DNA from: Candidatus Sericytochromatia bacterium
GTDB lineage: Bacteria; Cyanobacteriota; Sericytochromatia; S15B-MN24; JAQBPE01
Length of the DNA stretch: 64,000 nt
Direction: 5' to 3'
Assembly: GCA_035285325.1 (NCBI GenBank)
Contig: JAYKJB010000095.1
Coordinates: 1-64,000 of the forward strand
Part shown: positions 1-64,000 of the stretch, in pieces
How positions within the stretch are numbered: the stretch's first letter is position 1
Layout of the letters: every line of letters begins with the position of its first letter
Notes under the pieces: generated by a model
The model's input: the letters and a program-made list of their open reading frames with translations, nothing else
Database searches by the model: none
Told to the model about the DNA's origin: nothing
Position numbers and translations under genes: made by a program

Positions 1-42
1 CTCCCTGCAGGCCCTGACCGGGCCACTTTCAGTCGAGAAGCC

Positions 43-954
43 ATGAGCCCCACGCAACTCACGCCCGCCCTCCTGCCGCTTGGTCGCACCTCCCTGCGCG
101 TCTCCCCCCTGGCCTGGGGCATGTGGCGCTTCGGTGGTCAGGACCTGCAGGCCTCGCGCGCCAAGATCGAGGCAGCGCTCGAAATCGGCATCAACTTCTT
201 CGACACGGCTGACATTTACGGACCGGACAACGGCGAGGCCTTCGGTGCTTCCGAAGCCCTGCTGGGCCGCCTCTTCGCGGCAGACCGCACGCTACGCGAG
301 CGCATGGTGCTGGCCTCGAAGGGCGGAATCCAGATCGGGGTGCCGTACGACTCCAGCGCCAAGTACCTGGAGCAAGCCTGCGAGGCCTCACTGCGTCGGC
401 TGGGCGTGGACCATCTCGACCTGTACATGATTCACCGCCCCGACGTGCTGACTCACCCCAGCGAGGTGGCCGCCGTGCTGACCCGCCTGCGCGAGGCCGG
501 CAAGATCCGCGAGGCAGGCGTCTCGAATTACACGACGGCCCAGGTGGCCGCCCTGCAGGCCCACTTGTCCTTCCCGCTGGCCTGCCACCAGCCCGAGTTC
601 TCGCCACTGGCCATTCAGGCCCTGGAAGATGGCGTGCTGGACCAGTGCGTGGAGCGCGAGATCGGCGTGATGGCCTGGTCGCCCTTGGGTGGCGGTCGTC
701 TGGGCGACGTGCCGGAAGAACCTCGCGCGCGGCGGGTGTACGACGCCCTCAAGACGCTGGCCGACCGCGCGGGCGTCAGCGTCTCGGCCGTGGCCTATGC
801 CTGGGTCATGGCCCACCCCGCCCGACCCGTCCCGATCGTGGGCAGCCAATCGCCCGCGCGCATCCGCGAAGCCGCTGATGCTTACCAAGTGACGCTCTCC
901 CGCACGGATTGGTACCAGGTGCTGGTGGCGTCCCGAGGAGTGCCCCTGCCGTGA
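43..954 (+). CDS. Aldo/keto reductase
   Basis: A 303-residue NAD(P)H-dependent aldo/keto reductase, expected to reduce aldehydes or ketones in the cytoplasm. The AKR tetrad is visible: Asp54 and Tyr59 in FFDTADIYG, Lys93 in LASKGG and His131 in YMIHRP. The C-terminal cofactor-binding part carries PIVGSQSPARI. Length and motif order resemble the YdhF/Tas-type single-domain reductases; the true substrate cannot be read from sequence. The stop codon overlaps the GTG start of the next gene (GTGA), so the reductase, the flavin monooxygenase and the MFS transporter behind it probably form one operon for uptake and oxidation of a small organic compound. Confidence 0.9.
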   Translation: MSPTQLTPALLPLGRTSLRVSPLAWGMWRFGGQDLQASRAKIEAALEIGINFFDTADIYGPDNGEAFGASEALLGRLFAADRTLRERMVLASKGGIQIGVPYDSSAKYLEQACEASLRRLGVDHLDLYMIHRPDVLTHPSEVAAVLTRLREAGKIREAGVSNYTTAQVAALQAHLSFPLACHQPEFSPLAIQALEDGVLDQCVEREIGVMAWSPLGGGRLGDVPEEPRARRVYDALKTLADRAGVSVSAVAYAWVMAHPARPVPIVGSQSPARIREAADAYQVTLSRTDWYQVLVASRGVPLP

Positions 955-2060
955 CCCAACCGACCCTTCCGCCCTGCGAAGTCAGCTGGTTTTCCGCCCT
1001 CTGCGACGATGACTACGAATTTCTGGGGGTTTCGGACCCTGCCCTGAAGAGCAGCTTCGAGCATTGCCGGGGCCTCGTGCTGGGCGCAGAAAAAGGCGGC
1101 TTCGACAACATCTTGCTGCCCTCCGGCTACCAGCTGGGCGTCGACACGATCGCCTTTGCGGGCGGCGTGGCCCCGCTGACCCGGCGGATTCGCTTGCTGA
1201 CCGCGGTGCGGTGCGGAGAGCAGTGGCCCCCGCAGCTGGCGCGTCAGATCGCCACGCTGGACCAGATGCTGCAAGGCCGCCTGACGGTCAACATCATCTC
1301 CAGCGACCTGCCCGGTGAAACGCTGGCATCCGCGCCCCGCTACCGCCGCACCGTCGAGGTGATGAAGATCCTCAAGACGCTGCTGAACGGCCAGTCGCTG
1401 GACTTCCAGGGTGAGTTCTACCAGCTCAAGCTCGACCCGCCCCGCCTTGGTACGCTCAGCGGCCAGTGCCCCCCGCTGTATTTCGGTGGCCTCTCGCCGG
1501 ATGCCCGCGACGCCGCCGCCCAGGCGGCCGATGTGTACCTGATGTGGCCCGACCGGATGGAAGCCGTGGAGGGCATCATTGCCGACATGCGGCAGCGGGC
1601 GGCGCAGTACGGGCGTAGCCTCAAGTTCGGCTACCGCGTCCACGTGGTGGTTCGCGACACCGAGGCCGAGGCCCGGGCGGCTGCCGCGCGCCTGCTCTCC
1701 AAGCTGGATGCCGCCACCGGCGAAGCGATTCGCAACCGCTCGCTCGACACGGCCTCGCTGGGGGTCGCCAAGCAGAACGAATTGCGCGACACAGCCGATG
1801 CTGACGGCTATGCCGAGGCCAACCTGTGGACCGGCATCGGACGGGCCCGCAGCGGCTGCGGGGCGGCCATCGTGGGCGACCCCGACCAGGTGCTGGCCAA
1901 GCTGAACGCCTACCGGGCGCTCGGCATCGAGGCCTTCATCCTGAGCGGCTATCCGCACGCGGCGGAATGCGACTTGTTCGCCCGGCACGTGTTGCCGCGC
2001 CTGGACCATGCCCCGCTGGTGCTCGCGCCTGAGGCCGCCCCCGCCCTGGCGAGCATCTAG
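951..2060 (+). CDS. LLM-class flavin monooxygenase, SsuD-like
   Basis: A 369-residue bacterial-luciferase-like (LLM) monooxygenase of the alkanesulfonate monooxygenase type. It would use reduced FMN and O2 to oxidise a small substrate. Family features are the opening WFSALCDDDYEF, RLLTAVRCGEQWPPQLARQ, LTVNIISSDLPGE and PLYFGGLSPDARDAAAQAADVY. The GTG start at 951 is chosen because GAGG at 935-940 sits about 10 nt upstream and the start overlaps the previous stop. An ATG 42 nt further up would lie inside the reductase. No flavin reductase partner lies next to it; the preceding aldo/keto reductase could act on the aldehyde product, which is inference. Confidence 0.85.
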   Translation: MTQPTLPPCEVSWFSALCDDDYEFLGVSDPALKSSFEHCRGLVLGAEKGGFDNILLPSGYQLGVDTIAFAGGVAPLTRRIRLLTAVRCGEQWPPQLARQIATLDQMLQGRLTVNIISSDLPGETLASAPRYRRTVEVMKILKTLLNGQSLDFQGEFYQLKLDPPRLGTLSGQCPPLYFGGLSPDARDAAAQAADVYLMWPDRMEAVEGIIADMRQRAAQYGRSLKFGYRVHVVVRDTEAEARAAAARLLSKLDAATGEAIRNRSLDTASLGVAKQNELRDTADADGYAEANLWTGIGRARSGCGAAIVGDPDQVLAKLNAYRALGIEAFILSGYPHAAECDLFARHVLPRLDHAPLVLAPEAAPALASI

Positions 2061-2061
2061 C

Positions 2062-3336
2062 GTGGCGATCGCCGAAACGCCCGTCCCGCCCCCCGCCCCC
2101 CCCAGAGGCCTGACATTGCGCTGGGTCGTGCTGGCGCTGGTCTTCCTGGCGGGCACCTTGAACTACATCGATCGCCAGGTGCTGGCCCTGATCAAACCGG
2201 TCCTGTCTCAGGAGTTCGGCTGGAACGATCAGGACTTCGGACACCTGGCCTCGGTGTTTCAGTTCTCGGCCGCCTTGACCTTCCTGTACATCGGCTGGCT
2301 GCTCGATCGCTTCGGGCTGCACCGCGGTTATCCGCTGGGCGTCGGGGTGTGGAGCCTGGCCTGTGCCGCGCACGGGCTGGCCGTCCACATGTGGCACTTC
2401 ATGATGGCGCGCGTCGTGCTGGCGGCGGGTGAGGCCGTGCAGACGCCGGCCTCGATGAAGGCGATCGCCGAATGGTTCCCGGCCGCACAGCGCTCCCTCG
2501 CGGTGGGCATCATCAACACCTCGCCGAACATCGGGGCCATCATCGCGCCCCTGCTGGTGCCGGCCGTGGTGCTGGCCTGGGGCTGGCGCACCGCCTTCAT
2601 CGTGACGGGAGCCCTCGGCCTGGTGTGGCTGCTGGGGTGGTTCGCGCTGCCCCGCCCGCGCCAGCGTGAAGCGCTCCCGACGCCAAGCGAAACGCCGGCC
2701 AGCGAAGCCGATGCGCCCCTCAGCGTGCGGGCCCTGCTCGCTCAGCGCTCGTCCTGGGCCTTGCTGATCGGCAAGGCCCTGACCGACATGGTCTGGTGGT
2801 TCCTGCTGTTCTGGGCGCCCGATTTCATGCACCGCCAGTTTCACCTGAGCATCAAAACGGCGGGGGCACCGCTGGCCGCCATTTACGGTTTGGCGGCCGT
2901 GGGCGCGCTGACGGGCGGGCTGCTGCCCACGTTCTTGATGGCCCGAGGCGTCTCCCTGAACGTCGCCCGCAAGGGCAGCATGTTGCTCTACGCCCTGATC
3001 ATCACGCCCCTGCCGCTGGTCCTGCAGGTCAGCGATCCCTGGCTCGCGGTGCTCTTCATCGGCGGGGCCCTGTTCGCCCACCAGGGTTTCTCGACCAACC
3101 TGTTCACCGTCGCCGTGGACGCCTTCCCCGGCAAGGGGGTGGGCACCGTCGTGAGCATCGGCGCATTCTGCGGTAACATCAGCGGGATGGCGATGCTTGA
3201 GTTGACCGGCTGGGTACTGACCCACCACAACACCTACATGCCGATGTTTGCGATCAGCGCGAGCGTCTACCTGATCGCCTTGGCCGTCTTACACGGCCTG
3301 GTGCCGCGACTGCGACGTCTGCCCGGCCGAGCCTGA
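2062..3336 (+). CDS. MFS transporter, anion:cation symporter (ExuT/GudP) type
   Basis: A 424-residue major facilitator with about 12 membrane segments. NYIDRQVLALIKPVL in the first helix and the GWLLDRFGLHRGY loop are characteristic of the ACS family (hexuronate, glucarate and related organic-anion:H+ symporters). The GTG start at 2062 lies one base after the previous stop. An upstream ATG at 2008 would bury 54 nt in the monooxygenase gene and add no sensible sequence. The protein probably imports the acidic substrate handled by the two upstream oxidoreductases. Exact substrate unknown. Confidence 0.85.
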   Translation: MAIAETPVPPPAPPRGLTLRWVVLALVFLAGTLNYIDRQVLALIKPVLSQEFGWNDQDFGHLASVFQFSAALTFLYIGWLLDRFGLHRGYPLGVGVWSLACAAHGLAVHMWHFMMARVVLAAGEAVQTPASMKAIAEWFPAAQRSLAVGIINTSPNIGAIIAPLLVPAVVLAWGWRTAFIVTGALGLVWLLGWFALPRPRQREALPTPSETPASEADAPLSVRALLAQRSSWALLIGKALTDMVWWFLLFWAPDFMHRQFHLSIKTAGAPLAAIYGLAAVGALTGGLLPTFLMARGVSLNVARKGSMLLYALIITPLPLVLQVSDPWLAVLFIGGALFAHQGFSTNLFTVAVDAFPGKGVGTVVSIGAFCGNISGMAMLELTGWVLTHHNTYMPMFAISASVYLIALAVLHGLVPRLRRLPGRA

Positions 3337-3366
3337 AACCAGGGAAGCCTGGCCTACAATTCCCGT

Positions 3367-3903
3367 TCAGCCAGGTGATACCGCTGGGCATGCGTAGCGC
3401 AGTTGCACGAAGCCGGCTCCCAGAGGCTTCACGGCCTCCAACAGGAGCGGCTGGCGCGCTGACAAGCCGCCGAACAGGGAGATGCCCTCCCTGAGAAGAA
3501 GCGGAATCACGGTCAGCGTGAGCTCATCGACAAGCCCCGCCGCCAGCGCCTGGCGTACCAGCTGCCCGCCATCCAGATACACGTCCCGCTCACCGGCCAG
3601 CGTACGCGCAGCCGCCACCAAATCCACGATGTCCCCAGCCATCGCCCGCACCCCAGCGTGAGCCGGCTCCAGAGGGCGGTGGGTCGCCACGATCAAGGGC
3701 CGTTCGCCATAAGGCCATGGGCCCGCGAAGGAGCGCACGACGTCATAGGTCCGGCGGCCCATCACCAGGGCACCTACCTCGGCCAGAAACGGCCCGAAAG
3801 TGTCTTCCACTTCTCCGGACGGTTCCAGCCAGTCAAGCTCGTCCTGGGGGCCCGCGATGAAGCCATCGAGCGAGAGGGCCAGAAAGACGCGGACACGACC
3901 CAT
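3367..3903 (-). CDS. Dihydrofolate reductase family protein (RibD C-terminal-like)
   Basis: A 178-residue single-domain protein of the DHFR/RibD-C fold. RVRVFLALSLDGFIAG is the standard first strand, and VMGRRTYDVV and DVYLDGGQLVRQAL match the NADPH-binding strands of YwjB/YyaP-type proteins. Function in this branch is generally unassigned; a nucleotide-dependent reductase is likely. The ATG at 3903 has a GGGGGGAT Shine-Dalgarno seven bases away, so an in-frame ATG at 3936 is rejected. It lies 29 nt downstream of the DCC-family gene and is probably co-transcribed with it. Confidence 0.85.
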   Translation of the reverse strand: MGRVRVFLALSLDGFIAGPQDELDWLEPSGEVEDTFGPFLAEVGALVMGRRTYDVVRSFAGPWPYGERPLIVATHRPLEPAHAGVRAMAGDIVDLVAAARTLAGERDVYLDGGQLVRQALAAGLVDELTLTVIPLLLREGISLFGGLSARQPLLLEAVKPLGAGFVQLRYACPAVSPG

Positions 3904-3932
3904 ATCAGATCCCCCCATCAGCGGCCACAGCC

Positions 3933-4451
3933 TCAATGTCTCTCGCGGGGTTCTGGCCAGGCCTCGCCGGGCAGCTGATCCAGCATCAGCGCGCGGGCTT
4001 CCGGCGGGGCCAGCCGACAGGCAGCGCCCGCTGGCGCGCGGCCAAACCAGCGCAGACGATGCCGCGCGATCCAGTCATAGAAGACATCACGCCAGGCCCG
4101 CGGCACGAACCGCAGGCAGCCGAGCCAGGCGAGAGGCCCCCCCAAGGTCCGGGCGATGGCCAACACGGCATCGCTCCGCTCATACCATCGCCCACCACAG
4201 AGGACCAACACGCTGCTCCCCCAAGGGCCCTTGATGTGGGCCTCCAGCTCCTGAGCGATGGGGCTGGCCTGCACGTTTTGTAATGGCACGAACCGGAAGC
4301 GGTCTCGCCGAGGCGCGCGCATCATCAAGGCCACCAGGGCATCACAGAGCCCACAGTCGCCATCGTACAGCACGTAATGCAACCCATCGTCGCGTCCGGC
4401 CTCTGGAGGCGAAGGTGAGCGGCTTTTTTCGACGTCTCTCAGAAACCCCAT
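3933..4451 (-). CDS. DCC-family thiol-disulfide oxidoreductase-like protein (DUF393)
   Basis: A 172-residue DUF393 protein. The signature YDGDCGLCDALV gives the DGxCxLC motif that names the DCC family, and the C-terminal half contains the usual FVPRAWRDVFYDWIARHRLRWFG segment. Family members are predicted thioredoxin-fold proteins; none of the chemistry is proven for this branch. The ATG at 4451 is the only sensible start. Together with the RibD-like gene downstream it forms a two-gene minus-strand unit. Confidence 0.85.
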   Translation of the reverse strand: MGFLRDVEKSRSPSPPEAGRDDGLHYVLYDGDCGLCDALVALMMRAPRRDRFRFVPLQNVQASPIAQELEAHIKGPWGSSVLVLCGGRWYERSDAVLAIARTLGGPLAWLGCLRFVPRAWRDVFYDWIARHRLRWFGRAPAGAACRLAPPEARALMLDQLPGEAWPEPRERH

Positions 4452-4717
4452 GGCCCCCTCAAGCCCACTGGTTCCCTCCTACCCTAGCCAAGGAGGCCTA
4501 CTGCCGGTCCTGCCGTGACTCTCCGCTGAAAGGCGCTCGACCTGACAAACGCCCAGCCTCGAACGGGAAGGGAGCATCGGCCGTCGTTCAGGCGCAAACA
4601 GGCCGGAGGGGAAGGCAGCCCGATGGCGCCCCAAGGAGAGCTGGTAACCGGTGGTTGAGGCAGAGACGTGGGGTAAAGAAGGAAGGGCCAACCTGTGTCC
4701 GATGAGGATTGACAACC

Positions 4718-7700
4718 TTGAGCCAGAACACGTTCGAACGCTACGAGACGCTGAACCTGCTCGGCCGTGGCGCAATGGGAGAGGTCTGGCGCGTTCGCGA
4801 CCGGGAAACTGGTGAGATCTTGGCGCTAAAATGCTGCCTGGCTGACGGGCCAGCAGAGCGCATGTGTTTCAGGCAAGAAAGTGGGTTCCTCACGAGGCTA
4901 AAGCACGAGGGACTCCTTCATGCGTGCGCCGTGGGTGAGGGGGAAAACGGTGCCCCATTCTGCGTCATGCCCGTGGTCGAGGGGATCAACCTGCCTCCCC
5001 ATCAGGGCGAATCCCAGGTGCGCCGCTGGCTGCCTCGCTTACTCGCTGCCCTGGCTTATCTCCACGGTCGCGGCTTGGTCCACGCAGACCTCAAACCGGA
5101 GAATGTGCGCCTCCTGCCGGATGGCGAGGTGATGATCATGGATTTCGGCCTGATGCGTCCGGCTGGGCCGGTCAAAGGCATTCGGGGCACCCCCGCCTAC
5201 ATGGCGCCGGAAGTCGCGCTGGGGCGCCCCACCGACGGACGAGCCGACCTGTACGCCTTGGGCTGCGTGCTGTACTACGCCTTGGCCGGCGAGCCTCCAT
5301 TCACCGGGGACGACGCCAACGCACTGCTACGCGCCCACGTGGAAAAACCCGCCCCCGACCTGGCAGGACGGGTGCCCGGCCTCAGCCCCGCCATGGCCAA
5401 GGTCGTCCAGCGCTTGCTGGCCAAAACACCTGAGACCCGCTATGCCAGCGCGGTTGAGGTGCTCAAGGCGCTGAATCTGCCGCGCCCGGACGGCGACCGC
5501 ATCACCTGGGTCGAGCCGCCGCTGACCGGCCAGGCCGACGTGCAAGCAGCCCTCAAGGCCTTCTGGGCAGACGCTGTGGAGGCCCCCCGCGGAGTTTGCC
5601 TGCACGGCGCCGGTGGGTCGGGCAAAACGCGCTGGAGCACGGAGGCCGCCGCGGAGGGTCATCGCCAGGGCTGGTCGGTCTTCAGCGTGCGAGGCAGTGG
5701 CCCCGAGGCCAGTCCTTATCAGGCGGTAGAGAGCCTGCTGGCAAGCCTGATGGTGCAGGCCTCCGAGGAGGCCCGAGCGCGCAATCAGGCCTACGTGGCC
5801 CGCGCGATCCCGGGCTGTGAGATCCCCGCGGCCGCGCCACTGGACGGCACCGCGGAAAAGGTGCGCTTTCACGACGCCGTGGCCAATCTGGCTGAATCGC
5901 TGGCTGGCTGCGTGCTGTGGGTGCTGGATGCCCCCGAACGGCTGGACCCGGATTCGCTGGCCCTGCTGGAATTTCTCAAGCGGCGTGGTTCCGGCCGTCA
6001 GTGGCGGTGGGTGGAGTGTCGTGGCGATGCGGAGGGGGTGCCCGCAGACTGGCAGACGCTGGGGCTTACGCCCTTGACCGCTGAAGAAGCGGCGTCTCTG
6101 GTGGAAGGTGCCCTGTGCGGCGATTGCCTGCCCGCCGACGTGCAGGCCCTGCTCTTCCGGATCGGCCGGGGCAACCCGGGCGCCTTGCTGGCCACGCTGC
6201 GACACTGGATCGACAACGGGGCGCTGGCGCGCATCGGCGATGGGCTGGAGGTGCCCTTGGCCGAAAAACTGGTCGCGCCTCCCTCCGGTGCGGAAGCTCT
6301 GACGGCGAGCCTTCGCTGCCTGAGCGAATCCGCCCGGCGACTCTGTCTGTGGGCGGCCCTGGCCGGGGTCGAGGGGACGCTGGCCACGATCGCCGAACTG
6401 GCCGACGTGCCTCAGAACGAAGCGCTGGCGGGGGCTTCAGAACTGCAGCGGAGCGGCCTCTGGTTCCTCGACGGAAACCACTGGACCTTTGCCAGGCCTG
6501 AGGTGGTGCCCTCGCTGCGTGGCCTTATGCCTGATGCAGAACGAAAAGCGGCCCACGGGCGTCTCGCTCAGGCCTGCCTGGCCGGGCGAGACCCTGCGAC
6601 GATCGCGACCTCCCGTGCGCTGGGCGATTGGCGCCGGGTCGCCGAGCACCTGCTGGGTGCCGAAGCGTGGGAGCAAGCCTGGACGATCGCCGACCCGACG
6701 ATTCAGCGTGGTTTGCTGACGGGACAGTACCGCCTGGTGTTGCCGTTGATCGAAGCCTGGCTCCAGGCCGGTGACAAGAACCTGACCCGCCTCGTGATGG
6801 TGAGAAGCTATCACGCGCAAGGCTTGCGACGCCTCGGCCGCATCGATGAGGCGCTGGCGTTTTACGACACCCCGGACCTGGAGACGCTGCGCGAGGTGGC
6901 CCCCAACCACCACGCCGACCACCTGGTCACGCACGGGCTTCTGATGGTGACCAAGGGCCGTTATGCGGAGGCCCGCCCGCGCTTGCAGGAGGGTGCCCAG
7001 CTGGCCGAATCGCTGGGACTGTGGCCGGCCGTCGTGCGCGCACAGTTCACGGAAGGACGCGTCCACTATTTTCAGGGCCAATCTGTGACCGCCTTACAGT
7101 GTTTGCGACAGGCCGAGGCCACCGCAAACACGCACGCGCTCGAGGCCATGTTGCCACCGATTTTGAGCCTGCAGGGCTTGATCGAGAGTCTGCAAAGCCC
7201 GGAGCTCCAGCGTCAAGGCACCGCCAAACTGCTGGCTGCCGCTGAGCAGGCCCGTGCCCTGGGCAACCTGTACGACGAAGCCGATGCCCTGGGCAACCTC
7301 GGCAATACCTGGATGATGATGGGGCACTACGCAGCGGCGCGCGACACCTTCACCGATTACCTGGCACTTTGCGAGCGACAGGCTGAAGTGACAGAGACCA
7401 TCTTTGCTGAACTGAATCTGGGCACGGTGCTGCTCCATCAGGGCGACTGGTTGGCCGCCCGCCAGCATGCGGAACGCGCCCTCCAGCTCAGCCAGGCCCA
7501 GAAGCGCAAGTTCCCGGAGGCCTACACGCTGGCTCTGAGCGGCCTGTTGCAGGTGTTCAGTGAAAATCCCGCGGAAGGGCTTGACCGACTCCAGCGCGCG
7601 CAGGAAATCGCCGCCGAAATCAACAATTCCCAGCTCGATCACGAACTCCAGGCGCTGTGGGGAACGGCCTGCCTGGCGATCGGTGATCAGGCGGGCGCGG

Positions 7701-9178
7701 CGGCGGCCCTGGCTGCCGCGGGTGGCATCGTGGGCGAGAACCAGGGCAACCGTCTGCTGCAGTATTTGCACTGGCAATTGCAGGCCCAGAGCGACCCGGC
7801 GAGTGTCCTCTCACAGGATGCCTCGAACCTTTTTCCGGACCGGGCCGACCTGCGAGCGGCCCTCACGCTCGCTCAGGCGGCCGCCGCCCGTCAGATGGGC
7901 GACCAGACCAGCGTGCCGGCGCGCCTGGAAGCCTCCCGAGAAGCCGCACTCGAAGCTGGCCTGGCGCTGGAGGGTCTCGCCGTCGAGGTGTTGCTGGCCG
8001 GCTGGTCCGGGCAAGCCGGCCGGCCCGTCGACACCGTCGCCAGCGCCGCCGAGGAGGCAGGTCATCCCCAGCTGGCCGCTCTGGCCCGGCTTCAGTCAGG
8101 TGACCGCCTGATCGCGCAACAAGGTCGCCGCTGGCTCGAGGCCTGGCGCGACGAGCTACCGGAACACCTGCGAGCCGCCGCCTCCGCAGCCTGGGGGAAT
8201 GCCCGAGGGCCGGTGTCGACCTCCCGGATGGACAACTCGGAAGAGGTCTCGCCCGCCTTGCTGCTGCGTGTGAGCACCCAGAGCGATTTCGAGACCGTCA
8301 AACGGGAAGTGGCCGCCGTCGCAGGGGAATTTTTCGACGCCGAAGAAGCCTATCTGCTGCTGTTCGAAGACTTCGAAGTCCGCCAGACGGCGCGCTGGAA
8401 ATCGCCTGATATCCGTCCCGACAGTGGCATCACCAACTTTGCCTATGACGTGATCTGGGGAGGCGCCCCCTGCGTGGAGGAATTCGAGGGGGCAGACAGC
8501 CACCACCGTCTGGCGGGTTTGCCACTCTTCGAGGGACTTCACGTCTTCGGTGCGGTGGTCGTGCTCCTCTCGCCAGCGGCCTTCGCACAATGGACCCAGC
8601 GGCAAGCGGGCGCCGCCCCGCTGATGCAGCAGGCGGCCTGGTCGCTCTTGCATACCCAACAGTTCGGAGCGGAACAGCACGCCCGTGCGGTGGCCAGTGA
8701 CCTCGTCGAGCTGGGGATTCAGGTGCTGACAAGCGCCTCCCTGGCCGATCGCTGGCAGTTGCTCGCGCGAGCGGGACTGGCCTGGAGCCGGGCCGACCGC
8801 ATCCTCTGGGTGAGACGTGGCACGTCCGGTGAACTCGATTGCGCGGCGGCGGCCTGGGAAGAGGGCGACATTCCCTCCCCCACCGATGAACCGTTCAGCC
8901 GCAGCATCTCGAACTGGGCGGTCGAACGGAACGAACCCGTGTTTCTGCTGGATGCCCAGGGTGAAGACGCCGTGAAGGGCCAGCTCAGCGTGATGGCCCT
9001 CGGTTTGCGTTCGGTCTTCGCCCTGCCCGTCGAGGTGCGAGGCGAGGTGGTCGGCGTCCTCTACATGGACCTGCAACACATTGACACGGAGGGGGCGCAA
9101 GCCCTTCCACGCCTGGCAGGCCTGGCCAGACTCTGGGGAGCTTGCTTGCAAGTGCAGGAGCAGGGGGCGCCGGCCTGA
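4718..9178 (+). CDS. Multidomain serine/threonine kinase with ATPase, TPR and GAF domains
   Basis: A 1486-residue signalling protein. Residues 10-265 are a Hanks-type kinase: glycine loop GRGAMGEVW near 15, Lys in LALKCC near 37, catalytic loop HADLKPENV near 121, DFG near 141 and the TPAYMAPE activation-segment end. The catalytic loop reads HAD rather than HRD. A STAND/AAA-type ATPase follows, with P-loop GAGGSGKT near 297. Roughly 640-1010 is a TPR-like helical repeat region, and two GAF-like domains occupy about 1190-1330 and 1340-1480. There is no membrane segment. TTG at 4718 is chosen because GAGGA at 4704-4708 is nine bases upstream; TTG at 4709 would abut it. Architecture resembles cyanobacterial and myxobacterial hybrid sensor kinases; ligand and targets are unknown. 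Confidence 0.9.
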   Translation: MSQNTFERYETLNLLGRGAMGEVWRVRDRETGEILALKCCLADGPAERMCFRQESGFLTRLKHEGLLHACAVGEGENGAPFCVMPVVEGINLPPHQGESQVRRWLPRLLAALAYLHGRGLVHADLKPENVRLLPDGEVMIMDFGLMRPAGPVKGIRGTPAYMAPEVALGRPTDGRADLYALGCVLYYALAGEPPFTGDDANALLRAHVEKPAPDLAGRVPGLSPAMAKVVQRLLAKTPETRYASAVEVLKALNLPRPDGDRITWVEPPLTGQADVQAALKAFWADAVEAPRGVCLHGAGGSGKTRWSTEAAAEGHRQGWSVFSVRGSGPEASPYQAVESLLASLMVQASEEARARNQAYVARAIPGCEIPAAAPLDGTAEKVRFHDAVANLAESLAGCVLWVLDAPERLDPDSLALLEFLKRRGSGRQWRWVECRGDAEGVPADWQTLGLTPLTAEEAASLVEGALCGDCLPADVQALLFRIGRGNPGALLATLRHWIDNGALARIGDGLEVPLAEKLVAPPSGAEALTASLRCLSESARRLCLWAALAGVEGTLATIAELADVPQNEALAGASELQRSGLWFLDGNHWTFARPEVVPSLRGLMPDAERKAAHGRLAQACLAGRDPATIATSRALGDWRRVAEHLLGAEAWEQAWTIADPTIQRGLLTGQYRLVLPLIEAWLQAGDKNLTRLVMVRSYHAQGLRRLGRIDEALAFYDTPDLETLREVAPNHHADHLVTHGLLMVTKGRYAEARPRLQEGAQLAESLGLWPAVVRAQFTEGRVHYFQGQSVTALQCLRQAEATANTHALEAMLPPILSLQGLIESLQSPELQRQGTAKLLAAAEQARALGNLYDEADALGNLGNTWMMMGHYAAARDTFTDYLALCERQAEVTETIFAELNLGTVLLHQGDWLAARQHAERALQLSQAQKRKFPEAYTLALSGLLQVFSENPAEGLDRLQRAQEIAAEINNSQLDHELQALWGTACLAIGDQAGAAAALAAAGGIVGENQGNRLLQYLHWQLQAQSDPASVLSQDASNLFPDRADLRAALTLAQAAAARQMGDQTSVPARLEASREAALEAGLALEGLAVEVLLAGWSGQAGRPVDTVASAAEEAGHPQLAALARLQSGDRLIAQQGRRWLEAWRDELPEHLRAAASAAWGNARGPVSTSRMDNSEEVSPALLLRVSTQSDFETVKREVAAVAGEFFDAEEAYLLLFEDFEVRQTARWKSPDIRPDSGITNFAYDVIWGGAPCVEEFEGADSHHRLAGLPLFEGLHVFGAVVVLLSPAAFAQWTQRQAGAAPLMQQAAWSLLHTQQFGAEQHARAVASDLVELGIQVLTSASLADRWQLLARAGLAWSRADRILWVRRGTSGELDCAAAAWEEGDIPSPTDEPFSRSISNWAVERNEPVFLLDAQGEDAVKGQLSVMALGLRSVFALPVEVRGEVVGVLYMDLQHIDTEGAQALPRLAGLARLWGACLQVQEQGAPA

Positions 9179-9327
9179 GGGGGCGCTTGACAGGCAACCC
9201 CGATCGCGTGCTAAGCACATGACAGCCACGCCACGCTCCGATGGCGGCACGACGCTCGTTCGTGACCGTAGGACGTATGCGCCCCCGGCGCGCCCTGCCC
9301 GCTTGTCTGACACGAGGAGCCTTTGCG

Positions 9328-10377
9328 ATGTCCCATCCGCCACTGCCGATTCTGGAGTTCATTCTCGGCAACTACAAGAACTTCAACGCCCGCGCCACGC
9401 GTGACGCCCTGATTGCCTACTGGCAACACATCGCCAACGGCGGCAAGATGTTCTGGGCCGTGGCCGGGGCGATGTCCTCCGCCCAACTCGGCATCACGCT
9501 GGCGCCCGCCATTCGGGCCGGCCTGATCCACGGGCTGTCCGTGACCGGCGCGAACCTGGAAGAGTCGCTCTTTCGTCTGGTCGCGCACGACAGCTACAAG
9601 GACTTCCCCGACTATCGCTATTTCACGAAGCAGGACGACACGCGCATCCTGGAAGACCGCATGCGCCGTGTCACCGACACCAGTATCCCGGAGGACGAAG
9701 CCTTCCGCGCGGTCGAATCGATCATCGTGCCGATGTGGAAGCAGGCCTCGTCACAGGGGGAACGGCGCTTCTGGCACGAATATTTCTACGAGCTGATCGC
9801 CGCGATCGACCCGGCCAGCTACGAGGGCAGTCCGGAAGCCTGCTGGTTGCTGGCCGCGGCCCAGGCGAAATTGCCCCTGGTGGTGCCCGGTTACGAGGAC
9901 TCGACCTTCGGCAACATCTTCGCCTCGTATGTGAAGACGGGTGAATGTTCCGCCAGCCTGGCCAAGTCGGGCATCGAGTACATGGCCGACTTCTACGACC
10001 GCTACGAGCGGTTGTCGGAGGGCGCCGGTTGCGGCTTCTTCCAGATCGGCGGCGGCATTGCCGGCGACTTCCCGATCTGCGTGGTGCCCTCGACCAAGTA
10101 CGATCTCGACCGCCCGGTCAAACCCTGGGCCTATTTCTGCCAGATCAGCGACTCGACCACCTCGTACGGTTCGTATTCGGGGGCCACTCCCAATGAGAAG
10201 ATCACCTGGGACAAGCTGACGGAAGACACCCCGATGTTCGTGATCGAGTCGGATGCCACGATCGTGGCCCCGCTCATGCTGAAGGCCCTGCTGGAATGTC
10301 AGGCCCATCCAGAAACGGCCCGTGCGCTGATCGAACGCCACCTCGGCGAGGCGCAGACCACCCTCGCGCGGGTCTGA
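9328..10377 (+). CDS. Deoxyhypusine synthase-like protein
   Basis: A 349-residue homologue of deoxyhypusine/homospermidine synthases, NAD-dependent aminobutyl transferases that use spermidine. Visible family blocks include GKMFWAVAGAMSSAQLG, FPDYRYFTKQDD, KAKLPLVVPGYEDSTFGN, and GGGIAGDFPICVVPS followed by SDSTTSYGSYSGA. Bacteria lack eIF5A, so the likely role is polyamine (homospermidine) metabolism or an unknown modification; cyanobacteria are known to carry such homologues. The ATG at 9328 has ACGAGGAG eight bases upstream. The gene stands alone and converges on the helicase gene, with a terminator-like hairpin between them. Confidence 0.85.
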   Translation: MSHPPLPILEFILGNYKNFNARATRDALIAYWQHIANGGKMFWAVAGAMSSAQLGITLAPAIRAGLIHGLSVTGANLEESLFRLVAHDSYKDFPDYRYFTKQDDTRILEDRMRRVTDTSIPEDEAFRAVESIIVPMWKQASSQGERRFWHEYFYELIAAIDPASYEGSPEACWLLAAAQAKLPLVVPGYEDSTFGNIFASYVKTGECSASLAKSGIEYMADFYDRYERLSEGAGCGFFQIGGGIAGDFPICVVPSTKYDLDRPVKPWAYFCQISDSTTSYGSYSGATPNEKITWDKLTEDTPMFVIESDATIVAPLMLKALLECQAHPETARALIERHLGEAQTTLARV

Positions 10378-10434
10378 TTCTACGAAAGTGAGCGGCGCCG
10401 CCAACCATCCGCGGCGAGCCGAGCAGCGCAAATC

Positions 10435-10471
10435 GTGAGGTCGCCCGGCCATTTGGCTCGGGCGACCTCAC
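10435..10471. terminator. Bidirectional terminator-like hairpin between convergent genes
   Basis: A perfect 13-bp inverted repeat (10435-10447 with 10459-10471, arm GTGAGGTCGCCCG) with an 11-nt spacer. It sits between the converging stops at 10377 and 10479. No U-run follows on either strand, so it may act in both directions or merely protect 3' ends. Confidence 0.6.
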
Positions 10472-10478
10472 CGCTTGG

Positions 10479-13400
10479 CTATCCGTCGAAACGCAGCAAG
10501 ACTTCCACCGGCCCGGCTTCAGCCCCAGCCTCCGGCTGGATGCCCAGGTCGGCCAGGGCTTCCCAGATCGGCGCCAGCGCACGGGCGGGGTCCCGGTAGA
10601 AGGCGCTTCCGCGCACCTGGCAGAAGCGCCAGCCCACTCGTTCCAGCACCGCCTGGCGGCGCTGCGCCGCCTCCCAGCGCGCCAGGCCGTGCCAGCGATC
10701 GCCTTCGCACGAAAGCGCCAGCCGGGCCCGCGCGCCCTCGACCACCAGGTCGATACGCTGGTTCCCGCTGCCCACGGCTTGCTGGGCCTGTACCCGGTAG
10801 CCGCGTTCGCTCAGGCGCCGGAAAACGTCCCGCTCCAGCTCGGACTCGCAGCGGGCTTCTCCGAGCTGCTCTGCGCCGGCTTTCTCCTCCGGTGTGAGGA
10901 AATGCTGGAGCAACTGGTGCCGCATGCAGGCGGGGTGCAGATGCTCCAGCCCCACCGAGTGGAAGAGCCAGACCTGGTCCCGCGCCCGGCTGGCCGCCAC
11001 ATTGAAGCGATTCTCGTCGGTACGCTTGGTCAAAGGCATGTTGCGGACATTTGGCGCGGCCACGAGCGACAGGAACATCACGTCGCGCTCGTCCCCCTGG
11101 AACGAATAGGCGTCCCCACAGACGATGCGTCGCTCCACCATTTCCCGCTCACCCAAGCGCTGGCGCAAGCGTTGCTCGATCAGCTGCGCCTGTTCCTTGC
11201 CCTGCAAGGCGATCACGCCCATGGTGCGATCCTCGTAGGCCGGGTCCTGGCAAAGCCGGACCACCGTCTCGACCAGCGCCTCGGCCTCCGGCAGGTTGAG
11301 CGAACGGGCCGTTCCGCCCTCCCGAATGCCATCGGGGACGTACACCGCCCGCAGCGGAGGGTCGAAGCGCTGCGAGCCCAGCGGCATCCGCAGGGGTTCC
11401 ACCACCCCCCCGTAAAACCGCTCGTTGCTGAAGCGGATGATCTCGGGCACGCAGCGAAAGTGCTCGCGCAGCATCAGGGTGCTCGCAAAGACCCGCACGG
11501 CCGTGTCGTACAGGCTGTTCTGCAAGGTGAACAGGTGGCGTTGCGGAATCCCTTGCAGATGACGCTCGATCAGCAGGTTGACCTCGCTCTGGTCTCGTCC
11601 GACGCCCTCCGGGCTGATCTGCTTGTCATCGCCCACGATGACGGCGCGCTCGGCCCGGAACAGGGCACTGATCGCGTTCAGGTCACACTGACTGCTCTCG
11701 TCGACAATCACCACGTCAAAGCGCTCACCATTCGGCTTGAGGTTCTCGACCACGCGATTGAGCGGCATGATCCAGACCGGCACGGCCCCCCGGCAGGTGT
11801 CCATCTCGCGGCGCGCGTGTTCGCGATGCCGGTCAGCGTACTTGCCGGTGCCCTTGCCGATCTTGCGAATGGTCTGCAACCAGGCCAGCAGGCCCCGCCG
11901 CTGGGCGGGGGTGGTGCGGCGAAGCTGGGCCAGCCAGGTGGTGGCGGCCACCAGGTCCCCGGTTAGCCGAGCGGTGATCCGCTGCACTTCGGCCAGACGG
12001 AGATGAATGACCTCCGGGGGCCGGCGGGCCAGATGCGTCTCCAGCAGCACATTGGCCTGGGCCCATTCCCAGGCCGCCCGCCAATCGCCTGGCAAGGAGA
12101 GGGCCTCCCCCCGGGCCGCGCGGGCCTCGAACTGGTGCATCCAGTTCGGCGCCGCCGCTTCCAGCCGGGCGCCCAGCGCGGTCAGTTCACTCAATTTGGG
12201 GGCCTGAGCAGCCAGTCGGACCAGGGCATCCCGCTCCCTTCCCCAACGGTTCAGGTCGCGCGCCGCCAGGGCCGCAGCAAGTGCCTCCCAGGCCGGATGA
12301 GGCTCGGGCTGGCGTGCGCCGGCTTCAAGCAAGGCGCGCCAGCCATCCAGGCTCGCGCGCGCGGATTGGGCTTGCAGGGTGTCTCGCAGGGCCAGCAGGC
12401 CGTCGTGCAAGACCTGTAACCAGGCCGGCTCGTGCCACTGGGCCAGGCCAGGCGGCGCGATCTCACACAGGGCGGACTGGATCGGCCGGACCACCTCACT
12501 CTCCCAGGCCACGGCGATCGCCAGGTGCTCCAGGTGCTCCGAAAGGGTGGCCAGGAAGCGCGGTGCCTCGGGTTCGAGCCACGGACCCTCGATGTCGCGC
12601 ATGTGGTTGTTCCACTTGATCGCCAGCTTGCGACAGGCCTCGCGATGAGCCAGCCAGGCCAGCAGCGCCTCGACCTCCTCGCGGGTGCGGGGCGGGGCGC
12701 CGTTGACCCGCAGCGGGGCGATCGCGGCCAGGGCGCTCTTGCCCGTGAAGTGACGGAACATGAAGCCGAGCCCTTCGCCCCGGCTGAGCTCGTCCCGCAC
12801 GAGTTGCAAGGCCGCTTGCACGGGGGCCGTATCGGCGTCGAGATCGCCGCTGAAGGCCCAGTCGCGCAGCTGCGTCTCGCTCTGGCGCAGGGCCGCGCGA
12901 CGCTCGCGCGCCGCCTCGAGCAAGCCGTGCCAGGCCTCCCCACCGCCATCGGGCTTGCTCACGTCGGCCATCACGGCGCGCAACCAGGGAGCCTGAAGCG
13001 GTTCGGCCCGTTCGAGCGCGCCCGCCACCCCCTGCAGGGCCTGCTGCACGTCCGAGAGGCCGACCGCCGGCAACTGCCAGCCGGTCAGGCGTTGGGTGCG
13101 CGCCTCGGCGCCGCGTTCGAAGGTGGTCAGGTGGTCCAGTAGTTCCGCCAGTGCCGGCGTGGTCGGCAGGCTCTCCAGCGCGGGGCGATGCAGGGCGGCG
13201 GCGCGGCGATCCTGCGGATCGATCTCGCCCAGCAAGGCCAGCCAGCGCGCCAGCTCGACCTCGTCCAGCGGCGGCGGGGAGCCCGGGTCCGGCTGGTCGG
13301 GCAACCAACCGAGCTCCGAGGCGTTGGCCTGCAGCCAGCGGGCCAGTTCCATCGGCGTGCGGGTCTGTCCGTGCCAGCTCAGTTCAGCGTGCTCGGCCTC

Positions 13401-15278
13401 GGCCGACTCCGCCAGTTCGCGGCGCAGTTCGGCCTGTTCCGTCTGCAACTGGGCCTGCTCCTCCCGCAGCGCCGCGATGCGGGCTTCGAGCGTCTCGATG
13501 CTGTCCGCGTCGAGCCGGTCGGCGATGCCGGTGATGGCCTCTTCCAGTTCCTTGACGGAACGCGAGTCGCCTTCCAGCAAGCTGACGCACAGCGGGGCGA
13601 TCGCCGGCACCTTCTCGCGCACCATGTCACCGATCACCCGCAAGGCCCGCTCGGTTTCACTGGTCACCAGCACGCGTTTGCCGTGCGCCAGCAGGTGGGC
13701 AATCAGGTTGACGATGGTGTGACTCTTGCCCGTCCCTGGAGGCCCCTGAACGACCACGCCACAATGCTGGGACAGGCGCCGCACGATCTCGCGCTGTTCC
13801 TCGTTCCAGGCCAGCGGGAAGAGCAGATCCTCCCCCACCGGGCGCCAGGCCTCGGCCGCGGCCGCGTCGGGGGTGGGCGGGGCCGCCGCCGTGATGGCCA
13901 GGACGGGGGCCGGCACCTCGGCCCCATTGCGCAGGGCCTCCGTCAGGCCCTTCAACTCAGCCTGCCACTGGCGACCGCCGCCACGGCGGACGAACAGCAC
14001 CGGCAGATCCCAGATGACCGGATGGGCCGCCAGCGGGCAATCGGCGCCGCCGACCGTGGTATCCGCCCGATAGGCCCCATCAGGGTCCAGGGTCTGGGCC
14101 AGTTCGCGATAAAAGGGCGCCGTCAGGGCAGAGTCCCAGGGGTCGAGCGGGCTTTCCTCGAAGGCCTGCTCCAGACGCACCAGGTGGGCCGGATTGGGCA
14201 CCGGGACCGCCGTCAGCATATCGAGTTCCAGCACGGTGCCGGCCAGCGCGGGCGCCAGGGTGAACACGCCGCGCTGCGCATCGAACTGCAGATCGACCCG
14301 GGTGGTCAGCACGGGACGGCGGATCTTCTGCCCCGCGACGCGCCAGGTCAGCAGCCCGTGCCCCATCACCAGCTCGATCGTCTCGCGCTCGCGCTGCAAG
14401 CGCTGGTAGAGGGCAAACAGCTGCCCGTAGAGTGCTTGCACCGCCCCGCGCTGCCCGGCGGCCTGGGCCCAGGGGCGCCAGGCGGTCTCGAGCCAGGCAT
14501 TCAAGGCAGCCACCCTCGCCGGGTCTGCCTCGAAGGAAACGCGCCGACGCGCCGCCAGGGCGGCCAGGTCGTCCACCTCCCAGGGCAACTCCACGGCGCT
14601 GGCAGCCACCCACTCGGCGTCGTAGGGCGGAGGCGCCAGCGAATCGTCATCGGCGTCCGGCTCGGACGCGGTGGGCAACGCGCTCCGCGCCGGCGCCGCC
14701 GCGCCGCTCAGTGCAGGCCCCTCGCCCGGCGCTCCGGCGGGCCAACCATCACGCTCAGAGGGCCCGCTCGCCTCGCTGTCGGGGCGAGGGCCGGCGGGCA
14801 GCGCCGCGTGGCCGTCCCCCGGCAAGCCCGTCTCCGATGCGGCGGGGGCCTCTTCGTCCGTCATCGGGCCCACGTCAGAGGCCGGCGCCGCGGCGGCGAT
14901 CGCCTGAACCGCGACCGCGGCCCGCTCGACCGCCGCCGTGCTGTGCTGGATCCAGTGCGCCTCCTCGGCCGGCGTCAGCAGGTTGCGCAGCGGGTGCGGC
15001 AGCGGCTCCCGCCGGGGATCATCCCAGGGCTGCATCAACCAGTCGGCCAGTTCGGCGGGCGGCGGGGGAGCCGCCGGTACCACCTGCTTGTGCACCTCCA
15101 GCCAGGCCGCTTGCTCCGGGGGATGCAGCACGCAGCCCTCACCAACCGGCAGGTCGCGCCACCACCAGAGCGGCTCCCGGCTCTCGCGAAGGTCCACCGC
15201 GACCGGGGCCTCCAGATTTTTCAGGGCCAGCAGGTATTCCACCAGCTTGAGGGCTTGTTGACGCGGTTCCAGCGACAT
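10479..15278 (-). CDS. Large SF1 helicase with C-terminal Vsr/DUF559-like nuclease domain
   Basis: A 1599-residue UPF1-like superfamily 1 helicase. Motif I GPPGTGKSHT is near residue 510, motif II VDESSQCD near 1190, followed by VGDDKQISPEG, and the C-terminal helicase motifs include YSFQGDERDVMFLS and RFNVAASRAR. About 800 residues containing coiled coils (for example 600-660) separate motifs I and II. The last 110 residues (GYRVQAQQAVGSGNQRIDLVVEG, then WRFCQVRG) resemble the very-short-patch/DUF559 endonuclease fold that ends many such helicases. The ATG at 15278 has GGGAGG eight bases upstream. The domain order recalls helicase-Vsr proteins reported in defence islands; a repair role is equally possible. 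It runs downstream of the unknown gene at 15483. Confidence 0.85.
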   Translation of the reverse strand: MSLEPRQQALKLVEYLLALKNLEAPVAVDLRESREPLWWWRDLPVGEGCVLHPPEQAAWLEVHKQVVPAAPPPPAELADWLMQPWDDPRREPLPHPLRNLLTPAEEAHWIQHSTAAVERAAVAVQAIAAAAPASDVGPMTDEEAPAASETGLPGDGHAALPAGPRPDSEASGPSERDGWPAGAPGEGPALSGAAAPARSALPTASEPDADDDSLAPPPYDAEWVAASAVELPWEVDDLAALAARRRVSFEADPARVAALNAWLETAWRPWAQAAGQRGAVQALYGQLFALYQRLQRERETIELVMGHGLLTWRVAGQKIRRPVLTTRVDLQFDAQRGVFTLAPALAGTVLELDMLTAVPVPNPAHLVRLEQAFEESPLDPWDSALTAPFYRELAQTLDPDGAYRADTTVGGADCPLAAHPVIWDLPVLFVRRGGGRQWQAELKGLTEALRNGAEVPAPVLAITAAAPPTPDAAAAEAWRPVGEDLLFPLAWNEEQREIVRRLSQHCGVVVQGPPGTGKSHTIVNLIAHLLAHGKRVLVTSETERALRVIGDMVREKVPAIAPLCVSLLEGDSRSVKELEEAITGIADRLDADSIETLEARIAALREEQAQLQTEQAELRRELAESAEAEHAELSWHGQTRTPMELARWLQANASELGWLPDQPDPGSPPPLDEVELARWLALLGEIDPQDRRAAALHRPALESLPTTPALAELLDHLTTFERGAEARTQRLTGWQLPAVGLSDVQQALQGVAGALERAEPLQAPWLRAVMADVSKPDGGGEAWHGLLEAARERRAALRQSETQLRDWAFSGDLDADTAPVQAALQLVRDELSRGEGLGFMFRHFTGKSALAAIAPLRVNGAPPRTREEVEALLAWLAHREACRKLAIKWNNHMRDIEGPWLEPEAPRFLATLSEHLEHLAIAVAWESEVVRPIQSALCEIAPPGLAQWHEPAWLQVLHDGLLALRDTLQAQSARASLDGWRALLEAGARQPEPHPAWEALAAALAARDLNRWGRERDALVRLAAQAPKLSELTALGARLEAAAPNWMHQFEARAARGEALSLPGDWRAAWEWAQANVLLETHLARRPPEVIHLRLAEVQRITARLTGDLVAATTWLAQLRRTTPAQRRGLLAWLQTIRKIGKGTGKYADRHREHARREMDTCRGAVPVWIMPLNRVVENLKPNGERFDVVIVDESSQCDLNAISALFRAERAVIVGDDKQISPEGVGRDQSEVNLLIERHLQGIPQRHLFTLQNSLYDTAVRVFASTLMLREHFRCVPEIIRFSNERFYGGVVEPLRMPLGSQRFDPPLRAVYVPDGIREGGTARSLNLPEAEALVETVVRLCQDPAYEDRTMGVIALQGKEQAQLIEQRLRQRLGEREMVERRIVCGDAYSFQGDERDVMFLSLVAAPNVRNMPLTKRTDENRFNVAASRARDQVWLFHSVGLEHLHPACMRHQLLQHFLTPEEKAGAEQLGEARCESELERDVFRRLSERGYRVQAQQAVGSGNQRIDLVVEGARARLALSCEGDRWHGLARWEAAQRRQAVLERVGWRFCQVRGSAFYRDPARALAPIWEALADLGIQPEAGAEAGPVEVLLRFDG

Positions 15279-15379
15279 GCACGAACCTCCCGGCTTGGAG
15301 CGACACGTTGGCTTGTGCCCTTTCCATTCGCCTGGAGGCAAGCGGAAAGCGCGCCCGGATCATAGCGCGCGCAGGGCCC

Positions 15380-15419
15380 AAAAGATGTGCTGCCCGTCGG
15401 CGTGGTTCCGACGGACAGC
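15380..15419 (-). terminator. Rho-independent terminator downstream of the gene ending at 15483
   Basis: Read on the minus strand, GCTG plus CCGTCGG (15389-15400) pairs with CCGACGG plus CAGC (15408-15419), with one internal mismatch and a 7-nt loop. A T-rich tract (CATCTTTTG) follows. It separates the unknown gene from the helicase start at 15278. Confidence 0.55.
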
Positions 15420-15482
15420 AGGCTTGGGAAACAACCAGGCGTTTGGGAGATAATGAGCGCGAGGATGCCGGCCGGGTCCCGT

Positions 15483-16943
15483 TTACCGGCGCCCCCCCCA
15501 GCTGCTGGCGTAGGAGGCCATCCCGGTCCAGCCGCCGATGCCACCGTCCCCGAGCGCGTTCATATCGACGGCTTCCATCAACTTGCGGAACTTGCCCTCG
15601 GGCAGGGTCACAGCGCCCCCTTTGGGATCCTGGAAGGTCACTTTGCCCTGGTCCACGGCTGTCACGGTGACCGCATGAGCGCCTTTGGGCGAGTTCTGCC
15701 CCCCGCCCATCAGTTGCCACACGGCGGCCTCCTCGGGGTCGGTTGGCTTGGCCTCCGGAACGTGGATCACGGTGTTGAAGCGTTTGCCTTCCTGCGTCGT
15801 GGCGCGCATGTTTTTCATCTCGCCGTCCACATCGCGAACCGTGGTGCTGGAACTTCCGTTGCCCCCGAATTTCGGCGCACTGTAAGTGACGCGCTGGTCA
15901 ACCTTGACGCCGAGCTCCACCCCCGTGACGTCTTTGTTCAGCTTCGCCGCACCATCGTAGGAGAGGCCTGTCGTGTTCGCGCCGCCGGCGAGATTGAACT
16001 CCCCCCAGGCTTTTTTCCCGGAGTGCTTGTCTGCCTTGATGTCGTAATAGCCTTCGCTACCATGATTCATGAGGGCCGTCTGCACGGTGGCATGGACCGC
16101 GGCTTCCCCCGACTTATTCTGCTTGATCCACTTCTGGTTATCGTTGGCGCCCTCTTTCTTGCCCCCGATATTGTGCTTTGCTTCATCCACCTGCAGCTTG
16201 ACCTTGCGATCGTCGTTCTTGCCACGCTTGAGCGTGGTTTCGCCCTTGGTCGCCAGGTCCGTGGCCGCTCGGAAATACTCGGAAGGCTGGTTCTGGGCCC
16301 AGTTGGCCTCCGCCGTGGCGGCCGCGCAAGTGTTCTTGCGCGCCTGACGCAGGCCCGCCGCGTTGCCGATCGCCTCCAGCGTGTCCTCCGCCAGTTGAGG
16401 GCTGCCGCCCTTGTCCAGAAAGCGCTTCACTTGCTGCCCGAGGGGCGGTTCGCCATGCTTTGCGGGCTTGTCGAGAATCCCGGCTTCGGCCAGCTTTTCA
16501 AGGCTCTTTTGCCCCTTGGGAGATAGGGCCTTGGCGGTCTGATCGAGCAGGGCCTGGGTGTCGGCCGAACGGCCTTTCTCGGTCGCGAAAGGGAGCGCTC
16601 CGAGGTCCGCTTTGGCCGCCTTCGCAAGGGCCTGTGCCCCGGTAAAAGAGGCCGCCGCAGCTTTGTCCGCGCCCTTTCCTTGGCCCGGTTTGCCTGCGCC
16701 CTGCTTGTCAGTCCCCTTGACCTGATTGCCCGAGTCAGCGGCCTTGACTTGGGCCGGCTTGTCGTTTCCCTTGACCTGAGCGGGCTTGTCGTTTCCCTTG
16801 GCCTGAGCGGGCTTGTCGTTCCCCTTGGCCTGAGCGGGCTTGTCGTTCCCCTTGGGTGGGTCGTTCTTCTTGCCGCCACCACCTTGATTTTTGGGTTTGG
16901 GCGGCGGGGGTATGGGCGCGGGCTTTTTATCGACTTTCGACAC
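15483..16943 (-). CDS. Unknown protein: disordered repeat N-terminus, possible papain-like cysteine peptidase
   Basis: A 486-residue protein I cannot assign to a family. Residues 1-100 are proline, lysine and glycine rich and contain four near-exact copies of KGNDKPAQ in 9-residue units. The C-terminal half has NTCAAATAE (Cys near 206), GAHAVTVTAV (His near 423) and FQDP (Asp near 439). That order and the Ala-His-Ala-Val strand are typical of papain-like peptidases such as C39/C70 relatives, so a Cys-His-Asp triad is a guess worth testing. No signal peptide or membrane helix is seen. GTG at 16943 is preferred because AGGAGGG lies five bases upstream, whereas the GTG 27 nt earlier has no site. 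Confidence 0.7.
   Translation of the reverse strand: MSKVDKKPAPIPPPPKPKNQGGGGKKNDPPKGNDKPAQAKGNDKPAQAKGNDKPAQVKGNDKPAQVKAADSGNQVKGTDKQGAGKPGQGKGADKAAAASFTGAQALAKAAKADLGALPFATEKGRSADTQALLDQTAKALSPKGQKSLEKLAEAGILDKPAKHGEPPLGQQVKRFLDKGGSPQLAEDTLEAIGNAAGLRQARKNTCAAATAEANWAQNQPSEYFRAATDLATKGETTLKRGKNDDRKVKLQVDEAKHNIGGKKEGANDNQKWIKQNKSGEAAVHATVQTALMNHGSEGYYDIKADKHSGKKAWGEFNLAGGANTTGLSYDGAAKLNKDVTGVELGVKVDQRVTYSAPKFGGNGSSSTTVRDVDGEMKNMRATTQEGKRFNTVIHVPEAKPTDPEEAAVWQLMGGGQNSPKGAHAVTVTAVDQGKVTFQDPKGGAVTLPEGKFRKLMEAVDMNALGDGGIGGWTGMASYASSWGGRR
16744..16859 (-). repeat. 27-bp tandem coding repeats (KGNDKPAQ units)
   Basis: Four near-identical 27-bp units inside the preceding gene encode KGNDKPAQ followed by Ala or Val. 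The copies differ mainly at third positions and one Ala/Val site, which suggests recent tandem duplication of a disordered linker. Confidence 0.8.
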
Positions 16944-17231
16944 GGGAATCCCTCCTGGACAGACACGCACAGCGTATCAGTCAAACACACCTTCCGTTTG
17001 TGTACCCTGAAAGCCAGACTTGACACGTTGATGCCTGCCGCAAGCCCAGGCCACTCGGTCTTCCTGGAACCGAAAGTCGCCTCCGTTTCCCTCTGGCGGG
17101 ACAGGGGGACGCAGCCCTGGCGGCCAGTAAGACCTCCCGTCAGCGCCGCAGGGCCGTCGCTGCCCAAGCCGGGCCTGCTTGCCGTAGAATGACACCAGGC
17201 AAGTCTCACCTTGCCCCACAGGAGATCCCGT

Positions 17232-17636
17232 ATGGCCAGCTTTCTGCTCAAGACCGAACCCGGCACCTACAGCATCGACGACCTGGCTCGCGACGGAAAA
17301 ACAGCCTGGGACGGGGTGCGAAACCACCTGGCCAAGCGCCACCTGGAGGCCATGCAAGTGGGAGACGAAGCCTTCATCTACCACTCGGTCGATGAAAAGC
17401 GCGTCGTCGGCGTGGCCGAATGTATCGGCGCGGCCCGACCCGACCCCAGTGATGAAACGGGCAAGTTCGTCTGCGTGGACCTGCGGTTCGTGCGTAAGCT
17501 GAAGCGCCCCGTGACCTTGGCGGAATTCAAGGCGGCCGGCTGGAACGAATTCGAGCTGGTGCGCATGTCGCGCCTGAGCTGCATGCCCATGCCCCCTGAG
17601 GTGCGGGCCTGGCTGCTGGCCCAGGAAACCACCTGA
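17232..17636 (+). CDS. EVE domain protein
   Basis: A 134-residue single EVE (PUA-like) domain, related to human THYN1. FLLKTEPGTYSIDDL, WDGVRNHLAKRHLEAM, GDEAFIYHSVDEKRVVGVAE and the terminal LSRLSCMPMPPEVW-like stretch are classic. EVE proteins bind modified bases in DNA or RNA, and in bacteria they recur beside restriction and other defence genes. The ATG at 17232 has AGGAGAT seven bases upstream. It is ten bases from the symporter gene and could be co-transcribed with it, although the functions look unrelated. Confidence 0.9.
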   Translation: MASFLLKTEPGTYSIDDLARDGKTAWDGVRNHLAKRHLEAMQVGDEAFIYHSVDEKRVVGVAECIGAARPDPSDETGKFVCVDLRFVRKLKRPVTLAEFKAAGWNEFELVRMSRLSCMPMPPEVRAWLLAQETT

Positions 17637-17645
17637 GCCGCCCCC

Positions 17646-18950
17646 GTGCTGGCAGACCAGGGGCGCGCGCCAGACGCCACTCGTGACGAGCCCCGCACCG
17701 GCAGCCGCTGGTACAGGCAACTGTATATCCAGGTCTTGTTGGCGGTCGTGGGTGGGGCCACGCTGGGCTGGCTCCAGCCCGAGTGGGGGGTGGCGCTCAA
17801 ACCTCTCGGGGACGCCTTCATCAAGCTCATCAAGCTGCTGGTGGTGCCACTGGTCTTTCTGACCGTCAGCACCGGCATCGCCGGGATGGCGGACCTGCGG
17901 GGCGTCGGCCGGGTGGGCCTCAAGGCCCTGATTTACTTCGAACTGGTGACCACCCTGGCGCTGGGACTGGGCTATGCCGTCGGCAAGCTCGCCGGACCCG
18001 GGCGAGGCATGGCGATCGATCCAGCGGGCCTGGATGCCGCCGGCGTGACCACTTACGCCGGCCAGGCCCCCTCAGGTGGGGTCGCGGCCTTCCTGCTGAA
18101 CCTGATTCCGAGCAGCGTCGGGGAAGCCTTCGTACGCGGTGAAGTGCTGCACGTCCTGCTGCTGGCCCTGCTGCTTGGCTCGGCGCTGGCGGCTCTGGGG
18201 CCGCGAGCGGCCAGCTTGCGCCAGATGTTGGAAGAGGGGACTCAGGCCGTGTTTCACGTGGTCGGCTGGATCATGAAGCTGGCCCCCCTGGGCGCCTTCG
18301 GCGCCATGGCCTTCACGCTGGGCAAGTTCGGCCCGGCCGCCCTGTGGAGCCTGGGCAAGCTGATGGCCTGCGTCTACCTCAGTTGCCTCGCCTTCGTGTT
18401 CGGCGTGCTGGGGGCGATCGCCTGGTGGAATCGCGTCTCGCTCTGGCGCCTGCTGGTGTATCTGCGCGAAGAGCTGCTGGTGGTGCTGGGCACGAGCAGC
18501 AGCGAGTCGGTCCTGCCGCGTCTGATGGCCAAGCTGGAGCGCCTCGGCTGCGCGCGCCCGGTGGTCGGCCTGGTGCTGCCCACCGGCTATTCGTTCAATC
18601 TCGACGGCACCGCCATCTACCTCACGCTGGCGACCCTGTTCATGGCCCAGGCCTTGCAGGTGGATCTGAGCTGGCAACAGGAGCTCACGCTCTTTGCCGT
18701 TTTGATGGTCACCAGCAAGGGGGCCGCCGCGGTGAGCGGCGGCGGGTTCGTCACCTTGGCTGCCACGCTGGCCACCGTGCCGGCCTTGCCAGTGGCCGGC
18801 TTGGCGCTGCTGCTCGGCGTGGACCGCTTCATGAGTGAGGCGCGGGCGCTGACCAACATGGTCGGCAACGCCCTCGCCACGATCGTGGTGGCCCGTTGGG
18901 AAGGCCGCTTCGACGCGGCCCAAGCCCAGCGGGTGCTGGAGGAGGGGTGA
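17646..18950 (+). CDS. Dicarboxylate/amino acid:cation symporter (DAACS family)
   Basis: A 434-residue GltP/DctA-type secondary transporter of the inner membrane, with about eight membrane helices and two hairpin loops. The serine-rich hairpin LGTSSSESVLPRLM and the substrate-site motif NLDGTAIYLTLATLFMAQ are diagnostic. The SSSES form and PTGYSFNLDGT lean toward C4-dicarboxylates rather than glutamate. It starts with GTG at 17646, nine bases after the EVE stop; no better start exists. It presumably imports succinate, fumarate, malate or aspartate using H+ or Na+. Confidence 0.9.
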   Translation: MLADQGRAPDATRDEPRTGSRWYRQLYIQVLLAVVGGATLGWLQPEWGVALKPLGDAFIKLIKLLVVPLVFLTVSTGIAGMADLRGVGRVGLKALIYFELVTTLALGLGYAVGKLAGPGRGMAIDPAGLDAAGVTTYAGQAPSGGVAAFLLNLIPSSVGEAFVRGEVLHVLLLALLLGSALAALGPRAASLRQMLEEGTQAVFHVVGWIMKLAPLGAFGAMAFTLGKFGPAALWSLGKLMACVYLSCLAFVFGVLGAIAWWNRVSLWRLLVYLREELLVVLGTSSSESVLPRLMAKLERLGCARPVVGLVLPTGYSFNLDGTAIYLTLATLFMAQALQVDLSWQQELTLFAVLMVTSKGAAAVSGGGFVTLAATLATVPALPVAGLALLLGVDRFMSEARALTNMVGNALATIVVARWEGRFDAAQAQRVLEEG

Positions 18951-19017
18951 AGCGGAATGCCGAGGCCCGGCACACCGAGGAGGCCCCTGGGGCGTCATCC
19001 AGGTCGTCAGATTCCGA

Positions 19018-20259
19018 CTAGGGACGCCCCGGGTTGGCCGCCGCCTTCAAGGCGTGCATCATCATGGGTCGGTTTTCCTTCCAGAACTTGGGAATCTTGC
19101 TGTAGGCCGGCATGAACCCGTCGCTCCAGCCACCCACCTCGATCGTGTAAGAGAGCGCCCCCACCGTCGCAAAGGCCCAGTCGACATCGTCACCGCTGTT
19201 CAGGTACATGTCGCAGCCCTGATAGGCCTGGTAACCCGACAGTTTACCGAGTTGCTTGCCCAGCGCGGCCAGGCGCGGGTCCGGCGGTGGTTCATCCTTG
19301 TGGTCCCAGGGCCACATGACGGCATTCGAGTAGCTGTGGAAGGTCATATAGACCACCGGCTTGTGACGCAACAGCTGATCTCGCACGGCCTGGGTTTCCG
19401 GCTCCGAGAAGGCTTTGCTGCCTCGGAACGTATCACTCTCCGGATTGCCGCTGTCGCCGACCGTGCCCCAGGCGATGTCATAGTTGCGATTGAGGTCCAC
19501 CCCCACCCGGCGGCGACCACCACTCACGTTGTTGGCGTTCTTGCGCCAGTCCACGCCCGTGACCGCACGCATGTGGGCGTCCGGGTTGACCAGCGGGATG
19601 ATCCAGATGTCGCGGGTGTTGACCGCCTCGGTGACCTCCGGGTCGCTGCCGTACTTCTCGACCAGCTCCTCCGCCATCATCAGCGTGAGTTCTGGGGTGA
19701 CCAGTTCGCGGGCGTGGTGGCAGCCGGCGATCGTCACGTTGGGCTTGTCCGCCCGCCCGCCCGTGTTGAGGTGCAAGGCCCAGATCTCACGCGGTGCAAT
19801 TCCCTGCGTCTTCTCCCACGAGTCGCCAATATCCACCAAGGTCGCGAACTCAGGGTGTTTGGCCACCAGTTCCTTGAGGCGGGCCGTGATCTGGTCGTAA
19901 TTGCGGTAGCCCTTGTCTGCCCGCAAGAGCGACTGCCGCAGGGGCCACTCCACTTGCATGCCAAGCTGCTCAGCCAGGCGGGCCTGGGCCTGGTTGAGCT
20001 TGACCTTGGCCCGCTTGGCCGCCCGGTCGACCGACCAGATGTCGACCCCGGCGCTGGCCAGGCGCGTCAGGCGGTCCCGATCACCGTAGAACAGTACCGC
20101 TTCTCGGGCCTGTTCCGGGGAGGTGAAGCTCACGGCCTGAAAGCCCCGCACCATCTCGGGCTGGCCCGTGGGGGCCAACGCGCGACCGCACGCCGCCAGC
20201 AGGCTCAGCGAGGCGGCAAAGACCGCGGTGGTGGAGAGCAGGGAACGGAACGAGGGCAT
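19018..20259 (-). CDS. M14 zinc carboxypeptidase lipoprotein
   Basis: A 413-residue exported peptidase. The signal peptide ends in the lipobox LLAAC (Cys24). The M14 catalytic set is complete: zinc ligands His182 and Glu185 (HARE) and His308 (TFHSYSN), substrate-binding Asn257-Arg258 in DLNRNY, and general base Glu374 in YTIEVGG. A pro-region of about 95 residues precedes the catalytic domain, as in carboxypeptidase A/B. It should trim C-terminal residues from peptides at the cell envelope. AAAGGAG lies about nine bases before the ATG. Upstream there is an AT-rich promoter region with 11-bp-phased TTAA repeats. Confidence 0.92.
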   Translation of the reverse strand: MPSFRSLLSTTAVFAASLSLLAACGRALAPTGQPEMVRGFQAVSFTSPEQAREAVLFYGDRDRLTRLASAGVDIWSVDRAAKRAKVKLNQAQARLAEQLGMQVEWPLRQSLLRADKGYRNYDQITARLKELVAKHPEFATLVDIGDSWEKTQGIAPREIWALHLNTGGRADKPNVTIAGCHHARELVTPELTLMMAEELVEKYGSDPEVTEAVNTRDIWIIPLVNPDAHMRAVTGVDWRKNANNVSGGRRRVGVDLNRNYDIAWGTVGDSGNPESDTFRGSKAFSEPETQAVRDQLLRHKPVVYMTFHSYSNAVMWPWDHKDEPPPDPRLAALGKQLGKLSGYQAYQGCDMYLNSGDDVDWAFATVGALSYTIEVGGWSDGFMPAYSKIPKFWKENRPMMMHALKAAANPGRP

Positions 20260-20295
20260 CGAGGACGGCTCCTTTGACGAACTCCAAGCCCCTTT

Positions 20296-20318
20296 ATTCT
20301 AGCTTAAACATCTCTTAA
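20296..20318 (-). promoter_or_regulatory. Phased TTAA repeats and -10-like element upstream of the M14 gene
   Basis: On the plus strand CTTAA occurs at 20303 and again at 20314, exactly 11 bp apart. On the minus strand, the direction of transcription, they are followed by TAGAAT (20301-20296), a TATAAT-like hexamer 37 nt before the start codon. The longer string CTAGAATAA recurs near 51208. Confidence 0.45.
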
Positions 20319-20503
20319 CTTGCTTATTCCCTCGAGAAATTTCTGAAAATTTTTTCATCCCAACCTTCCGGGTTTTGGCCAAAGCGAGCGTCCACGCGGT
20401 TTCCCTCTTCCAGATCGGCACGATTCCTTCCAGCGCATGGAGACATTCAAACCTGCCGCGCGATGAGCGGGGCGCGAGAACAGGGGGTTCGGCCGCAACA
20501 CAA

Positions 20504-20530
20504 AGGGGCCCCCGCAGGGGCCCCTATGGG
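20504..20530 (-). terminator. Terminator of the desaturase gene
   Basis: AGGGGCCCC (20504-20512) and GGGGCCCCT (20517-20525) form a 9-bp stem with a 4-nt loop, 26 nt after the desaturase stop. TTTGTG follows on the minus strand. Confidence 0.6.
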
Positions 20531-20550
20531 ACGGCACCAGGTGGAGTGGT

Positions 20551-21447
20551 TCAGAGCGTTCCCACATAGGCCGGAAGGCGAGTGGTGGCGCCAGTCGAAG
20601 GGGCCGTTTCCGCCTCCGCTTCCTCTTCCGCGCGGCGAACCGGAGCGGTCCATTTGACGTTCCAGACCAAACCGACCACTTCCAGCGCCTTGATCAGGTA
20701 ACTGGTCAGGTCGACCTCCCACCACACCAGGCCCTGCGGCGCGCGAGTTTGGCAGGCGTGGTGATTGTTGTGCCAGCCCTCGCCGAGTGCCAGCAGCCCG
20801 ATCGGCCAGAAATTACGGCTGCCGTCGCGCGTCTCGGTGCGCCGGTAACCGAACATATGGCAGAGCGAATTGACCGAGAAGGTCACGTGATAGACGGCGA
20901 TCATCGGCACGTAGAGGCACCAGAGCAGGCCGCCAAGCCCCAGGAAGTAAGCCAACAACCCGGCCACGATCAGGTGCGGCAGAAAGAAGGTGACGCGGCC
21001 GGTGAAGTGCCGCAGGTAGGGCTGCGCCTCCTCCACGTCACGGGCCATGCGCCGCATCTGCATCTCGTCCTCACCGGGGTTCCGAAAGATCCAGCCCATG
21101 TGGGCGTAGAAGAAACCATCCTGTTTGGGGCTGTGCACATCCTCGCTCTGATCCGACTTGAGGTGATGCCAGCGGTGGTGGCCCACCCAGTTGATCGGAT
21201 CGCCTTGCTGCCCCACCGACGTGGCCAGGAAGAAGAAGAACTTGATCGCGTGATGGGTGTCGAAGGCCCGGTGCGTCAGGCAACGATGCAAATAGAAGGT
21301 GGTGCCAAAGCCCATCCAGAGATACATCGCCACCATGACGGGCAGGTAGCGAAATTCGAACGGGAAGGCCAGGGCAGCCGCCGCAAGGAGGTGGAAGCCA
21401 CTCAAAAAGGCGACAACCAGCCAGTTGATCGGGTGGTGGCGAAACAT
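20551..21447 (-). CDS. Fatty acid desaturase (acyl-lipid/acyl-CoA delta-9 type)
   Basis: A 298-residue membrane di-iron desaturase that introduces a cis double bond into acyl chains. The three histidine boxes are intact: HRCLTH at 54-59, HHRWHH at 90-95 and HNNHH at 226-230. Four hydrophobic segments are arranged as in DesC/Ole1-like enzymes. Residues after about 280 form a short acidic tail. GGGGGA precedes the ATG by five bases. It is divergent from clpS. It could supply unsaturated acyl chains for the lipoxygenase encoded about 32 kb away, but no linkage is shown by the sequence. Confidence 0.92.
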   Translation of the reverse strand: MFRHHPINWLVVAFLSGFHLLAAAALAFPFEFRYLPVMVAMYLWMGFGTTFYLHRCLTHRAFDTHHAIKFFFFLATSVGQQGDPINWVGHHRWHHLKSDQSEDVHSPKQDGFFYAHMGWIFRNPGEDEMQMRRMARDVEEAQPYLRHFTGRVTFFLPHLIVAGLLAYFLGLGGLLWCLYVPMIAVYHVTFSVNSLCHMFGYRRTETRDGSRNFWPIGLLALGEGWHNNHHACQTRAPQGLVWWEVDLTSYLIKALEVVGLVWNVKWTAPVRRAEEEAEAETAPSTGATTRLPAYVGTL

Positions 21448-21592
21448 CGGATCCCCCTTTCCTGCCAGGGCGGTCCGGGCCGTCCCGGTACCGTTTCCAG
21501 CCTACGCAACACGGGCCCTGGCGTCTGTCATGAAGCTGTCACGGATGCCTCGATTGGGTCATGACGAGGTAAAAATTGGACCGTCGGAAAGC

Positions 21593-21601
21593 TGTTATGA
21601 T
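21593..21601 (+). promoter_or_regulatory. Extended -10 promoter for clpS
   Basis: TGTTATGAT contains a TGn extension and TATGAT (5 of 6 to consensus), 70 nt before the clpS ATG. No good -35 hexamer is seen, which is normal for extended -10 promoters. Confidence 0.45.
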
Positions 21602-21670
21602 GAGCCGTGGGAAGCGGCTCACCGGCGTCGACGGCGGCGCTTGGAACGACCAGGAGGCCCTGCCTGCGCC

Positions 21671-21964
21671 ATGCCCGCGCCACCAAGTCCCATCCGCACC
21701 TTGGAACCGGTTTTCACGGTGCATTGGCTGCCACCGCACAAGGTCATCGTTCACAACAATGACTGGAACACCTTCGACGAGGTGATTGCCATCCTGGTGC
21801 TGGCGGTGCCGCAACTGTCGCTCGCGGAGGCCATCGGCCTGACGCAGGAAGTCCACCGGACGGGGGCTGCCGTCGTGTTTCGGGGAGATGTGGCGCAGGC
21901 GGACCTCTGTGCGGGCATCATTCGCACGATCGGGATCCGGGTGTCGGTGGAACCGGATACCTGA
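21671..21964 (+). CDS. clpS: ATP-dependent Clp protease adaptor ClpS
   Basis: A 97-residue ClpS-like adaptor, which would hand N-degron substrates to ClpA/ClpC-ClpP. Recognisable pieces are VIVHNNDWNTFDEVI, holding the Asn-Asp pair that grips the N-terminal residue, then EVHRTGAAVVFRGD with the conserved His, and the closing strand IRVSVEP. The ATG at 21671 is 13 nt from AGGAGG; upstream extensions are arginine-rich and implausible. Cyanobacteria often carry more than one ClpS. The partner unfoldase is not in this window. Confidence 0.88.
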   Translation: MPAPPSPIRTLEPVFTVHWLPPHKVIVHNNDWNTFDEVIAILVLAVPQLSLAEAIGLTQEVHRTGAAVVFRGDVAQADLCAGIIRTIGIRVSVEPDT

Positions 21965-22105
21965 ACAGCGCGTCTCCCGGCACATACCGACGCCACCTGA
22001 AGTTGAGCAGGCGAGCGGGATTGGACGCGCAGCGCGTGGCAAGTCCCGAGCCGTTGGGTATGAGGTTCTCGGATTCGCGCGCCCGCCTTCGACAGGATAC
22101 CCGTC

Positions 22106-22531
22106 ATGTTTTTGAACCGATTCAACGAGGATGAGAAGATCGGCTTCATCGAGCTGGCCCTGCTGGGGGTGCGCGCTGACGACGCGATCACCACCGAGGA
22201 GGTCCAGTTTGTCGAAGAACTGCGCCTGAGCATGGGCGTCGCGGAAGAAGCATTCGTTCAGCAAATCCTCGGCGATCCTCAACTGGACGACGCTGTGCGT
22301 CGCTTTGCGACGGATGAATCGCGGCGCCTGGCCTTCATCGAACTGGTGGCACTGGCCTACGTGGACGGGCAGTACGACCCGGCCGAAAGTCAATTTTTGA
22401 GGCAGGTGCAACAAGCCTTCGGCATTGACCAGACCACCGTGCTGGCCTGCCATGCCTGGGCCAGACGGTTGCTCCAGCTGCGTCAGGATGCCCTGGCTCT
22501 GGCGCAGGGGCGCTCGGTCACAGCGCCCTGA
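22106..22531 (+). CDS. TerB-like tellurite-resistance domain protein
   Basis: A 141-residue all-helical protein with the TerB-fold pattern: LALLGVRADDAITTEEVQFVEEL in the first repeat and LVALAYVDGQYDPAESQFL in the second. The acidic DG.YDP.E positions are those that bind metal in TerB. TerB proteins associate with membrane-linked stress and phage-defence systems, but this one is a lone domain. AGGAT is eight bases before the ATG. It lies downstream of clpS with a 141-nt gap, so co-transcription is possible. Confidence 0.75.
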   Translation: MFLNRFNEDEKIGFIELALLGVRADDAITTEEVQFVEELRLSMGVAEEAFVQQILGDPQLDDAVRRFATDESRRLAFIELVALAYVDGQYDPAESQFLRQVQQAFGIDQTTVLACHAWARRLLQLRQDALALAQGRSVTAP

Positions 22532-22699
22532 CGGGCTTTTCACCCCCTGACTCTTGGTTCGGATTCGTTACGCGACACAGCGGCGTGTCGCCCTGCCCTG
22601 GTAGGCTGCGAAGCAGAGACCCCTCGCCGCTCGTCCGAAGGCCCGGCAGGTGCGTGGGCTCCTTCCGCCCCAGCGGAAGCGATTCAGGAGACGATGACC

Positions 22700-23281
22700 A
22701 TGCGCAAACTCAAGCATCTCTGCGTGTTCTGCGGGGCCAGCACCCCGAGCCATGCCGCCCATGCGCAGGCGATCCTGGAACTCGGCAACACCATGCTGTC
22801 GCGACGCATCGGCCTGGTCTATGGCGGTGGACGCGTCGGTCTGATGGGCATCGTGGCGGAACGTGTCATGGCCGGCGGGGGAACGGTGCTGGGGGTGATC
22901 CCGCATCAACTCCAGCGGCGAGAACTCGCCAATCTGGATGTCACGGAACTGAAACTGGTCGACACCATGCACGAACGCAAGACGATCATGTACGAACGCA
23001 GTGATGGCTTCGTGGTGATGCCAGGCGGTTTCGGCACCTTGGACGAAGCCATGGAGATCCTGACGTGGAAACAGCTCGGCATTCACGACAAGCCGATCGT
23101 GTTCGTCAGCATCGGTGGCTACTTCGACGGCCTCGCGGCCCTGTTCGAACGCTCGATCCAGGACGGCCTGTTGAAGCCTGAATATCGGCAGCTGTTCGCG
23201 ATCGTGCCCTCGATCGGCGCGCTGTTCGAGTACCTGGACAGCTACGAACCCAAAATGGAAGGTATCTCCCCCTGGGCTTGA
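22700..23281 (+). CDS. LOG family protein (TIGR00730), cytokinin-activating type
   Basis: A 193-residue Rossmann-fold LOG protein, predicted to hydrolyse nucleoside 5'-monophosphates (cytokinin riboside monophosphate phosphoribohydrolase) and release the base. LCVFCGAST, LVYGGGRVGLMG and the hallmark PGGFGTLDEAMEILTWKQLG are all present. ATG at 22700 is favoured over ATG at 22694 because AGGAG (22686-22690) is nine bases away rather than three. Bacterial roles of LOG proteins are poorly known. A second SLOG-superfamily gene lies at 43845. Confidence 0.9.
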   Translation: MRKLKHLCVFCGASTPSHAAHAQAILELGNTMLSRRIGLVYGGGRVGLMGIVAERVMAGGGTVLGVIPHQLQRRELANLDVTELKLVDTMHERKTIMYERSDGFVVMPGGFGTLDEAMEILTWKQLGIHDKPIVFVSIGGYFDGLAALFERSIQDGLLKPEYRQLFAIVPSIGALFEYLDSYEPKMEGISPWA

Positions 23282-23399
23282 GCGCTGCGGGGGGATTCCG
23301 ATCGCTGACGCGTCGAACACGCCGGTTGTTCGTGCGCCGAAAAGGGATTTGGCGTTAACAGTTCACAAAAGCCTTGGCAAGCGGCCAGGGGTGAATTAT

Positions 23400-23426
23400 A
23401 TTAATTAAAGTTTAATTCATCCTTAA
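23400..23426 (+). promoter_or_regulatory. Triple 11-bp-phased TTAA repeat upstream of the EF-hand lipoprotein gene
   Basis: ATTAA at 23400, TTTAA at 23411 and CTTAA at 23422 lie exactly 11 bp apart. This is the geometry of the cyanobacterial Pho box (PyTTAAPyPy, three tandem repeats). The last copy touches the Shine-Dalgarno, so if it is bound the effect may be repression. Confidence 0.4.
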
Positions 23427-23438
23427 GGAGTGTGGCCT

Positions 23439-24146
23439 GTGAACCAGCTTTCCCGTTCCCTGCTGTTCGTCGCCTCGGTGGCCTCCCTGACGGCCTGTGG
23501 TGTCGCGCCCACCCCGCGTGCAGCGGCTCCTGTGGTGGCCGACGCCACCTTCGACGCGCTCTCGGCCTCCACCCTGCAGAAGGCTTTCACGCGCGTCCAC
23601 CGCGCCATCTTCAACACCATCGACGCCGACAAGGACGGATGGTTGAACGAGTATGAAGTGGGCCGCCACATGACCATGGCCGAGTTCCGCAAGGCCGACA
23701 AGAGCCAGGGTTGGGGCAGCGCGGGTCGCCTGAGCCGCACCGAGTTCGTGGACTACGCCACGCGCACCTTCCTGTGGTTCCATCAGGACCGCGACAGCTT
23801 CGCCAACTCGTTCCGCCAGTCGCTGGCGCGGGCCTTCAATCGGCTCGACACGAACGACGACGGTCTGCTGATCAAGAACGAAACCAGTCTGGCGGACCTG
23901 CGGCGCCTGGGCCTGACCTTCCAGTACCCCAAGCTTCACATCACGGTGCCCATCCGCAAGGTGACGCCGGAGCAGTTCCAGGGCGCAGACAAGACCGGCG
24001 ACGGGAAGCTGAGCCAGGCCGAATTCGAAGACCTCTACATCGAAATGGTCGTCGCGGCCCTCGGCGGCGATGCCGCTCCGGCGCCGGCCCCCGCGCCGCC
24101 GGCACAACCGGTGCCCCCGGCTCCACCCGCGCCGGCCGGAAAGTAA
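23439..24146 (+). CDS. EF-hand calcium-binding lipoprotein
   Basis: A 235-residue exported protein. The signal peptide runs to the lipobox LTAC. Three EF-hand loops are visible: DADKDGWLNEYE, DTNDDGLLIKNE and DKTGDGKLSQAEFE, so Ca2+ binding is likely. The tail is Ala/Pro repeats (PAPAPPAQPVPPAPPAPA), typical of a cell-wall or periplasm spacer. GTG at 23439 is used because AAGGAG at 23425-23430 is eight bases upstream; the GTG at 23430 overlaps the site itself. A strong terminator follows. Confidence 0.82.
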   Translation: MNQLSRSLLFVASVASLTACGVAPTPRAAAPVVADATFDALSASTLQKAFTRVHRAIFNTIDADKDGWLNEYEVGRHMTMAEFRKADKSQGWGSAGRLSRTEFVDYATRTFLWFHQDRDSFANSFRQSLARAFNRLDTNDDGLLIKNETSLADLRRLGLTFQYPKLHITVPIRKVTPEQFQGADKTGDGKLSQAEFEDLYIEMVVAALGGDAAPAPAPAPPAQPVPPAPPAPAGK

Positions 24147-24160
24147 GGCCCCTTTTCAAA

Positions 24161-24198
24161 GACGCCCCGACTGGCCACAGTCGGGGCGTCACGTTTTG
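24161..24198 (+). terminator. Rho-independent terminator after the EF-hand gene
   Basis: GACGCCCCGACT (24161-24172) pairs perfectly with AGTCGGGGCGTC (24179-24190) around a 6-nt loop. ACGTTTTG follows. Confidence 0.85.
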
Positions 24199-24289
24199 AC
24201 GGGCGGCCAGCTCAGGGGCCTGCGTCTCGCCCGCGGCAACTGCAGGACGTCAAGCCGGCGCGAGCTTCCGTGAGGGCGCGCCAGCCCGC

Positions 24290-25261
24290 TTAAAGGCGGC
24301 GCTCCCAGTGCCAGGGCTCCCAGCTGTAGGGCTGATAAAAGCCAAACTTGGAGGCGTTTCGGCGCAGCCAGGCGTGCGCACCGCCCGCCCGTGAGACATC
24401 AAGCGCGTTGCCGCGCTGGTGGGTCGAACGCCCTGGGGGCGCTACCCATTTGCGGGCACGGGCCACACTGCCATACTTGCGCACGGCCGCCCGGAACAAG
24501 CGAGCCTGCTCCGCGATGCTGCGGTAGCCGCTGTTGATGCGCAGGTTCACGCCATCACGCGCCGCAGCCGCGGCCATGCGGTCCCAGGCCGGCGCGATGG
24601 CCGCGTGCATCGGCTTGCCCTGGCGATAGGCCACCGGAATCCCGCCGCTCGCCACGCGCAAGCGTCGCTTGCGGACGGTGCCTCCGAGCGGTTCAGCAGC
24701 GCCACCATCCGGCGCCTCCGGGCCCTTGGCACTCCCACTCAGAAAGTCCCGCAAGGCCTGATGGGTCAACGGTCCAAACTTACCGTCGACGCCTGGTTGG
24801 CCCACCGAATGTCCCTTGGCGAGCAAGAACTGCTGCAAGTCACGGACGGCGGGCGCCTCGACCCGTCCCGCCGTCGCGGCGCGACCGAAGGGGGTATCGA
24901 CCAGTTCAGGGGTTCGGGCGAGGGTCTGGCGGGCCAGCGCGACCAGGCTGGGGTCGGATGGATTCTTGACGTGGTCCTGGGCGCCGAAGATCGCCGTGTA
25001 GGGAGAGACTGGAGGCGCAGCCAGGGCGCTTCCGGGAACCGGGCGAGGGGCGAGCTGGTCGGGCCCCGAGCGCGGCAAGGTGAGTTCAGCGCTCCGACCA
25101 CCCGGACGCTCGAGTTGAAGCGCGTCCATCGGCGTCCGCGGAGAGAGCGGCACGCTGGCGAGGGGTGGTCGGTCGAGGGAAACGCTGTTGGCTGGTGTGA
25201 GGCGTGGTTTGACGGGGGTGGCGGATAGAGACAAGAACCCCTTGTTCGAAGCAGCGTTCAC
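24290..25261 (-). CDS. VanY-type D-alanyl-D-alanine carboxypeptidase with peptidoglycan-binding domain
   Basis: A 323-residue peptidase M15B protein. The zinc site is STHQRGNALDVS (SxHxxGxAxD) plus EPWHWE near the C-terminus; the SGYRSIAEQARLF helix is typical. Residues about 130-170 (LQQFLLAKGHSVGQPGVDGKFGPLTHQAL) are a PG_binding_1 repeat. The first 120 residues are low-complexity and contain no classical signal peptide, so the export route is unclear. It should trim or remodel peptidoglycan stem peptides. The GTG start at 25261 follows GGGAGG by five bases. Confidence 0.88.
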   Translation of the reverse strand: MNAASNKGFLSLSATPVKPRLTPANSVSLDRPPLASVPLSPRTPMDALQLERPGGRSAELTLPRSGPDQLAPRPVPGSALAAPPVSPYTAIFGAQDHVKNPSDPSLVALARQTLARTPELVDTPFGRAATAGRVEAPAVRDLQQFLLAKGHSVGQPGVDGKFGPLTHQALRDFLSGSAKGPEAPDGGAAEPLGGTVRKRRLRVASGGIPVAYRQGKPMHAAIAPAWDRMAAAAARDGVNLRINSGYRSIAEQARLFRAAVRKYGSVARARKWVAPPGRSTHQRGNALDVSRAGGAHAWLRRNASKFGFYQPYSWEPWHWERRL

Positions 25262-25472
25262 TTGGACCTCCCGGTGGTGCGATGAAAGGGTAAGACGTGA
25301 GGTGATGAGATTATCCGGGGCCTCTGGGGGAAGCTGACGTTAACTTTGGGTGATCAGCCCAGGCCGGACGACGCCGGTGGCACGCGCGGCCCGGGCAGCG
25401 TAACATCTTGCATGCCGCCTGGCCGCGCGTATGGGCGTGCCGGTTGATGGGGGAGCGAAGGAGAAGCCGCGC

Positions 25473-26435
25473 GTGTCGACGATCCGATTTGCCAATGGCG
25501 ACGAGATGCCCTTGCTGGGACTCGGAACCTGGAAGTCCAAGCCCGGAGAGGTATACGAAGCCGTCAAGCTGGCCCTGGAGATGGGCTACCGCCACCTTGA
25601 TTGTGCGCCGATCTACGGCAACGAACGCGAGGTCGGGCAGGCCGTGGCCGAGGCGATCGCCGCCGGTGTGCTGACGCGCGAGGAACTCTGGATCACCTCC
25701 AAGCTCTGGAACAACGCCCACGCCCCCGAGGATGTTCTCCCGGCGCTGGAGCGTACGCTGCAGGATCTCCAGACGCCGTATCTGGACCTCTGGCTGATCC
25801 ACTGGCCCGTGGCCTTCAAGCCGGAGGTGGTGTTCCCCGAAACGCCCGATGGCTTTCTCTCACTGGAGGCGCAGCCCCTCGGCGCGACCTGGAAGGGGAT
25901 GGAAGTGGTCCTGAAGGCCGGGCTGGCCCGCCACATCGGGGTCAGCAACATGAGCCCGACCAAGCTGCGGGCGATCGCCGCGAGCGCCACCCACCCACCC
26001 GAAATGAACCAGGTCGAGCGGCACCCGTACCTGGCCCAACCCGAGCTGGTTGCGTGCGCGCGTGAGCTGGGCTGTCACCTGACGGCCTATTCGCCGCTGG
26101 GCTCGCCCGATCGCCCGCCCGGATTGAAGGCCGCCGATGAACCGGTGCTGCTGGAAGACCCCGCCGTCGTGGCGATCGCCCAGCAACGAGGGGGCAGCCC
26201 CGCCCAGGTGTTGCTGGCCTGGAGCCTGCAGCGTGGCATCGCCGCGATCCCCAAATCGGTGAACGCCACTCGCTTGCGCCAGAACCTGGACGCCTGCGCG
26301 CTGCAACTCAGCCCGGAGGACCTCGGCGCACTGGACCAGCTGGACCGCCATCGGCGCTACGTCAGCGGCGACCTGTGGGCCATGCCGGGCGCCCCCTACA
26401 ACCTGGCCAGTCTGTGGGATGAGCCCGCAGGCTGA
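25473..26435 (+). CDS. Aldo/keto reductase, alcohol dehydrogenase (NADP+)-like
   Basis: A 320-residue aldo/keto reductase of the AKR1-5 type. The tetrad is Asp43 and Tyr48 (DCAPIYGNE), Lys77 (ITSKLWN) and His110 (LWLIHWP). IPKSVNATRLRQN forms the NADPH-binding end. It closely follows plant and animal aldehyde reductases and differs from the reductase at 43, which belongs to another AKR branch. The GTG at 25473 has AAGGAG nine bases upstream; an ATG at 25431 lacks such a site. It probably detoxifies aldehydes. Confidence 0.9.
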   Translation: MSTIRFANGDEMPLLGLGTWKSKPGEVYEAVKLALEMGYRHLDCAPIYGNEREVGQAVAEAIAAGVLTREELWITSKLWNNAHAPEDVLPALERTLQDLQTPYLDLWLIHWPVAFKPEVVFPETPDGFLSLEAQPLGATWKGMEVVLKAGLARHIGVSNMSPTKLRAIAASATHPPEMNQVERHPYLAQPELVACARELGCHLTAYSPLGSPDRPPGLKAADEPVLLEDPAVVAIAQQRGGSPAQVLLAWSLQRGIAAIPKSVNATRLRQNLDACALQLSPEDLGALDQLDRHRRYVSGDLWAMPGAPYNLASLWDEPAG

Positions 26436-26485
26436 AGGGCCAAGCGGCACACGCTCGGCGTTCCGCGCGCCCGCCGCGTCAGAGT

Positions 26486-27076
26486 TCAGCGAAGCTTCAG
26501 CAGCTTGCGGGTGCGTTGACGCAGGTCGTCGATCGGCAACGGGCCCACGTGGGCATCGGTGATGCGCCCCTGACGGTCGACCCAGTAGAGCGTCGGGATG
26601 TTGGAGACGAGGTAATCCCGCGTGGCCGCTCCGGTGTACTGCCCGAAGACCGGCATGGTGTAGCCCTGCCAGGCGATGAAGTCGCGCAGGCGTTGCAGCT
26701 TCTCGTTGCTGGCATTCACGCACAGCACCTGCAGGCCCTTGGCGTTGAACTCGTCATGCATGGCCTGCTTGGCCGGCAGCTCGTTCGTGCAGATGGGGCA
26801 CCACGTCGCCCAGAAGACCAGCAAGACGGGTTTGCCGCGATAGGCTGCGAACGACTCCAGCGTGCCGTCAAGACGGGTGATCGGCATGTCCGGGGCCTGG
26901 GTGCCGACCGGCAGATGCGTGGTGGGTTCCTCGGGGCGCGACGCCAGGGTCGTCAGCGCGCCAGGGGTCCCCGTGCGTGGCGCGCTGGCCTGCGGCACGC
27001 GCGCGCACCCCGCGGCCAGCAGCACCGCGCTGGCGATCGGAAGCAGAAAGTGGACCGAGCGGGACAGGCGAGGCAA
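26486..27076 (-). CDS. TlpA-like thioredoxin-fold lipoprotein
   Basis: A 196-residue exported thiol-disulfide oxidoreductase. The signal peptide ends at lipobox LAAGC; the redox centre is FWATWCPICTNE, a WCxxC of the TlpA/ResA type. IPTLYWVDRQGRI carries the cis-Pro before the last strand. It likely keeps periplasmic cysteines reduced, for example in cytochrome or copper-protein assembly. TTG at 27076 is preferred because GAGGAG lies eight bases upstream; the GTG at 27085 overlaps that site. An 11-bp-spaced pair, CTTAACCT and CTTTACCA, lies just upstream. Confidence 0.85.
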   Translation of the reverse strand: MPRLSRSVHFLLPIASAVLLAAGCARVPQASAPRTGTPGALTTLASRPEEPTTHLPVGTQAPDMPITRLDGTLESFAAYRGKPVLLVFWATWCPICTNELPAKQAMHDEFNAKGLQVLCVNASNEKLQRLRDFIAWQGYTMPVFGQYTGAATRDYLVSNIPTLYWVDRQGRITDAHVGPLPIDDLRQRTRKLLKLR

Positions 27077-27101
27077 GAGCGACACTCCTCGTAGACGGGG
27101 G

Positions 27102-27120
27102 CTTAACCTTTACTTTACCA
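27102..27120 (-). promoter_or_regulatory. Pho-box-like direct repeat upstream of the TlpA-like gene
   Basis: CTTAACCT (27102-27109) and CTTTACCA (27113-27120) are spaced 11 bp start to start with a 3-bp spacer. That matches the cyanobacterial Pho-box form and lies 26-44 nt before the TTG start. Confidence 0.45.
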
Positions 27121-27165
27121 GAGCAGTCCGGGAGGCGCGACAGCCCATCCGGGTGGTTGGAAAAT

Positions 27166-27192
27166 TTTAACGTTTTATTTTACTGGTCTTAA
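27166..27192 (+). promoter_or_regulatory. AT-rich phased repeat upstream of the gene at 27253
   Basis: TTTAA at 27166 and CTTAA at 27188 are 22 bp (2 x 11) apart, with a degenerate ATTTTA at 27177 between them. It faces the neighbouring site at 27102 across a divergent promoter region. Confidence 0.35.
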
Positions 27193-27252
27193 GAATGAAT
27201 CCACCTGTGCCGGCGGATAACCCGCTCATCGGTTGGAGAGAGAGGTATCGAG

Positions 27253-27651
27253 ATGCCCCAGGTGATCGCGTCCACGGTTCCGCCCACGCCGGCCAAGCCC
27301 GCCACGCCGGCGGTGGACTGCGTCCCGGCCCACGGGAAAAGCGCCGTTCTGGGCATGGCGTGCGACGCCCTCGTGCGCAGTCAGTCGCCTCGGCCGAGCG
27401 AAGCTGACCGCTCAGCGCCGGCGAACACTCCCGCCAAGCCGACACCAACCCCATCGATCATTGCCAAACCGGCCAACGGCGCTTTTCGCCTGGACCCTCA
27501 CGTCATCCCGCTGGCGCTGTTCGGCGTGGGCGGAACGGGCTTGGGTGTGTACCTGATGTCGGCGGTTCATCCGCTGGCGGGCGTGGGGGCGATCGCCGTG
27601 TCGATGCTGGTGGCGCGGGCGATCGCGATGAGCATGGGGCAGTCTCGCTGA
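27253..27651 (+). CDS. Small membrane protein of unknown function
   Basis: A 132-residue protein with a proline-rich, probably disordered first 80 residues and two adjacent hydrophobic segments at about 84-104 and 107-126 (VIPLALFGVGGTGLGVYLMS and AGVGAIAVSMLVARAIAM). There is no signal peptide or known domain. AGAGG lies eight bases before the ATG. A hairpin membrane anchor is the only structural call I can make. Confidence 0.6.
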   Translation: MPQVIASTVPPTPAKPATPAVDCVPAHGKSAVLGMACDALVRSQSPRPSEADRSAPANTPAKPTPTPSIIAKPANGAFRLDPHVIPLALFGVGGTGLGVYLMSAVHPLAGVGAIAVSMLVARAIAMSMGQSR

Positions 27652-27682
27652 GAGGCGTGGTCAAAGCCCCCCACGGAAGAAC

Positions 27683-27701
27683 CTTAACCTTTTCATAATC
27701 T
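27683..27701 (+). promoter_or_regulatory. Pho-box-like direct repeat upstream of the lipoprotein gene at 27861
   Basis: CTTAACCT at 27683 and CATAATCT at 27694 are 11 bp apart. It lies about 160 nt before the lipoprotein start and is oriented with the gene. Confidence 0.4.
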
Positions 27702-27860
27702 CAAAGCCACCTCCCGCCCACGCCTGGCCCGTCCAATACCACGCCGACAAAACACCTTGAAGGCCTGGTTTGACCGATGTCTTCAGGCATCCGGCACCCG
27801 GCACTTCCAGCGACATGGACCGGTTGCGCGTGAGCTTATCCTGGGCTTAAACTGGACATC

Positions 27861-28625
27861 ATGCGCTTCTCTGCTCGCAACGTCGCGTGCACGCTGGCCC
27901 TGACCTTGTCGGGCTGCGGTGCGCTCCCCGAGGCCCCTGTCTCGGCCCCACCCGGCAGGTTGCCGAGTGGAGACCCCGTGGGGCCTCCGTCGGCGCCGCC
28001 TGCTCTGCCGGCACCGGCAGTGCCCACCGAGGCCGCCTTCAGGCAAAACCTGAATGCCGTTCTGTCGACCCTCAGCCAGTCCGCCACCAGCTTCGAGGCC
28101 CGCTACGCCACCGAAGAACGCGTGAAGTCGGACTACCGCAAGACCGTCTACCGCATGCTGTTCCAGCAGCAGCCGCGCGTGTCGCTGCTGGAGGTGCTGG
28201 AGAGCAATCACCTGCCGAAAGGCTTCAAGGTCCGATCGACCGGCTCGGACACGGTCCAGGTGCGCTTGCCCGGTGCGGTCTCGTTCGTTCGCCTGGAAGT
28301 GGCCGCCCGCAGCAACCAGAGCCGCAGCCTGATGGGTCTGTATCCGGATGACGTCACACCCGAGAAATTCGTCAACATCTTGATGGACCCCAGCACCCAG
28401 GTGCGCGAGCTGCCGGGCCGCGCCGTCGAGGGGCGTCCCCTGCGCATGCTGGAAGCGCTCGGCCCTCGCGCGATCGTGCGCGGCGCGGCCCTGACGGTCG
28501 GCCTGGGAGAAGGGCCGCGCTTCGCTTATCATCTGGCGATCGCCCAGGCGGATGGCTCGCGCCACGTCCAGACCTTCACGCGCCTGCAGGCGCGCCGCTT
28601 CAGCAGCAAGGAACTCGACCTCTGA
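27861..28625 (+). CDS. Lipoprotein of unknown function
   Basis: A 254-residue protein with a short signal peptide and lipobox TLSGC (Cys19), then a proline/alanine-rich linker to about residue 55 and a soluble alpha/beta domain. No family is recognised. The C-terminal domain alternates hydrophobic strands (VSFVRLEVAARSN, AALTVGLGEGPRF, QTFTRLQARRF), suggesting a beta-rich periplasmic domain. The ATG at 27861 has only a weak ribosome-binding site. Confidence 0.65.
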   Translation: MRFSARNVACTLALTLSGCGALPEAPVSAPPGRLPSGDPVGPPSAPPALPAPAVPTEAAFRQNLNAVLSTLSQSATSFEARYATEERVKSDYRKTVYRMLFQQQPRVSLLEVLESNHLPKGFKVRSTGSDTVQVRLPGAVSFVRLEVAARSNQSRSLMGLYPDDVTPEKFVNILMDPSTQVRELPGRAVEGRPLRMLEALGPRAIVRGAALTVGLGEGPRFAYHLAIAQADGSRHVQTFTRLQARRFSSKELDL

Positions 28626-28819
28626 AGCGGCCGCTGCGCGATGAAGCCCCTGAGAGCGTCATCTGCGTGGCACGGCTGCTCCAAGAAGCCCTTCAGACGC
28701 GGGTCAGAACGCGCACCAGGCGCGTCGACAGGAATGTCCGGCGTGGATGAGACGCCTTTGAGCCGAGCGGGTATACTGGCCGGGTTGTTCGGTTTGATTT
28801 GTTGAGGAGAGGTTCCTTC

Positions 28820-29380
28820 ATGAAGCTTCGCGCGCTCGCCCCCGCCCTGGCCGCCGTCACGGCCCTCAGCTTGCTGGCCACCGCCCCGGCGCAGGCCTCG
28901 ACCATGCCCGAACTCGGCCTCAGCAAGGGTCGCGCCATGATGGGCCTCGGCGTGCTCGGGGGGTCCTATGACCTCGCGCTCAGCGACCAGCTCTCGGTGG
29001 GCGGCGTCGCGTCGGCCTGGGGCGGCTTCGGGGTGAACGCCCTGAGCCTGGGCGCTCGCGGCACGTACCTGCTGGCCAAGCTGGACCACAACATCCAGCT
29101 GGGCGTCACCGGCGGCCTCGGGGCCAGCGTCGTGGGTGCCGCCGGGTTCGGGGCTACCAGCCTGGCCGCCAACGTCGGGCCTACCGTGCGCTGGCCGCTG
29201 CCCATCCCCTTGCTGGGCGGCCAGCAGGTCATCCTGCGGGCCGGCTTGGACATTGGCATTCCGCTGACGGGCGGCGGACTTGGCTGGTCCCCCGACGTCG
29301 AGCTGGCCTGGCGCTTCAACAAGAACGAGGAATGGACCGTGGGCGGCGGCACCCTGGTGGGCTGGCGCAAATTCCTCTGA
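28820..29380 (+). CDS. Small outer-membrane beta-barrel-like protein
   Basis: A 186-residue exported protein. The signal peptide ends at TAPAQA. The mature part alternates short glycine-rich amphipathic strands (MMGLGVLGGSYDLALSDQLSVGG, VGPTVRWPLP, VELAWRFNKNEEWTVGGG) and ends GWRKFL. That pattern suggests an eight-stranded outer-membrane barrel, although the C-terminus is Leu rather than the classic Phe. The ATG at 28820 follows GAGGAGAGG by about eight bases. A hairpin follows the stop. Confidence 0.65.
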   Translation: MKLRALAPALAAVTALSLLATAPAQASTMPELGLSKGRAMMGLGVLGGSYDLALSDQLSVGGVASAWGGFGVNALSLGARGTYLLAKLDHNIQLGVTGGLGASVVGAAGFGATSLAANVGPTVRWPLPIPLLGGQQVILRAGLDIGIPLTGGGLGWSPDVELAWRFNKNEEWTVGGGTLVGWRKFL

Positions 29381-29425
29381 ACGCTCTGGCATGACCCCGC
29401 GCCCGGCCAGCCGGGCGCGCCCCGG

Positions 29426-29450
29426 GGCCCCCACAACGCAGGTGGGGGCC
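29426..29450 (+). terminator. Terminator-like hairpin between the barrel gene and manB
   Basis: GGCCCCCAC (29426-29434) pairs with GTGGGGGCC (29442-29450) around a 7-nt loop. No U-run follows, so attenuation or 3' protection is also possible. Confidence 0.45.
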
Positions 29451-29471
29451 TGTCGACAGTGAGGTAACCGC

Positions 29472-30830
29472 ATGGCAGCTCCCTTCAAGGCATATGACGT
29501 CCGCGGCATCTACGGCGAGGACGTGACCGAGGCCCTGGCCTACCAGCTTGGCCGGGCCTACGTGCAGTACACCGGCGCCCGCACCGTGGTGGTGGGACGG
29601 GACATGCGTCCGCACTCGGTGCCGCTGGAGCAGGAACTGATCCGGGGCCTGCGGGAAGGCGGCGCCGACGTGATCGGCATCGGCATGGCCTCGACCGACA
29701 TGATGTACTTCGCGGTGATCAACCTCGGGGTGGATGGTGGCGTGGCCGTGACGGCCTCGCACAACCCGGGGGAGTATAACGGGTTCAAGTTCGTGCGCGA
29801 GAAGGCCATCCCGATGGGCCTCGAAAGCGGCCTGGCCGAGTTGGAGGCGATCGTGCGTGGGGGCGAGTTCGCCCCGCCGGCCGCGACGCCCGGCGGCTAC
29901 CGGGAACAGCCCGTGCTGGACGCCTTCGTGGCCTGGATGCACGAGTTCGTCGATCCCAAAACGCTCGCGCCGCTCAAGGTGGTGATCGACGCCGGCAACG
30001 GCATGGGCGGACCGATCATGGAAAAGATGTTTCAGGGCTCCCCTGTGCAGGTGATTCCGCTCTTCTTCGAGCCGGATGGCACCTTCCCCAACCACGAGGC
30101 CAATCCGTTGCTGGAGGAGAACCGGGTCGACATGGTGGCCAAGGTGCGTGAAACCGGCGCCGACCTGGGCATCGGCCTGGACGGCGATTGCGACCGGGCC
30201 TTCTTCGTCGATGGCACGGGGCACTTCTGCGACGGCGACTTCATTCTGGGCCTGCTGGCCAAGCCCGTCCTGAAACGCCATCCCGGCGCTCGGGTCGTTT
30301 ACGACGTGCGCTGCAGTGATTACGTGCGAGACACGATCCAGGCCGGCGGCGGCGAGGCCCGTATGTGGAAGGTCGGTCACGCCTTCGCCAAGACCTACAT
30401 GCGTGAGCATCAGTGCGAGTTCGGCGGCGAGGTGAGCGGTCACTATTACTTCCGGCACAAGGACGCCTACTTCGACAGCGGCTGTCTGACCGCCCTGCTG
30501 CTGCTGAAAACGCTCTCCGACCAGGGTCAAAGCTTGGCGCAGGCCATGGAGGAAACCAAGCGCTACCACATCTCCGGCGAGATCAACTCGCGCGTGCAGG
30601 ACGCCGACGCGGTCATGGCAGCGGTCAAAACGGCTTATCAGGCCAAGGGCCGGCTGGTCGAGATCGATGGGCTGTCGATCATCGGCGAGGGCTGGTGGTT
30701 CAACATCCGCAAGAGCAACACCGAACCGCTGCTGCGCCTGAACTGCGAGGCAAAAACCCAGGAGGCCATGGAGCGCCTACGCGACGACCTGCTGGCCCAG
30801 ATTCGCGGCGGCGTGGGGGCCACCACCTGA
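29472..30830 (+). CDS. manB: Phosphomannomutase/phosphoglucomutase
   Basis: A 452-residue alpha-D-phosphohexomutase interconverting mannose (or glucose) 6- and 1-phosphate for nucleotide-sugar, LPS and exopolysaccharide synthesis. The four active-site elements are in order: phosphoserine loop TASHNPGEYNG, metal loop DGDCDRAFFVD, sugar loop GEVSGHYYF and phosphate loop RKSNTEPLLRLN. Length and the GEVSGHYYF motif are those of bacterial ManB/AlgC. GAGG lies before the ATG at 29472. Its nearest neighbours are envelope genes. Confidence 0.95.
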   Translation: MAAPFKAYDVRGIYGEDVTEALAYQLGRAYVQYTGARTVVVGRDMRPHSVPLEQELIRGLREGGADVIGIGMASTDMMYFAVINLGVDGGVAVTASHNPGEYNGFKFVREKAIPMGLESGLAELEAIVRGGEFAPPAATPGGYREQPVLDAFVAWMHEFVDPKTLAPLKVVIDAGNGMGGPIMEKMFQGSPVQVIPLFFEPDGTFPNHEANPLLEENRVDMVAKVRETGADLGIGLDGDCDRAFFVDGTGHFCDGDFILGLLAKPVLKRHPGARVVYDVRCSDYVRDTIQAGGGEARMWKVGHAFAKTYMREHQCEFGGEVSGHYYFRHKDAYFDSGCLTALLLLKTLSDQGQSLAQAMEETKRYHISGEINSRVQDADAVMAAVKTAYQAKGRLVEIDGLSIIGEGWWFNIRKSNTEPLLRLNCEAKTQEAMERLRDDLLAQIRGGVGATT

Positions 30831-30937
30831 GCCATCGCGCCGCCTTGCCGCGTTCCTCCGGAGCCCGCCAAGCGCGGGACAGGCGGCGACAAGGCCCCTG
30901 TCCCACTGAGCTGTGCCTCGTCTACCACCCGATCGAA

Positions 30938-30975
30938 AAGAGGGCCTTCCTGAACTGGAAGGCCCTCTTCTTTTC
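30938..30975 (+). terminator. Rho-independent terminator downstream of manB
   Basis: AAGAGGGCCTTCC (30938-30950) pairs perfectly with GGAAGGCCCTCTT (30957-30969) around a 6-nt loop, followed by CTTTTC. The stem is flanked by A's on the other side and may also serve the converging gene that ends at 31006. Confidence 0.85.
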
Positions 30976-31005
30976 AAACCTCAGTTGGCAGCCGGCTAGA
31001 CGCCC

Positions 31006-31365
31006 TCAGGCCAGTTCCAGCATGGCCGGGTGTTCGATGCGAGGGCCTGGGGAGACCGTGATCTCCCAGCCGCTACTCTGAGCCTTCTTGGCGTTCAAGG
31101 CCGAAAGCAGAATGCGCGCGCCTTCGTCGTTGACGGCTGCAAACACGTCGGCCGGCGAGATGCCCAGTACCTCGGCCAGGTCGAGTTGGACGTGGCGCCG
31201 CTGATGCTGACGCCGGTGGTAGCGCACGCGCGCCACCGCGTCGTCCGGCGCGAAGCGCTCCATCGCCTCTTCCGGCTCCATTTCCAGGTAACGTGCGAGT
31301 TCCGAGTAGACCGCGTCGTAGGTCGTGTCCAGTTCCGGACAGACAAAGGTCAAGAATTGGGGCAT
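31006..31365 (-). CDS. Hypothetical protein
   Basis: A 119-residue soluble protein I do not recognise. The N-terminal half is acidic and helical (YDAVYSELARYLEMEPEEAMERF), then a basic stretch RVRYHRRQHQRRHVQLDL, then a helical segment resembling a short HTH-like pair (LAEVLGISPADVFAAVNDEGARILLSAL). The ATG at 31365 has GGAGG nine bases upstream; an upstream ATG at 31389 is less likely. Nothing in the neighbourhood suggests a role. Confidence 0.55.
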   Translation of the reverse strand: MPQFLTFVCPELDTTYDAVYSELARYLEMEPEEAMERFAPDDAVARVRYHRRQHQRRHVQLDLAEVLGISPADVFAAVNDEGARILLSALNAKKAQSSGWEITVSPGPRIEHPAMLELA

Positions 31366-31818
31366 TGGGTGTTCCTCCATGAACAGCAAGCCGGGTGCTC
31401 CCGATCACAACCAGCCTACCAATGGCGCAAAAACCCAGGTTGTGATCAAGATCGCAAGCCTCGGGCGCTTAACGCAGCGCTAATGGCGGCGAAACACGCG
31501 CTCGCGCTTATGTCAGACCGGCAGTGTGGCAGGCCACGTCCTTGGCCCGCTTTAACCCTGATCGACACGGCAACGTCAGATCTTGACTGCTTTTGCGGCA
31601 TTTTCCCTGCCAATGGGGGGCCCTCTCCCCCCACCTCAGGGGCGCAGAACCCCTCCTGGACGGGAAATTCACGATCTGATCTGGGCGAAACAGGAGCCAT
31701 GCGACAAATGATCATCAAAGAAAGATGAAATTTGTGTTGCGCAAGGCAGGCTTTGCGCCGAGCGCTTTTTGTCCTACTATTGTCCTGGACAACCCACGAT
31801 CGGAAGGCAGGGTTCAAG
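31366..31818. other. Intergenic region, 453 bp
   Basis: No credible gene. It holds two small hairpins (GGGGGG/CCCCCC near 31614-31640 and AGGGG/CCCCT near 31640-31656), a possible nine-residue leader ORF at 31699-31728 (MRQMIIKER) and the putative promoter of the CIA30 gene, with a GCGCAA/TTGCGC palindrome over its -35 region. Confidence 0.4.
31752..31780 (+). promoter_or_regulatory. Putative promoter of the CIA30-glutathione peroxidase operon
   Basis: TTTGCG (31752-31757), a 17-bp spacer and TACTAT (31775-31780) form a moderate sigma-70-like promoter 39 nt before the TTG start. The palindrome GCGCAA...TTGCGC overlaps the -35. Confidence 0.35.
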
Positions 31819-32415
31819 TTGCCCGTTCTCTGTGCCACGCATCGTGTCGGAGTCCTGTTGGGGGTCGTGATGACGGTGGGCCAAGCGCCATCCGCGGAAG
31901 CCAGCGAGCGCCTGCTAGACGACTTCGCCAGTGGCCAGGGAAAGAGTGCGCTGGGCACCAGCTGGGTCGGCTTCAGCGATACCGTGATGGGCGGCATCTC
32001 CCAGATGCGCTACGGCTTCGAAACGGTGCACGGAAAGCCAGCTTTGCGCTTGCGCGGCCGCGTGCGCCTGGAAAATAATGGCGGCTTCATTCAGGTGGCG
32101 CTGCCGCTGGCAGCGGAGGGGCAGGTTCTGGACGCATCGGGGCACCAGGGCATCAGGCTCTGGGTCGTGGGCACGCCGGGCTCCTACGCCATTCACCTGC
32201 GCACCAGCGACCACTGGCTGCCCTGGCAGTACCACAGCGCGCCCTTGCCTGTGACCCCCAGCTGGCGGCAGGTGGATCTGCCCTTCACGGCCTTTGCCCG
32301 CAGTGGCTGGGAGGTGGGGCGACTGAAACCGGAAAAACTCCGTCGCCTCGGGATCGTGGCGATCAAGCAGGCCTTCGACGCTGACATCGCGGTGGCGCGA
32401 CTGTCGTTTTATTGA
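31819..32415 (+). CDS. CIA30-domain protein
   Basis: A 198-residue exported protein with a signal peptide (LGVVMTVGQAPSAEA) and a CIA30 (complex I intermediate-associated protein 30) domain, a galactose-binding-like beta sandwich. GFSDTVMGGISQMRY is the family hallmark, and LENNGGFIQVALPL and WQVDLPF-type strands follow. Cyanobacteria and many other bacteria carry CIA30 proteins of unknown function. TTG at 31819 is preferred: AGGG lies about seven bases upstream and a clean signal peptide begins there. It is nine nt from the glutathione peroxidase start, hence an operon. Confidence 0.8.
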   Translation: MPVLCATHRVGVLLGVVMTVGQAPSAEASERLLDDFASGQGKSALGTSWVGFSDTVMGGISQMRYGFETVHGKPALRLRGRVRLENNGGFIQVALPLAAEGQVLDASGHQGIRLWVVGTPGSYAIHLRTSDHWLPWQYHSAPLPVTPSWRQVDLPFTAFARSGWEVGRLKPEKLRRLGIVAIKQAFDADIAVARLSFY

Positions 32416-32424
32416 GGAGGAACC

Positions 32425-33090
32425 GTGCCCCTTTCGAAGCTTCCCTCACCGCTGTGCCGGCCGCTCCGACTCCTCAGTGGATGGGCGCTGACCATCTCCA
32501 TGCTGGCGACTCCAGCCTTGGCGGCGGGCGGGTCCTCGGCCTTGTTCGACACCAAGGTCCGCCGCATCGACGGCAAAACGACCACCCTGGCGCCCTACAG
32601 CGGCAAGGTGCTGTTGATTGTCAACACCGCCTCGCGCTGCGGCTACACCGGTCAGTACGAGGGCCTGCAAGCCCTGCACCAGCGCTACGCCAAGCAAGGC
32701 CTGGCCGTGCTGGGCTTTCCGTCGAATGACTTTCTGGGCCAAGAGCCCGGCAGCAATCAGGAGATTGCGAGCTTTTGCACGCGCGAATACGGGGTGACCT
32801 TCGACATGTTCGAGAAGGCCCCCGTGACGGGCGATGCGATCCAGCCCCTGTTCGCCTGGCTGACGGCCCAGAGCAGCCCGCAAGTGGAGGAAGGTCCCGT
32901 GCGCTGGAACTTCGAGAAGTTCGTGGTCGACCGCAGCGGCCGGGTGACCGCCCGCTTCCGCTCCAGCACCACGCCGGATGACCCCGCGCTGAAAGCGGCC
33001 CTCGAGTCGGCGCTGAACCATCGTCCGCGCTGCCCCGAGCCTCAGTGGCGCCCCAAGGGCGCCCGTTCGACCGCCCCCGCAAAACCCTGA
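32425..33090 (+). CDS. Glutathione peroxidase family protein, exported
   Basis: A 221-residue thiol peroxidase that reduces hydroperoxides. The catalytic Cys lies in NTASRCGYTGQYEGL, with FPSNDFLGQEPGSNQEI carrying the conserved Gln/Asn region and WNFEKFVVD the Trp-Asn. A signal peptide (MLATPALAAG) precedes the domain, so it acts in the periplasm, where lipid hydroperoxides may be its substrate. It starts with GTG at 32425 after GGAGGAA. The C-terminal 25 residues are a basic, proline-rich extension. Confidence 0.92.
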   Translation: MPLSKLPSPLCRPLRLLSGWALTISMLATPALAAGGSSALFDTKVRRIDGKTTTLAPYSGKVLLIVNTASRCGYTGQYEGLQALHQRYAKQGLAVLGFPSNDFLGQEPGSNQEIASFCTREYGVTFDMFEKAPVTGDAIQPLFAWLTAQSSPQVEEGPVRWNFEKFVVDRSGRVTARFRSSTTPDDPALKAALESALNHRPRCPEPQWRPKGARSTAPAKP

Positions 33091-33187
33091 TCGCGAAGCG
33101 GGCCTCACATCGCCCGCGGGACCAATGCCTGGCCCGCCTGTTCCTGATCCCCGGCCCGTGAGAGAGGATCAGGACAGGAGGGATTTG

Positions 33188-33673
33188 ATGTCACGCTTGC
33201 TGCTCGCCACGGATGGCTCGGCGCCTGCGGAAGCCGCCCTGGATTTCGCCCTGGCGATGTTCGGGGCCCGTTCTCACGACTGGATGGTGGTGGCCGTGGC
33301 GGCGCCCCCACTGCCCGGCATGGCGCCGGTGGAGCCAGACTGGGTCGAGATCACCCCCCTGGAGCGCGCAGCCGTTGATCGTCAACTGGCTGCGGAACGC
33401 GCCCTGGCTCGGGCGATCGCCCGCATCCGAGCCGCCGGCGGCACGGTCCGTGGCTACTGCCGTTTCGGCCCGCCAACCACCGTGCTGCTGGAAATGCTGC
33501 GCGGCCTGTCACCCGATGCGCTGATCCTGGGCAATCCCCCGCGAGACACGCTGGCCCGCCGGGCGTTCGGCAGCACCGCCGATCGGCTTCTGCACGCCTG
33601 GCCAGGCGTCGTGCTGCTGGTGCCCGAGGGTGGCCGGGTCGTCACGCCTCGGCCACGCGCTATGTTTACATAA
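33188..33673 (+). CDS. Universal stress protein (UspA family)
   Basis: A 161-residue single Usp domain. SRLLLATDGSAPAEAALDFAL opens the fold. The nucleotide motif near the end (ILGNPPRDTLARRAFGSTADRLL) keeps the last Gly-Ser but has Pro where the second Gly of GxxG is expected, so ATP binding may be weak. AGGAGGG precedes the ATG at 33188. A sigma-70-like promoter for Hsp20 lies straight after its stop. Confidence 0.88.
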   Translation: MSRLLLATDGSAPAEAALDFALAMFGARSHDWMVVAVAAPPLPGMAPVEPDWVEITPLERAAVDRQLAAERALARAIARIRAAGGTVRGYCRFGPPTTVLLEMLRGLSPDALILGNPPRDTLARRAFGSTADRLLHAWPGVVLLVPEGGRVVTPRPRAMFT

Positions 33674-33693
33674 CTTAATGAAGATGTAATAAT
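33665..33693 (+). promoter_or_regulatory. Sigma-70 promoter for the Hsp20 gene
   Basis: TTTACA (33665-33670), a 17-bp spacer and AATAAT (33688-33693) preceded by TGT, an extended -10. It lies 65 nt before the Hsp20 ATG. No CIRCE-type inverted repeat is seen. Confidence 0.6.
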
Positions 33694-33757
33694 CTCCCCG
33701 TTCCGCCGGAGGCGCGAGCCGCGGCGACGATCCCTTCATCGAAACTGGGAGGTAGAC

Positions 33758-34225
33758 ATGACGATGACGACGTGGAACCCGCTGAGCGAACTCGAAGCGA
33801 TGCGGCAGCAACTCGATCGGGTCTTCCATCAGATGTGGCGAGGCCCCCGGCCCCAGACCTGGCGCAAGGAAAGCGAGGGGCCGGCCTATTATCAGCCCGC
33901 CATCGAGCTGTACACCCCGGACGAAGGCACGCTGGTGGTGCACGTGGAGTTGCCAGGCCTGACAGCCGACGCGATCACCCTGGAACTGTCGGAGGACACC
34001 CTGCACCTGTCGGGCGAACTGCGTCGCGAGGAGAAAATCAACGAGGACGCCTATTTCCGCTCCGAACGGAACTACGGGCGCTTCGAGCGCCACGTGGCGC
34101 TTCCCTATCGCGTCAAGGAGGGCGAGGCCAAGGCCAGCTTCACCCACGGCCTGCTAACGGTGCGCGTGCCCCTGGCCGAACGGGTGAAACGCCCGCAGAG
34201 CCGCAAGCTGACGCTCGAGCGCTGA
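33758..34225 (+). CDS. Hsp20 small heat-shock protein
   Basis: A 155-residue alpha-crystallin-domain chaperone that holds unfolding proteins. The N-terminal WNPLSELEAMRQQLDRVFHQM is typical of bacterial class A Hsp20. The domain runs from about 45 to 140 and includes LVVHVELPGLTADAITLEL and the AxxxxGLLTVRVPL signature. The C-terminal IxI motif that links oligomers is not evident. GGGAGG precedes the ATG. Confidence 0.93.
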   Translation: MTMTTWNPLSELEAMRQQLDRVFHQMWRGPRPQTWRKESEGPAYYQPAIELYTPDEGTLVVHVELPGLTADAITLELSEDTLHLSGELRREEKINEDAYFRSERNYGRFERHVALPYRVKEGEAKASFTHGLLTVRVPLAERVKRPQSRKLTLER

Positions 34226-34297
34226 ATCGGGCCCATTGAACCTTCGCAACCAGGCGTCGGGCGCCAATGGCGTCGCCCGGCGCGAGCGGCCAGGCCT

Positions 34298-34318
34298 CCG
34301 AGCGCACCCTGCGCTCGG
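34298..34318. terminator. Hairpin between convergent Hsp20 and ChaN-like genes
   Basis: CCGAGCGCA (34298-34306) pairs with TGCGCTCGG (34310-34318) across a 3-nt loop, midway between stops at 34225 and 34413. It lacks a U-run. Confidence 0.45.
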
Positions 34319-34412
34319 GGACTTGGCCCGGCCCCGACAGGCGCGGGGCGAGACGATTCTCGGGCGCTGGCACGCGGTCGAAAGCCCCTCCAGATGGCCC
34401 ACGGTGACGCGC

Positions 34413-35609
34413 TCAGGGGCGCGGACGGACCGGCGCCAAGCGAGAGACAGCCACGAAATCGCCCAGGTCGCGCATGTCCCGCGCCAAAAATTCGGCGCTG
34501 CCCGCGCGCCGCACCACGGCCAGGGTCATTGCCCTCACCCCAGGCCGATAATGGCGCAACGCCTCGACGGTGCCCTGAGCCGATTGACTGTGAAACAAGC
34601 CCGTCACGTGGAGCACCAGGGCACCGGGCGCCCCTTCGAGGTGGCGCGCGATCGAATGGGCCATGGTCACGTCGCGCAGCCATTGCGCCTCGAACATTCG
34701 CTGAGCCGTCTGGCTGGTGCCGTGATTGCCAGAGGAAGATGACGTCGCCGACAGCGGGGGCGCGACCAGCGATGCCGGCGCCCCCCCGAGGGCCTCGCGG
34801 GCAAAGGCCGCGAAGCGATCGGCGTAGGCCACCGAAGGCTCCGGCCAGGGAAGCGCCGGCAGCCAGGCGCGAGCCGGCGCACTCAGGGCCGCCAGGCCGT
34901 CAGGCCCGTGTCGCCCCACCCGGATCACGTAGCGGTGGGGCGCATTGGCCGCGACCACGGCCTGGCGGTTCTGCCGGGCCCATTCCAGCAGCGGGCGATA
35001 ATCGCTGGAATAGTTGTTCCACGGACGTGCTGCCGCCAAAAAATCCTTCTCGCGCACCAGGCCCGCGAGATATTCATCCAGCACCGGCTGGACATCGGTC
35101 TCGAACATCTCCAGCGACAGGGCCAAAGGGCGTCCGGCTGCCCCCCCCGCGCCGGTCGACAAGGCGGCCTGTAGCGCCCGTTCAACCGCGTGGGCCCCCG
35201 GGTCGTCGTGATACTCGCCGACGAACACGACATCGGCCAACCGACTGGCCGCCACCAGATCCGACAACCCGGCCGGTCGCCCATCCCGGGTGAAAAGCGA
35301 CACGCCCTCCGGCCAGGCCTCCGGGGTCGGCATCGGCGTTTGCGGAACGCTGACCGGCAACAGCGGCGTGGCCTTGGGTAAGGCGGGCGTGGCCCGTGGC
35401 TCAGGTGGGGCCGGCGTCGCCGGCGCGGTCAGCGCCGGGCTCGGCAACGGCGATCGCCCTCGCCAGATCGGCCCGGCGGGCAACAACGGCACACGCACGT
35501 CAGCCGCATGAGCGGGCGCAACACGCGCCGCCGCGGGGGCATGTCCGGGGGCAACCAACCAGGCCGCGGCGGCCAGCAGGGCAGTGGGAATCAGAGGCCA
35601 GTGAAACAC
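34413..35609 (-). CDS. ChaN-like haem-binding domain protein
   Basis: A 398-residue exported protein. After a signal peptide and a proline/alanine linker of about 100 residues comes a ChaN (Cofac_haem_bdg) domain: VVFVGEYHDDPGAHAVERAL, LALSLEMFETDVQPVLDEYLAG and LVLHVTGLFHSQ are the family blocks. ChaN is an iron-regulated haem-binding lipoprotein in Campylobacter; here there is no lipobox Cys, so it is probably periplasmic or membrane-anchored by its signal. GTG at 35609 is chosen because it starts the hydrophobic signal directly (MFHWPLIPTALLAAAAWLV). Confidence 0.82.
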   Translation of the reverse strand: MFHWPLIPTALLAAAAWLVAPGHAPAAARVAPAHAADVRVPLLPAGPIWRGRSPLPSPALTAPATPAPPEPRATPALPKATPLLPVSVPQTPMPTPEAWPEGVSLFTRDGRPAGLSDLVAASRLADVVFVGEYHDDPGAHAVERALQAALSTGAGGAAGRPLALSLEMFETDVQPVLDEYLAGLVREKDFLAAARPWNNYSSDYRPLLEWARQNRQAVVAANAPHRYVIRVGRHGPDGLAALSAPARAWLPALPWPEPSVAYADRFAAFAREALGGAPASLVAPPLSATSSSSGNHGTSQTAQRMFEAQWLRDVTMAHSIARHLEGAPGALVLHVTGLFHSQSAQGTVEALRHYRPGVRAMTLAVVRRAGSAEFLARDMRDLGDFVAVSRLAPVRPRP

Positions 35610-35731
35610 GCGGGGATCATCCCACGGACGGGCCGGGCCACGCAATCCAGGCGGGTGTCCGAGGGTCTCATCGCGCCTCGCGCCGCGCCCGTTTCCCCAA
35701 CGCCGTCGCGCGCCCCAGGTCCGGCCCCCTA

Positions 35732-36541
35732 TCAGGCCAAGCCTGCCAGAAACGGATTATGACGGCGCTCCAGGCCAATGGTCGTGAGCGGCCCGTGTCC
35801 CGGGGCCACCACGGTGTCGTCCGGCAGGCTCATCAGCGCCCGGCGGTTGTGGGCGATCGCCTGCTCGTGCGAGACCAGGCCTCCCCCCATCGAACCGGCA
35901 AACAAGGCATCGCCGACGCAGACCACCTCGCGCGCGAGGCCGCGCACCAGGTAGCTGGTGCCTCCCACCGTGTGACCACTCGTCTCGCGCGCCTCCACGG
36001 CCAGGGTGCCGCAGGTGAAGCGATCGCCCGGACGCACGGCTTGCGCCCCCGGCAGGCATTCGGCCAGCGGGGCGAACAGGGTGGCCCCGGTCTCGGCACA
36101 CAACGCATCGGCCACCGCCACGTGATCACGGTGGGTATGGGTCACGAACACGTGGCGCAGGCGAAGCCCGTGGCGTTGCAGAACGTCCGACCAGGCGGCC
36201 ATCTCGGTGCCGGTGTCGAAGGCCAGCGCCTCGCGGGTCTGCAGGTCCCAGAGCACGTAAGCGTTCACAAAGAAATCGCGAAACGGGCTGCTCAAACTCG
36301 CCAGGCCCGGCGGCGCCTCCACGCGGGGCTGGTAGGCCCCGGTGGCCAGGTCGACCAGCGCCTCGGGCGCCAGGCCCAGGGGCGGCGCCACGGCGCGCAG
36401 CCAGGCCGGCTCGACCGTGCCGTCGAGCAAGGCCTGAACCTGCTCCAGGCTCAGCCCACAGCGCGCCCCCAGCTGGTCTCGCCCGAGCTTGAAACCCCAC
36501 ATGGCCTTGCGAATCACATCGCTGGCCTGATCTTCCAACAT
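35732..36541 (-). CDS. Metallo-beta-lactamase-fold hydrolase with N-terminal HTH-like domain
   Basis: A 269-residue protein. Residues about 80-269 are a glyoxalase-II-like metallo-hydrolase: HTHRDH zinc motif, SGHTVGG, VCVGDALF and APGHGPLTT supply the ligands. The first 75 residues (LGRDQLGARCGLSLEQVQALLDG) look like an XRE-type helix-turn-helix, an unusual fusion. ATG at 36541 is nine bases from GGAGGG; upstream ATG and GTG codons are too close to it. A thiolester or peroxidised-lipid hydrolase is a guess; DNA binding is untested. Confidence 0.8.
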   Translation of the reverse strand: MLEDQASDVIRKAMWGFKLGRDQLGARCGLSLEQVQALLDGTVEPAWLRAVAPPLGLAPEALVDLATGAYQPRVEAPPGLASLSSPFRDFFVNAYVLWDLQTREALAFDTGTEMAAWSDVLQRHGLRLRHVFVTHTHRDHVAVADALCAETGATLFAPLAECLPGAQAVRPGDRFTCGTLAVEARETSGHTVGGTSYLVRGLAREVVCVGDALFAGSMGGGLVSHEQAIAHNRRALMSLPDDTVVAPGHGPLTTIGLERRHNPFLAGLA

Positions 36542-36593
36542 CACGCGCATCCCTCCATGGAATCACATCGGCTCGGACATGCCCACAGAACGC

Positions 36594-36629
36594 AAGAAAA
36601 CGGCCCCGCGCCGACAGGCACGGGGCCGC
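36594..36629 (-). terminator. Rho-independent terminator of the ribbon-helix-helix gene
   Basis: CGGCCCCG (36601-36608) and CGGGGCCG (36621-36628) form the stem. On the minus strand TTTTCTTG follows directly. Confidence 0.8.
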
Positions 36630-36641
36630 TGAGGGGCAGGA

Positions 36642-37490
36642 CTACATCAACTTGGCCTTCTGAAGGGCGTCGCGGATCTCATCGATGCGCTTGTTGAGCT
36701 CCTTCAGTTCCTCGCCAGGAGCCGGCACCGGCACACCGGCCGCCTGGGCCAGTTCCCGCGAGAAGCGCGCCACCGGGGTGTTGGACATCTCACGAACCAG
36801 CTTGGCAGAGGTCGACTCGGCCAGTTCCTGCGCGGCCTTCAGCGCGGGCGCCTCGCTGAGGTCCTTGAGCGCCTTGCCCAGCGGCGAGGCGGCGATTTCC
36901 TCGGAAGCCTTCTGATAGGAGTTCAGGCCGAATTCGCGCACCTGCTGCACGGTCGGGTTCTGCGCAACGTTGCTGGCGAAGTCTTGAGCCGCCTTGACGA
37001 CCGGGTTGTTGAGCAGCTCCTGCGCCGACTTCACGACCGGGTTGTTGAGCAGTTCCTGCGCCGACTTCACCGCCGGCGAGTCGAGCAGTTCGCGGGCCGC
37101 TTGCAGGGCCGGCAGCGAGGAAGAGAGCTGGGCCACCAGACGGCGGGTCTTGAGCTCGGCCTCGGCATCCTTCAGGCCGCGGTGAATCAACTGGTTGAGC
37201 AAGGTCTGGTACCCCACGTTCATGTCACCGGCCAGCGACTTGGCCAGTTCGAGGTCGTCGTTGGCCACCCGCAGCGAGATCAGCTTCTTGGGGCCTGCCT
37301 CCGCCGCACCGGCTTCATCCGCCTCGGCCTCGGCTTCGGGGGCCTCAGGCGCGGCAGCGGCTTCGGTCGCCGCAGGCGCGGGCGCCTCTTCGGCTTCGAT
37401 GGTGGGAATTCCAGCCGGCGCGGCGGCGGTCGCCTCAGCGGTGACCTCGGCGGCAGCTTCGGACTGGATCGAATCGATGGTAGACGTCAT
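36642..37490 (-). CDS. CopG-like ribbon-helix-helix protein with amphipathic 12-residue repeats
   Basis: A 282-residue protein. Residues 1-75 are an Ala/Glu-rich disordered leader. Residues about 76-115 (LISLRVANDDLELAKSLAGD, then GYQTLLNQLIHRGL) match CopG/BrnA-type ribbon-helix-helix DNA-binding domains. Then come 12-residue repeats of the form AQELLNNPVVKS (at least three close copies) and related helices to about 250, and a C-terminal coiled coil (ELKELNKRIDEIRDALQKA). The repeat helices resemble phasin-like or apolipoprotein-like amphipathic coils. ATG at 37490 has AAAGGAG nine bases away. An AT-only palindrome array just upstream is a plausible autoregulatory operator. Confidence 0.7.
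   Translation of the reverse strand: MTSTIDSIQSEAAAEVTAEATAAAPAGIPTIEAEEAPAPAATEAAAAPEAPEAEAEADEAGAAEAGPKKLISLRVANDDLELAKSLAGDMNVGYQTLLNQLIHRGLKDAEAELKTRRLVAQLSSSLPALQAARELLDSPAVKSAQELLNNPVVKSAQELLNNPVVKAAQDFASNVAQNPTVQQVREFGLNSYQKASEEIAASPLGKALKDLSEAPALKAAQELAESTSAKLVREMSNTPVARFSRELAQAAGVPVPAPGEELKELNKRIDEIRDALQKAKLM
36996..37110 (-). repeat. 36-bp tandem coding repeats (AQELLNNPVVKS units)
   Basis: Three 36-bp units inside the preceding gene, two of them almost identical, encode SAQELLNNPVVK. They diverge on either side into related amphipathic helices. Confidence 0.75.
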
Positions 37491-37522
37491 GATGAAAACT
37501 CCTTTCAGCGGAGAGGGCGTTC

Positions 37523-37559
37523 TGTATATACGATATATACAGTATATATGTGTATATAC
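37523..37559. promoter_or_regulatory. AT-only palindromic operator array in a divergent promoter
   Basis: TGTATATA-CGA-TATATACA (37523-37541) is a perfect 8+3+8 palindrome. It is followed at once by GTATATA-TGTG-TATATAC (37542-37559). The outer ends also mirror each other (CTGTATATAC and GTATATACAG). It lies 32 bp before the ribbon-helix-helix start and 55 bp before the SCO1-barrel start. Two adjacent palindromes suit cooperative binding of ribbon-helix-helix dimers. Confidence 0.65.
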
Positions 37560-37614
37560 AGATGTCAACCCTCGGGTCTCAGCACCCGATCAACCCCCTG
37601 CCGGAGACGTGCCG

Positions 37615-39498
37615 ATGCTGCCAGCGCCCCTGCCACCGCCCCCTGCGATCGCCGCTCTGACCGGGGCGATCCCGGCCCCGGCCCCCACCGAGATCGGCCT
37701 GGTGGATGGCACGGGGCGGCCGATGACGTTGGCCGAACTGCGTGGCCGCTATGTCTGGTTGTATCTGGGCTACGCCAGCTGTCCGGATGCCTGTCCGCGC
37801 ACGCTCGGCTCGATGGTGGGGGCCTATGCAGCCCTGCCCAAGGCGGTGCAAGAGCGGGTCGTGCCGGTGTTCGTCTCGGTGGACCCGATGCGCGACACGC
37901 CGGCCCGCCTGAAGGCCTACACGGGCTTCTTCCACCCCCGCCTGCAAGGCCTCTCAGGCCCGCATCAGGGCATCGATGCGCTGGTCGCGGCCCTGGGCAC
38001 GCGCTACCAGATCCCCAAGGGCGCCAAGCCGGACCAGATGTATGCGGTGGCGCACCCGGACGAGGTCTTCGTGTTCGACCCGAAAGGGCGCTACGTGGCG
38101 CGACTCGGCGCCGGCAAGGGCGACATCGAAACGGCCCTCGGCGTGGATCTGGCCGCTCGCCTGGCGGCCCCGGAGACCGAGACGAGCCCCCCGCCACCGC
38201 CGCCGCCGGGAACGGCCGATGCCTGGTGCGCGCTGCCCACCGAGGAAGCGCTGGCGGACCCTGATCCCAACAAGGACCCACGTATGCACCGGGCGGCCAC
38301 CATGGGCTCCGGCACCAGCGTGCTGCCGGCCACCACGCCCATGCGCATGTGGGCCTTCAAGACCGGCAGCTGGCTCTGGATGGCCCACCTGGATGCGGTC
38401 GCGGGCTTTACCCAGCAAACCGGTCCCCGCGGCGGCAGCTCGCACGTGGCGGAGAACTGGCAGATGCTGATGGGCAGTCGCTACCTGGGGCCTGGCCTGC
38501 TGGACGTGCGCATGATGACGAGTCTGGAGCCCTTCACGACGCCCCTGGGCGGTACCCCGCAGCTGTTCCAGAGCGGCGAGACCTTCCAGAACCGGCCCTT
38601 GCTCGATCGGCAGCATCCGCACGACCTGCTGGGTGAGCTCTCGGCCCGCTACACCTGGACGCCCTCGCCCTTGCTCTCGGTCTTCGCCTATGGCGGTCTG
38701 GCCGGCGAACCGGCCCTGGGCCCCGCCGCGTACATGCACCGGCCCTCATCGGCCGACAACCACTGGGCCCCATTGGGGCATCACTACCAGGACGCCACCC
38801 ACGTCAGCTACGGCGTGGTCACGACCGGTGCGCGCCTGGGCGCCTGGCAATGGGAGGCCTCGGCCTTCAACGGGCGCGAACCGGATGAGAACCGCTTCGA
38901 CATCGACTGGGGCCCGCTCGACAGCTGGTCCACGCGCCTGAGCTGGTTTCCCGGGCGTCACTGGGTGGCGCAACTCTCCCACGGCTACCTGCGCAGCCCC
39001 AGCCCCTCGCACCCGGGCGATGAGGCCCGCACCAGCGCCTCGCTGACCAGCGTGGCCAACACGGCGCTCGGGCGCTGGTCGAACACCCTGGTCTGGGGCC
39101 AGAATGCGGAATTCGAATCGGCCGTTGCCCCCCCGGACGTGCGCCAGAGCTACGCGCTGGAAAGCCAGCTCGACTGGGCCGGACGCCACCATGCCTACGG
39201 GCGTTACGAGCTGCTCGATCGCGCAGGCCTGCCGCCACGGGCGCCTGCCAGCCACACAGCCGTACGCGTGAACGCCCTCACGCTCGGTTACACCCAGGAC
39301 CTGGGGCCGATCGACCGCTGGGCGTTGGGCCTCGGCGGGGACGTGACGGTCTATTCACTGGAGGCGCTGACCCGCGGCGCCTACGGCGAGAATCCGCTGA
39401 TGGCCCGCGTGTTCCTGCGCCTGCGGCCGCCCACCATGACCCATATGGAAGACCGGGATGCGGTGGCGGATGGCCCCCCGGCCCAGATCGCCCGTTGA
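37615..39498 (+). CDS. SCO1/SenC domain fused to an outer-membrane beta-barrel domain
   Basis: A 627-residue fusion. Residues about 22-185 are a SCO1-like copper chaperone/thioredoxin domain with the metal Cys pair YASCPDAC (Cys56, Cys60) and the distal His147 in VAHPDEVFVFD. A poly-Pro linker (about 188-200) leads to a 410-residue barrel-like domain with HPHDLLGELSARYTW, YGGLAGEPALGPAAYMHRPS and ASAFNGREPDENRFDIDWGP, the blocks of a periplasmic/outer-membrane protein often encoded beside copper-resistance and SCO genes. ATG at 37615 follows GGAG by eight bases. No convincing signal peptide is present. Copper handling or cytochrome oxidase CuA assembly is the likely role. Confidence 0.82.
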   Translation: MLPAPLPPPPAIAALTGAIPAPAPTEIGLVDGTGRPMTLAELRGRYVWLYLGYASCPDACPRTLGSMVGAYAALPKAVQERVVPVFVSVDPMRDTPARLKAYTGFFHPRLQGLSGPHQGIDALVAALGTRYQIPKGAKPDQMYAVAHPDEVFVFDPKGRYVARLGAGKGDIETALGVDLAARLAAPETETSPPPPPPPGTADAWCALPTEEALADPDPNKDPRMHRAATMGSGTSVLPATTPMRMWAFKTGSWLWMAHLDAVAGFTQQTGPRGGSSHVAENWQMLMGSRYLGPGLLDVRMMTSLEPFTTPLGGTPQLFQSGETFQNRPLLDRQHPHDLLGELSARYTWTPSPLLSVFAYGGLAGEPALGPAAYMHRPSSADNHWAPLGHHYQDATHVSYGVVTTGARLGAWQWEASAFNGREPDENRFDIDWGPLDSWSTRLSWFPGRHWVAQLSHGYLRSPSPSHPGDEARTSASLTSVANTALGRWSNTLVWGQNAEFESAVAPPDVRQSYALESQLDWAGRHHAYGRYELLDRAGLPPRAPASHTAVRVNALTLGYTQDLGPIDRWALGLGGDVTVYSLEALTRGAYGENPLMARVFLRLRPPTMTHMEDRDAVADGPPAQIAR

Positions 39499-39521
39499 CC
39501 TGAGCCCGGGGAGGCGTCCCG

Positions 39522-40325
39522 TCAGTTGCTGGCCGTCTCGCTGCTGGCGGGCGCCGCCGGGCTGGCCGCCGGAGACGCCCCATCACTGGGAGTCGTCCCC
39601 TCGGTGGCCGTCACCGTCAGGTTGAGCAAGCCCTTGTAGCGCGGATCGGCCGCATAAGCGGCCACGATCGTGACCCGCCCTGGCGCCACGGCGGAAACCT
39701 CGCCCGTGGTGGGATTGACCCGGGCCACCGTGTCGTCGCTGGAGGACCAGTTCACGTTGGCGTTGATCTCGCCACTGGCCAGCGTCACCTCGGCCTGGAC
39801 CTTGCGGCTCTCGCCGGGTTTGAGGCTCAAGCGCGCCGGGATGATCGACACGTCCTTGACCAGCACCACATCCAGCACGTCAAGAGAAATTTGCGCCTTG
39901 TTCTTGGGCGCCGATTTGAGGAATGCAAACACGACGGCCTGCCCGGCGGACACGCCCTTGACGCGGCCTTCCTTGCGGTTGAGCGAGACGATCGCCGGGT
40001 TGCTGACGGTCCAGTCGATCTCATCCAGGGTCGGAATGTCGCCCTCGAAGGTCCGCAAGTAGGGCAACAGGTCCTTGAAGTCACCGGCCTTGATCGTCAC
40101 TTCCTTGACGGCGGCGCGCAGGCCGACCGGTTTCGGGGTGGGCGTCGGAGAGGGCGTCAGCTGCTTCACCGCATCAACCACCACAGGGGCCGCGCTCGCA
40201 ATCACGGGCGCGGCACGGCCGATGGCGGTGACCAGCGGAACCCAATCGCGCGGGTCGTCCGAACAGGCCTGTACGGCCGGTATCAGCGTCAGCGTCGCCA
40301 TGAAGGCATAAACACGTGGATGCAT
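39522..40325 (-). CDS. Big2 (Ig-like) domain lipoprotein
   Basis: A 267-residue exported protein with lipobox AVQAC. Two bacterial Ig-like group 2 repeats are seen: the second shows NVNWSSSDDTVARVNPTTGEVSAVAPGRVTIVA, the classic Big2 signature, and the first is more diverged (TVSNPAIVSLNRKEGRVKGVSAGQAVVFA). Ala/Ser/Pro tail. GGAGGG precedes the ATG. It lies just downstream of another Big2 gene and may be co-transcribed; both are probably surface or periplasmic structural proteins. Confidence 0.85.
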   Translation of the reverse strand: MHPRVYAFMATLTLIPAVQACSDDPRDWVPLVTAIGRAAPVIASAAPVVVDAVKQLTPSPTPTPKPVGLRAAVKEVTIKAGDFKDLLPYLRTFEGDIPTLDEIDWTVSNPAIVSLNRKEGRVKGVSAGQAVVFAFLKSAPKNKAQISLDVLDVVLVKDVSIIPARLSLKPGESRKVQAEVTLASGEINANVNWSSSDDTVARVNPTTGEVSAVAPGRVTIVAAYAADPRYKGLLNLTVTATEGTTPSDGASPAASPAAPASSETASN

Positions 40326-40410
40326 CGGAAGCCCTCCAACAAGGCACGTAGGGAGCGCGCCCGGCTCAGGCAGGTCATACCCGCGCCGGGCGCACCCAAG
40401 ACCAGGCGGC

Positions 40411-41196
40411 TTACTGCTGCGTGGTGGTCGTGGTGGTGGTGGTCGAGACCGTGGTCTTCTCGGTGGTGGTCACGGGCGTGGGGGTCGCCGCCGGGGTCGG
40501 CGTCGCCGCCGGAGCCGCCGCCGCCTGGCCGACCGTGATGGTGGCCTGGGCCTTGACGGTCGACTTCATGTCCGAGGTGAAGGTGATGGTCACGGAGCCA
40601 TCCTTGAGGCCCGTCACGAGGCCTTCGCCGTTGACGGTCGCGATCGTGCTGTCGGACGACTGCCACGAACCATTGCTGGAGGCCTTGCCGTTGCTGTCCT
40701 GCACTTCAGCCGACAGCTGTACGCGGCCCTTGACGGCGATGTTCGACTTCTCGGGGGTGATGGTGGCGAACACGTCTTCGACCTGGCCTTCGCGCACGGT
40801 CACGGTGATCAGAGCGAACTTGGTGGCGTCGGTCGCCGAGGAAGCGCGCACGGTGGCGGTGCCGGGCTTGACGCCGTTGATCTCGCCGGTGGTCGGGTTG
40901 ATCGACACGACGGTGTTGTCATCCGAGGAGAGGTTGACGTTGCTGTCGGTGCTGCCGTCGGCGTACTTGACGGTGGCCATCACCTTGCTGGACTTCTTGG
41001 CCTGGATGACCATGTTGGAGGTGCTGGCCATCACTTCGACCACGGCCTTGTTGGCCATGTCCTTGTTCAGAGCGGTCGGCGCGGCGGAGCTGGCCGACGA
41101 CGGCTTGGTGCCGGTGGTTTCGGGCATGGTGGTGATGACGCAGGCGCTGAGGCTCATCGCCACCAGGGCGCCGATGGAAAGCTTCTTGGCGAACAT
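40411..41196 (-). CDS. Big2 (Ig-like) domain lipoprotein
   Basis: A 261-residue exported protein with lipobox LSAC. Two Big2 repeats are clear: VNLSSDDNTVVSINPTTGEINGVKPGTATVRA and NGSWQSSDSTIATVNGEGLVTGLKDGSVTITF. The C-terminus is a Pro/Thr-rich tail ending in a Thr tract. AAGGAG lies about nine bases before the ATG. Upstream at 41291-41296 (minus strand TAGAAC) the string TAAGCTAGAA recalls the promoter region of the M14 gene. Confidence 0.88.
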   Translation of the reverse strand: MFAKKLSIGALVAMSLSACVITTMPETTGTKPSSASSAAPTALNKDMANKAVVEVMASTSNMVIQAKKSSKVMATVKYADGSTDSNVNLSSDDNTVVSINPTTGEINGVKPGTATVRASSATDATKFALITVTVREGQVEDVFATITPEKSNIAVKGRVQLSAEVQDSNGKASSNGSWQSSDSTIATVNGEGLVTGLKDGSVTITFTSDMKSTVKAQATITVGQAAAAPAATPTPAATPTPVTTTEKTTVSTTTTTTTTQQ

Positions 41197-41397
41197 GGGG
41201 AAATCTCCTTGTCGATTCGGGGAGGGGACGACGCCCGTCCCACCGTGGCAGTTGCTGAGTGTCTTCGGATGAACCTGGAACCAGCTGAACGTTCTAGCTT
41301 ACCATCTTGACGACAACCCCCCGCAACCGGTTCCGTTTCCGCAAAGATTTTTTCAGCTCGGGCGAAAACCCAGGCCCGCGCTCGTTTGCCAGGCCGA

Positions 41398-42744
41398 TCA
41401 GGCCGCCGCCTGCGCGGCTTCGGGCGCATTCAACCGCCAGGCCCAGGCCAACACGCCCACCTCGACGGCGTAGCCGAGGGCCATGGCCGCCGCCGCCGAA
41501 GCCGCCCCAGGGGCGCCCAGGGCGATCGCCCCGCCCGCCACCGCCAGGCCGCTGCCCACCCCCCACCAGGCCGCCCGCTGCACCGCCGGCGTGAGTCCAC
41601 GGGCAATCAGCAGCCCCTGAGAGGCGTTCTGCCAGGCCACCAGCAGGGGAATCAGGGCGCAGAACAACACCGTCGGCCGCGCGGCCTCGATCAGGCTGGC
41701 ATCGTGCCCCAGGAAGGCCGCCAGGGCCCACGCACCGGGCGGAGTGGCCACCAGCAACACGAGCGCAGAACAGGCCGCCCCCACGCTGGTGGCGAAGGCC
41801 AGCAGGCGCCGCAACGGCGTATAGGCCTGATGGCGGATCGTCAGCTGCTGCACCATGCGGGTGGTGTTGGCGATGACGGTCACCAGGGACCAGGCCGCCG
41901 GCCAGGCGGCCAGCGCCACCGGGGCATCCACCGCGCGCGCGATGATCGCAAACATGGCAGCCCGCCCCCCCCAGACCACCAGCATGGAGCTGGCCAGCGG
42001 CCGATAGTAGCCCCAGACGCCCGATACGTCCGTGGGGAGCTCCGGCACGGTCCCGGCCGGGACAGACGGCTCCGCAGGCGCTGAGGCGAAGGTGCCGCGA
42101 CGCCAGGCGCCCAGTGTGACCAGGCAAGACTCGACGAACACGCCGGCCATCAGGGCCGCCGCCCCGACCGTCGCACCCGGCAGCTGGCTGTGGTAGCCCG
42201 CCAGCAAGGCCAGTGCCACCACGGAAATGCGTCCGATGCCGGCGCGCCCGACCACCCCGCCCGCGCCGCCGGCGATCAGCAGACCCTGCACATAGCGCCG
42301 CCAGGCGATCGCCGCGGGCCAGGCCGTCAGGATCAGCAGGGCCGGCCAACCGGCCGCCTGAACGGCGGCATCGACCCCCATCCAGCGACCCGTGATGTGG
42401 GCGAACAGCGGGGTCAGCGTGATCCCGGCCAGCAGCAGCGTGAGCGTCGCCGACATCAGCAGCACCAGCTTCAGCAAGGCCGCGCGGGCCCGGGCCGAGG
42501 CGGCCAGGGCATTCGAGGCGTGCAGCACCATGATGATGGGCGACTCGAGCAGGATCGCGATCGCCTTGGAAACCCCCAGCGCCGCCAGGGTCGTGCGCGG
42601 ATCCGGCATGTGGGCCAGCGTGGTGGCCACCAGCGGCTCGCTGCCGGCCATGGTGATGTCGGAAACGGAGAGCGGCAAGAATTGACGCCAGAGCTGCCAG
42701 AATGAAGGCGCAGAGGGCGACGAGGGCAGGGAAGAATCAGACAA
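41398..42744 (-). CDS. Multidrug/progressive-ankylosis (ANKH)-like membrane transporter
   Basis: A 448-residue protein with about 12 hydrophobic segments. LPLSVSDITMAGSEPLVATTLAHMPDP followed by ALGVSKAIAILLESPIIMVLHASNAL matches the ANKH/MATE-like branch of the MOP superfamily rather than typical MATE efflux pumps. ANKH proteins export small anions such as pyrophosphate, ATP or citrate; the substrate here is unknown. TTG at 42744 is the first reasonable start and its ribosome site is weak, so the N-terminus is uncertain. Divergent from the TauE-like gene. Confidence 0.72.
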   Translation of the reverse strand: MSDSSLPSSPSAPSFWQLWRQFLPLSVSDITMAGSEPLVATTLAHMPDPRTTLAALGVSKAIAILLESPIIMVLHASNALAASARARAALLKLVLLMSATLTLLLAGITLTPLFAHITGRWMGVDAAVQAAGWPALLILTAWPAAIAWRRYVQGLLIAGGAGGVVGRAGIGRISVVALALLAGYHSQLPGATVGAAALMAGVFVESCLVTLGAWRRGTFASAPAEPSVPAGTVPELPTDVSGVWGYYRPLASSMLVVWGGRAAMFAIIARAVDAPVALAAWPAAWSLVTVIANTTRMVQQLTIRHQAYTPLRRLLAFATSVGAACSALVLLVATPPGAWALAAFLGHDASLIEAARPTVLFCALIPLLVAWQNASQGLLIARGLTPAVQRAAWWGVGSGLAVAGGAIALGAPGAASAAAAMALGYAVEVGVLAWAWRLNAPEAAQAAA

Positions 42745-42861
42745 GGGACGGGTTCCGGTGGGGGAAGGGGGCAGGCGGGGAGCGCGGGGAATGCGGCCAT
42801 CATACCGTCCCGGACGCCGCCTCGCCTTGTCGACGAACGCACCCTGGGCTACCCTGAGCCT

Positions 42862-43635
42862 ATGAGCCTGCTTATGCTGGCAGTGGTGGCCTTCGGCGGC
42901 GCCCTGCTGACCTTCTTCTCCGGCTTCGGTCTGGGCACCGTGCTGCTGCCCGCTTTTGCCCTGTTCTTTCCCCCGGGTGCCGCCGTGGCCGCCACGGCCG
43001 TGGTGCATCTGGCTACCAACGTGTTCAAGTGGGGCCTCGTGCGCCAGGCGGTCGAATGGCCCGTGGCCCGGCAGTTCGCGCTGGCCGCCATTCCCGCGGC
43101 CCTCTGCGGGGCCTGGCTGCTGGGCTGGCTATCGCTTCAGACCCCGTGGTACAGCTGGACGGTCGCGGGCCACACGGCTTCAGTGACGCCATTGAAGGGT
43201 GCGGTCGGGGGGTTGGTGGTCGCGTTCGCGCTGCTGGAGCTGATTCCCCCGCGCCAGTTGCCCCGCTTCGAGTCGGTCCACCTTGCCTGGGGCGGCTTGC
43301 TTTCCGGCTTCTTCGGGGGCCTCTCGGGTCACCAGGGCGCGCTGCGCAGCCTGTTCCTGTTGCGCGTCGGGCTTCCTCCGGCATCGTTCGTCGCGACGGG
43401 CGTGGCGATCGCCGTGGCGGTCGACCTCAGCCGCCTGTTGATTTACGGCGGCCAGTTGCGAGCCCTGTCACTCGATGCCCACGCCACCCCGGTCGGCGTG
43501 GCGATCGCCGGCGCCTTCGCAGGGGCGTGGCTGGGCAGCCGCTGGCTGCACAAGGTCACCATCCAGTGGTTGCAACGCATCGTGGCCACGCTGCTGGTGG
43601 TCTACGGCGGCGCACTGGCGGCTGGCCTGATCTGA
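42862..43635 (+). CDS. TauE/SafE family membrane protein (sulfite/anion exporter)
   Basis: A 257-residue inner-membrane protein with about eight helices. TFFSGFGLGTVLLPAFALFFP and the second-half repeat GGLLSGFFGGLSGHQGALRSLFLLRVGL are the paired TauE motifs. Family members export sulfite, sulfoacetate or other organosulfur anions. ATG at 42862 is the only sensible start. It is followed by the tRNA-Trp terminator on the opposite strand. Confidence 0.9.
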   Translation: MSLLMLAVVAFGGALLTFFSGFGLGTVLLPAFALFFPPGAAVAATAVVHLATNVFKWGLVRQAVEWPVARQFALAAIPAALCGAWLLGWLSLQTPWYSWTVAGHTASVTPLKGAVGGLVVAFALLELIPPRQLPRFESVHLAWGGLLSGFFGGLSGHQGALRSLFLLRVGLPPASFVATGVAIAVAVDLSRLLIYGGQLRALSLDAHATPVGVAIAGAFAGAWLGSRWLHKVTIQWLQRIVATLLVVYGGALAAGLI

Positions 43636-43644
43636 AAGCACCCG

Positions 43645-43690
43645 GAAAAAACGAAACAGGTGGCACCGCTCAGAAGAGCGAAACCACCTG
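43645..43690 (-). terminator. Terminator of the tRNA-Trp transcript
   Basis: CAGGTGG (43657-43663) pairs with CCACCTG (43684-43690), enclosing an inner GCTC/GAGC stem. On the minus strand TTTCGTTTTTTCC follows. It starts 8 nt after the tRNA 3' end. Confidence 0.75.
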
Positions 43691-43697
43691 ATCGAGG

Positions 43698-43770
43698 CGC
43701 GGCGTAAAGGACTCGAACCTTTAACCCCCGGTTTTGGAGACCGGTGCTCTACCAATTGAGCTAACACCGC
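43698..43770 (-). tRNA. tRNA-Trp (anticodon CCA)
   Basis: A 73-nt cloverleaf on the minus strand. The acceptor GCGGTGT pairs with ACGCCGC (one wobble), D-arm GCTC/GAGC, anticodon stem CCGGT/ACCGG around the loop CTCCAAA, variable GGGTT, and T-arm AAAGG-TTCGAGT-CCTTT. The discriminator is G, as in bacterial tRNA-Trp. The 3' CCA is not encoded (GCCT follows), so it must be added. Confidence 0.96.
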
Positions 43771-43782
43771 AGCGCAGCGACC

Positions 43783-43811
43783 ATTATACCTGAGCACGCC
43801 GACGCCGACCA
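43783..43811 (-). promoter_or_regulatory. tRNA-Trp promoter
   Basis: A perfect TATAAT (43788-43783, minus strand) lies 12 nt before the mature tRNA 5' end. The -35 position (TGGTCG) is weak. Confidence 0.6.
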
Positions 43812-43844
43812 GTCCACCTGGCGGCCAGGTCCTCGGGCGACGGT

Positions 43845-44429
43845 TCAGCCGGTTTCGGCCACGTCATCGCGGACGGCGTGCCCGGCGGCGGGCGGAGCTT
43901 CCAGCCCAAGCGCCGCGGCGATCTGCGGGAACAGGTTCGACACGGGCAGGCCTCGCACGTGGGCGGTCTGCAGCATGGCCCAGGTGCGGTTACCTGGGCG
44001 GCCGTTCCAGCAGGCCAGCACCAGTTCGGCCCCCCCAAGCAAGGTGCGTTCGGTCTCCTGACGCACCGCCGCCACCTCGGGGCGTGAGCGTGGCGGCCGC
44101 GCAAACAGGGTCTGCCGCGCATCGGCACGGGCCAAGGCCCGCTGGGCCCACTCATGGACGGCGCGTGGCTCCTCGACCGTGTCGGGGAGGGGAAACGGCA
44201 CCACCACCTCAAGCTTCAGCGGCAGGCCGGCATCGCGGCCGATCAGACAGGCCGCGGCGGCCATCAGGGGGAAGCCGGCTTCCAAGGTGGTGCGCACCGT
44301 CAGCGGGCCTGCCTGGGCCTCGGCAGCCAGCCGGTCGCGGATCACGTCGATCGCCGGCATCCAGGCCAGCGGCCGCCAGATTCCCCCCAAACTACTCGGG
44401 CCTTGCCCGGCGACGGCCCAAACTCGCAT
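43845..44429 (-). CDS. YpsA-like SLOG superfamily protein (DUF1273-like)
   Basis: A 194-residue Rossmann-like protein. MRVWAVAGQGPSSLGG, TLEAGFPLMAAAACLIGRDAG, LEVVVPFPLP and AELVLACWNGRPGNRTWAMLQTAHVRGLPVSNL follow the YpsA layout. SLOG proteins bind nucleotide-derived ligands and often sit in signalling or defence systems. ATG at 44429 has a perfect AGGAGG Shine-Dalgarno. A perfect CRP-type palindrome lies 68-83 nt upstream, hinting at cAMP control. The C-terminal 20 residues are acidic and proline-rich. Confidence 0.72.
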   Translation of the reverse strand: MRVWAVAGQGPSSLGGIWRPLAWMPAIDVIRDRLAAEAQAGPLTVRTTLEAGFPLMAAAACLIGRDAGLPLKLEVVVPFPLPDTVEEPRAVHEWAQRALARADARQTLFARPPRSRPEVAAVRQETERTLLGGAELVLACWNGRPGNRTWAMLQTAHVRGLPVSNLFPQIAAALGLEAPPAAGHAVRDDVAETG

Positions 44430-44496
44430 GGGACCTCCTGTACCCGCAGGGATGCCCCAATCATGGAACAGTTGTTCGACGAAATTCAAGCGTTTT

Positions 44497-44512
44497 TGTG
44501 ATTTTTGTCACA
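44497..44512. promoter_or_regulatory. Perfect CRP-type site TGTGA-N6-TCACA
   Basis: TGTGATTTTTGTCACA (44497-44512) is the exact CRP/SyCRP1 consensus. It is embedded in a longer 8+6+8 palindrome (TTTTGTGA...TCACAAAA, 44494-44515). It sits upstream of the YpsA-like gene, 68 nt from its ATG. Confidence 0.7.
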
Positions 44513-44520
44513 AAACGACG

Positions 44521-44557
44521 CCCGCCGATCCGGAAGCGGTTGCTCCAGATCGGCGGG
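44521..44557 (-). terminator. Terminator-like hairpin downstream of the YPG-repeat gene
   Basis: CCCGCCGATC (44521-44530) pairs with GATCGGCGGG (44548-44557), a perfect 10-bp stem with a 17-nt loop. CGTCGTTTTG follows on the minus strand. It is the second of two tandem structures between the gene end at 44645 and the CRP site. Confidence 0.6.
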
Positions 44558-44570
44558 TGGTAAACCGTCC

Positions 44571-44626
44571 GGCGGAACGGGCGAAGGTGGGAGGCCCCGT
44601 TTCCTCCCACCCTCGGCCGTTCCGCC
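44571..44626 (-). terminator. Nested stem-loop immediately after the YPG-repeat gene
   Basis: Outer arms GGCGGAACGG (44571-44580) and CCGTTCCGCC (44617-44626) enclose an inner hairpin GGTGGGAGG (44586-44594) with CCTCCCACC (44603-44611). It starts 19 nt beyond the stop and may be a transcription terminator or a 3' stabiliser. Confidence 0.5.
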
Positions 44627-44644
44627 GAGGGTCGTTCCCTGCTG

Positions 44645-45100
44645 CTAACGCTGGTAGGGATAGTATGGCGACGGATAACCGGGGTAACCCGGGTAGCCGG
44701 GGTAGGTGGGATAGCCTGGGTTGAAGATGGCGCGGAAGCCGCGTGCGACCGCCCGCCCCACGCTGGCCAGGACCTCCCAGGTAACACCGAGGATGGCCAC
44801 GGCCGCCGTGCCGACCCAACTGAGGACCGTACCGGCACCGTAGAAGACCACCATGGCGAGTTCTCCGAGGCCACGACCGATGTTCGAGATGGCATTCCAG
44901 ATGCTGGGCTGCGGTTGATAGGGATAGCTCGGGTAGCCAGGGTAATTCGGATACGAAGGATAGCTGGGATAGCCCCCCCAGTTGCTGGCGCTCGTCGACG
45001 TCGCAGCCGGGCCGGACGCCGTCGAGGCCGCTGTCCCCAGCGAGGGACGAGGGGCTTGCGAAGTCGTTAACGAGCGAATGGGGTTCACGCTCAATGGCAT
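44645..45100 (-). CDS. Tyr-Pro-Gly repeat protein with hydrophobic core
   Basis: A 151-residue protein of unknown function. Residues about 41-66 are YP-rich (GGYPSYPSYPNYPGYPSYPY) and the last 25 residues repeat YPGYPTYPGYPGYPGYPSPY before YPYQR. Between them lies a hydrophobic, amphipathic segment (IGRGLGELAMVVFYGAGTVLSWVGTAAVAILG). It has no signal peptide. ATG at 45100 follows GGAG by ten bases. YPG repeats occur in phase-separating and annexin-like N-termini, so self-assembly at a membrane is a speculation. Confidence 0.7.
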   Translation of the reverse strand: MPLSVNPIRSLTTSQAPRPSLGTAASTASGPAATSTSASNWGGYPSYPSYPNYPGYPSYPYQPQPSIWNAISNIGRGLGELAMVVFYGAGTVLSWVGTAAVAILGVTWEVLASVGRAVARGFRAIFNPGYPTYPGYPGYPGYPSPYYPYQR

Positions 45101-45177
45101 TTGGATGGTCTCCAACCAGGGTGTTCGATGAAAGGCTTGTCGGCCGAGCAGGTCACAGTGAGGTAACAAATGAATCA

Positions 45178-45199
45178 GTTTGGTTTAAGTTTGGTTTAA
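45178..45199. promoter_or_regulatory. 11-bp tandem repeat GTTTGGTTTAA
   Basis: Two exact copies of GTTTGGTTTAA (45178-45188 and 45189-45199) place TTTAA at an 11-bp period. It lies between the YPG gene start at 45100 and the MFS start at 45339 and could serve either. Confidence 0.45.
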
Positions 45200-45338
45200 A
45201 GGGGCCCAAACTGATCGGCCCAAAGACATTCATGACGACCATCGCGCCCCTCCGGACAGCCTGATGAAGTCTCTGCGCGAGCGGGAAAGGCGCGATCGCC
45301 CTTGACGCCCCGCGGCGATCGCCGCACACTGCCCCCTC

Positions 45339-46523
45339 GTGAAAACAACCGCCAAGCTCGGCCTGCTGACCAGCCTGTACTTCTCCCAGGGCCTGCCCTT
45401 TGGATTCTTCAGCCAGGCGCTGCCCGTGATCCTGCGCCAACGCGAGGTGGATCTGGCGGCGATCGGGCTCAGCCACCTGCTGGCGCTGCCCTGGGCGCTC
45501 AAGTTTCTCTGGGCACCGGCCATGGACCGCCTAACCTCACGCCGGCGCCCGATACTCTGGTTGCAGGGGCTGACGGCCGTCACGGCGCTGGTCCTGGCGA
45601 TGCTGGACCCCAGCCACGGGCTGGCGATCCTGATCGGCGCGGTGCTGATCAGCAACCTGCTCGCGGCCACCCAGGACGTCGCCACGGACGGGCTGGCGAT
45701 CGCCCTGTTGACGCCGCAGGAGCGCGGGCTCGGCAACGGCATCCAGGTGGCCGGTTACCGCCTGGGCATGATCGTGGGGGGCGGGCTGCTGCTGATGGTG
45801 GCCGACACGATCGGCTGGCGTGGGCTGTTCTGGTCGATGGGCGCGCTGCTGCTGCTGGCGACCATTCCGGTCTGGCGCCTGCACGAACCGCCGCGAACGC
45901 CTCCCCAGCAAAGCCCGGGCATCTGGCAGCCGATCCGCGACTGGCTGCGCCAGCCTGGCATCGCGGGCTGGCTGGGCCTGCTGGTGGCGGCCAAGGCCGG
46001 CGATGCGTTTGCCAGCGGCATGGTGCGCCCCATGCTGGTGGATGCCGGGCTCAGTTTGGCCGACATCGGCCGCCTGATCGGCACCGCGGGCTTCCTGGCT
46101 GGCCTGCTGGGCGCGCTGCTGGGGGGCTGGCTGGCCGGTCGGCTCGGGCGCGCGCGGGCATTGCTGCTGAGCACGGCGCTGCAGACGCTGGGGGTCCTGG
46201 GCTACGCCGCGGTGGCGCTGCAGCCGACCCAGGCGGCCATCTGGAGCGCCTGCCTGTTCGAGCACGTGGTGGGGGGCATGGTCACGGCCGCCCTGTTCAC
46301 GGCCATGATGGACACCTGTCGCCGGGGCCACGAGGGCAGCGACTACACGCTGCAAGCCTCGCTGGTGGTGGCCGTGACCGGGCTGGCGGCGGCCCTCAGT
46401 GGCTACAGCGCCAGCGGGCTCGGCTATCCCGGGCACTTCGCGCTGGCAACGGCCCTCTCCGCGCTGGGGGTGGGATACGTGATCCGCGCGGCCGCGCACC
46501 CGATGCTGCGCCCATCACCGTAG
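45339..46523 (+). CDS. AmpG/RhtX-like MFS permease (PAT family)
   Basis: A 394-residue 12-helix transporter. SLYFSQGLPFGFFSQALPVIL and ISNLLAATQDVATDGLAIALL are the marks of the AmpG branch of the major facilitator, which moves muropeptides, acetyl-CoA or siderophores inward. The GTG at 45339 has no Shine-Dalgarno and the mRNA may be nearly leaderless. The substrate is open: peptidoglycan recycling fits the envelope-rich surroundings, but no recycling gene lies beside it. Confidence 0.85.
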   Translation: MKTTAKLGLLTSLYFSQGLPFGFFSQALPVILRQREVDLAAIGLSHLLALPWALKFLWAPAMDRLTSRRRPILWLQGLTAVTALVLAMLDPSHGLAILIGAVLISNLLAATQDVATDGLAIALLTPQERGLGNGIQVAGYRLGMIVGGGLLLMVADTIGWRGLFWSMGALLLLATIPVWRLHEPPRTPPQQSPGIWQPIRDWLRQPGIAGWLGLLVAAKAGDAFASGMVRPMLVDAGLSLADIGRLIGTAGFLAGLLGALLGGWLAGRLGRARALLLSTALQTLGVLGYAAVALQPTQAAIWSACLFEHVVGGMVTAALFTAMMDTCRRGHEGSDYTLQASLVVAVTGLAAALSGYSASGLGYPGHFALATALSALGVGYVIRAAAHPMLRPSP

Positions 46524-46568
46524 CCGCCCGCGTCGCGCGGCTGCCCCCCTCCCAGAGAGGCCGTTCGT

Positions 46569-47912
46569 TCAATTGATGCCGCGAATCGACAGGATTCCGC
46601 TGCGATCGCCCCACAGCACGCTGAGAAACAGCACCTTGCCATCAGGGCTCCAGGTCGGGCCGCTGGGTTCGGCACCCTTCGGGAAGGCGGCCAGCCGCGC
46701 CCAGCGACCGCGCCGATCCCGGCGCAACAGCTCGTTGGGGCCGAATTTGGCGATGTTGTCCTCGTACTGGTCCTCGCAGACGTACATGTTGCCCTTGCTG
46801 TCGAAGCTGAGGTTGTCCGGCTGGGCCATCAAGACGCCGTCACCCTGCGCAAACACGGACATGCGGCTGGTCTGAAGGTTCAGACGAAGAACCCGGCCAT
46901 AGGGATCTTTCCACTTGGGATGCCCCGTTTCGGCGATGTAGAGCGCCCGGTCGGGGCCCATCTGAACGTCCTCCAGGCGGACGAACTTGGTGGCGCCGGC
47001 CGTCTCGGCGGCCTGGTGGGCATTCAGCGGGTCAATGATCGGAATCCAGCGCGCCTCCTTGCGCTGATAGGCGTAGAGTTTGCCCTCGCTGAGATCGCGT
47101 GGCTTGCTCGCGACGAACTTGTAGAGAAATCCGGGGTCATAATCCTCGGTCAGATAGACCTCGCGCTCGCCCACCACCACGGCGCTTTCGTGGCTGAAAC
47201 GACCCAGCGCCGTCAAGCGACGGGTCTGACCGGCCGGCGTGGGACCCAGCGCGTTGACCTCATAGACCCAGCCCCACGAGGCCAGGGGGTGGCCCGGCGA
47301 CAGGCGACGCTTGAGGTAATTCTCCCGCCGGGCCTCGCCGTCATCGCCCGGGAAATTGTCATGCGGGTATTCCTCGCAGGTGAGCACGGTCTTCCAGGGC
47401 GTCACCGTCCCGGCACAGGGGTTGTGCATGCCGCTGGCCCAGACCTGGCCCGCAACCATCTCGTTGTCTCGCAGCAGCAGGCGCGTCAGGCGGCCAGCCA
47501 GCGCGTCCTTGCCCCAGCGAATCTCATGACCGACCATCAAGTAGCCCTCGTGGGCATTCAGCGGCAAGTAGCCGGTGAAATCGTTTTTGGGAGCGAAGGT
47601 CGATCCATCGGAAAGCAGGTCGCCCGCGCGCACCAGCACCTTGGCCATCAGACCTGGAGCCAGGTCGGCCAGCAGCGGCTGCTGTGGCGTCGGCTGCGTG
47701 GAGGGCATCTCCTGCGGCAGCGGGGCGCCCAGCGGGGTCCCCGGCGCGAGTTCCACTTGGGGCGACGCGACGACCGGGAGCAGCGGGGCCTCGCCGCCAT
47801 CGGCCGGCAGCGCCGTCTGAGCCTGGACAGGCCAGGCCAGTGACGCCAGCGTCAGGGTCAGCACGGCGCGCCATTGAGGCGAGCGGGGATTGGTTCCAGG
47901 GCGAGCGGACAC
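46569..47912 (-). CDS. PhoX-like (DUF839) exported protein
   Basis: A 447-residue secreted protein. The signal peptide ends at AWPVQA. The conserved PhoX block TPWKTVLTCEEYPHDNF (Cys179, Glu180, Glu181) is present, with HNPCAGTV before it and MAQPDNLSFDSKGNMYVCEDQ and SGPTWSPDGKVLFLSV later, all beta-propeller blades of DUF839. Characterised PhoX enzymes are Ca/Fe alkaline phosphatases in the Pho regulon; this one is shorter, so phosphatase activity is likely but not certain. GTG at 47912 is eight bases from GGGAGG, and the upstream GTG at 47945 has none. Confidence 0.8.
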   Translation of the reverse strand: MSARPGTNPRSPQWRAVLTLTLASLAWPVQAQTALPADGGEAPLLPVVASPQVELAPGTPLGAPLPQEMPSTQPTPQQPLLADLAPGLMAKVLVRAGDLLSDGSTFAPKNDFTGYLPLNAHEGYLMVGHEIRWGKDALAGRLTRLLLRDNEMVAGQVWASGMHNPCAGTVTPWKTVLTCEEYPHDNFPGDDGEARRENYLKRRLSPGHPLASWGWVYEVNALGPTPAGQTRRLTALGRFSHESAVVVGEREVYLTEDYDPGFLYKFVASKPRDLSEGKLYAYQRKEARWIPIIDPLNAHQAAETAGATKFVRLEDVQMGPDRALYIAETGHPKWKDPYGRVLRLNLQTSRMSVFAQGDGVLMAQPDNLSFDSKGNMYVCEDQYEDNIAKFGPNELLRRDRRGRWARLAAFPKGAEPSGPTWSPDGKVLFLSVLWGDRSGILSIRGIN

Positions 47913-47973
47913 GCGGAAATCCTCCCGAAGGACGGCATCGGTCACTTTATGTAAAGCCGTCCAGACCGCGTTT

Positions 47974-47979
47974 TGTCAA
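47974..47979 (-). promoter_or_regulatory. Candidate -35 element for the phoX-like gene
   Basis: The minus strand carries a perfect TTGACA here, with TACATA about 20 nt further on. The spacing is longer than ideal, so the promoter call is tentative. Confidence 0.25.
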
Positions 47980-48013
47980 CACGCGCGCCGGTGCACGGGC
48001 GGCAGCCGGCGGT

Positions 48014-49168
48014 TCAACCCAGCCGCTGGTTGATTTCCTGGGCCAGCGCGCCGATGGCCTGCCACTGCTCGCGCGCCTGCGTCGAGCTACCCTGGGCCGA
48101 TTCGAGAATCATGGCGACCCACTCGCTGGGCGAGAGCACCGTGAGCTGGGCGTGCGCCTCGGCCAGCGCCGCCAGCGGCAAGCCGAAGACCGGCGTGACC
48201 GATTCGTCTTCCCACGGCGGCAGGTCGCCATCGGGGGCCTCGGCGTGGGTTTCCAGCGTCGCTTCCGAGCGCCCCGGCACCCCGATGGGGATATAGCGAC
48301 GGTCGGCGGCCATCTCGCGGGGTTCGTCACCGAAGTCGCGCCGGCGCGACGGCGCATACAGGTTGCGAATCGCGGAGGCGGGCGCCTTTTCCAGCGGCAA
48401 CCAGCTTTCCTCCTCAGCTTCCGGCTGCGGGATGCCCTTGCTCATGACCTCATCGAACAGGTTCGGTTCGCGCGCCAGCAACTGGCCAAGGGCCCGGGCG
48501 TGGCCCTTTTTCAGACCCTTCTCGACGGTGGTGGTGATGATCGTTTCGGGCAATTGCAGCAAGGACACATCCGCGCTCAGGAAGGCCTTCGGTTCCTTGT
48601 TGGCCATCTCGCGGAGAATCTGCCGGATGGCGGCCTCGTGGGTCGCCGCGAAGCTGCGGACCGGATCGGGCGTGGCTGGGTCCTCCGGGGCAGTCGCAAG
48701 GCGTTGCAGCAGGGCCGACACGCGAGCGGCAGGCACCTGGCCGGGCACCAGCTCGTAGCCGTCCTCCATGCTGAGGGTGGCGTCGAGGAACTTCACGATC
48801 GCCTCGGCGTGCTCGATCGGGTGCAGGCGGGCGCTCTTGATGTTTTCATGAAGGGTCATGCGGCGGGCCGTGAGGTCGGAGCAGGCCACGACCTCGACGG
48901 GTAGGACCTCCCAGCCCAGCTGGCGACATGCCTCGGCGCGCTGATGTCCGAACACCAGCTCGAACTGGTCGCCGACCTCCCGCACCCGCGGGCGCTGCAG
49001 CACGCCGACCGCCCCGATGCTCTCGATCAGGCTGCGCAACACCAGGGCATCAAAGGCCTTGCGGGGCTGGTGCGGGCTGGGCACGACGTCTGCCATGGGC
49101 ACCTCGGCCACACGCAGCACGGTGATATCCCGCGCGGGGGGAACCAGGTCGAGCGAGGTATCGATCAT
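48014..49168 (-). CDS. ParB-like N-terminal domain protein
   Basis: A 384-residue protein whose first 120 residues match the ParB/Spo0J CTP-binding domain (VPMADVVPSPHQPRKAF, then FGHQRAEACRQLGWEVLPVEVV and LHENI). An HTH-like middle region (TIITTTVEKGLKKGHARALGQLLA) follows, and an acidic, proline-rich C-terminus. No parA lies beside it, so it is probably a ParB-family transcription or nucleoid factor rather than the chromosome partition protein; parS sites were not found. AGGA lies ten bases before the ATG. Confidence 0.85.
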   Translation of the reverse strand: MIDTSLDLVPPARDITVLRVAEVPMADVVPSPHQPRKAFDALVLRSLIESIGAVGVLQRPRVREVGDQFELVFGHQRAEACRQLGWEVLPVEVVACSDLTARRMTLHENIKSARLHPIEHAEAIVKFLDATLSMEDGYELVPGQVPAARVSALLQRLATAPEDPATPDPVRSFAATHEAAIRQILREMANKEPKAFLSADVSLLQLPETIITTTVEKGLKKGHARALGQLLAREPNLFDEVMSKGIPQPEAEEESWLPLEKAPASAIRNLYAPSRRRDFGDEPREMAADRRYIPIGVPGRSEATLETHAEAPDGDLPPWEDESVTPVFGLPLAALAEAHAQLTVLSPSEWVAMILESAQGSSTQAREQWQAIGALAQEINQRLG

Positions 49169-49274
49169 CGGAGCGGGTCCTGTCAGTGAAGGGGCGCGAG
49201 GGCAAAGCGCTGGGGGGCGAGGGGCGGGGCAGCCCAGAGGTTCAGTCTCGCGCGCGGCCGCCCGAATGGCAAGT

Positions 49275-51065
49275 TTAGCGGAACTGTTCCTCGTACAGGT
49301 GCGCGTACAGCCCGCCTTCGGCCAGCAGCTGGGCGTGCGTGCCGCGCTGCACGATGCGCCCCCGCTCGAGCACCAGGATCAGGTCGGCGTGCAGGATGGT
49401 CGAGAGGCGGTGGGCGATCGCCACGGTGGTGCGCCCCGCCATAAGGGGCTTCAAGGCAGCCTGGATCAGCGCCTCGGAGTGCGAATCGAGGCTGGAGGTG
49501 GCCTCATCCAGGATCAGCACCCGCGGCGACTTCAACACCACGCGAGCGAGCGCGAGGCGCTGGCGTTCGCCCCCGGACAGCCGGTAGCCCCGCTCGCCCA
49601 CGACGGTCTCGTAGCCCTCCGGCAAGCCGGCGATCGCCTCGTGGATGTGGGCCAGGCGACAGGCGGCCTCCAGCTCGGCCTGGGTGGCATCGGGCCGGGC
49701 CAGCAGCAGGTTTTCCCGGATCGTGGTGTGGAACAGGAAGGGCTCTTGCGTCACGGTGGCGATCTGGGCTTGCAGCGAGGCCTGGGTGACGCTCCGCAGA
49801 TCGTGCCCATCCAGCGTGATGCGGCCGGCGGTGGGGTCGTAGAAGCGGGTCAGCAGGTACGACAGGCTGGTCTTGCCCGCGCCGCTCGGCCCCACCAGGG
49901 CGATCAGCTGGCCCGGCCGGGCCTCGAAGTCGATCTCGGCCAGCAACGGGGCATCGCTGCGGTAGTGAAAGGCCACGCCTTCGCAGCGCAACAGTCCCTC
50001 GACCGGCGGCAATTCGGTGGCATCGGCGTGGTCCTGCACGCTGGGCTGGGCATCCAGAATCACGAACAGCTTGTCCCAGACCGCCAGCGCCGACATGAGC
50101 TGTACGTGAATGGTGGCCAGCGCGGTGGCCGGGGTATACAGGCGGCCGAGATAGGCCACGAAAGCCACGATCGTGCCGATCGTCAGCTCGCCGCGAATGG
50201 CCAGCCAGCCCCCCACCCCGTAGATGAGGGTAGGCCCGATGATCGCGAACAGGCCGAGCACCAGCATGAACCAGCGCCACAGCAGCATGCGGCGCATGGC
50301 GATCTGGCCGAATTCGGCCGCCAGATGGGTGTAGCGTGCGCGCTCCTCGGGCAGGTGGCCGAAGATGCGGCGCATCAGAAAGCCGTTGATGCTCATGGTG
50401 TCCTGTGCCAGCGCGTGCAGGTCAGCCCGTTTCTGGTTGGCCTCGGCCACCACGGCCTGACGCCGCTTGCCGACCACCCAGGCGGGCGGGATGAACAGCG
50501 GCACCACCGCGAGGGCCAGCAGCGCGAGGCGCCAGTCGAGCGCCAGAATCACGATCGTCGTGGAGCCCAGGATCAGCACGTTGCTGGTGAAGGCCACCAC
50601 GGTGTCGCTGAAGATGTCGCTCAGATCGTTGACGTCGTTGTTCAGGCGCGAACTGAGATCGCCGGGCCGGTTGGTGGTGAAATAATCCATCGACTGGGCC
50701 TGTAGCGCCGAAAACAGGGCCTTGCGCAGGTCGAGCATGACGCCCTGGCTAAGACGTTCATCCAGCCAGGTCTCCAGGATGCCGAGCAAGCCGGTCACCA
50801 GGGGCAAGATCAGCATGCCGGCGGCCAGCCAGGTCAGCAGCGAAAGGTCCTTGTGCGGAATCGCGGTGTCGAGCAGGGCCCGCAGCATGAGAGGCGGCAG
50901 CAAGCCCAGCAAGGCGGCTGTGGCAATCACCCCCAGCACGGCCAGCGCCTCCCGCCAGTAGGGTCGGAAGTAGCCCACGATGCGGTGCAATCGGGCCCGG
51001 TCGACCGTGACGCGCGTGGTCGACTCGCCCAGCGAGAGCACGTGCCAGCCGAATCCTCCCATCAT
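49275..51065 (-). CDS. ABC transporter, fused permease and ATPase (MsbA/MdlB type)
   Basis: A 596-residue exporter half-transporter that would work as a homodimer. Six membrane helices lie in residues 1-310. The ATPase has Walker A GPSGAGKTS, the Q-loop TQEPFLF, signature LSGGERQ, Walker B VLILDEATSSLD and the H-loop AHRLS. ATG at 51065 follows AAAGGA by ten bases. Substrate could be lipid, peptide or drug. The divergent region upstream carries a strong plus-strand promoter for the next gene. Confidence 0.93.
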   Translation of the reverse strand: MMGGFGWHVLSLGESTTRVTVDRARLHRIVGYFRPYWREALAVLGVIATAALLGLLPPLMLRALLDTAIPHKDLSLLTWLAAGMLILPLVTGLLGILETWLDERLSQGVMLDLRKALFSALQAQSMDYFTTNRPGDLSSRLNNDVNDLSDIFSDTVVAFTSNVLILGSTTIVILALDWRLALLALAVVPLFIPPAWVVGKRRQAVVAEANQKRADLHALAQDTMSINGFLMRRIFGHLPEERARYTHLAAEFGQIAMRRMLLWRWFMLVLGLFAIIGPTLIYGVGGWLAIRGELTIGTIVAFVAYLGRLYTPATALATIHVQLMSALAVWDKLFVILDAQPSVQDHADATELPPVEGLLRCEGVAFHYRSDAPLLAEIDFEARPGQLIALVGPSGAGKTSLSYLLTRFYDPTAGRITLDGHDLRSVTQASLQAQIATVTQEPFLFHTTIRENLLLARPDATQAELEAACRLAHIHEAIAGLPEGYETVVGERGYRLSGGERQRLALARVVLKSPRVLILDEATSSLDSHSEALIQAALKPLMAGRTTVAIAHRLSTILHADLILVLERGRIVQRGTHAQLLAEGGLYAHLYEEQFR

Positions 51066-51200
51066 CGGGCGGGGTCCTTTCAGAGATCGCGCAGCGGCGC
51101 TGCAAGGCCCTCCCGGCGAGAGGCCACGCATCGCGCTTTCCGGTCAGGTTACCACGGCTTTGTTGGCCACCTGCTGACGCCAACGGAAGTCCGCCGTTTT

Positions 51201-51247
51201 GTTAAATCTAGAATAAGTAAATCATTGACAGGTTAAATATGGATTAG
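51201..51247 (+). promoter_or_regulatory. AT-rich regulatory region upstream of the lipoprotein gene at 51304
   Basis: GTTAA at 51201, CTAGAATAA at 51208, GTTAA at 51232 and ATTAG at 51243 (11 bp apart) lie in one AT-rich block. CTAGAATAA also occurs upstream of the M14 gene on the minus strand. Confidence 0.3.
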
Positions 51248-51252
51248 ATAAA
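51225..51252 (+). promoter_or_regulatory. Sigma-70 promoter for the lipoprotein gene at 51304
   Basis: A perfect TTGACA (51225-51230), 16-bp spacer and GATAAA (51247-51252), 52 nt before the GTG start. Confidence 0.6.
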
Positions 51253-51303
51253 CTAAAAACGAGGCCTGGTTTCCCGTGCAAGGCCTTGCTTGAGAGGTCG
51301 CCC

Positions 51304-52065
51304 GTGCCCCGTTCTCGGTTCCTTCTGGCCCTCACCCTGCTGCTTGCGGGCTGCGCCGCGCCGGCCCCCTCGACGGGCACCGCTCAGCGCGCCGCCAGCC
51401 TGGCGCCTCAAGCCGCCGATACGGCCTTCGGTACTCGCATCCTGGCCGCCTTCGAGCGTCTGCCGGACAGCCGACGCAGCAAAGCCGCCACGGCGAGTGT
51501 CCAGGCGCGTGACGGAGACCCAGGCGTCGCCACGATCGTGGTCACCCGGATGAAGGGCGCGGCCGTGACGGCCATCCAGGATGCCCAGACACAGACGTCC
51601 TGGGAGGCTCGCTGGAAGGCCACCGACCTGGGCCTGCAGAGCATCCGGGACATGAAGCTGAGTGGTTTCGGCAAACGCAACGTGCCGGCGCTCATGGGGC
51701 TCCACGCCGCCCGCGGTTACGGTTACATCGGACTGCACCCCACGACGGAGAATCGCTACCGGGTGCAGGTGGCCACGCTGGAATACCTGAGCCGCCTGGA
51801 TGGGGAAGCCAGCCTGACGATCGGCAGTCCGCTCTTCACGCTGGGCGCCGCCACGCTGGAAGCCACCACCAGCTGGGATCAGGGCCTGCGCGTCGGCATC
51901 TCGGTGCTGTCCGTGCTGGGCGAGTACTACCAGGACCGTCCGATGCGCAAGTCGTGCCAGGCCCTGCTGGAACACGCCGCCCGTCAGGGCAACAAGGAAG
52001 ACGCCTATCTGGCGATCCGCGACGGCCTGCACGAGATGGCACGCCGTCTCGACGAACCCCGCTGA
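51304..52065 (+). CDS. Lipoprotein of unknown function
   Basis: A 253-residue lipoprotein with lipobox LLAGC near residue 17. The mature part is mixed alpha/beta (SIRDMKLSGFGKRNVPALMGLHA, YRVQVATLEYLSRLDG, GLRVGISVLSVLGEYY) with no recognised domain. It starts with GTG at 51304 after GAGAGG. It precedes the patatin-lipoxygenase operon by 113 nt, with a separate putative promoter between them, so it may or may not belong functionally. Confidence 0.65.
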   Translation: MPRSRFLLALTLLLAGCAAPAPSTGTAQRAASLAPQAADTAFGTRILAAFERLPDSRRSKAATASVQARDGDPGVATIVVTRMKGAAVTAIQDAQTQTSWEARWKATDLGLQSIRDMKLSGFGKRNVPALMGLHAARGYGYIGLHPTTENRYRVQVATLEYLSRLDGEASLTIGSPLFTLGAATLEATTSWDQGLRVGISVLSVLGEYYQDRPMRKSCQALLEHAARQGNKEDAYLAIRDGLHEMARRLDEPR

Positions 52066-52128
52066 ACCCGCGGCCCTCGCGCGACGCCCTTCATCGGCCC
52101 GGCACTGCTGCGAGCCGATGCCTGCCTG

Positions 52129-52137
52129 TGGCATAAT
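52129..52137 (+). promoter_or_regulatory. Extended -10 promoter for the patatin-lipoxygenase operon
   Basis: TGGCATAAT gives a TGn extension and CATAAT (5 of 6), 41 nt before the patatin ATG. The -35 is weak. Confidence 0.45.
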
Positions 52138-52178
52138 ACCGGATCGGTCCACCCAAACCGATTCTGAGGGTTTTTCGC

Positions 52179-53135
52179 ATGCCGCCCGTGATTCGCAATC
52201 TCGTGTTCCAAGGTGGAGGCGTGAAGGGTTCCGCCTACGCCGGTGCCATCAACGTGCTGGCCAGGCACGGCTGGCTCGATCAGGTCGAGAACGTCGCCGG
52301 CACCTCGGCCGGTGCCATCACCGCCTGCATGCTGGCGATCGGCGCGGGGCCGGAAGGGCTGATGCGCTCGGTGCGCGAGACCGACTTCGGCTCGTTTCTC
52401 GACACCAGCTGGAACATCTTCAGCGAGGTGGAGCGCCTGATCCGCCATTTCGGTGTGGCGCCCGGCAAGCATTTCTCAGACCTGCTCGGGGATGAGATCG
52501 CGCGCTATACCGGCGATCGTCAGACCACGCTCGGGCAACTGCGGGCCCGGGCCGAGGCGGAACCGGGCCGCTTCCACGACCTCTACATCGTGGCCTCCAA
52601 CCTGACCCGTCAGCGCGCCCAGGTGCTCTGCGCCGACAATCACCCCGACATGCCGATCTGGCAGGCGGTGCGCACCTCCATGAGCATCCCGTTCATCTTC
52701 GAACCGGTGCGACTCAACGACGAGTACTACGTCGACGGCGGGATGTCCTGGAATTTCCCGATCGACCTGTTCGACCACCCCGAGTTGCACGAGGCGCATC
52801 CCCACGGGGGCCACCCCCGTTCGGAAGAGACGCTCGGCTTCGTGCTCGAACCGAAGAACCTGGCCGAGGCCGGCGTGCGGGACTGGACCTCGCTGCCGGG
52901 GGACACGCACAACGTGGTGGCCTACGCGGGCACCCTGATGGGCTTCATGATGGAGACGGCCAACCTGGAGCACACCCATCCGGAGGATCTTGCGCGCACG
53001 ATCTTCATCAATGACTGCGGGGTGCGGGCCACCGACTTCAAGGCCCCCCCTGCCGTGATCCAGCGCCTGATCGACAGTGGCGCGGCGGCCGCCGAGGCCT
53101 ATGTGGCGGCCCGCAAGGCCGAGGTGCCGGCATGA
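52179..53135 (+). CDS. Patatin-like phospholipase
   Basis: A 318-residue acyl hydrolase that should release fatty acids from membrane lipids. The oxyanion block QGGGVKGSAYAGA, nucleophile GTSAG (Ser43) and catalytic Asp186 in DGG are intact. There is no signal peptide. GAGGG precedes the ATG by eight bases. The stop overlaps the next start as ATGA, so the three genes are translated together. Its product fatty acids would be natural substrates for the lipoxygenase two genes down. Confidence 0.9.
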   Translation: MPPVIRNLVFQGGGVKGSAYAGAINVLARHGWLDQVENVAGTSAGAITACMLAIGAGPEGLMRSVRETDFGSFLDTSWNIFSEVERLIRHFGVAPGKHFSDLLGDEIARYTGDRQTTLGQLRARAEAEPGRFHDLYIVASNLTRQRAQVLCADNHPDMPIWQAVRTSMSIPFIFEPVRLNDEYYVDGGMSWNFPIDLFDHPELHEAHPHGGHPRSEETLGFVLEPKNLAEAGVRDWTSLPGDTHNVVAYAGTLMGFMMETANLEHTHPEDLARTIFINDCGVRATDFKAPPAVIQRLIDSGAAAAEAYVAARKAEVPA

Positions 53136-53935
53136 CCGGGGCAAAGCCTTCGCTCGCGATTCTGCGGCGCTGGCGCTTGCCAGCGTTTGCCTATGCCGAA
53201 CTGGGCCTGGGTCTCACGGTGGCGATCGCCGGCGTGTTGCACACGCTGGCGGCCTTTCCCAGCGAGTGGCACGAACTGTCGCTGCGCGCGCATCACGGCG
53301 TGGCCCTGCTCGGGGCGGTCGTGACCCTGCGCGCGGTGGCGGAAGTCGGGGTTTACACCCAGTTCGCCGGGGAGTGGTCCAAGCTGGAAGCCGGCTTCTG
53401 GGCTCGTTTTCACCACTGGCTGGCGGGTCCGCATGCAGAGGGCCTGGTCGGGCTGCTGGTGATCCTGTCCGGGTTCGGCGAAGCCTACCGTCACGCCGTG
53501 AACGACCTGCCACACGAGGGTCACTGGCACTGGGGCCTGGTGATTTTCGGGCTGACCATGCTGGCCCGCACCGCCTATGACTTGCTGGAAGGCCTGGAAA
53601 AACTGGAGCATTCCCGGGTGCCGACCTGGGTGCATCGTCTGGCTGCTTTGGCCGAGCGGCCAGCCGTCCAGCTGGTGGTGGCGGTGCTGCTGGTGACCCT
53701 GGCCGGCCTGGAACTGGCGTTTCCCTTGCCGGTAGAAGCCCAGGAACTGGGTGGCGCGGCGGAAGGGGCCGGCGCGGCGACAGGCCCCCACGGCATGGGC
53801 CTGCTGGGCGGGGTCGCCCTGACGCGCGCCCTACCCGACTTGATCAAGGGCAGCCGGCTGGCTGCCAGCGGAATCCAGCACGCGCGCCACCACGCCCCCC
53901 CGGAGCCCCACCAGCCCCCTGAGGCCGTCTGATGC
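53132..53935 (+). CDS. Unknown multi-pass membrane protein in the lipoxygenase operon
   Basis: A 267-residue protein, 266 by its listed coding length, with five or so hydrophobic helices in residues 18-190 and a Pro/His-rich C-terminus ending PEPHQPPEAV. Histidines inside or near helices (HHGVAL, FHHWLAGPH, HEGHWHWGL) could bind metal or haem, but no family is recognised. It starts within the patatin stop (ATGA) and its own stop overlaps the lipoxygenase ATG, which argues for a joint function such as lipid transport or redox partner. Confidence 0.65.
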
Positions 53936-55893
53936 CACCGACCGAGCCCTCGCTGCCTGCCCTGAGCCGGGCTCTGGAACGCCTGAGCCCGGAAGGGCGC
54001 CAGCAGCTGGCGCAGTGGCTGGATACCCACCATCCGCCTGAGAGCGGCGAGCCGATGCACCAGGTGACGGGCCGTCTGGTCTTCCAGGACTGGAAGCCGG
54101 GCATCACGCCCGCGCCGCTGCATCATTTCAGCTTGCAGGTACGCGAGCGCCATGCGCTGGGCGGCTCGGTCCTGCTGGCCGAGGGCGAATCGGACCTGGA
54201 CGGGGCCTTCGTGCTCTCGTTCGCGGCACCGGCGCACACCCGGCATCCGGTGGAGTTGCGCGTTGTCGAGCAACAAGAGGTCTTCGGTCCGCACGGTGAG
54301 GCGACATGGCAGCCCCACGAGGTGCATACCGTCCAGCTGGGGCAGGACCTCGCGGCGACCATCGAACTGGGCACGATCGCGGTGCCGTACTGGCCCTACA
54401 CCTACGACAGTCCGCTGCCGCGCGTGCTGGTGCCGACCGGGGCCGAGCCTCCACAGGATTACGCGCGCGGCCGCAAGACCGCGCTGCTCAAGACCATGGC
54501 CGAATACGGCCTGATCCGCACCCGGCACCAGGTGGCCCACAAGCTCTCGGCCCACCTGCCCCACCTGACGACCATCCAGCGCGATTACCCGGAAAACCGC
54601 ACGCTGCACCTGGAAAAGCAGTCACCAGGGCTGACTCGCTCGGATGCCTACTTCGTCGACCGCCTTCTGAACGGTCTGAACCCTTGCCTGCCCGTGGGGG
54701 ACACGCGCTACCCGGGGGAGTGGCGGGTCGGGTTCAACTGGGACGCCTGCGAGATGGACGGTGTGCACACCTTGCCCAACGCCGATGCCTGGTTCGTGCC
54801 GGACGGTGAGACGCTGCGGCTGACGCGCCTGCGCATCCAGCTGCGCGAACCGGGCGCGACGGCCCCGTTCGGGCCGCTACAACCCGAACGCCTGCTGACC
54901 CCTGCCGATGGTGCCGACTGGCAGCGGGCCAAGCGCCTGTTTCGCTGCGCCTGGGTGTTGCACGGCCAGATCGTGGCCCACCTGGCCGATTCCCATCTGA
55001 ACGTGGAGCAGTACGCGGTGGCCGCCTACCGCAACCTGCGGCGCAGCCCCCTGCGACGGCTGCTGTTCCCCCATCTCAAGGAGGTGGCGGTGATCAACCA
55101 CGGGGGGAGCGACCTGATCTTCGGCGAACGTGGTTATGTGTCCGCGGCGTCCGCGCTGACCAGCCGCGCGGTCGATGCGCTGTTCGTGGAGGCGCTGGGC
55201 CGGCTGGACTGGAAGGGCTGGGAACCGCGTCGGCCGCTGGTGCCGCAGCACACCTTCGCGCAGGCGGCGCGCCTCTACTGGGAGGTGCTCACCCGCCACG
55301 TGGCGGAATTTCTGGAGACGCATCGCGAGGCGATCCTGGCCAACTGGCCGGAGCTGCGCCGCATGTCGGATGACATGGTGCGGCACAGCGTGCCGGCCGT
55401 GCCCCCCTTGCAGGTCCCTCACGACGTGGTGCTCGATGCGGGCGAACGGGGGGATGTCACGAGCCCCCGTGCGGTGATCGATGGCGTGACGCGCGCCGTA
55501 CGACCCCTCACGCAGACGGACGCGCCGGCGGCGGGCGAATGGGACGACCTCGCGCAGTGGTGCCGCTACGTGATCTACCACGCGACCTTCTTCCACGCTT
55601 GGGCCAACGATCGCCAGCACGATGACGGCGGCGAACTACGCTATGCGGCGCTCAGCCTGCGCGAGGGGGGCTGGGGCGACGAGGCCGACGAGGCGATCGC
55701 CCAGTCGCCCATGGAAGCCACGGATCAGCTGTTCTGGGCCATGTTCCTGCAGCACACGGGCTATGGCTACATCCTGCAAAATGAAGACCACGACATCCCC
55801 CATCGCTTTGTGGAGCTACTCGGAGAACGCGCGGACGCCTTTCGCGCCGTGGGCTTCGAACCGAACACGATCCGCTCGCGCATCAACATCTGA
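53932..55893 (+). CDS. Lipoxygenase
   Basis: A 653-residue iron dioxygenase that would add O2 to polyunsaturated fatty acids. All five iron ligands are visible by motif: His350 and His355 (VAHLADSHLNVEQ), His555 and Asn559 (FHAWANDRQ) and the C-terminal Ile653 (RSRINI). The first 220 residues include a beta-sandwich-like domain (about 40-145) in place of the usual PLAT and a GRLVFQDWKPG opening. It is shorter than plant enzymes and close to bacterial ones. Start ATG overlaps the preceding stop. No signal peptide. Bacterial lipoxygenases are uncommon, and an operon with a patatin is notable. Confidence 0.88.
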   Translation: MPPTEPSLPALSRALERLSPEGRQQLAQWLDTHHPPESGEPMHQVTGRLVFQDWKPGITPAPLHHFSLQVRERHALGGSVLLAEGESDLDGAFVLSFAAPAHTRHPVELRVVEQQEVFGPHGEATWQPHEVHTVQLGQDLAATIELGTIAVPYWPYTYDSPLPRVLVPTGAEPPQDYARGRKTALLKTMAEYGLIRTRHQVAHKLSAHLPHLTTIQRDYPENRTLHLEKQSPGLTRSDAYFVDRLLNGLNPCLPVGDTRYPGEWRVGFNWDACEMDGVHTLPNADAWFVPDGETLRLTRLRIQLREPGATAPFGPLQPERLLTPADGADWQRAKRLFRCAWVLHGQIVAHLADSHLNVEQYAVAAYRNLRRSPLRRLLFPHLKEVAVINHGGSDLIFGERGYVSAASALTSRAVDALFVEALGRLDWKGWEPRRPLVPQHTFAQAARLYWEVLTRHVAEFLETHREAILANWPELRRMSDDMVRHSVPAVPPLQVPHDVVLDAGERGDVTSPRAVIDGVTRAVRPLTQTDAPAAGEWDDLAQWCRYVIYHATFFHAWANDRQHDDGGELRYAALSLREGGWGDEADEAIAQSPMEATDQLFWAMFLQHTGYGYILQNEDHDIPHRFVELLGERADAFRAVGFEPNTIRSRINI

Positions 55894-56534
55894 CGGGGAG
55901 CCGCAGAGCGCGCTGGCGGCCTCCTCGGGTAACAGAACACCGATTTAACAAACATTTGTCGTGTTCCAGCTTGTTTCCCATCTGTCCCGGAATTATCCTG
56001 AAAACTGGAAGCCTTGTTCGTCTGCCCAGTGGGATCCGGGCGGGCAAACAGGCTGGAAAGCTTCGCGAATGGGTCGGTACGGTTCCTGCACCAAGGGGCC
56101 GCACGTGCTGGTCTGAGCCCGTGAATTTCCATCGACGCCATTCCTGGTTCCGCTTGTTCAGGTTCATTCTCCAGCGAGACCCGTCTCAGGCCCATCAGCC
56201 AAGACGGCGAGGACTCCTTCCGGCGCCCCGGCGGGGCGCCTGAACGTCCTGCCATCGGCTTGGCTGCTCAGGCGTGAAGACGGGTACTTCACGGCTGACC
56301 GATCGTGGGCCGACATTTTTTTGCGGGGCCCTCAAGGTGATCGGCATCACGGCCGTTATGTTCCATGGCAGGGAGGTCGCGGAGCGCTGCGGCAGGCAGC
56401 ATCGAATGGCTATCCCCCTTCCGTACCCCTCCTCCTGTGGCACCCTGGTCCCTTGTGGGCCAGGGTGTCACAGTTTGGGGGCGAAGGTTCCGCGCCGGGG
56501 GGCGCTCAGGGCCGGCGGTACCAGCCCACGTGGC
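55894..56534. other. Structured intergenic region, 641 bp
   Basis: No credible gene on either strand. From 55946 it is AT-richer than its surroundings. Hairpins include the long imperfect stem at about 56012-56054 (GCCT...GGGC-containing arms), GGCGCCCC/GGGGCGCC at 56222-56240 and CACCCTGG/CCAGGGTG at 56441-56467. A run of seven T's lies at 56312-56318. It could hold the lipoxygenase operon terminator and a small RNA. Confidence 0.4.
56436..56472 (-). terminator. Hairpin downstream of the coiled-coil gene
   Basis: CACCCTGG (56441-56448) pairs with CCAGGGTG (56460-56467); TGTG/CACA extend the stem outside one mismatch. It lies 60-100 nt past the stop at 56535 and has no clear U-run. Confidence 0.4.
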
Positions 56535-57230
56535 TCAGCGCCAGAATTGCCACCAGGCCCGCGGCGCCGGCGCGGAAGCATCGGGCTGGTGCCAGGAGGG
56601 CCGGGGACGGGCCTGGGCGGCCTGCGCCTCCAGGCGGCCCTCCAGTTCGCCGATGCGATGGACCGCCTTGGCATAGCGATCGGCCAGGCTGGTGTGCTCG
56701 TCCAGCACGCCCGACAAGCGCGGACTGAGGGCTTCGGCCAGGCGCTCCACCATGTCGTCGAGTTGCTGCCGCTTGGCCACCGCCAGTTCATCGGCCAGCA
56801 GGTCTCGCTCGGCTTCCACGCGGGAGAGGCGGTCGTGAAACTCGCTGGTGAGCATCTCCCGCTCGCGGTCATGGGCGCGGGCCCGCTCCTGCTGTTGGCG
56901 AATCGCCTCGTCGCGGGCTTGCTCCAGCGCCTTGACCTGATTCTCCAGCTCGTTGATGCGCCGGGCCGCTTCGACGTAGCGCTCGGTCATGTCGGTCTGG
57001 GTGGCGATCGCCGTGGCGACGGCCTCGGACACCACCATGCCGAGGCGCTCGGAGGGAGCCACCGGTGTGATGGTCGCCTCGGGCTTGCGCAGCTGTTCTT
57101 GCCCGGGCTCCCCCGATTTCACGACCACCACGGCATTGACGCCGCGTGCGCTGCGGCGCCGACGGCTCAGGTTCTCGAGCACCTCGAGCATGTCGGTGGG
57201 ATTCTGGGCGGAGGGGTTGAACGCTTCCAT
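56535..57230 (-). CDS. Coiled-coil protein with C-terminal WWQFWR motif
   Basis: A 231-residue protein of unknown function. Residues about 75-200 form a long coiled coil (ENQVKALEQARDEAIRQQQ, then REREMLTSEFHDRLSRVEAERD). An internal duplication is visible: DMTERYVEAARRINELE and SLADRYAKAVHRIGELE, about 85 residues apart. The C-terminus is APRAWWQFWR, an aromatic tail seen in several bacterial coiled-coil and DNA-associated proteins. ATG at 57230 follows GAGG by five bases. An AT-rich promoter-like block (57395-57410) lies upstream. Confidence 0.65.
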   Translation of the reverse strand: MEAFNPSAQNPTDMLEVLENLSRRRRSARGVNAVVVVKSGEPGQEQLRKPEATITPVAPSERLGMVVSEAVATAIATQTDMTERYVEAARRINELENQVKALEQARDEAIRQQQERARAHDREREMLTSEFHDRLSRVEAERDLLADELAVAKRQQLDDMVERLAEALSPRLSGVLDEHTSLADRYAKAVHRIGELEGRLEAQAAQARPRPSWHQPDASAPAPRAWWQFWR

Positions 57231-57513
57231 GCTGCCTCGTCTGCGGGCGGTGCATCCTGCAGGTGACCCGCGTGTGGGCCGACCGACCAGCGGACGGTGC
57301 GACGCTCCGGATCCTAAGGGGCGACAGGGCCTCGGGGCCGTGGTTCGGATCACCCGGAATCGATCTCGTGACGGGCCTTTCCGGCATCTTCACATTATGT
57401 TTTATTCCCGCTGCAGGAAGGCTCAATCCATGGCGGTGCAGACCAGGCCCCCATCGGCTTGAGGCCTCGGCAGCCCGGCCCCCTGCCACACGCTGGGCCC
57501 CCACACGCCGCCT

Positions 57514-57545
57514 TTCGAATCGAGCAGGCGGCGTGAGCGACGGTG
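57514..57545. repeat. Inverted repeat next to the cyclodeaminase promoter
   Basis: CACGCCGCCT (57514-57523) and AGGCGGCGTG (57536-57545) form a perfect 10-bp stem with a 12-nt loop, ending 10 bp before the -35. It could be a terminator or an operator. Confidence 0.45.
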
Positions 57546-57555
57546 CTTGCTCGCA

Positions 57556-57584
57556 TTGACTCGGCTTGTCGCCTCGCCTATACT
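57556..57584 (+). promoter_or_regulatory. Strong sigma-70 promoter for the cyclodeaminase gene
   Basis: TTGACT (57556-57561), an exact 17-bp spacer and TATACT (57579-57584), each 5 of 6 to consensus, 80 nt before the TTG start. Confidence 0.72.
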
Positions 57585-57664
57585 GCCCCGGGACCGCGCG
57601 GGACGGACCGCAAGGCATTGTCCGGCTCGCCACGTGGCGCCCGACGGTCCGGGAGACCCCTGGT

Positions 57665-58324
57665 TTGAACACAGACTCACTGGCACAGACGACGGTCAAG
57701 TCGCTGCTCGCGGACGTGGCAGGCGGCAGCATGGCCCCCGGCGGGATCGGCATGGCCGCCCTCTCGGCCGCTCAGACCGCCGCCCTGGTCAGCATGGTGT
57801 GCTGCCAGACGGCGGGGAAACCTGGCTACGAGCCGATGACCGAGGAAATGGAACGGGTGCTCGAACGCGCCCGGCAACTGGAAGAACAGGTGCTGATCTT
57901 CCTCGATCAGGAGGTCGAGGCCTTCAACAAGCTGATGGAGAGTGCGGCCCTGCCGCGCGGCCTGACGGACCACGACGAACAGACCACCATCCGGCGGGAA
58001 ATGATGCGCATCGCGGCCCGCAGTTACGTGCAAGTGCCCTACCAGGTGGGCCTGATTGCGGCTGAGTTGCTGCCGCTGGTCGAGACGGTGATTCGTTACG
58101 GCAATCGCGAGCTGGTGGCCGATGCCGGCACGGCCCTGTTCACAGCGCTCGCCGCGTTGCGCGCGGCTGCCTTGCAGGTCTCGTTGAACCTGAAGGGCCA
58201 GGAGGCGGACGAATGGGTCGCCACGGCCCGGGAGCGCGTGGCGAGGTGGTGTGAGGAAGCCGCCACGGCCGAAAGCGAGCTATGGCCGCTGTTGCAGGGC
58301 CAGGCCGGCGTTCAGACCGCCTGA
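57665..58324 (+). CDS. Formiminotransferase-cyclodeaminase (FTCD-type) family protein
   Basis: A 219-residue all-helical protein of the FTCD_C/methenyltetrahydrofolate cyclohydrolase family. Identifying features are DVAGGSMAPGGIGMAALSAAQTAALVSMV, the long helix TEEMERVLERARQLEEQV and DQEVEAFNKLMESAALP. These enzymes act on folate one-carbon units. TTG at 57665 is nine bases from GGGAG. No folate gene is adjacent, so the pathway role is inferred from family alone. Confidence 0.85.
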   Translation: MNTDSLAQTTVKSLLADVAGGSMAPGGIGMAALSAAQTAALVSMVCCQTAGKPGYEPMTEEMERVLERARQLEEQVLIFLDQEVEAFNKLMESAALPRGLTDHDEQTTIRREMMRIAARSYVQVPYQVGLIAAELLPLVETVIRYGNRELVADAGTALFTALAALRAAALQVSLNLKGQEADEWVATARERVARWCEEAATAESELWPLLQGQAGVQTA

Positions 58325-58357
58325 GAGCCGCCCCAATCAGCCAGGCCGGGGGGCGGA

Positions 58358-58846
58358 TCAATCCTTGTTGAACTTGCCGAAATCGCCCGGCTTGACGTTC
58401 TGCAGGAACTGACGGAACTGCTCCGCTTCTTCCTCTTCTTTGGCCGGGTTGATGGGGATCGCATTGGCGGTGATCACATCCGGCGAGACCAGAATGGCGG
58501 CCTCACAGCGAAGCGCCAGGGCGATCGCGTCACTGGGGCGCGCGTCCACGGTCGTGGCCTTGCCATCCACCTCGAGATCCAGTTCAGCGAAGAAGGTCTG
58601 GTCGCGCATGGCCGTGATACGAACGCCCTTCAGCGTGGCCTTGAGCTTGTCGAGCAGCGTCACGGCCAGATCGTGGGTCATCGGACGTGGGGCCTGGATG
58701 CCCTCAAGGGCCATCAAGATGGCGTTGGCCTCTGGCTCCCCGATCCAGATGAGCAGCGCCCGGCGCTCCTCCATATCGCGCAGCATCACGATCGGATGAC
58801 GCGAGGCCGAGTCCAGGATGACACCGGAGACTTTCATTTCGATCAT
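58358..58846 (-). CDS. Bifunctional nuclease family (BFN/DUF151) protein
   Basis: A 162-residue DUF151 protein. Blocks VSGVILDSASRHPIVMLRDMEERRALLIWIGEPEANAI, DGKATTVDARPSDAIALALRC and ILVSPDVI are the family core. BFN proteins in plants and bacteria show DNase/RNase activity, and several act in stress responses. The C-terminal UVR-like acidic tail is short here. It has a near-perfect promoter (58928). Confidence 0.93.
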   Translation of the reverse strand: MIEMKVSGVILDSASRHPIVMLRDMEERRALLIWIGEPEANAILMALEGIQAPRPMTHDLAVTLLDKLKATLKGVRITAMRDQTFFAELDLEVDGKATTVDARPSDAIALALRCEAAILVSPDVITANAIPINPAKEEEEAEQFRQFLQNVKPGDFGKFNKD

Positions 58847-58927
58847 CGGGAGCCTGCGCTTTCTCGCACCCAGGGCGGGATGCCGCTCATCCCCCCGGGA
58901 CCACGCCCGAAGAGGGACCTTGAGGGC

Positions 58928-58936
58928 ATTATAGCA
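58928..58936 (-). promoter_or_regulatory. Extended -10 promoter for the BFN gene
   Basis: On the minus strand TGCTATAAT: a perfect TATAAT with a TGn extension, about 82 nt before the ATG. Confidence 0.6.
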
Positions 58937-58988
58937 CCCCCCCTGCCCAGGCGAGGGCCGGCCTGCCGCGTGGCGCGGCTGCAGGCGA

Positions 58989-60257
58989 TCAGCGGGGGTA
59001 GTGAGCGGTGCCGGCCGCCAGGGCGGCTTGCCAGACCTGCTTGAGCGGTACCCCGGCCGCCGCCGCCAGGCGCCGGCAGTCCTCGAACTCGGGCGCCACG
59101 TTCCAGACCGCCTGGCCCTCCAGTCCGAGCTTCACCCGGACCGACCCCCAGGGCGTCTCCACCGCTTCGTGGCGGCGCGCCAACGTGCGACGCAAGACCG
59201 CGTGATGGCGCACCCCCAAGGTGCTGGTTTCGGCCAGGATGGCCTGAAGCAGCGCCTCGCGTTGCGCCGCCGGGCAAAGCGCCTGCAGCACGAAGCCGGG
59301 GCGCCCTTTTTTCATCAGCGTGGGCGTGACCCACACATCCAGCGCGCCAAGCGCCAGCAAGGTCTCGCTCAGCGGGGCGAGCAGTTGCGGGTTGAGGTCG
59401 TCCAGGTTAGCGGCCAGCTCGTAGACGGCCTCCGGGGCATCGGCCGCGTCCGGTTGAGCGTCGGCCACCCCCAGCATGACACGCAGCAGGTTCGGCACCG
59501 CCACGCCCTCGCGCGTGCCGGCGCCATAGCCGACCTGGCCGGTGGCGCGCCAGCGCGGCAGAGGCCCCCAGCGCGTCACCAGCGTCGTGAGAATCGCTGC
59601 CCCGGTGGGCGTGAGCAGTTCACCGCGCTCGCCGTTGTCACAAGTCGGGACACCTGCCACCAGCGCCGCCACGGCTGGAACCGGCACCGGCATGACGCCG
59701 TGGGCGCAGCGCACCAGGCCACTGCCGAGCGCCAGCGGCGACGCGTGCAGCTCGCGGACACCGAGCTGGTGCAGGGCGAGGACCGCTGCTGCGACGTCGA
59801 GAATCGCATCATCCGCCCCGACCTCATGAAAATGCACGCAATCCCGCGTGCTGCCGTGGGCTTGGGCCTCGGCGTCCGCCAGCCGGCGGTATATGGCGAT
59901 CGCCTGTTCGCGCGGCCCCTCCGGCAAACGCGCCAGCACCGCCTCGACCTCGGCCAGCGTCCGATGGCCGTGGTCGTGAGTGTGCGAATGCCCGTGGTCG
60001 TGAGCGTGCGAATGCCCGTGGTCGGGCGGGGCATAGGGCTGGGCGGCCGCCTCGACCGCGCCGCGCACCGTGACCTCGAACTTGGTGGCCTTCAGCCCGT
60101 GGCGCAGCACCGCGCGGCTTTCCCATTCCACGCCGTCCAGTCCCAGCAGCGAGAGCTCCTCGCGCAGACGCGCCTGATCGACGCCGGCGTCCAGCAAGGC
60201 GCCCACGATCATGTCGCCACTGGCGCCACTGAAGCAGTCGAAATAAGCGATCGTCAC
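58989..60257 (-). CDS. larC: Nickel insertion protein LarC (NPN cofactor maturation)
   Basis: A 422-residue LarC, which inserts nickel into pyridinium-3,5-bisthiocarboxylic acid mononucleotide to form the NPN pincer cofactor. AYFDCFSGASGDMIVGALLDAG, VHFHEVGADDAILDVAA, LLTPTGAAILTTL and ANLDDLNPQLL are the family blocks. Residues 79-98 hold ten histidines (HGHSHAHDHGHSHTHDHGH), an expected nickel store. It is one open frame; no LarC1/LarC2 frameshift as in Lactobacillus. GTG at 60257 overlaps the larB stop (GTGA), with AGGAGG eleven bases upstream. Confidence 0.95.
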   Translation of the reverse strand: MTIAYFDCFSGASGDMIVGALLDAGVDQARLREELSLLGLDGVEWESRAVLRHGLKATKFEVTVRGAVEAAAQPYAPPDHGHSHAHDHGHSHTHDHGHRTLAEVEAVLARLPEGPREQAIAIYRRLADAEAQAHGSTRDCVHFHEVGADDAILDVAAAVLALHQLGVRELHASPLALGSGLVRCAHGVMPVPVPAVAALVAGVPTCDNGERGELLTPTGAAILTTLVTRWGPLPRWRATGQVGYGAGTREGVAVPNLLRVMLGVADAQPDAADAPEAVYELAANLDDLNPQLLAPLSETLLALGALDVWVTPTLMKKGRPGFVLQALCPAAQREALLQAILAETSTLGVRHHAVLRRTLARRHEAVETPWGSVRVKLGLEGQAVWNVAPEFEDCRRLAAAAGVPLKQVWQAALAAGTAHYPR

Positions 60258-61042
60258 GGTCGTGCAGCCTCCTGCGGCTGGCGCACGCTCTGGCGAGCGA
60301 TGCGGGCGGCCAGGTGGCCCGCGCCGAAGCCGTTGTCGATGTTCATGACGCCCACCCCGGCGGCGCAGCCATTCAGCATCGTGAGCAGCGCCGCCACGCC
60401 ACCGAACGAGGCGCCATAACCGACGCTGGTCGGCACGGCGATCACCGGACGGGCCGTCAGCCCCCCAACCACCGAAGCGAGCGCGCCCTCCATGCCGGCC
60501 ACCACGACCACGCAATCGGCCGCCTCGAGGTGATGCCGCTGGGCGAGCAGGCGATGCAGGCCGGCCACCCCGACGTCCCAGACGCGCTGCACCAGGCAAC
60601 CCGCCATCTCGGCCGTCAGCGCGGCCTCCTCGGCCACCGGCAGATCGGCCGTACCGGCAGCCAGCACCGCCACGCTGCCCTGGCCCGGCGGCTGCGGCAC
60701 CTGATGGCCCCAGGTCAGCGCGCGGGCCTGCTCGTGCCACGCCAGTTCGGGCAGAGCCGCCCGCACGGCCTCAGCCATGGCGGCCTCGCAGCGGGTGGCC
60801 AGCACCCGGTCGTGCTGGGCCATCAGGCGCGTGAAAATGGCCACCATCTGCGCCAGCGTCTTGCCAGGCGTGTAGATGACCTCAGGAAAGCCCGTGCGCA
60901 GGGCCCGATGCGTGTCGAGGCAGGCCCCCTCGATGGTCTGGAAGGGCAGGTCGCGCAGCGAGGCCATGGCCTCGGGCACCGAGGTGGCCCCTTGGGCCAC
61001 GCCTTCGAGCAAGCGTTGCAAACGCGCGGGATCCAAGGGCAC
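60254..61042 (-). CDS. larB: Pyridinium-3,5-biscarboxylic acid mononucleotide synthase LarB
   Basis: A 262-residue LarB, which carboxylates nicotinic acid adenine dinucleotide and cleaves it to P2CMN, the first step of NPN cofactor synthesis. Its PurE-like C-terminal half contains VAVLAAGTADLPVAEEAA, DCVVVVAGMEGALASVVGGL and VIAVPTSVGYGASFGG, the conserved carboxylase core. GTG at 61042 has a poor ribosome site. Gene order is larE-larB-larC in one minus-strand operon. Confidence 0.95.
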   Translation of the reverse strand: MPLDPARLQRLLEGVAQGATSVPEAMASLRDLPFQTIEGACLDTHRALRTGFPEVIYTPGKTLAQMVAIFTRLMAQHDRVLATRCEAAMAEAVRAALPELAWHEQARALTWGHQVPQPPGQGSVAVLAAGTADLPVAEEAALTAEMAGCLVQRVWDVGVAGLHRLLAQRHHLEAADCVVVVAGMEGALASVVGGLTARPVIAVPTSVGYGASFGGVAALLTMLNGCAAGVGVMNIDNGFGAGHLAARIARQSVRQPQEAARP

Positions 61043-61051
61043 CCCCGTCGT

Positions 61052-61876
61052 TCAGCCCAGCCCGACGTTCAGGCTGCCCGTGCGATAGCCCTCGAGGTCG
61101 AGCGCCACGAAGTGATAACCGGCGGCTTTGAGGCCCGCGACCAGGGCCTCGCGCTGCTCCAGAGCCGCCGCCAGCTCCGCCGCAGGCACTTCGAGACGGG
61201 CCACCTCGCCGTGATGACGCACGCGTGCCGAGGCGAAGCCCAGGCCGCGCAGCACCTGCTCGCCCGCGTCAATGCGCGCCAGCGTCTCGTGGGTGACGGG
61301 CGTGCCATAGGGAATCCGGCTCGACAGACAAGGCGAGGCCGGTTTGTCCCAGACTCGCAGGCCTAGCCGGCGGGCGATCGCCCGGACCTCGGCCTTGCCC
61401 AGCTCCGCCTCGGCCAGCGGGCTTTGCGCGGCGTGCTCGCGGGCCGCCTGCTGGCCCGGTCGATGATCGCGGCGATCGTCGTGATTGAAGCCGTCGAGCA
61501 CCACCGCGAAGCCGCTCTGCTCTGCCAACTGACCCAGCTTGGTGTAGAGCTCTTGCTTGCAGAAGTAACAGCGATTGACCGGGTTGGCGGTGTAGGCCGG
61601 GTTGTCCATCTCGGCCGTCTCCAGAAACCGATGCGGCAGGCCGAGTTCGGCCGCGATGCCGGCCGCGTCGGCGCGTTCGTGAGGGGCCAGCGAGGGCGAA
61701 ACGGCCGTGACGGCCAGCATGCGATCGCCCAGCACGCGCCAGGCAACCAGCGCCACCAGCGCAGAGTCCACCCCGCCGCTGAAAGCCACCACGGCGGAGG
61801 CGTGGCGAGCGATGGCGGCTTCCAGCCGGGTCAGGCCCGCCTGGGCCAGCGCGACCTCGCTGCCGGTGAGGGTCAC
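61052..61876 (-). CDS. larE: ATP-dependent sulfur transferase LarE
   Basis: A 274-residue PP-loop enzyme that adenylylates and thiolates P2CMN. The PP-loop SGGVDS lies at 33-38. Three conserved cysteines are seen: Cys103 and Cys106 (RCYFCKQEL) and Cys183 (SPCLSSR). The last corresponds to the sacrificial-sulfur Cys of Lactobacillus LarE, while the CxxC plus Cys set is that of iron-sulfur-cluster LarE types, which can sulfurate catalytically. GTG at 61876 follows GAGG by six bases. GTG at 61930 overlaps the upstream stop as GTGA and would add 18 residues. Confidence 0.92.
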   Translation of the reverse strand: MTLTGSEVALAQAGLTRLEAAIARHASAVVAFSGGVDSALVALVAWRVLGDRMLAVTAVSPSLAPHERADAAGIAAELGLPHRFLETAEMDNPAYTANPVNRCYFCKQELYTKLGQLAEQSGFAVVLDGFNHDDRRDHRPGQQAAREHAAQSPLAEAELGKAEVRAIARRLGLRVWDKPASPCLSSRIPYGTPVTHETLARIDAGEQVLRGLGFASARVRHHGEVARLEVPAAELAAALEQREALVAGLKAAGYHFVALDLEGYRTGSLNVGLG

Positions 61877-61926
61877 GGAAGCCTCGCCTGCATCGCTGGC
61901 CCCAGCCCCCGAGCGCGGCGTTGCAA

Positions 61927-62334
61927 TCACAAGGGCATATCCGAATAGGCGTCGGCCGGGCGCGCGGCGCGTTGCTCGCGCGGATGGCGGGCCTCCCGGG
62001 CCGCGCGGGCTTCCATCTTGCGGAAGTAACGCTCGATCGCCAGGTAGGCACCGAACAGCCCGCCCGCCATGGCCAGCAGGGCCAGGTCCCCGATCGCGGT
62101 GGCGACCCCGGGCGACACCCAGCGCAGGTGCGCGAAGACCTCGATGCCGGTGCGCACCGTCAGACCGGCCGCCGCCACGAGGAAGGCATCCACCACGCGG
62201 GCGAGCGTGCCCCGTCCGAGCGCCCACTTCACGCGGTCCGAGATGTACAGGCCCACACTGAAGGCGGAAAAGCTGAAAAAGAAGGTAACGAGATTGATGA
62301 AGGTCGCAACGTGCGACCAGAGACCCTGGCTCAT
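61927..62334 (-). CDS. Small membrane protein at the head of the lar operon
   Basis: A 135-residue protein with three hydrophobic segments (VATFINLVTFFFSFSAFSVGL, ARVVDAFLVAAAGLTVRTGIEV, ATAIGDLALLAMAGGLFGAYLAI) and a basic, disordered tail (RKMEARAAREARHPREQRAARP). I do not recognise a family. ATG at 62334 follows GGAG by eight bases. It is first in the operon with larE, larB and larC and overlaps or abuts larE. A nickel or metal uptake role would fit the context but is not supported by motifs. Confidence 0.6.
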   Translation of the reverse strand: MSQGLWSHVATFINLVTFFFSFSAFSVGLYISDRVKWALGRGTLARVVDAFLVAAAGLTVRTGIEVFAHLRWVSPGVATAIGDLALLAMAGGLFGAYLAIERYFRKMEARAAREARHPREQRAARPADAYSDMPL

Positions 62335-62364
62335 CCGGCGTGCTCCATGTCCATGCAGCCCCTG

Positions 62365-62373
62365 AGTATAACA
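62365..62373 (-). promoter_or_regulatory. Extended -10 promoter for the lar operon
   Basis: TGTTATACT on the minus strand: TGn plus TATACT (5 of 6), 31 nt before the small membrane protein ATG. No good -35. Confidence 0.5.
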
Positions 62374-62383
62374 TAACGACAGA

Positions 62384-62409
62384 CGCCGCGCCCCGGACGG
62401 GACGCGGCG
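62384..62409. terminator. GC hairpin upstream of the lar promoter
   Basis: CGCCGCG (62384-62390) and CGCGGCG (62403-62409) pair, with CCC/GGG inside. A second stem (CCCCTGCC/GGCAGGGG, 62453-62471) lies further back. Together they probably insulate the lar promoter from the lipoprotein gene that ends at 62555. Confidence 0.4.
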
Positions 62410-62554
62410 CAAGTTTCAGCGGACGGGCAACGTCGAGACGACCACGGTTGCCCCCCTGCCTCGGGCAGGGGCAGCGGCCTGCCGCCCCACGAGGTTTCAG
62501 CCCGGGGCCGGTCCATCGCTTCGGCCGCGGCCAGGGCCTACAACCGGTGGAAGC

Positions 62555-63013
62555 CTACGGCTTCGGCAGCGGCACCGGCGGCAGCGGGTTGGGCGGCAGC
62601 GAGGGCTGGGGGAAAGGGTTCGGCATCAACACCCCGATGCGATGCTCGGCCAGTTCGCCCTTCTGGCTGCGCAGGTTGCAGCGCACTTCGTAGAGGTTCA
62701 TTCCACGCGGGAAATTCACCTTGATGGTGGAAGCGTTGGCCGCCCCGATCATGCGGGCATCGGTCTTCCAGCGGATCTGCTCGATGTGCGCGCCTTCCAC
62801 CGTGAAGGTCCAGGTGTCGTTCTCGCGGGCGCTCATGTAATCCCAAGCGGGCTCACCGTTCACCAGCACGCGGGTGGCCCAGGCAGCCTGGGCGGCGGGC
62901 TTGGCCTGCGCCCGGAGCCCGGCGGGTTTCGGGCCGGTCGAGGGGGTCTGGGCGCGGCCACAGGCGGCCAGCGTCAGGGTGGCGGCCAGGCCAAGCAAAA
63001 CGATACGGGTCAC
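62555..63013 (-). CDS. Small lipoprotein of unknown function
   Basis: A 152-residue lipoprotein with lipobox LAAC (Cys18), a beta-rich middle (WTFTVEGAHIEQIRWKTDARM, STIKVNFPRGMNLYEVRCNLRS) and a proline-rich C-terminus (NPFPQPSLPPNPLPPVPLP). No family is recognised. GTG at 63013 is ten bases from GGAG; the GTG nine bases earlier abuts it. An 11-bp-phased TTAA pair lies upstream at 63095. Confidence 0.65.
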   Translation of the reverse strand: MTRIVLLGLAATLTLAACGRAQTPSTGPKPAGLRAQAKPAAQAAWATRVLVNGEPAWDYMSARENDTWTFTVEGAHIEQIRWKTDARMIGAANASTIKVNFPRGMNLYEVRCNLRSQKGELAEHRIGVLMPNPFPQPSLPPNPLPPVPLPKP

Positions 63014-63094
63014 GGGGGGCACTCTCCAGACAGTCTTGAAACGAACGCGGCGCTGTCGTCATCGTAACAAATCATCATGTGTCTTTCATCTTTG

Positions 63095-63110
63095 CTTAAT
63101 CTCATATTAA
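63095..63110 (-). promoter_or_regulatory. 11-bp-phased TTAA repeat upstream of the small lipoprotein gene
   Basis: CTTAA at 63095 and ATTAA at 63106 are 11 bp apart, 82-97 nt before the GTG start. A related TTTCA lies at 63084, another 11 bp back. Confidence 0.4.
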
Positions 63111-63267
63111 TCAAAAAGCCCGGACGCGCCCGTTCCTCCGCAGCACATCCACGGGCGGAAACCGCGCTCCACACGCTCATCAGGGCCACGAACATTGGGC
63201 GCCCTCCCGCTCATCGTGGCGACCGTGAGCGGGCCCCCTGGGGCGGGGCGGAATATTCTGCGTGAAG

Positions 63268-63732
63268 CTAGGGGGCCTGTGACGAGACCCTTCGGAGGCC
63301 CACGATGCGCAGGCGCAGGTGGCCCTGCAGTGACTGCGCGAGCGCCGCCCCCAGCACCACCTGCACCTCAGCGGGCATCCAGGCGTAAAGCTGATCCGTC
63401 AGCTGGGAGACCTCGAACAGCGTCAGGTCGGGGCCGCCCAGCACCTCGATCACCGCGCCGTCGACCTCGCGCAACCAGGGCGCGAAGGCCCAGCTCTGAC
63501 CGCAAAGTTCCTCGTCCTCGAAGACCCGCACGTTGAGCAGGCTGGCGGGCAAATCCTCGATCAGGCCGCTCACGTCGTCCATTTCCAGGTCGATCAGCTG
63601 ACCTGGCCGGCGCACCCCCTGCGCGATGAAGGCCGCGGCCTGGCCGACCTCATCGTCCCGGCTCGACGCCCCTGAAGTCGCGCTCAGGGCGCTTTCGATC
63701 GCCAGGATGAGTTGCTCCGGCGCGACGTTCAC
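63268..63732 (-). CDS. GTPase-less FtsZ C-terminal-domain protein
   Basis: A 154-residue protein that matches FtsZ from its T7 loop onward. RRPGQLIDLEMDDVSGLIED parallels the FtsZ T7 region, and DGAVIEVLGGPDLTLFEVSQLTDQL with VQVVLGAALAQSLQGHLRLRIVGL follows the FtsZ_C sheet. The whole GTP-binding half is absent: the first 30 residues are a short helix, not the Rossmann domain. GTG at 63732 follows GGGAGGG by six bases and overlaps the upstream stop (GTGA). It is translated together with an ABC ATPase. A regulator or cap of FtsZ polymers is the obvious guess. Confidence 0.7.
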   Translation of the reverse strand: MNVAPEQLILAIESALSATSGASSRDDEVGQAAAFIAQGVRRPGQLIDLEMDDVSGLIEDLPASLLNVRVFEDEELCGQSWAFAPWLREVDGAVIEVLGGPDLTLFEVSQLTDQLYAWMPAEVQVVLGAALAQSLQGHLRLRIVGLRRVSSQAP

Positions 63733-64000
63733 GGCGACCCTCCCGGTGGCGCCAGCCGCCCCGCGCCGTCCGCCACCAGCTGGCCATCCACCAGCTCGAT
63801 GACCCGGTCGGCGGCCTCGGCCAGTTCGGGATTGTGCGTCACCAGCACGATCGTCTGACCGTGCTGCTGGTTCTGCTCGCGCAACCACTCGTAGACCTTA
63901 TGGCTGTTGCCCGTGTCCAGGTTGCCGGTCGGTTCGTCGCCGAGCAGCAGCAGCGGGCGATTGGCCAGCGCCCGGGCGATCGCCACGCGCTGCTGCTGGC
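63729..64000 (-). CDS. ABC transporter ATP-binding protein (LolD/MacB type), partial
   Basis: The C-terminal 90 residues of an ABC ATPase whose 5' part lies beyond the window. QQQRVAIARAL is the end of the signature motif, followed by Walker B LLLLGDEPTGNLD, and THNPELAEAADRVIELVDGQLV carries the H-loop. DEPTGNLD and the short helical region are those of LolD, MacB and FtsE. Its TGA overlaps the GTG of the FtsZ-C-like gene. Confidence 0.88.
   Translation of the reverse strand, partial: QQQRVAIARALANRPLLLLGDEPTGNLDTGNSHKVYEWLREQNQQHGQTIVLVTHNPELAEAADRVIELVDGQLVADGAGRLAPPGGSP

Follow-up and report, generated by a model that had tools for sequence, protein, structure and literature searches.

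A three-gene operon in the genome of a Sericytochromatia bacterium probably encodes an intracellular module of lipase and lipoxygenase (LOX) that makes oxygenated polyunsaturated fatty acids (PUFA), that is, oxylipins. It lies in the window analysed here, a stretch of 64,000 nucleotides on contig C95 of a 3.8 Mb genome that is 98.6% complete, where genes for a patatin-like phospholipase, an orphan membrane protein and a LOX follow one another. The natural substrates and purposes of bacterial LOXs are, to our knowledge, mostly unknown. The enzymes are also rare and are estimated to occur in <0.5% of sequenced species (PMC6612559). Eukaryotic oxylipin signalling is built at its core on the coupling of a phospholipase to a LOX, so the operon offers a compact and testable bacterial counterpart, and the organism may have its own form of the animal and plant pathway to hormone-like oxidised lipids. 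No description of a lipase-LOX operon was found in the open-access literature searched, which omits most subscription journals.

All three genes are on the forward strand. The patatin gene (52179-53135, 318 amino acids) ends in an ATGA overlap of 4 nt (53132-53135) with the start of the membrane-protein gene (53132-53932, 266 amino acids), which in turn shares a single nucleotide with the LOX gene (53932-55893, 653 amino acids) in the sequence TGATG (53930-53934). These are the overlaps of four and one bases given in the preliminary description. A GAGG(G) ribosome-binding motif stands about 6-10 nt 5' of each start (GAGG 7 nt upstream at the ATGA overlap, and again GAGG upstream of the LOX start), and the GC3 of the three genes (0.82-0.88) is the same as that of neighbouring genes, so these reading frames are taken to be real genes and not chance frames. 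A scan for promoters and terminators gave nothing convincing adjoining the operon, whose surroundings hold a lipoprotein-like reading frame, an ABC transporter and a ParB-like protein. Because neither the patatin nor the LOX has an evident signal peptide, we place their chemistry in the cytoplasm.

The third gene is unmistakably a full-length lipoxygenase, for which oxygenation of fatty acids with a 1,4-cis,cis-pentadiene unit is predicted. Its closest solved structure is the 9R-lipoxygenase of Cyanothece PCC 8801 (5ek8), to which residues 40-653 align with about 38% identity (E 1.2e-142). The match to the Pfam family PF00305 is only at threshold (23.5 bits for a cut-off of 23.6; 24.7 bits in a six-frame search), because this model suits the LOX branch in question poorly. 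An AlphaFold2 model built from 17 sequences (pLDDT 79, pTM 0.82) was superposed on 5ek8 by Foldseek with a TM-score of 0.86, and shows the two-domain fold of the family: N-terminal helices are followed by the β-barrel domain (residues ~42-151) and the catalytic domain. The five iron ligands proposed earlier are present as His350, His355, His555, Asn559 and Ile653, the last contributing the C-terminal carboxylate. Column by column, they are in register with 5ek8 and 20 further relatives, the last position being Ile or Val, so that His555 and Asn559, whose place had been left to an alignment, fall within the iron site. In the LOXs of a sister subclade (L065, L094, L095) the fourth ligand position is His and the fifth is Ser. 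In phylogenetic trees the window LOX falls within the cyanobacterial clade of 5ek8-type relatives (100/100 against the clade of catalase-fused LOXs), as a long branch that belongs to neither of two subclades and lies outside the cyanobacterial core; given the length of this branch, an altered specificity is possible. At the Ala/Gly site associated with R/S stereochemistry, the local alignment of the window LOX is ambiguous.

The first gene clearly encodes a patatin-like acyl hydrolase, with hydrolysis of acyl esters as its predicted activity. A Pfam search matches it to PF01734 (E 2.6e-36), and its nearest solved relatives in the PDB are ExoU, VipD and PlpD. The motifs expected of a patatin-like phospholipase are all there: GGGVKG at residues 12-17 forms the oxyanion loop (GGGxxG), GTSAG at 41-45 supplies the nucleophile Ser43 (GxSxG), and DGG at 186-188 supplies Asp186 (DG[GA]). 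The Ser/Asp dyad is therefore intact, as had been noted.

The protein encoded between them has about six transmembrane helices predicted from hydropathy and 18 histidines among its 266 residues. It had been assigned to no recognised family, which agrees with the absence of any match over the cut-off in Pfam and of any NCBIfam or PADLOC family. No credible homologue was found in 385 other genomes of the phylum, where the one weak match has internal stops. A motif G-x4-G-x5-R-x3-[DE] occurs three times, from G56, G135 and G221, at helices 2, 4 and 6, and each copy is preceded by a His within two residues. Such a triple arose in 0 of 20000 block shuffles, for a motif chosen post hoc. Broader tests for repeats were not significant (a gapless self-comparison stayed within the range of shuffles, and the triple-motif count was 32 against 28.7), so that an organisation as three transmembrane-hairpin repeats is suggestive only. 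The AlphaFold2 model is all-helical and unreliable (pLDDT 48). The membrane partner of eukaryotic 5-LOX belongs to the MAPEG/FLAP family (PF01124), which has four transmembrane helices whereas the window protein has about six predicted ones, and PF01124 gave no match to it up to E 1. The membrane protein probably either ties the reaction to the membrane or deals with what the LOX makes. Its candidate roles are membrane docking, passage of substrate or product, and conversion of the product; we slightly favour the last, because in cyanobacterial relatives the middle gene is often a cytochrome P450.

In the scheme that we infer for the enzyme activities, the order of steps, their coupling into a single pathway, the role of the membrane protein and the biological purpose, the patatin would cleave acyl chains off membrane phospholipid or another acyl ester, and the LOX, being of the Cyanothece 9R-LOX type, would abstract a bis-allylic hydrogen and add O2 to give a hydroperoxide. 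Two orders are conceivable. The lipase may act first and deliver the free acid to the LOX, or the LOX may act first on intact phospholipid, after which the patatin would release the oxidised chain; related LOXs, including the Cyanothece enzyme, are able to act on esterified chains. In either case both enzymes would share the same membrane PUFA lipids and yield an oxygenated fatty acid, while the membrane protein would retain the reaction at the membrane or take over the product, in the position that is often filled by a P450 in relatives. The product may be a signal, a compound used in defence or a pathway intermediate; neither a receptor nor an exporter for oxylipins was identified.

The PUFA could be supplied by the organism's own Pfa-type synthases. 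Two loci in the genome encode PfaA/PfaC/PfaD sets. On contig C138, a PfaA-type protein (TIGR02813, 1480 bits for a cut-off of 1010) is accompanied by PfaD (660 bits, cut-off 449) and by a PfaC-type protein in which two ketosynthases are combined with four FabA domains. The C84 locus has PfaA (1454 bits, cut-off 1010) and PfaD (634 bits) together with a protein that contains three FabA domains. After the C138 set come a ketoacyl-synthase-III-like gene and an α/β hydrolase, with an AMP-ligase-like reading frame at the edge; we take these three to be OleA, OleB and OleC in an arrangement for polyunsaturated hydrocarbons. The synthases offer a source of PUFA in a bacterium without photosynthesis: photosystem reaction-centre genes are absent from all 18 genomes of the class searched, which is why we regard the class as a non-photosynthetic one of the cyanobacterial phylum, and are present in three of six genomes sampled elsewhere in the phylum. 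Contamination of the contig was considered and rejected, a window gene (29472-30830) being 82% identical to its counterpart in a family mate, 71% within the order and 67% within the class.

The Pfa synthases would be a better source of substrate than the desaturase of the window (20551-21447). The preliminary description had suggested that this enzyme could supply substrate and that an exported glutathione peroxidase could remove hydroperoxides. Both genes exist, the peroxidase (32425-33090) with a signal-peptide-like N-terminus, but they lie more than 19 kb from the operon and nothing beyond the shared contig links them to it. Assignment of the desaturase as a delta-12 enzyme is not established (116.7 for the NCBIfam DesA family, cut-off 400), and the strongest PF00487 match of the genome, on C11, was discarded as a desaturase because its sequence looks like an AlkB-type alkane monooxygenase. 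A further desaturase lies on C117, about 6 kb from a second LOX whose start is overlapped by a catalase-like reading frame; this frame matches the catalase part of a catalase-LOX fusion from cyanobacteria at E 4e-34. As this second LOX has Gly in place of the Asn ligand and a C-terminal Tyr, its iron site is atypical. A tentative extension, doubtful as a whole, would join these parts into a self-contained eicosanoid-like pathway, in which long-chain PUFA made by the Pfa synthases enter membrane lipid and a complex of patatin, membrane protein and LOX makes a specific oxylipin. The membrane protein would then represent a new family and act as a FLAP-like presenter or process the product, and a further product would come from the catalase-LOX locus.

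The same enzymes might instead serve lipid turnover or detoxification. Either the LOX would open PUFA lipids so that they can be removed, or the patatin would excise oxidised chains, and no signal would be made. Lysophospholipase and lipid-remodelling roles are indeed common among patatins, and the window contig carries, besides the glutathione peroxidase, an AhpC/TSA-type protein. However, a LOX produces hydroperoxides instead of removing them, and the peroxidases are 19-25 kb away and unlinked to the operon, which makes this explanation unlikely.

How far the oxylipin reading holds depends on the relatives of the operon. The patatin, the membrane protein and the LOX are all absent from the 17 other genomes of the class, so within the class the window genome alone has acquired or retained the operon. 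Conservation of the neighbourhood, to which the preliminary description had looked, thus fails for the exact three-gene form in the class and in the phylum sample, and no second copy of the trio was found in any genome searched. A plasmid collection searched with the LOX and the membrane protein gave no match, and viral contigs no relative. Since the trio is known from one genome, it is the overlap that links this particular patatin to the LOX. The overlap might be fortuitous, with patatin and LOX acting on unrelated lipids and sharing only their transcription, as the lack of conservation would allow.

Relatives of the LOX tell against such a coincidence. Among 84,980 species genomes, scanned with patterns that favour close relatives so that more distant ones may exist, ten loci were found, all cyanobacterial and 36-39% identical; further relatives came from a sample of 386 genomes of the phylum. 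The clade is sporadic, as it is present in 12 of 218 genomes of the Nostoc-type family. A lipase adjoins the LOX in 11 of the 14 assessable loci of the core subclade, ten times a DUF2235/Tle1-like protein (PF09994) and once a class-3 lipase, which in L030 is directly downstream of the LOX; in L025 the DUF2235 lipase is broken by stops. No lipase stands beside the LOX in three core loci (L021, L026, L061), and one more (L022), which begins at a contig end, is not counted among the 14. In many of these loci a cytochrome P450 lies between lipase and LOX. Four genomes (G029, G142, G104, G190) have one DUF2235 copy each, never more than about 4 kb from the LOX, and in a fifth (G381) one of two copies is that close. 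If position alone is considered, such proximity across five genomes has a probability of about 3e-14, a rough value that takes no account of shared ancestry. One genome (G071) has no DUF2235, and another (G094) has one away from the LOX. Two loci of the catalase-type clade (L067, L068) have two LOX genes followed by pieces of a class-3 lipase, and at classical Nostoc LOX loci (L018-L020, L070-L079) none of the lipase families searched for was found. The sister subclade mentioned above speaks against the oxylipin reading: its three loci have a MIF-type tautomerase before the LOX, a cyclase-like gene after it and no recognised lipase, and two of them (L094, L095) additionally carry an SDR.

The link of lipase and LOX nevertheless recurs, the place of the lipase being filled by different folds, among which the patatin of the window fits as a third. 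What is conserved is functional and not positional. Because the pairing recurs with swapped lipases whose folds are unrelated to patatin, the functional idea of the preliminary description is supported, and a fortuitous overlap seems decidedly improbable; the recurrent neighbours further suggest that the whole LOX clade uses fatty acids freed from esters. Of the oxylipin system first proposed, then, the enzyme assignments and the iron ligands hold, and the proposal gains support from the recurrence of lipase with LOX in relatives and from the PUFA-synthase genes and the second, catalase-coupled LOX of the genome. The exact trio is not conserved, and the link to desaturase and peroxidase is not supported.

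A membrane-damage or defence module is very improbable. In such a module a trigger would turn the patatin and the LOX on the PUFA membrane of their own cell, in the manner of CBASS patatins combined with lipid peroxidation (a ferroptosis-like death). The patatin is weakly similar to PADLOC phospholipase effectors (E 4e-12) and to the NCBIfam model CBASS_lipase (E 2e-5, far under cut-off), but patatins generally match one another at such E-values, and PADLOC models recognise neither the LOX nor the membrane protein. Genes for a cyclase, a sensor or another defence function do not adjoin the operon; its neighbours match no cyclase family, whereas CBASS has a nucleotide cyclase in one operon with its effector. 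In cyanobacteria, relatives of the LOX stand together with P450 and lipase, as is usual in biosynthetic clusters.

Among known systems, the Cyanothece 9R-LOX resembles the window enzyme over nearly its whole length, with the same β-barrel and catalytic domains and ligands, but the latter is translationally coupled to a patatin and an orphan membrane protein and sits on a long branch. The cyanobacterial DUF2235-P450-LOX loci (L023, L024, L027, L029, L060, L062, L063) share the LOX clade and the arrangement, with the lipase first and the LOX last on the same strand; they differ in the fold of the lipase and in having a P450, sometimes with an NTF2-like DUF6841, where the window has the membrane protein. 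By analogy the window operon may work like such a cluster, although it is not a member, as the PF09994 lipase and the P450 that define one are missing beside its LOX. Cyanobacterial catalase-LOX fusions (L017 type) likewise tie fatty-acid oxygenation to a second oxylipin enzyme, as does the overlapping catalase-like frame on C117, whereas the window operon has no catalase domain and its LOX belongs to a separate clade.

Similarly, Pseudomonas aeruginosa oxygenates fatty acids, and its diol synthase operon together with OdsR quorum sensing demonstrates that oxylipins act as signals (PMC6377657). There the quorum signal comes from unrelated diol-synthase enzymes, whereas no receptor was found for the window operon. 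Myxobacterial LOXs (Enhygromyxa salina, 8x8f; Myxococcus fulvus, PMC6612559) are a further case of a LOX in a non-photosynthetic bacterium. PUFA synthases are known from myxobacteria (PMC6731297), and the M. fulvus study does not mention a phospholipase (PMC6612559). These LOXs form a separate lineage, with 16% identity to the window LOX. LoxA of P. aeruginosa (4g32, 5ir5), a secreted enzyme, is also a remote relative, at about 14% identity.

Among the lipoxygenases (LOXs) related to that of the operon, the members of a sister subclade (loci L065, L094 and L095) carry His-His-His-His plus a C-terminal Ser as iron ligands. On either side of the LOX gene these loci encode a MIF-type tautomerase and a protein resembling a cyclase, with an SDR additionally nearby in L094 and L095. 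These three loci represent a conserved LOX neighbourhood of a different kind with an unusual iron site. The organism's own second LOX, of 513 aa, is encoded together with a catalase-like ORF on contig C117 (L015:8277-11187, reverse strand). Its iron site is likewise atypical, because Gly occupies the Asn ligand position and Tyr the C-terminus. The catalase-like ORF overlaps the LOX start, and a large multi-TM ORF (L015:11028-12662) precedes the pair.

In L067:6071-12248 and L068:1253-7330, two tandem LOX genes of the catalase clade, the first with an N-terminal extension of ~420 residues, are followed by class-3 lipase pieces split over two frames. In Aphanizomenon flos-aquae FACHB-1287 (L025:8704-9722), and likewise in L097, the reading frame of the DUF2235 lipase next to the LOX is interrupted, so that the gene is spread over several frames; relatives have intact copies.

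Two PUFA-synthase sets (PfaA, PfaC-like, PfaD) are present in this genome, on C138 (L088:500-19487) and C84 (L090/L091), in a class of the cyanobacterial phylum without photosynthesis. The C138 set is followed by OleA/OleB/OleC-like genes, which may serve polyunsaturated hydrocarbon synthesis. A PF00487 match on C11 (L084:4834-5922), adjoined by a phosphopantetheinyl-transferase-like ORF, looks like an AlkB-type alkane hydroxylase in its sequence.

Within the window, an SF1 helicase of 1620 aa with a C-terminal MTES_1575 nuclease domain (10479-15341, reverse strand) resembles the candidate anti-phage protein PDC-S37 (PADLOC comparison, E 1e-64). A deoxyhypusine-synthase family protein (9241-10377, forward strand; PF01916, E 6e-34) is here encoded by a bacterium.

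Follow-up and report, generated by a model that had tools for sequence, protein, structure and literature searches.

A diverged FtsZ C-terminal domain with a gene of its own, next to an ABC ATPase gene, in Candidatus Sericytochromatia, and its possible role as an FtsZ decoy

What is a protein that resembles the C-terminal half of FtsZ doing directly behind the gene for an ABC ATPase? The question is raised by a 154-residue reading frame near the end of the window, by which we mean the whole stretch of 64,000 nucleotides that was analysed (positions 1 to 64,000 of contig JAYKJB010000095.1, from a Candidatus Sericytochromatia bacterium). The features on which the argument draws are as follows.

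61927..62334, minus strand: small membrane-type ORF that bounds the extra stretch discussed below on its downstream side; start chosen by eye
62555..63022, minus strand: putative lipoprotein, 155 aa; together with the FtsZ-like gene it fills the stretch missing in the closest relative, G001
63268..63732, minus strand: gene encoding the 154-aa protein with the FtsZ C-terminal domain (the FtsZ piece); GTG start, TAG stop
63301..63468, minus strand: Pfam FtsZ_C match, residues 89-144, from profile searches of the gene and of the whole genome
63403..63438, minus strand: residues 99-110, GGPDLTLFEVSQ, which span the S8-H10 loop and the first part of H10 and form the best-kept block
63553..63609, minus strand: T7 loop and H8, residues 42-60, placed by alignment; the N/D/D of FtsZ are D48/E50/D53
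63729..64000, minus strand: 3' part of the gene for a LolD-type ABC ATPase with a total length of 246 aa; the gene runs past the window to contig position 64469

Chance open frames are common at 70% GC, and the evidence for this gene is therefore its homology rather than the length of its ORF. The frame is a gene, coding-like, and not a chance frame. Its GC content per codon position (0.75/0.43/0.88) is similar to that of the neighbouring genes, which rules out a foreign base composition, and its codon score (0.291 per codon) is the highest among the six frames and exceeds those of 500 of 500 shuffles, the maximum of which was -0.162. The start of the gene overlaps the stop of the ATPase gene by four bases (GTGA).

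A single Pfam family, FtsZ_C (PF12327), is matched by the protein (E 1.4e-8; 35.4 bits; curated cut-off, 27), over model positions 35-90 of 95, and a search of the whole genome with this model recovers the same gene (C95:63301-63468). The only NCBIfam model to match is TIGR00065, the FtsZ equivalog, at 21.3 bits, short of its cut-off of 295.2. A phmmer search of PDB chains gave 21 distinct sequences at E<=0.1, every one of them FtsZ (best 4e6e, E 4.6e-4), with the best stretch covering residues 7-144. In a MAFFT alignment with the FtsZ proteins of relatives, the FtsZ piece corresponds to the end of S6, H7, T7, H8 and the C-terminal sheet; some residues are absent from the S7-H9 region and identity to FtsZ is 20-28%, indicating strong divergence. 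No GTP-binding domain (PF00091) was matched in the 154-aa ORF and there is no C-terminal tail peptide, as the protein stops shortly past S10. The T7 motif N-x-D-x-x-D is replaced by DLEMDD, so that E. coli N207/D209/D212 become D48/E50/D53, i.e., Asn to Asp and Asp to Glu with the last catalytic Asp kept.

We conclude that the gene product is a diverged FtsZ C-terminal domain that stands alone (end of S6, H7, T7, H8-H10 and S7-S10). It shares with FtsZ this domain, as judged by the HMM score and the matches to PDB sequences, the order H7-T7-H8...S10 and one T7 catalytic Asp; it differs in the T7 Asn and first Asp, in having neither the GTP-binding half nor the tail peptide, in a shortened S7-H9 region and in being encoded directly after an ABC ATPase gene. 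An earlier note, made from the sequence, had already described an FtsZ C-terminal domain that lacks the GTPase half, the two T7 substitutions with one Asp retained, and a start overlapping the stop of a LolD/MacB/FtsE-type ATPase; all three descriptions hold, LolD being the nearest type, and the FtsZ_C profile search that it proposed gave a score above the cut-off. Its alignment by eye, from the T7 loop to the end of the C-terminal sheet, began somewhat too late, since homology is present already from the S6/H6-H7 region and H7.

Structure prediction from the single sequence with AlphaFold2 was poor (mean pLDDT, 36.7), with an order of helices and strands that fits the FtsZ domain by eye. With an input alignment of 21 FtsZ C-terminal sequences taken from viral contigs, the mean pLDDT was 57.7, with values of about 68-78 for residues 91-150. 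For this guided model, the best 50 Foldseek matches listed were all FtsZ (best E 4.5e-7), and the best match by VIA-align was Bacillus subtilis FtsZ 2vxy (Z 10.8; 4.3 A over 140 residues). As FtsZ rows guided the model, these matches indicate that the predicted fold is compatible with that of the FtsZ C-terminal domain and are not independent support.

The FtsZ piece is an addition to a normal FtsZ and not part of the main ftsZ gene. The whole 3.83 Mb assembly (98.6% complete) contains one PF00091 match, in a normal full-length FtsZ on contig C132 with the tail DIPDFLRQ. Because this is the sole match, a partner gene encoding the GTPase half is ruled out for the assembly, and the term "split FtsZ", applied earlier, does not fit in its strict sense. 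A truncated full-length ftsZ at this locus is also ruled out: the upstream region contains no FtsZ-like sequence or GTPase domain, and relatives show no such gene, the closest having nothing at this place.

Additional FtsZ-type genes occur elsewhere in the class. All five examined genomes of one family (G012, G011, G013, G014 and G016; L253-L257) have a second FtsZ-type gene plus a normal FtsZ, and these second genes also stop shortly past the C-terminal domain. Among IMG/VR contigs with an FtsZ GTP-loop DNA pattern (L177-L252), 72 of 76 have an FtsZ frame in which the C-terminal domain is matched in full; most of these frames are ~310-320 aa and stop right past this domain, without a tail peptide. 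Host contamination is a possible source of these tail-less viral-contig sequences.

The residues that the FtsZ piece has kept are unevenly distributed. If positions with at least 80% conservation among 15 FtsZ proteins of the phylum are counted as conserved, the FtsZ piece keeps 12 of 21 conserved residues in T7/H8, the S8-H10 loop and the start of H10, and 11 of 74 elsewhere, a ratio of 3.84 (Fisher p 0.0002) for segments that were picked after seeing the alignment and whose kept motifs also anchor it. Ratios for 26 full-length FtsZ controls treated identically (5 second FtsZ copies of a single family in the class and 21 viral-contig FtsZs) were 0.74-1.34. Later H10, left out of this count, has changes at all five conserved positions; when all of H10 and S9 are added, the counts are 13/29 versus 10/66, a ratio of 2.96 (Fisher p 0.0036), with controls at 0.77-1.39. 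In H7, the helix that normally lies against the GTPase domain absent here, 2 of 14 conserved residues are kept. These counts suggest that FtsZ likeness has been retained preferentially on the polymerisation face. A passage of PMC12747378 places T7/H8 and H10/S9 on the C-terminal polymerisation surface of FtsZ, and a passage of PMC11938149 describes this surface as the plus end and a hot spot for MinC, SulA, MciZ and MipZ, regulators that bind the C-terminal face.

Our preferred explanation, to which we assign a probability of roughly 0.45, is that the FtsZ piece is an FtsZ-derived decoy: by docking on the GTP face of full-length FtsZ, it would cap or sequester the latter. Within a filament, each subunit inserts its T7 loop into the GTP pocket of its neighbour, according to passages of PMC8456036 and PMC5624674. 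The FtsZ piece would still offer T7/H8 and the S8-H10 loop, which normally face this pocket, and may dock on the GTP face of a monomer or of the filament end that exposes that face. As it has no GTPase domain and no tail, nothing would stack on it in turn, and the result would be monomer sequestration or filament capping. The change of the T7 Asn and Asp, with one catalytic Asp kept, may slow hydrolysis in the docked subunit and so produce a long-lived cap; it might also abolish docking besides hydrolysis. The presence of a normal, tailed FtsZ as a target supports a decoy. This mechanism, binding included, is read from the anatomy of the protein in one genome, and supposes that the gene is expressed, that its product binds FtsZ and inhibits assembly, and that it is co-regulated with the envelope genes.

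Searches for relatives place the gene in one genome. A short FtsZ_C gene was found only in the source genome (G000) among 18 genomes of the class and, among the matches listed for 386 genomes of the phylum, a short FtsZ_C frame likewise only there, all the other listed frames being at least 370 aa. No relative was found in a contig scan by short peptides across 84,980 species, a method that detects close relatives only, or in the flanks of 80 ATPase loci from other phyla, among the matches listed. FtsZ_C was present in 48 of 50 genomes checked from the 80 behind these loci; two short frames among these 50 (G396, 155 aa, 110 bits; G389, 221 aa, 94 bits) are perhaps broken ordinary FtsZ. Sixteen plasmid records match, those with names being ordinary ftsZ or "cell division protein". 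The titles, abstract openings and passages of the literature consulted describe no protein consisting of the FtsZ C-terminal domain alone. A phage origin is not supported, as there is no PHROG match and the viral scan was empty; three phage records have weak, unannotated matches to the FtsZ piece (24-25% identity).

The closest relative, G001 of the same family, has the ATPase gene followed by a small membrane-type ORF and by larE-like and larB-like genes (by eye), as in the window; both the FtsZ piece and the lipoprotein are absent from the matching place. The extra 1.4 kb is thus lineage-specific, having been either gained here or lost in the G001 lineage. An assembly mis-join at the FtsZ piece is unlikely because the gene order on both sides is the same in this relative. 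The counterpart of the membrane-type ORF there is 115 aa, directly behind the ATPase gene (matched by eye); in both genomes this ORF adjoins the larE-like and larB-like genes, and the ORF in the window has no Pfam match. For the lipoprotein, the genome encodes a paralogue with 35% identity (G000:C119:8875-9309) and marginal matches in 2 of 17 other genomes of the class.

This restricted distribution would also fit a decaying, functionless relic, i.e., the 3' half of a duplicated or acquired ftsZ that landed behind the ATPase gene. Presence in a single genome among those searched, absence from the closest relative, and strong divergence with residues missing in the S7-H9 region all fit such decay. 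However, the frame is intact with host-like codon use, its start overlaps the ATPase stop precisely, and no trace of the 5' half of ftsZ lies upstream, where the ATPase gene sits. Divergence is also uneven, sparing one face, which is unexpected under free decay, and we consider a relic to be rather unlikely.

The genes on the other side of the ATPase bear on a second alternative. Past the window, the gene order is an LCP (LytR-CpsA-Psr) gene with a domain match of 59.1 bits, the 246-aa ATPase gene and the FtsZ piece; a tRNA-Asn lies upstream of the LCP gene, on the other strand, near the contig end at 66290. A permease gene, which the earlier note had expected past the window edge, is absent from the operon, the other neighbour of the ATPase gene being the LCP-family gene. 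The LCP-ATPase pair is present in six of nine other examined genomes of the order (G001, G002, G004, G005, G006 and G007; the LCP match in G004 is partial), and the LCP-ATPase stretches of these six contain no match to the FtsZ piece. As the pair is conserved without it, the coupling of the FtsZ piece to the ATPase is local to this lineage. Across the order, the LCP gene and a LolD-type ATPase gene without a permease form a conserved envelope unit (L004:3730-5765; L073, L074, L075, L076, L067 and L058).

It is conceivable that the FtsZ piece is an FtsZ-derived adaptor of this unit, for instance in envelope polymer transfer or lipoprotein handling tied to the division ring, and does not inhibit FtsZ. 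LCP proteins act on wall-linked polymers, the pair is conserved, and the three genes follow one another with overlapping ends. However, the presence of the pair without the FtsZ piece in six other genomes indicates that the unit functions without it, and overlap alone suggests co-translation rather than contact; hence, we regard an adaptor as unlikely.

Nine FtsX-domain matches are found elsewhere in the genome and, in the flanking stretches examined, an ATPase match is present on C90, C132, C11 and C108 and absent on C16 and C4; the ATPase at our locus could be served by an unlinked permease. An FtsEX-like system, in which the ATPase and the FtsZ piece jointly control division, as the earlier note's comparison to FtsEX had implied, is very improbable: although the FtsE model gives the ATPase a score of 204.5 bits, the ATPase is nearer LolD (264.9 bits; both below the model cut-offs), its neighbour is an LCP gene and not an FtsX-type permease, the pair is conserved without the FtsZ piece, and C132 carries a distinct FtsX-domain permease gene together with an ATPase gene.

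An FtsZ-derived decoy can be compared with known regulators. The proposed outcome is the same as that described in passages on SulA, MciZ and the MinC N-domain, in that a polymerisation face is occupied and FtsZ stacking blocked (PMC11938149, PMC8456036). These regulators bind the C-terminal face of FtsZ, whereas the FtsZ piece is such a face and its predicted binding site is the opposite one, on the GTP side. To our knowledge, SulA, MciZ and MinC are not derived from FtsZ. ARC3, in chloroplast division, is a diverged FtsZ derivative recruited as a negative regulator of FtsZ; it keeps the N-terminal FtsZ region, and so the opposite region to that retained here, and has MORN repeats. FtsZl1 and FtsZl2 are also diverged members of the FtsZ superfamily; as described in a passage of PMC2875224, both keep the nucleotide-binding half and FtsZl1 has no recognisable FtsZ C-terminal domain, which is the opposite truncation. 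The target side would be shared with CbtA, an Escherichia coli toxin of a toxin-antitoxin system, for which a passage of PMC5624674 indicates the GTP-domain end of FtsZ.

A more specific proposal would be a decoy made of the C-terminal face only, a mirror image of SulA, MciZ and MinC that acts from the GTP side by capping or sequestering FtsZ and is co-translated with the LCP-ABC ATPase operon, whose activity would thereby hold division in check; we consider this fuller version doubtful. In summary, the FtsZ piece is encoded by a real, unusual, single-genome gene, the function of which can be tested. If the decoy reading is true, truncation can turn FtsZ against itself, and the FtsZ piece would provide a ready tool to cap FtsZ from the GTP side and a direct test of which filament end controls treadmilling.
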